The notes under the pieces are model-generated. The model searched no databases. It had not been told where the DNA came from and worked only from the letters and a program-made list of their open reading frames with translations. A stretch of 10,718 nt of DNA from Candidatus Altarchaeum sp. (GTDB taxonomy: Archaea > Altiarchaeota > Altiarchaeia > Altiarchaeales > Altiarchaeaceae), in NCBI GenBank assembly GCA_018260755.1, contig JAGTWP010000045.1:1-10718 (forward strand), written 5' to 3'. Shown piece by piece: positions 1 through 10,718 of this stretch. The translations under genes were made by a program, and so were the position numbers. Position 1 is the first letter of the stretch; each line of letters opens with the position of its first letter.

Positions 1-83
1 ACAAATTAATGAATACTAATAAGGTAAATAATAAATACAAATTAATGAATACCTATCAATGAATACCAATAAGGTAATAATAA
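1..83. repeat. Imperfect direct repeats in the spacer upstream of aIF2-beta
   Basis: The 16-mer ACAAATTAATGAATAC occurs at 1-16 and again at 37-52. A second element, AATGAATAC(T/C)AATAAGGTAA, occurs at 8-27 and 58-77. Together they make an interleaved, partly degenerate duplication of about 37-50 bases. No reading frame of interest crosses it. Other repeats in this window span the stop codon of the gene before them, so this one could be the same kind of event at the end of a gene lying left of the window. That is inference and cannot be tested here. Confidence 0.6.
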
Positions 84-111
84 TGTAAATTTAAATTTTA
101 ATTAAATTTTT

Positions 112-519
112 ATGGATGAATATGATTTAATGTTGGAAAGAGCAATTAAAAAACTCCCCCCCATGGCAACAAGACACCAGAGATTTGAAATTCCGAAAAT
201 ATCTTCGTTTATAGAGGGATCAAGAACAATAATAAAAAATTTAGGAGATATAGCAAACGCTTTGCATCGCCCGCAGGATGAAATTTTTACATTTTTACTT
301 AAAGAACTTGCGTCAAGAGGAGATATAGAAAAAGGAAGGGCAATAATTGAAAGACCTATGAAAGATGAGATGATAAACGACAAAATAAAAAAATACACGA
401 ATGAATTTGTATTGTGTAAGGAATGCGGAAAGCCGGACACGAAAATAGATATAATTGAAGGACATACTGCTTTGAGATGTATGGCGTGTGGTGCGTGGAG
501 ATTTGTCAGAAAGATATAA
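112..519 (+). CDS. eif2b: Translation initiation factor 2 subunit beta (aIF2-beta)
   Basis: This is the beta subunit of the heterotrimeric archaeal aIF2, which brings initiator Met-tRNA to the small ribosomal subunit with GTP. The 135 residues match the compact archaeal form, which lacks the long eukaryotic N-terminal extension. A short N-terminal helix (about 1-16) would contact the gamma subunit. The central alpha/beta domain includes KISSFIEGSRT (29-39) and RPQDEIFTFLLKEL (53-66). A C-terminal zinc ribbon has Cys102, Cys105, Cys123 and Cys126 in two CxxC pairs and ends in VRKI, as is usual in the family. The ATG at 112 is a natural family start. It has no Shine-Dalgarno and follows a very AT-rich stretch, so a leaderless transcript is likely. 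The gene is 69 bases ahead of PAN on the same strand. Its stop lies inside a 24-base tandem duplication. The gene symbol is the common database name. Confidence 0.95.
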   Translation: MDEYDLMLERAIKKLPPMATRHQRFEIPKISSFIEGSRTIIKNLGDIANALHRPQDEIFTFLLKELASRGDIEKGRAIIERPMKDEMINDKIKKYTNEFVLCKECGKPDTKIDIIEGHTALRCMACGAWRFVRKI

Positions 520-557
520 ATTAGATTTGTCAGAAAGATATAAATTAGATATAAATT
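499..557 (+). repeat. 24-bp tandem duplication spanning the aIF2-beta stop codon
   Basis: Copy 1 is 499-522 and copy 2 is 523-546, identical as read. A partial third copy (547-557, AGATATAAATT) matches the last 11 bases of the unit. Copy 1 encodes the last residues RFVRKI and the TAA stop. Because 24 is a multiple of three, copy 2 repeats this coding stretch and stop in the same frame just after the true stop. The duplication therefore leaves the protein unchanged. Confidence 0.85.
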
Positions 558-588
558 AAAATTTTGACTGAAAAATTTCATTTTTAAA

Positions 589-1773
589 ATGGAAAACAAT
601 TCTAATGTTAACCGAGGAATTAACCATGGAAATATATGCCTTTCCGGCAACGAAATTTCCCGGATTTTAGAGGAAAATATTATTTTACGGTTTGAAAATA
701 AGAAATTACAGGATGAAACAGGCATTCTGGCAGAGGAGATTAAAAAATTTAAAGATAATTCTCAAAAATATCCTTTTCCTGTTGCTAATGTCAAAGATGT
801 GCTTGAAGACGGAAGGGTTATTGTTACGATAAATTTCGGGAGCGAAATTGTTGTAACAAACAGATCTGACAAAAAAGTACAGATAACCGATAAAGTTGTG
901 CTGAGAAATGATTTCGGGACGATTACGGAAATTTTACCAAAGTCGCATCAAATTTCACTTATGAATATGGATGAAAAACCAGATATAACTTATGCAGATA
1001 TAGGTGGGTTGCAGGAACAAAAAAGAGCGATAAAAGAGGTTGTTGAACTGCCGCTGAAAAATCCGGAAATTTTCGGGAAAGTGGGAATAAGCCCTCCGAA
1101 AGGAGTTTTGCTTTATGGTCCTCCCGGAACAGGAAAGACCCTGCTTGCCAAAGCAGTAGCAAATGCTACCAATGCAAAATTTATAGAAGTTGTTGCTTCC
1201 GAATTAGCACAAAAATATCTCGGAGAAGGAAGTAAGTTAGTCAGGGAAATTTTCAGATACGCAAAAGAAAATGCTCCTGCCATAATATTTATTGACGAAA
1301 TTGACGGAATCGCACATTCGCGCTCGGGCGAGGTAGAGGGTGCGGACAGAGAGGTTCAGAGAACACTTACTCAATTACTTGCGGAAATGGACGGATTTAA
1401 ACCATTAGACAGAGTTAAGGTTATAGCAGCAACAAACAGGGTGGATATAGTTGATAACGCATTACTTCGTCCAGGGAGATTTGACCGGCTTATTGAAATT
1501 CCTCTCTGTGATTACGAAGGAAGAAAGGAAATTTTTGAAATATACCTGAATAAGATGAATATTCGGGATATAAATATTGATGAATTATCAAGGACGGAAA
1601 ATTTAAGTGGTGCACAAATAAAAGGAATATGCACGGAAGCGGGGCTGAACGCAATACGACAAAACAGAGACTATGTTGTTCGGGATGACTTTGCAAATGC
1701 AATTGAAAAGACAGAAAGCAGCAAAATGACAAATAAATTCGGTATTCCTGTTGTGCAGGAGTTGTATGTGTGA
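589..1773 (+). CDS. pan: Proteasome-activating nucleotidase (PAN), AAA+ ATPase
   Basis: PAN is the archaeal counterpart of the 26S proteasome Rpt ring. It unfolds substrates with ATP and feeds them into the 20S core. The 394 residues show the expected order: a coiled coil (about 22-60), an OB fold (about 62-125) and one AAA+ module (about 130-375). Visible motifs are Walker A GPPGTGKT (177-184), an aromatic pore loop KYLGEG (209-214), Walker B IIFIDEID (232-239) and the second region of homology from ATNR (281-284) to LRPGRFDR (293-300). The protein ends LYV (392-394), a complete HbYX motif of the kind that docks into the 20S alpha ring and opens its gate. This separates it from general CDC48/VAT-type ATPases. 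No proteasome core gene is in the window. The start ATG has no Shine-Dalgarno and follows an AAAAAT-TTC-ATTTTT inverted repeat (571-585). The last two codons and the stop lie in a tandem repeat. Confidence 0.93.
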   Translation: MENNSNVNRGINHGNICLSGNEISRILEENIILRFENKKLQDETGILAEEIKKFKDNSQKYPFPVANVKDVLEDGRVIVTINFGSEIVVTNRSDKKVQITDKVVLRNDFGTITEILPKSHQISLMNMDEKPDITYADIGGLQEQKRAIKEVVELPLKNPEIFGKVGISPPKGVLLYGPPGTGKTLLAKAVANATNAKFIEVVASELAQKYLGEGSKLVREIFRYAKENAPAIIFIDEIDGIAHSRSGEVEGADREVQRTLTQLLAEMDGFKPLDRVKVIAATNRVDIVDNALLRPGRFDRLIEIPLCDYEGRKEIFEIYLNKMNIRDINIDELSRTENLSGAQIKGICTEAGLNAIRQNRDYVVRDDFANAIEKTESSKMTNKFGIPVVQELYV

Positions 1774-1848
1774 AATATGTGTGAATGGTATGCGTGAAAT
1801 ATGTGTAAATGGTATGCGTGAAATATGTGTGAATGGTATGTGTGAAAT
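1765..1848 (+). repeat. 24-bp tandem repeat (3.5 copies) beginning at the HbYX tyrosine codon of PAN
   Basis: The units are 1765-1788, 1789-1812 and 1813-1836, with a half unit at 1837-1848. They differ only at a T/C and a G/A position. Each unit is itself made of two related 12-base halves, TATGTGTGAAAT and ATGTGTGAATGG. The first unit supplies Tyr393, Val394 and the TGA stop of PAN. Later copies repeat TATGYGTGA in the same frame. The array fills most of the 118-base gap before the HepT gene. The opposite-strand frame through the array reads a His/Thr/Tyr/Phe-rich peptide, which is a repeat artefact. Confidence 0.88.
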
Positions 1849-1891
1849 CTAATTCTGTAAATTTCAATAAATTTGAAAATTTAATTCAAAG

Positions 1892-2293
1892 ATGGACGAC
1901 GAAAGAAAAAACAGGTATAGAGATAAAATAAATTTTATAATAGAAAAGATTGAAAGCATACCTAAGACAAATTTTGATGACAATATTGTCAAAGATGCGG
2001 CATTTTATAAAATTCAAACTGCAATCGAATATGCTACCGATATTGCAGCAATGCTCGTCAGAGATTTAGGTAAAGATGTCGGAGACGATTATCATAATTT
2101 GGAAATACTGAAAGATGAGAATCTAATAGATAGAGAAATGTATGAGAAATTAAAAAAATTAAACGGGATGAGAAGTATAATTGTTCACAGATACAACAAG
2201 ATAGAGGAAGATCTCATATTTAACTACATTAATGAAATAAGAAAAATCATTTTTGATTTTATTGAAATTGTTGAAAATGTTATCCAAAGATAA
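1892..2293 (+). CDS. hepT: HepT-family ribonuclease toxin (HEPN, DUF86)
   Basis: This is a HEPN-superfamily toxin, an RNase that is normally neutralised by its partner MntA. The 133-residue protein is almost all helical, as expected. It carries the HEPN catalytic signature RX4HXY as RSIIVHRY, with Arg94, His99 and Tyr101. In characterised HepT/MntA pairs the tyrosine of this motif is the residue AMPylated by the antitoxin, so a complete motif here implies both an active toxin and a modifiable target. A second typical feature is YHNLEILKDENLID (67-80), followed by a helix leading to the catalytic motif. The start ATG at 1892 has no Shine-Dalgarno and lies just after an AT-rich inverted repeat (about 1859-1882). 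The 3' end overlaps the nucleotidyltransferase gene, so the two are co-transcribed. Family assignment is strong. Activity is inferred from the motif. Confidence 0.9.
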   Translation: MDDERKNRYRDKINFIIEKIESIPKTNFDDNIVKDAAFYKIQTAIEYATDIAAMLVRDLGKDVGDDYHNLEILKDENLIDREMYEKLKKLNGMRSIIVHRYNKIEEDLIFNYINEIRKIIFDFIEIVENVIQR

Positions 2294-2720
2294 GTCATTG
2301 GATGAAATAAAAAAGGATTTGAAAGAATTGGAATTGATGAAATTTGATGTCGCAGTATATGGCAGTTATGTTAAAGAAAAGAGTATAAGAGATATTGACA
2401 TTGCCGTAATAACAAAAATTAAAGACAAGGATGAAAATTTAAAAATATGGAAAGACCTTATCGGCAGGTTTCCTCCGCTCTATGACATAAAAATCTTTGA
2501 ACTTATGCCTTTGAATGTAAAAATTTCCATAATCAACAATTACAAAGTAATATTTGGGGATTCGCCTGACATTTCGGAATATTTTTATTTTGAGCGGAAA
2601 TTGTGGAACGACCAAAAATACAGGATAGAGGAAAACAGATTCAAAAGTTATAAAGAGAAAATTTGTGCAATGGAAAGATGGAAAAAATTGGGGGCTGAAA
2701 TGTTAAAGGTTAAAGATTAA
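2277..2720 (+). CDS. mntA: MntA-type minimal nucleotidyltransferase antitoxin
   Basis: This is the partner of HepT. MntA proteins are minimal nucleotidyltransferases that inactivate HepT by adding AMP to its tyrosine. The sequence shows the nucleotidyltransferase core: a Gly-Ser motif in VYGSYVKEKS, the metal-binding pair in RDIDIAV, and a likely third acidic residue in LYDIKIFEL. From the ATG at 2277 these are Gly29-Ser30, Asp39, Asp41 and Asp70 of 147 residues. The spacing is GSX8DXD, two residues shorter than the GSX10DXD usually quoted for the family. The reading frame also has an ATG at 2253, giving 155 residues and a 41-base overlap with hepT. I prefer 2277 (17-base overlap) because the extra residues encode a hydrophobic stretch that looks like hepT in another frame. 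A charged C-terminal region (about 100-147) follows the catalytic core. The stop lies in a 7-base tandem repeat. Confidence 0.85.
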   Translation: MLSKDKSLDEIKKDLKELELMKFDVAVYGSYVKEKSIRDIDIAVITKIKDKDENLKIWKDLIGRFPPLYDIKIFELMPLNVKISIINNYKVIFGDSPDISEYFYFERKLWNDQKYRIEENRFKSYKEKICAMERWKKLGAEMLKVKD

Positions 2721-2725
2721 AGATT
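2702..2725 (+). repeat. 7-bp tandem repeat spanning the mntA stop codon
   Basis: GTTAAAG (2702-2708), GTTAAAG (2709-2715) and ATTAAAG (2716-2722) follow one another, then a partial ATTAG. They cover the last codons of mntA (LKVKD) and its TAA stop at 2718-2720. The unit is not a multiple of three, so an added copy would change the C-terminal residues. Confidence 0.65.
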
Positions 2726-2822
2726 AGTAAAGGAGTGAATTTAAAATAGGTTAAATTTACATTTTAAAATTTAATTGTTTTCTAAATTAAGATAAGCAGA
2801 TAAGTCAAACAGGAAAATTTAA

Positions 2823-4226
2823 ATGGACAGAAAAATCATCGTGCTAAAATTCGGAGGATTTGCCGTTTCAACGGGAGAAAATATAAAGAGAATTTGTGCA
2901 ATAGTCAAAAAAGAAAGAGAAAAGCATAAAGTAGTTGTTACCGTATCGGCACTGTATGGAGTTACGGATAAACTTGTGGAAATTTCGGAAAAAATTTCAA
3001 ACCTTCCTGCAATAGCGGTTGAAGATGCGGCAAAAAATTTTTATGACGAAATACTCGCGCTGCACTGCAAAACAGCAAAAGAGTGTATCACAGATGAGAA
3101 AATTTTAAAAGAAGTTATCGAAAAAATAACTGCATTGCTTGAAAAATTAAGAATTACTTTGATTGGTGTCGGGTATCTGGAAGAAATTAATCCTAAATTT
3201 ATGGATTATGTCGTATCCTTCGGAGAAAAGATGTCTGTATATGTTATAAGCGGAGCATTGAAAGATGCAAACATAAAGGCAGTTCCATTGACGGGCTATG
3301 AGGCGGGAATTATTACTGATTCAAATTTTTCACACGCAAAACCGCTGCCAATAATTAACGAAACAATAAGGAAAAATTTAATGCCTCTGATAGAAGAAAA
3401 TAATGTTCCGGTCGTTGCGGGTTTTATTTCTGCGGATATAAAAGGAACTGCAACTACATTGGGAAGAGGTGGTTCTGATTATACTGCTGCATTACTCGCG
3501 AAACACCTGGATGCCGTTGAAGTTCAAATCATAAAAGATGTTGAAGGTGTATTGTCAGCAGACCCGAAAATTGTTCCGAATGCAAAACTCTTGAAGGAAT
3601 TGTCTTATGCGGAAGCAATGGATTTGGCATTATTCGGAGCAAAGGTTATGTACTCAAAGATGATAGAGCCGGCAATGGATGCAAAAATCCCAGTCAGGGT
3701 TAAAAGTATATTCAAACCGGATGATGAGGGAACTGTAATTGTCAAAAATGAAGAAATTATTGACAGAATAGTCAAGGCAGTTACGATGATGAAGGATATT
3801 ACAGTAGTAAATATTAAAGGTGTAGGAATGGCAGAAACACCTGGAATTATTGGAAAAATTTTTTCCGAACTGGGAAATAAAGGAATAAATATTGTAATGG
3901 TATCCGGCTCATCCGAATCAAATTTATCCATAGTTGTAAAAAAAAGTGATGTTGGAAGGACATTGGAGATAATAAATCAGGCCTCAAACTCAGGGGTGAG
4001 AAAGGTTGAAGTAATGGAAAATGTCAGGATTATTGCAGTAATTGGTGCTGGTATGGCAGGGAGCAGAGGTGTTGCGGCAAAGATATTTAAAATAGTTGCG
4101 GACAATGATGCGAGCATAATTATGATTGCACAGGGTTCATCGGAAGTTAATATATCCTTTGTCGTTGAAGAAAAATTTAGCGAAGATATAGTTAAGGCAA
4201 TACATAGAGAATTTGTGGAAAAGTGA
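2823..4226 (+). CDS. lysC: Aspartate kinase (aspartokinase) with two C-terminal ACT domains
   Basis: Aspartokinase phosphorylates L-aspartate to beta-aspartyl phosphate, the first step towards lysine, threonine and methionine. At 467 residues it is the monofunctional form with no homoserine dehydrogenase fusion. The amino-acid kinase domain (about 1-310) has KFGG (9-12), VSALYGVTD (41-49), SFGEKMS (132-138), the nucleotide loop TTLGRGGSDYTA (211-222) and KDVEGVLSADPK (238-249). Two ACT regulatory domains follow at about 318-385 and 400-465. Each contains the usual Ser-rich ligand loop: SGSSESNLS (361-369) and QGSSEVNIS (437-445). Feedback control by lysine or threonine is therefore likely. 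One oddity is KFGGFAV, where the family typically has KFGGTSV. The gene stands alone, with none of the later pathway genes beside it. A weak CAGGA lies about 13 bases before the ATG but is too poor to call a Shine-Dalgarno. Confidence 0.95.
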   Translation: MDRKIIVLKFGGFAVSTGENIKRICAIVKKEREKHKVVVTVSALYGVTDKLVEISEKISNLPAIAVEDAAKNFYDEILALHCKTAKECITDEKILKEVIEKITALLEKLRITLIGVGYLEEINPKFMDYVVSFGEKMSVYVISGALKDANIKAVPLTGYEAGIITDSNFSHAKPLPIINETIRKNLMPLIEENNVPVVAGFISADIKGTATTLGRGGSDYTAALLAKHLDAVEVQIIKDVEGVLSADPKIVPNAKLLKELSYAEAMDLALFGAKVMYSKMIEPAMDAKIPVRVKSIFKPDDEGTVIVKNEEIIDRIVKAVTMMKDITVVNIKGVGMAETPGIIGKIFSELGNKGINIVMVSGSSESNLSIVVKKSDVGRTLEIINQASNSGVRKVEVMENVRIIAVIGAGMAGSRGVAAKIFKIVADNDASIIMIAQGSSEVNISFVVEEKFSEDIVKAIHREFVEK

Positions 4227-4335
4227 AAAAAAGTAGGCAAATTTTATCCTTACTTCAGAAAAATCAGAGACATTATGGAAATTTGTGCGGAATTATCAAG
4301 ATTTGTGTGCTCCATAAAAGAAAAAAGTAGGGGAT

Positions 4336-4425
4336 AAATGCCAAATTAATGGCAAGTTAAATGCCAAATTAAGTGGCAAGAAATTGCAAATTAAGTGGCA
4401 AGAAATGCCAAATTAATGGCAAGTT
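4336..4425 (+). repeat. Four tandem 22-23-bp repeats, most of which can form a hairpin
   Basis: The units lie at 4336-4358, 4359-4380, 4381-4402 and 4403-4425. Their shared core is TGCCAAATTAA(G)TGGCA. TGCCA and TGGCA are inverted complements around an AATTAA loop, so units 1, 2 and 4 can each form a 5-bp hairpin. Unit 3 has TTGCA in place of TGCCA, which weakens its left arm. The first and fourth units are identical, and units 2 and 3 carry an extra G before TGGCA. The array starts 110 bases after the lysC stop, so it is not a stop-spanning repeat like the others. Confidence 0.8.
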
Positions 4426-4519
4426 AAATGAAATTTTTATCAAATATTAAATATTCCTTTTGACACATTTAATAAACAAATTAAAAAACAGAGCAAAATC
4501 AACAATTGTAAAAAATAAG

Positions 4520-4561
4520 TTCGCTTCGCCCTCATTTAAAAATGTTTCAAGCATTTTTAAA
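4520..4561 (+). repeat. Dispersed hairpin element, divergent copy
   Basis: The head GTTCGCTTCGCCCTC (4520-4533 region) resembles the CTCACTTCGTTCG head of the copies near 7341, 9923 and 9985. It is followed by a perfect 10-bp inverted repeat, TTTAAAAATG (4535-4544) with CATTTTTAAA (4552-4561), around a 7-base loop. Membership in the same family is inferred from the shared layout of a GC-containing head followed by an AT hairpin. The head sequence is only partly conserved. Confidence 0.5.
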
Positions 4562-4587
4562 GATTAAAATCACATAAATTTTAGTAT

Positions 4588-4611
4588 ATTTTTTAAACAA
4601 ATTTAAAAAAT
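4588..4611. repeat. Perfect inverted repeat just upstream of the IPP isomerase start
   Basis: ATTTTTTAAA (4588-4597) and TTTAAAAAAT (4602-4611) are exact inverted complements around a CAAA loop. The element ends 10 bases before the ATG at 4622. It lies just downstream of a TATA-like stretch (4581-4592). It could be a regulator-binding site near the transcription start, or a headless relative of the dispersed hairpins. In such AT-rich DNA a chance palindrome is also possible. Confidence 0.5.
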
Positions 4612-4621
4612 CACCAAAGAA

Positions 4622-5665
4622 ATGGAAAACAACAATTCAAGAAAAAAGGAACACATAAGACATGCTTTACATGACAAAGTAGAGTATGGAAGTGCTGGAT
4701 TTGAGAAAATTTTGTTAAAGCACAAATCACTTCCTGAAATTGATTTTGATGAAATAGATTTAAATGTAAATTTTCTTGGAAAACAACTAAAATTTCCTAT
4801 AATAATTGAAGCAATTACAGGGGGCTTTGACGAAGGTGGAAAAATCAATGAAATTTTATCAGAAATTGCCTCTGAATTTGGAATCGGATTTATGGTTGGA
4901 AGTCAAAGACCTATGATAGAAAATCCTGCCTTGTCAGAGACCTATAAAATTTCCGGGCATCCGCCGGTTATCATAAGTAATATCGGTGCGGTTCAGCTAA
5001 ATTATGGAATAACTTATGAAAATATTGCAAACATAGTTCGATACATTAAGGCGGATGCCATTGCTTTTCACCTGAATCCTTTGCAGGAATGTTTTCAGCC
5101 CGCAGGAAACAGAAATTTTAAAAATTTAAAGAAAAAAATAAATGAAATTTCATCAAAGCTAAGAATCGCTGGGATAAAGGTTATTGTAAAAGAGGTGGGA
5201 ACGGGCTTAAATTATGATGATGTGAAGGATTTGGATGCGGATTGTCTTGATGTTGCTGGTTTTGGTGGAACAAACTGGGCGATAATTGAAGGAAAAAGGG
5301 CAGACAAACAGGCACAAAATTTTTACAATTGGGGAATCCCTACTGTTGAGTCCATCCGAAACATCATATCTTTAAAGGATAAAAGAAATTTGGAAATTAT
5401 TGCAAGTGGTGGGATAAGAAATGGTATTGATGCGGCAAAGTGTTTTGCATTGGGTGCAGATGTCGTTGGAATGGCTCTGCCATTTTTAAAGGAAATTTAT
5501 AAAGATGATAAAGGAGAAATTTCGGAAAATATAAACAAAGAAAGGGCAAAACAAAATTTACAAAAATTTTTAAATAAATTTATTGAAGAGTTGAAACCCG
5601 CATTATTTCTGACCGGAAGTAAGAATATTAAGGAAATAAATGAAAAATATTCTATGAATGACTAA
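4622..5665 (+). CDS. fni: Isopentenyl-diphosphate delta-isomerase, type 2 (FMN-dependent)
   Basis: This enzyme interconverts isopentenyl and dimethylallyl diphosphate, supplying the primer for archaeal isoprenoid ether lipids. Type 2 enzymes are cytosolic TIM-barrel flavoproteins that use reduced FMN. The 347 residues match family length. The motifs run in order: RKKEHIRHAL (7-16), a substrate-binding start; EAITGG (63-68); GSQR (93-96); SNIGAVQL (119-126); HLNPLQE (150-156), whose Gln155 corresponds to the conserved catalytic glutamine; KEVGTGL (190-196); VAGFGGTNW (211-219); ASGGIRNG (261-268), an FMN phosphate loop; and GADVVGMA (278-285). All the landmarks I know are present, so it should be active. 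The gene stands alone, with no mevalonate-pathway gene adjacent. No Shine-Dalgarno precedes the ATG. The last codons and stop form the first copy of a 35-bp tandem array. Confidence 0.94.
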   Translation: MENNNSRKKEHIRHALHDKVEYGSAGFEKILLKHKSLPEIDFDEIDLNVNFLGKQLKFPIIIEAITGGFDEGGKINEILSEIASEFGIGFMVGSQRPMIENPALSETYKISGHPPVIISNIGAVQLNYGITYENIANIVRYIKADAIAFHLNPLQECFQPAGNRNFKNLKKKINEISSKLRIAGIKVIVKEVGTGLNYDDVKDLDADCLDVAGFGGTNWAIIEGKRADKQAQNFYNWGIPTVESIRNIISLKDKRNLEIIASGGIRNGIDAAKCFALGADVVGMALPFLKEIYKDDKGEISENINKERAKQNLQKFLNKFIEELKPALFLTGSKNIKEINEKYSMND

Positions 5666-5750
5666 ATGAAATAAATGAAAAATATTCTATGAATGACTAA
5701 ATGAAATAAATGAAAAATATTCTATGAATGACTAAATGAAATAAATGAAA
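5633..5750 (+). repeat. 35-bp tandem array (3.4 copies) starting inside the IPP isomerase 3' end
   Basis: Identical units lie at 5633-5667, 5668-5702 and 5703-5737, followed by 13 bases of a fourth (5738-5750). The first unit encodes the last residues EINEKYSMND and the TAA stop. The unit length is not a multiple of three, so the later copies are frame-shifted relative to each other. The three full copies are exact as read, which suggests recent duplication or ongoing slippage. The array fills most of the spacer between two converging genes. Confidence 0.92.
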
Positions 5751-5752
5751 TG

Positions 5753-5773
5753 CGCAAAATTCTTCTGTTTGCG
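5753..5773. terminator. Possible hairpin terminator between converging genes
   Basis: CGCAAA (5753-5758) pairs with TTTGCG (5768-5773) across a 9-base loop. A smaller GCGT/ACGC pair at 5771-5774 and 5782-5785 overlaps its right arm. It sits just after the 35-bp array, between the isomerase gene on the plus strand and the small coiled-coil gene on the minus strand. It is one of the few GC-containing hairpins in the spacers. Archaeal terminators are mostly T-rich tracts rather than hairpins, so the function is a guess. Confidence 0.3.
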
Positions 5774-5785
5774 TAAATTTCACGC

Positions 5786-6019
5786 TTATATGTATCCTTT
5801 TATATTCTTATGCGAAGGGAGTATTCCTGTAATGTTATTACCTTCGGGTTCCGGTGTTGAAGTATCATCACCTTCGTAATCATCTTCATCTTCAACATCT
5901 TCGGAAATGGAAATCATCGCGTTTTCTATATTATTTAATTTTTCTTCCATGTTTTTTAGTCGTTTATCTATTCCGTCAAGTTTATTTATGACCTTCTTTT
6001 GAAATTCTTCTTCTTTCAT
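5786..6019 (-). CDS. Small acidic coiled-coil protein of unknown function
   Basis: I do not recognise a family. The 77 residues begin with a charged helix rich in heptad-spaced Leu/Ile/Met (about 4-40: VINKLDGIDKRLKNMEEKL and so on), which should form a short coiled coil, probably dimeric or trimeric. A very acidic stretch, EDVEDEDDYEGDD (40-52), follows, then a Pro/Gly-containing tail ending KNIKGYI. There is no membrane segment or signal peptide. The gene lies 92 bases downstream of the arginine decarboxylase gene on the same strand and may share its transcript. The clear heptad pattern, the ATG start and the lack of any competing frame support a real gene, but it could be lineage-specific. 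Confidence 0.6.
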   Translation of the reverse strand: MKEEEFQKKVINKLDGIDKRLKNMEEKLNNIENAMISISEDVEDEDDYEGDDTSTPEPEGNNITGILPSHKNIKGYI

Positions 6020-6111
6020 TTTTTAGATTTTATTTGTTTAAGTTACAAAAAATTTTAAGTTAAAAAATTTAATAAAATTTGGTATTTCTGATATAAATTT
6101 TACCTGACAAA

Positions 6112-6654
6112 TTACGGAACAAATACCGCCGCAGCAAGGACAGTTGTCCATAATCCATTCTTGTCTACCTTTGTCGATTGTGTAATGTTTGTTGTCTTTA
6201 CAATTTTTCCGCTCATTTTCCATATTTCCTTCTTCTCGTCGTAATTTTTATTTACATCAAACTCAATTCCCAACGTTGAAGCAAGCATTGATGCGGCAAG
6301 ATCTTCTGCATAATCTCCTGCGGATTCATCGGTTTGTCCGAAAGAATGATGCTCGCTTAAATAACCATAAGTTGTGCGTTCGGTTGGAACCGCGCATCCG
6401 ACAGAAGTAGCAATCATTCTGTTCGGTTCGTTGGAAGAATTTCTGGACATTACTACAAAAACAATTTGTCCGGGCATTAACTCCTTTAAACCATCTTCCT
6501 TTGGAACAATTTTGCACTTTGGTGGCAATATACTTGACACAAGAACTAAATTAAATTTTTCTATGCCTGCATCCCGTAATGCCGCTTCAAAAGATGCGAG
6601 CTGTTCTTTATGCTTTCCGACACCTTTGGTAAAAAATACTTTTTTAGGTACCAA
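6112..6654 (-). CDS. pdaD: Pyruvoyl-dependent arginine decarboxylase
   Basis: The enzyme decarboxylates L-arginine to agmatine, the first step of polyamine synthesis in many archaea. It is made as a proenzyme that cleaves itself between two serines, converting the second into the pyruvoyl cofactor at the start of the alpha chain. The site is visible as LVSSILPP, with cleavage expected between Ser40 and Ser41. This would give a beta chain of about 40 residues and an alpha chain of about 140. Other family stretches are [11 protein letters not shown] (61-71), [13 protein letters not shown] (96-108), which likely carries the catalytic Glu, [12 protein letters not shown] (112-123), and a C-terminal [13 protein letters not shown] (166-178). 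The start is TTG at 6654: an in-frame TAA lies a few codons upstream, and the N-terminus [12 protein letters not shown] is as I remember it in homologues. No agmatinase gene is adjacent. Confidence 0.93.
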
Positions 6655-6685
6655 TTTAAAAATTTAAATTTTTTCCGATTTTTGA

Positions 6686-6703
6686 CTTAATATACTTAAT
6701 ATA
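6686..6703 (-). repeat. 9-bp tandem duplication spanning the lipoprotein stop codon
   Basis: CTTAATATA occurs at 6686-6694 and again at 6695-6703. On the coding (minus) strand the repeat covers the final Tyr codon and TAA stop of the lipoprotein gene, and repeats Tyr-stop in the same frame. It is short and AT-rich, so chance is possible. It does match the stop-spanning pattern seen at four other genes. Confidence 0.5.
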
Positions 6704-7205
6704 AATTTACATTTACCGAAGTTGTGTTTGAGACCAAAGTTGTGTTTGAGATTGTGAAATTTATTGATTCATCTTTGTATTTTACTTCTACATATAAGGG
6801 ATAATTGCCTGCATAATATGCTCCTCCGCAGCCGTGTGTACAAGCAGGTGCAGTTACACTATAATTTATTGTTGTTATGCCTTCTGTCAGGTTCAAAATT
6901 TTTGTATCATCAATTCGATGGCTACCTTGTCTTGATGTAATCCCATACACATGAACGGAAACATTATCCGCTTTCATATTTGACTTAACACTTACATTGA
7001 AATTTATCAATTCATTCGCTGTGTAACTCGGCTTTTCCAAAGAAATGTTTTCAACAGTTAAATTTAAATTTTTCATATCTCCTGTATTGTTCCCTATTTG
7101 TTCAACGCACCCGCTCAATAAAATCATTGCTATAATTGCCGCACTGATGCTTATACCTATACCTACAGATATTGTCCTTTTTTTCATTTTGCTTGTTTTG
7201 GACAT
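6696..7205 (-). CDS. Secreted lipoprotein, sequon-rich, unknown function
   Basis: The first 33 residues form a lipoprotein signal: a basic start (KMKKR, 6-10), a hydrophobic segment (12-30) and the lipobox LSGC with Cys33. The mature protein should be lipid-anchored on the outer face of the cell membrane. The rest is predicted beta-rich and looks like one Ig-like or CARDB-like domain: ISLEKPSYTANELINFNVSVKSN, then repeated strands, then YPLYVEVKYKD. It contains ten N-X-S/T sequons in about 136 residues, so heavy N-glycosylation is likely. A CTHGCGG segment (Cys-x3-Cys) could form a disulfide or bind metal. Near the C-terminus SNTTLV is followed by SNTTSV, an 18-bp in-frame duplication. An internal Met7 is an equally good start. 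It reads towards pdaD, 41 bases away, on the same strand. No specific function is recognisable. Confidence 0.75.
   Translation of the reverse strand: MSKTSKMKKRTISVGIGISISAAIIAMILLSGCVEQIGNNTGDMKNLNLTVENISLEKPSYTANELINFNVSVKSNMKADNVSVHVYGITSRQGSHRIDDTKILNLTEGITTINYSVTAPACTHGCGGAYYAGNYPLYVEVKYKDESINFTISNTTLVSNTTSVNVNLY
6715..6750 (-). repeat. 18-bp in-frame tandem duplication inside the lipoprotein gene
   Basis: ACC(G/A)AAGTTGTGTTTGAG occurs at 6715-6732 and 6733-6750 with one difference. It gives the protein a duplicated hexapeptide (SNTTLV then SNTTSV), each copy with an N-glycosylation sequon. It lies about 20 bases before the stop. Confidence 0.85.
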
Positions 7206-7340
7206 TATTTATTTGTGTATTTATTTTTTTTATTTGTTTTTTTATTTGTTTATCTAAAATTTTGTTTTTAAATTAAGAGTTCTAAACTTAAACTTTAATA
7301 ATTTAAATTTATAACAATAAACTTTAATAAAAGGTTACTT

Positions 7341-7374
7341 CACTTCGTTCGGAGATTTTCAAACAAGTTTAAAA
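7341..7374 (+). repeat. Dispersed hairpin element abutting a start codon
   Basis: The head CACTTCGTTCG (7341-7351) is followed by a hairpin of ATTTTCAAAC (7355-7364), AA, and GTTTAAAAAT (7367-7376), with one mismatch in ten pairs. The right arm runs into the ATG at 7375. The element therefore supplies the start region of the DUF447-like gene, or the gene start has been placed next to an inserted copy. The head and hairpin closely match the copy at 9985-10020. Confidence 0.65.
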
Positions 7375-7971
7375 ATGGCATTCAAAAGGAATTACATCTA
7401 CGAGATAATTATAGAAATTGATACATGGGGTAAGAAAAATTTTGCTCCGATGGGAATAAAATATCTCGGAACAAAAAACGGAACGAAAAAATTTGAAATT
7501 GAGGTATTTAAAGAAACAAAGACAGCTAAACTTTTAACCGAAAATTTAAATAAAAATTTTGGTAAAAGAAATTTCACATTTACTTGTATTTTTACATCGG
7601 ATACGAATTATTTTTATGCGTGCATCACAAAAAATTTTTCCGGTGACTTTATCCGCAAAATTGAAAAATTTCCAAAGGTTGTATTTGAAATAAAAAAAAT
7701 TGATGATTTAGGGAAAAAATTAAGGATTATTTGTCTGGCGGAGATAAAAAAAGATGTGGAAAGAAAAATTGAAAAAAATCTGCTCAACAGGGCAAAATAC
7801 CTCGCATTAGAGGTCTTAATTTGTTACACAAAGCCAATAAGTTATGATAAGAAGAAGGAGAAAATTTCCGAAATGCTGAGAGTAATAAAGAGGGTTGCTC
7901 CGGATTCGGAATATGAAAGGCTCGTTTCCGATTTGCTAAATTTTTATTCAAATAAATGGCTAAAATTATAA
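7375..7971 (+). CDS. DUF447-family protein, probable flavin-reductase-like split barrel
   Basis: The N-terminal YEIIIEIDTWGKKNFAPMGIKY (9-30) matches the opening of archaeal DUF447 proteins. In that family a strand with an N-x-APMG motif begins an FMN-binding split-barrel fold related to flavin reductases. A central alpha/beta region (35-125) includes TSDTNYFYACIT (74-85). The C-terminal helices begin NRAKYLALEVLICYTK (138-153), also typical of the family, where an N-R-A-K-Y helix precedes a helical tail. Length (198 residues) fits. The biochemical role of the family is not known to me. Flavin binding is inferred from the fold. It starts at the ATG at 7375, right after a dispersed hairpin element, and is the first of three same-strand genes, divergent from the lipoprotein gene. 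Assignment is from memory of the family pattern. Confidence 0.65.
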   Translation: MAFKRNYIYEIIIEIDTWGKKNFAPMGIKYLGTKNGTKKFEIEVFKETKTAKLLTENLNKNFGKRNFTFTCIFTSDTNYFYACITKNFSGDFIRKIEKFPKVVFEIKKIDDLGKKLRIICLAEIKKDVERKIEKNLLNRAKYLALEVLICYTKPISYDKKKEKISEMLRVIKRVAPDSEYERLVSDLLNFYSNKWLKL

Positions 7972-8040
7972 TTTGATTACTTAATTTATATTGAAGTTTT
8001 ATATTTAAATTTAAGTTGTATTTAAATTTTAAGTTATAAT

Positions 8041-8070
8041 ATAAACAAAAATATAAACACAAAATAAACA
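8041..8070 (+). repeat. ATAAACA repeats in a G-free leader
   Basis: ATAAACA occurs at 8041-8047, 8053-8059 and 8064-8070, spaced 12 and 11 bases apart. The last copy supplies the A of the start ATG. The stretch from about 8034 to the ATG contains no G on the coding strand. Just upstream, TATTTAAATTT(T)AAGTT is duplicated at 8002-8018 and 8019-8036. A TATA-like TTTTATAT at 7997-8004 would place transcription start near 8030, making this an unstructured 5' leader. Confidence 0.5.
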
Positions 8071-8738
8071 TGGATAATAAGAGTGATAACAATAGTGATG
8101 TGCATAAGAACGAAGCGGATGTAAAACTAATGGAATTTATATTCTCTATTAAGCCCGAAGCATTACGGGATATGCTTATAAAGAAACATGAGAAATTTTT
8201 GGATAATTACGGAAAAGAATTAGAAGGGGTGAAAGAAAAGAGAGGTCAGGAGGTTGTATTAAAAAAAAGGGTTGAAATTTTGCCGGACAAAACGGACCTG
8301 CTGGATTATTGGGGCAAAGGTCTTGAAGAAAATTTAAATAAAGTAAGTGATGATGCACTCGCACAAGAAATAAGAGAAAAAATTACAGAATTTAAAAAGG
8401 AAAAAGAGGATGCTGAAATAGAATTTCAGATAAAGTTAGGTGAATTGGAGGAAATAGAAAAAGAAATAAATGAAAATAATATTCAAAACAGAGGCGAATG
8501 GTTGGCAAAAAAGGTTGAATCACACGAAAAATCTTTGGATTTCTGGAAAAATTACAGGACCGAGGAAGAAAAAAAGGCAGATGAGGAAAGAAAAAAGAAA
8601 GAGGATTTAGCGAAAAAGTCAGATGAGGAAAGAAAAAGAAAGGAATTGGAGAAAAAAGCAACGGATGTAAAAAAAGTTACAACTAAAAAAGCGGGCAAAA
8701 AATCAAAAACAAAGAAGGAAAAAACCAATGACCTATAA
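8070..8738 (+). CDS. Coiled-coil protein with lysine-rich C-terminal tail, unknown function
   Basis: I do not recognise a named family. The 222 residues have a polar N-terminus (1-17), a mixed helical region (18-95, including MEFIFSIKPEALRDMLIKKHEKF) and a long charged coiled coil (about 98-200). The tail is extremely Lys-rich (about 198-218, with runs such as TTKKAGKKSKTKK). Such a tail suits binding to nucleic acid or another polyanion, but this is inference. Within the coil DEERK(K/R)K is repeated 14 residues apart (two heptads), encoded by an exact 18-base repeat at 8578-8595 and 8620-8637. There is no signal peptide or membrane segment. Only 11 bases separate the stop from the next coiled-coil gene, so the two are surely co-transcribed and may work together. 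A G-free, A-rich leader precedes the ATG. Confidence 0.75.
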   Translation: MDNKSDNNSDVHKNEADVKLMEFIFSIKPEALRDMLIKKHEKFLDNYGKELEGVKEKRGQEVVLKKRVEILPDKTDLLDYWGKGLEENLNKVSDDALAQEIREKITEFKKEKEDAEIEFQIKLGELEEIEKEINENNIQNRGEWLAKKVESHEKSLDFWKNYRTEEEKKADEERKKKEDLAKKSDEERKRKELEKKATDVKKVTTKKAGKKSKTKKEKTNDL

Positions 8739-8749
8739 AAATTTTAAAA

Positions 8750-9685
8750 ATGAATGAACCCGAAATAAAGGAAAAATTAAATTTGTTGCGCGATGAGGTC
8801 GGAATGAAAAGTAAGGAAATTAAGGATAATTATGAGACAATAAATTTTTGTCGCGATGAAATAGCAAAGGCAAAGGATGCAAGGAACCACTTTCAGGAAG
8901 AAATTGAGAAAAAATTTGACGGACTTGATGAATTCAAAAAAAAGAAGGATGCCAGTAAAATAACAATAGATGACTTAAAAAATCAAAGGGTGCAGTTAAT
9001 AAACGAATCAAAGGAATTAGCAAAGATAATAAAAGAAAAGAAGATACAAAGAGATGCCCTTAACAAAGAATCAAGAGCACCTTACAATATTCTTGAAGAA
9101 CACTTAAAGAACACTTATGAAAAGTTGCTAACTTATGACATATCTATTGACTATGAAAAGGACTTATTTGAGAGGATATTCCTGTTGAGAGAAAGAGTAA
9201 TAAAATCAAAAAATGCGAACGATGCACATGTTGCAATGACTGAAATTTATACATCCTTAAAACAAATAGACAGTAAAATTATATATGTTCAGACAAAATT
9301 AACCGAAGAATGGACAAATTTAAAGAAAATGTATGACAGCGTGAAGGATGCTTATGAAAGTATAAAAAAAATGAGGGGAAGTGCCGATGTGCAGCATGAA
9401 ATAGTCCTTCAGAATTACGCAAAATTAATTCAGTATAAAGATATAGTTGCCAGATTAAGAAACGAAATACAGCTGATTAATGGGCAGATGACTCTGCTTG
9501 AAGAAGAACTGGAAAAAATAAAGGCAGAGAAAGAAAAAGCAAAAATGGAAGAAAGATATAAATCTGTAAAAGAAGCGATAAAGAATAAACTTGCAGGTAA
9601 GAAACACAGATTTACAATTGATGAAATGAGAGTTTTGCTGGAATCAGGTGAAGAACTTGAAACAGATGAAAAAGTAACACAATAA
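8750..9685 (+). CDS. Archaeal coiled-coil protein, COG1340-like
   Basis: The 311 residues are almost entirely helical. A first coiled coil (about 5-110) is followed by a short break at SRAPYNILEE (108-117) and a conserved-looking middle, YDISIDYEKDLFERIFLLRERV (129-150). A second coiled coil runs from about 165 to 282. The segment ADVQHEIVLQNYAKLIQYKD (212-231) and the terminal FTIDEMRVLLESGEEL (288-303) recall the COG1340 group of archaeal coiled-coil proteins, which share a helical hairpin and a short C-terminal F-x-x-(D/E)-E-x-x-x-L-L-E motif. The cellular role of that group is unknown to me. The protein has no signal peptide, membrane segment or ATPase motif, so it is not an SMC or Rad50 homologue despite the coil. 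It lies 11 bases after the Lys-rich coiled-coil gene in an apparent two-gene operon. Confidence 0.72.
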   Translation: MNEPEIKEKLNLLRDEVGMKSKEIKDNYETINFCRDEIAKAKDARNHFQEEIEKKFDGLDEFKKKKDASKITIDDLKNQRVQLINESKELAKIIKEKKIQRDALNKESRAPYNILEEHLKNTYEKLLTYDISIDYEKDLFERIFLLRERVIKSKNANDAHVAMTEIYTSLKQIDSKIIYVQTKLTEEWTNLKKMYDSVKDAYESIKKMRGSADVQHEIVLQNYAKLIQYKDIVARLRNEIQLINGQMTLLEEELEKIKAEKEKAKMEERYKSVKEAIKNKLAGKKHRFTIDEMRVLLESGEELETDEKVTQ

Positions 9686-9693
9686 ATTTATTG
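9680..9693. repeat. 14-bp perfect palindrome spanning the COG1340-like stop codon
   Basis: CAATAAATTTATTG reads the same on both strands and contains the gene's TAA stop. It is too AT-rich and too short in the loop for a stable RNA hairpin. It may be chance or a weak transcription-end signal. Confidence 0.3.
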
Positions 9694-9898
9694 AAAAAGA
9701 GAGAAATTTTAATTTTTCGAGGTGAATTTTTCACAGATGAGTATGTACGAAAGAGACAAATAGGGGGTGGAAAAAACAGGGATTTATGGATGTTAATGCG
9801 TTGAGATTGCAGATAAAAGATAAATTATGAAAGAGAAAAAATGGCAAAGGAAGAGAATAAAATTTAAAGTAACTATTAAACAACCCAAAAAATTACAG

Positions 9899-10020
9899 GT
9901 AAATTTTTTGACTTTTTACACTCACTTCGTTCGTGTATTTCAAAAATTTCATTTTTGAAATTGTATTTTTTGAAATTTTACGCTCACTTCGTTCGTGTAT
10001 TTTCAAACAAGTTTGAAAAT
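9899..10020 (+). repeat. Tandem pair of dispersed hairpin elements (about 60 bp each)
   Basis: Copy 1 (about 9899-9960) has the head CTCACTTCGTTCGTGTA (9921-9937), then a perfect hairpin TTTCAAAAAT (9938-9947), TTC, ATTTTTGAAA (9951-9960). Copy 2 (about 9961-10020) has the same head (9983-9999), then a different perfect hairpin ATTTTCAAAC (9999-10008), AA, GTTTGAAAAT (10011-10020). The heads are identical over CTCACTTCGTTCGTGTA. The hairpin arms differ in sequence, yet both are perfectly paired over 10 bp. The CAC...GTG ends of the head are themselves complementary. Confidence 0.8.
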
Positions 10021-10029
10021 TGCCGGTAT

Positions 10030-10054
10030 TAAAAAATATTTGAAATATTTTTTA
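10030..10054. repeat. AT palindrome upstream of the ATPase promoter
   Basis: AAAAAATATTT (10031-10041) and AAATATTTTTT (10043-10053) are exact inverted complements around a single G, with one more pair outside (10030/10054). It follows 10 bases after the second dispersed hairpin element. It could be a terminator-like structure, a protein-binding site, or a third, headless hairpin of the same group. Confidence 0.55.
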
Positions 10055-10073
10055 TTAGTAAGCAATCCTAATA

Positions 10074-10081
10074 TTTATATA
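10074..10081 (+). promoter_or_regulatory. TATA box (box A) of the ATPase gene
   Basis: TTTATATA at 10074-10081 is a good match to the archaeal box A consensus. It lies 56 bases before the ATPase ATG. Transcription would start about 25 bases downstream, near 10105, leaving a leader of roughly 30 bases without a Shine-Dalgarno sequence. Confidence 0.6.
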
Positions 10082-10106
10082 CTCAAAACTAAATGATTTT
10101 TTGAGT
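10081..10106. promoter_or_regulatory. Inverted repeat between TATA box and expected transcription start (candidate operator)
   Basis: ACTCAAAA (10081-10088) and TTTTGAGT (10099-10106) are exact inverted complements with a 10-base gap, so their centres are about 18 bp apart. The left arm touches the TATA box and the right arm covers the expected start site. That placement suits a dimeric repressor that would block polymerase recruitment. No regulator gene is visible nearby. Confidence 0.45.
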
Positions 10107-10136
10107 TAATTTAATTGGAATACAAAAATTTAAACT

Positions 10137-10718
10137 ATGAAAACAAACTATATTCAAAGAATTGAATTTTTTAACAGAGAAAAAGAAAAAGAGGAAATCA
10201 GGTATATTTTGAGAACAGAACCGCAACTGATCAATTTTATTTATGGACCAATAAACAGCGGAAAAACGACTTTAATTACAAATCTGATTGAAAATCTGCC
10301 GGATAATTATGTGGTAGTATATATTAATTTAAGAGAGCGGGCAATTTCGTCATACAGGGACTTTCTTGAAGCAATCTTTGATGTTAAATATGAAGGGATA
10401 TTAAGCAAAATTATGAGATTTTTGGGAATATGGGGAGAAACCTTTAATAATGTAATAAGCAATCTTGGAAAGACACAAGGGATTCCAATTCCAAAAGGAA
10501 TTTTTAGCAGGATTTTTAGAGAAGAGAAGCCAAAAGACGCCTTCATATATATTTTAAATTTAATTAAAGATACAAAAAGCAAAGGAAAAACACCTGTATT
10601 CGTAATTGATGAGATACAAAAGATTGGCGATGTCAAGGTTGATAATTATTTAATTTACGAAGTCTTCAACTTCTTCATCCGATTAACAAAGGAATTGCAT
10701 ATTTGTCATGTTTTTACT
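10137..10718 (+). CDS. Archaeal-family P-loop ATPase (COG1672-like), 3' end outside the window
   Basis: The open frame begins with ATG at 10137 (an in-frame TAA lies two codons upstream) and is still open at the window end, giving 194 residues of an incomplete protein. It opens with an F-x-N-R-E motif (FFNREKEKEEI, 11-21), the usual start of the archaeal ATPase family. Walker A is GPINSGKT (37-44) and Walker B is VFVIDEIQKI (154-163). IDEIQ is typical of this STAND-related group. Between them, VYINLRE (61-67) and an insertion with GIPIPKGIFS (115-124) are seen. Full members are about 350-450 residues with a C-terminal winged-helix and sometimes a nuclease-like domain, neither visible here. 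Their function is mostly unknown and they are often found in variable genome regions. A clear TATA box and a candidate operator precede the gene. Confidence 0.88.
   Translation, partial: MKTNYIQRIEFFNREKEKEEIRYILRTEPQLINFIYGPINSGKTTLITNLIENLPDNYVVVYINLRERAISSYRDFLEAIFDVKYEGILSKIMRFLGIWGETFNNVISNLGKTQGIPIPKGIFSRIFREEKPKDAFIYILNLIKDTKSKGKTPVFVIDEIQKIGDVKVDNYLIYEVFNFFIRLTKELHICHVFT

Follow-up and report, generated by a model that had tools for sequence, protein, structure and literature searches.

The short tandem arrays at gene ends in Candidatus Altarchaeum are very probably best explained by duplication acting across the whole genome, followed by a survival filter set by the reading frame, and the stop codons that some of them cover are neutral ground for tandem duplication and not a hot spot for it. 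The window, as the whole stretch of 10,718 nucleotides analysed is called here, is contig 1 of a draft Candidatus Altarchaeum MAG (G000; 1.32 Mb in 78 contigs). All five of the stop-codon arrays that an initial annotation of the window had described were recovered twice, by Tandem Repeats Finder and independently by a self-match scan, at positions within a few bases of those first given (Table 1). Three of these are strong and far above chance, as no array scoring at least 14 arose in one dinucleotide-shuffle set of 497 kb. Those of mntA and the lipoprotein gene are weak (scores 13 and 10), and for these two chance is small although not nil, since arrays scoring at least 10 number 505 observed against 27 in shuffles. 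Gene calling gives 12 complete genes in the window where eleven had been claimed. The single description offered for all five arrays does not extend to mntA, whose stop codon lies in the third unit and not in the first copy and whose protein tail is altered (EMLKVKD* in the window, ERFK* in the relative HURL_140). Units are nested, with 11-bp repeats inside the aIF2-beta and PAN arrays, and two further arrays of like kind lie away from stops, one intergenic and one on the start side of a gene.

Table 1. Tandem arrays of the window and the genes mapped with them (positions are those of the window)
Feature	Position	Strand	Remarks
aIF2-beta gene	112..519	+	orthologues found
aIF2-beta-stop array	499-550	+	24-bp tandem duplication x2.2; stop 517-519; strong
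aIF2-beta array, nested 11-bp repeat included	499..558	+	self-match scan and Tandem Repeats Finder
Proteasome-activating nucleotidase (PAN) gene	589..1773	+	orthologues found
PAN-stop array	1764-1848	+	24 bp x3.5, sub-repeats 11-13 bp; stop 1771-1773; strong
mntA-stop array	2702-2726	+	7 bp x3.4-3.6; stop 2718-2720 in third unit; weak
Intergenic array	4336..4427	.	imperfect 22-bp array, ~110 bp 3' of aspartokinase stop
Type 2 isopentenyl-diphosphate isomerase (fni) gene	4622..5665	+	
fni-stop array	5633-5750	+	perfect 35 bp x3.4; stop 5663-5665; strong
Lipoprotein-gene-stop duplication	6685-6703	-	9 bp x2.1; stop 6696-6698; weak
Divergent-gap array	7205..7253	.	12/21-bp array upstream of lipoprotein gene

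The genome at large was sampled as 60 stretches amounting to 799 kb of G000, with array periods of 5-150 and with genes called by a home-made hexamer model, so that start positions are approximate. This sample holds 312 tandem arrays scoring at least 13 (39 per 100 kb, where dinucleotide shuffles give about 4 arrays), 162 of them scoring at least 20, and periods are mostly 8-50 bp. Arrays are 14-fold rarer within genes than between them, the rate in coding sequence being 0.07 of the intergenic rate, and in 57 of the 65 coding arrays scoring at least 13 the period is divisible by three. The suggestions that unrelated units reflect a shared process, and that duplications arise widely but persist wherever the reading frame is spared, are upheld by this depletion and frame bias, by stop-spanning arrays occurring at the intergenic rate and by congener alleles that are single copy with unchanged aIF2-beta and PAN protein ends, as detailed below. 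The array rate climbs 1.9-fold with each 0.1 increase in AT content, and the array units of G000 are 41% A and 41% T, strand disregarded. Literature searches on tandem repeats in Altarchaeum found no paper.

Whether stops look preferred depends on the baseline. For the expected counts, units were scattered randomly over a genome in which every array had been reduced to one unit, and an array was counted where a stop fell in the first copy. Against uniform whole-genome placement stop-spanning arrays are some four times commoner than expected (23 versus 5.6), so that stops look enriched on that measure; the enrichment is gone once noncoding DNA is the baseline, the intergenic rate predicting 20.6 (ratio 1.11, CI 0.69-1.72; G000 sample). 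By the refuting condition that the initial annotation had set, a lack of enrichment at stops, any particular tie to stop codons does not hold on that baseline. With the window contig excluded the count is 20 against 20.4 expected (ratio 0.98, CI 0.59-1.55), and a sample of about 400 kb from three congeners gives a stop ratio of 1.92 (CI 0.67-4.58). Stop codons are therefore permissive and not preferred, and the impression of repeated placement at stops does not carry over to the genome. The window, where 4 of 12 stops have an array scoring at least 13 compared with about 3-4% of genes elsewhere, is an upward fluctuation such as any reader would pick out. Short arrays, those scoring 10-12, also seemed to be in surplus at stops, but this was set aside, since for them the AT-rich background is a concern and chance is not negligible. 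Arrays across starts occur at 0.57 of the intergenic rate in the G000 sample, while starts in the three congeners show no depletion (ratio 2.97), and so the start deficit of G000 is not general.

The history of individual arrays can be followed in the closest relatives, which are Ca. Altarchaeum HURL_140 (G003, with a syntenic contig), Ca. Altiarchaeales archaeon A3 (G001) and Ca. Altarchaeum CG2_30_32_3053 (G002). In all three the 3' end of aIF2-beta is single copy, that of PAN is the single-copy GTATGTGTGAAAT and that of fni has no array; the 9-bp unit of the lipoprotein gene is single copy in HURL_140. The aIF2-beta and PAN proteins end at the same residues in all four genomes (aIF2-beta in FVRKI or FVKKI, PAN in QELYV), and aIF2-beta, PAN and fni of the window share 84-93% protein identity with HURL_140. 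On these comparisons the simplest reading is that the aIF2-beta, PAN and fni arrays would have arisen in the lineage of the window after its split from HURL_140. CG2_30_32_3053 has an independent 42-bp x3 array within the aIF2-beta/PAN gap and across the PAN start. That arrays make growing spacers is borne out for this gap, which measures 69 bp in the window and 5 bp in HURL_140. Between aspartokinase and fni (window 4227-4621, compared with L074 9678-10492) HURL_140 has an extra 128-aa gene that is missing from the window.

The initial annotation had offered, as another explanation, repair or slippage linked to the ends of transcripts. In such a process terminators, R-loops or head-on collisions would make stop codons hot spots. 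The fourfold excess over uniform placement and the four or five cases in the window speak for such a process, which is nevertheless contradicted and very improbable, because there is no surplus above the intergenic rate and the orientation of the gaps runs the opposite way. Among gaps with AT content of at least 0.70 and of at most 600 bp in the four genomes, divergent ones carry 3.78 arrays per kb, codirectional ones 1.51 and convergent ones 0.65, some convergent gaps including RNA genes or genes that escaped the caller (mean AT before filtering 0.62); in the three congeners 8.6 kb of convergent gaps contain no array. The promoter side is thus the richest and the meeting point of transcript ends the poorest. 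This effect of orientation persists (p=4e-5) when AT content and genome are corrected for, and divergent gaps are still 1.9 times denser after AT correction. AT content thus fails to explain the divergent surplus, and so mutation rate or selection differs among gap types. Stop-spanning arrays are likewise rarer at convergent gene ends (1.5%) than at codirectional ones (4.5%; Fisher p=0.03), and within codirectional gaps array positions are uniform from stop to start (KS p=0.57).

Retention by selection of functional 3'-end elements, be they spacers, terminators or regulatory RNA, is also very unlikely. The differing aIF2-beta/PAN spacer is in keeping with it, as are the regulatory RNA roles proposed by the Borg authors for intergenic arrays (PMC9879509), but the orthologous ends in three congeners do without arrays, the array sequences are unrelated to one another and the rate at stops is that of intergenic DNA. 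It is extremely unlikely that faulty assembly of a draft MAG produced the arrays. An array does lie within 40 nt of 17 of the 29 scaffold gaps, where 9% would be expected, which indicates that arrays disturb assembly, yet depletion in coding sequence and the in-frame bias within genes cannot stem from assembly error, the raised density recurs in all four genomes of the genus, which come from separate projects, and assemblers usually collapse arrays (PMC9879509), so that the counts would be too low. Some scaffold gaps of G000 fall inside a single array (L134 132-357; L141 14778-15002). With gaps within or near arrays, true copy numbers are probably higher.

Duplication genome-wide with a reading-frame filter would start from high-rate short tandem duplication across the whole AT-rich Altarchaeum chromosome, for which the molecular step is most likely slippage of replication from one short direct repeat to another. 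The arrays would then expand stepwise. Selection would purge nearly all frame-breaking duplications. Where a unit contains the stop, the original stop would be kept in the first copy and the protein left unchanged, and for that reason a stop would be as permissive as ordinary intergenic DNA. Among two-copy arrays whose period is at least 15, 46% are flanked by a partial copy of at least 5 bp, compared with 9% for random clean duplications; such partial copies fit slippage between short direct repeats, but could instead be products of later growth and not seeds.

None of the repair genes checked (Ku, FEN1, NucS) accounts for the array rate. Yeast rad27 mutants are known to produce such duplications, and loss of FEN1 is rejected as the cause here because all four Altarchaeum genomes have FEN1. 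The NucS/EndoMS family (PF01939), which is present in many relatives from the class of Altarchaeum, gave no match over the cut-off in G000-G003; its loss does not serve as a cause either, as G012 also is without a PF01939 match and yet has few arrays. Ku-dependent end joining is rejected as well, as Ku was found in none of the nine genomes searched. PolB matches in G002:C72, G003:C136, G012:C1 and G033:C1 were seen to be split inside one open frame of ~1200 aa, which suggests a candidate intein in congeners, absent from the G000 gene (694-aa open frame).

Other repeated elements were noticed alongside the arrays. A dispersed and mostly intergenic element around CACTTCGTTCG occurs at 7341, 9923 and 9985 of the window, followed by TTTTCAAACAAGTTT at two of these three sites, and at 49 sites in the 799 kb of G000; it is frequent in each of the four Altarchaeum genomes, and five other archaea sampled lack it. 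Units of 47-53 bp that resemble hairpins are both tandem and dispersed (L148 16719-17001; L069 15630-15739; L046 18659-18786; L071 12774-12872), with cores at 34 and 14 intergenic sites, and among the genomes sampled are confined to the Altarchaeum genus.

The kind of array described here is already known, from Borgs. By the criterion used for these (at least 50 nt and at least three perfect units; PMC9879509), G000 has 50 arrays in 794 kb, or 6.3 per 100 kb and 0.50% of bases, similar to the average over ten Borgs of 46 arrays per 829 kb (5.5 per 100 kb, 0.62% of bases; PMC9879509). The congeners have 5.5 (G002), 1.6 (G003) and 1.8 (G001) such arrays per 100 kb, 13 mixed loci of ~200 kb together have two, and five other archaea sampled at 80 kb each have none, AT-matched archaeal comparators being few. 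AT-richness alone is not the cause, as a Methanocaldococcus jannaschii plasmid (28% GC) has 3 arrays scoring at least 13 and none by the Borg criterion in 50 kb. The likeness to Borgs extends to units that are mutually unrelated, to assemblies broken by arrays, to flanking partial repeats, to in-gene arrays divisible by three (13 of 13 here) and to arrays that may begin within a gene end, as the Borg authors had already seen (PMC9879509, Schoelmerich et al. 2023). Borg hosts carry 1-4 arrays per genome, their chromosomes being nearly array-free (PMC9879509). There are differences too, in that a Borg is a linear extrachromosomal element whereas the arrays here sit on a cellular chromosome, one that encodes aIF2-beta, PAN and fni on a contig of core archaeal genes syntenic with HURL_140, and a smaller proportion of them lies within genes (13 of 50, compared with ~44% in Borgs). 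Bacterial VNTRs, or minisatellites, are also short head-to-tail units with an in-frame bias in genes, for which slippage is the usual explanation. The G000 arrays share both features, and differ in that their density is high across the entire genome.

A Borg-like repeat load is thus not confined to Borgs but is matched by a cellular archaeal chromosome, and this is the more interesting fact than any link to stop codons. Array density among the four Altarchaeum congeners spans a nearly threefold range (14, 14, 36 and 39 per 100 kb), and so the cause is open to comparative tests. It is possible, although we hold this tentatively and think it rather less probable than its converse, that the chromosomes of Ca. 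Altarchaeum bear a burst of tandem duplication like that of Borgs, favouring divergent, promoter-side gaps over convergent ones, which would imply that replication or repair has a defect or an activity specific to this lineage. If so, that defect or activity would continuously rewrite the intergenic spacing and the start-site regions of these genomes.
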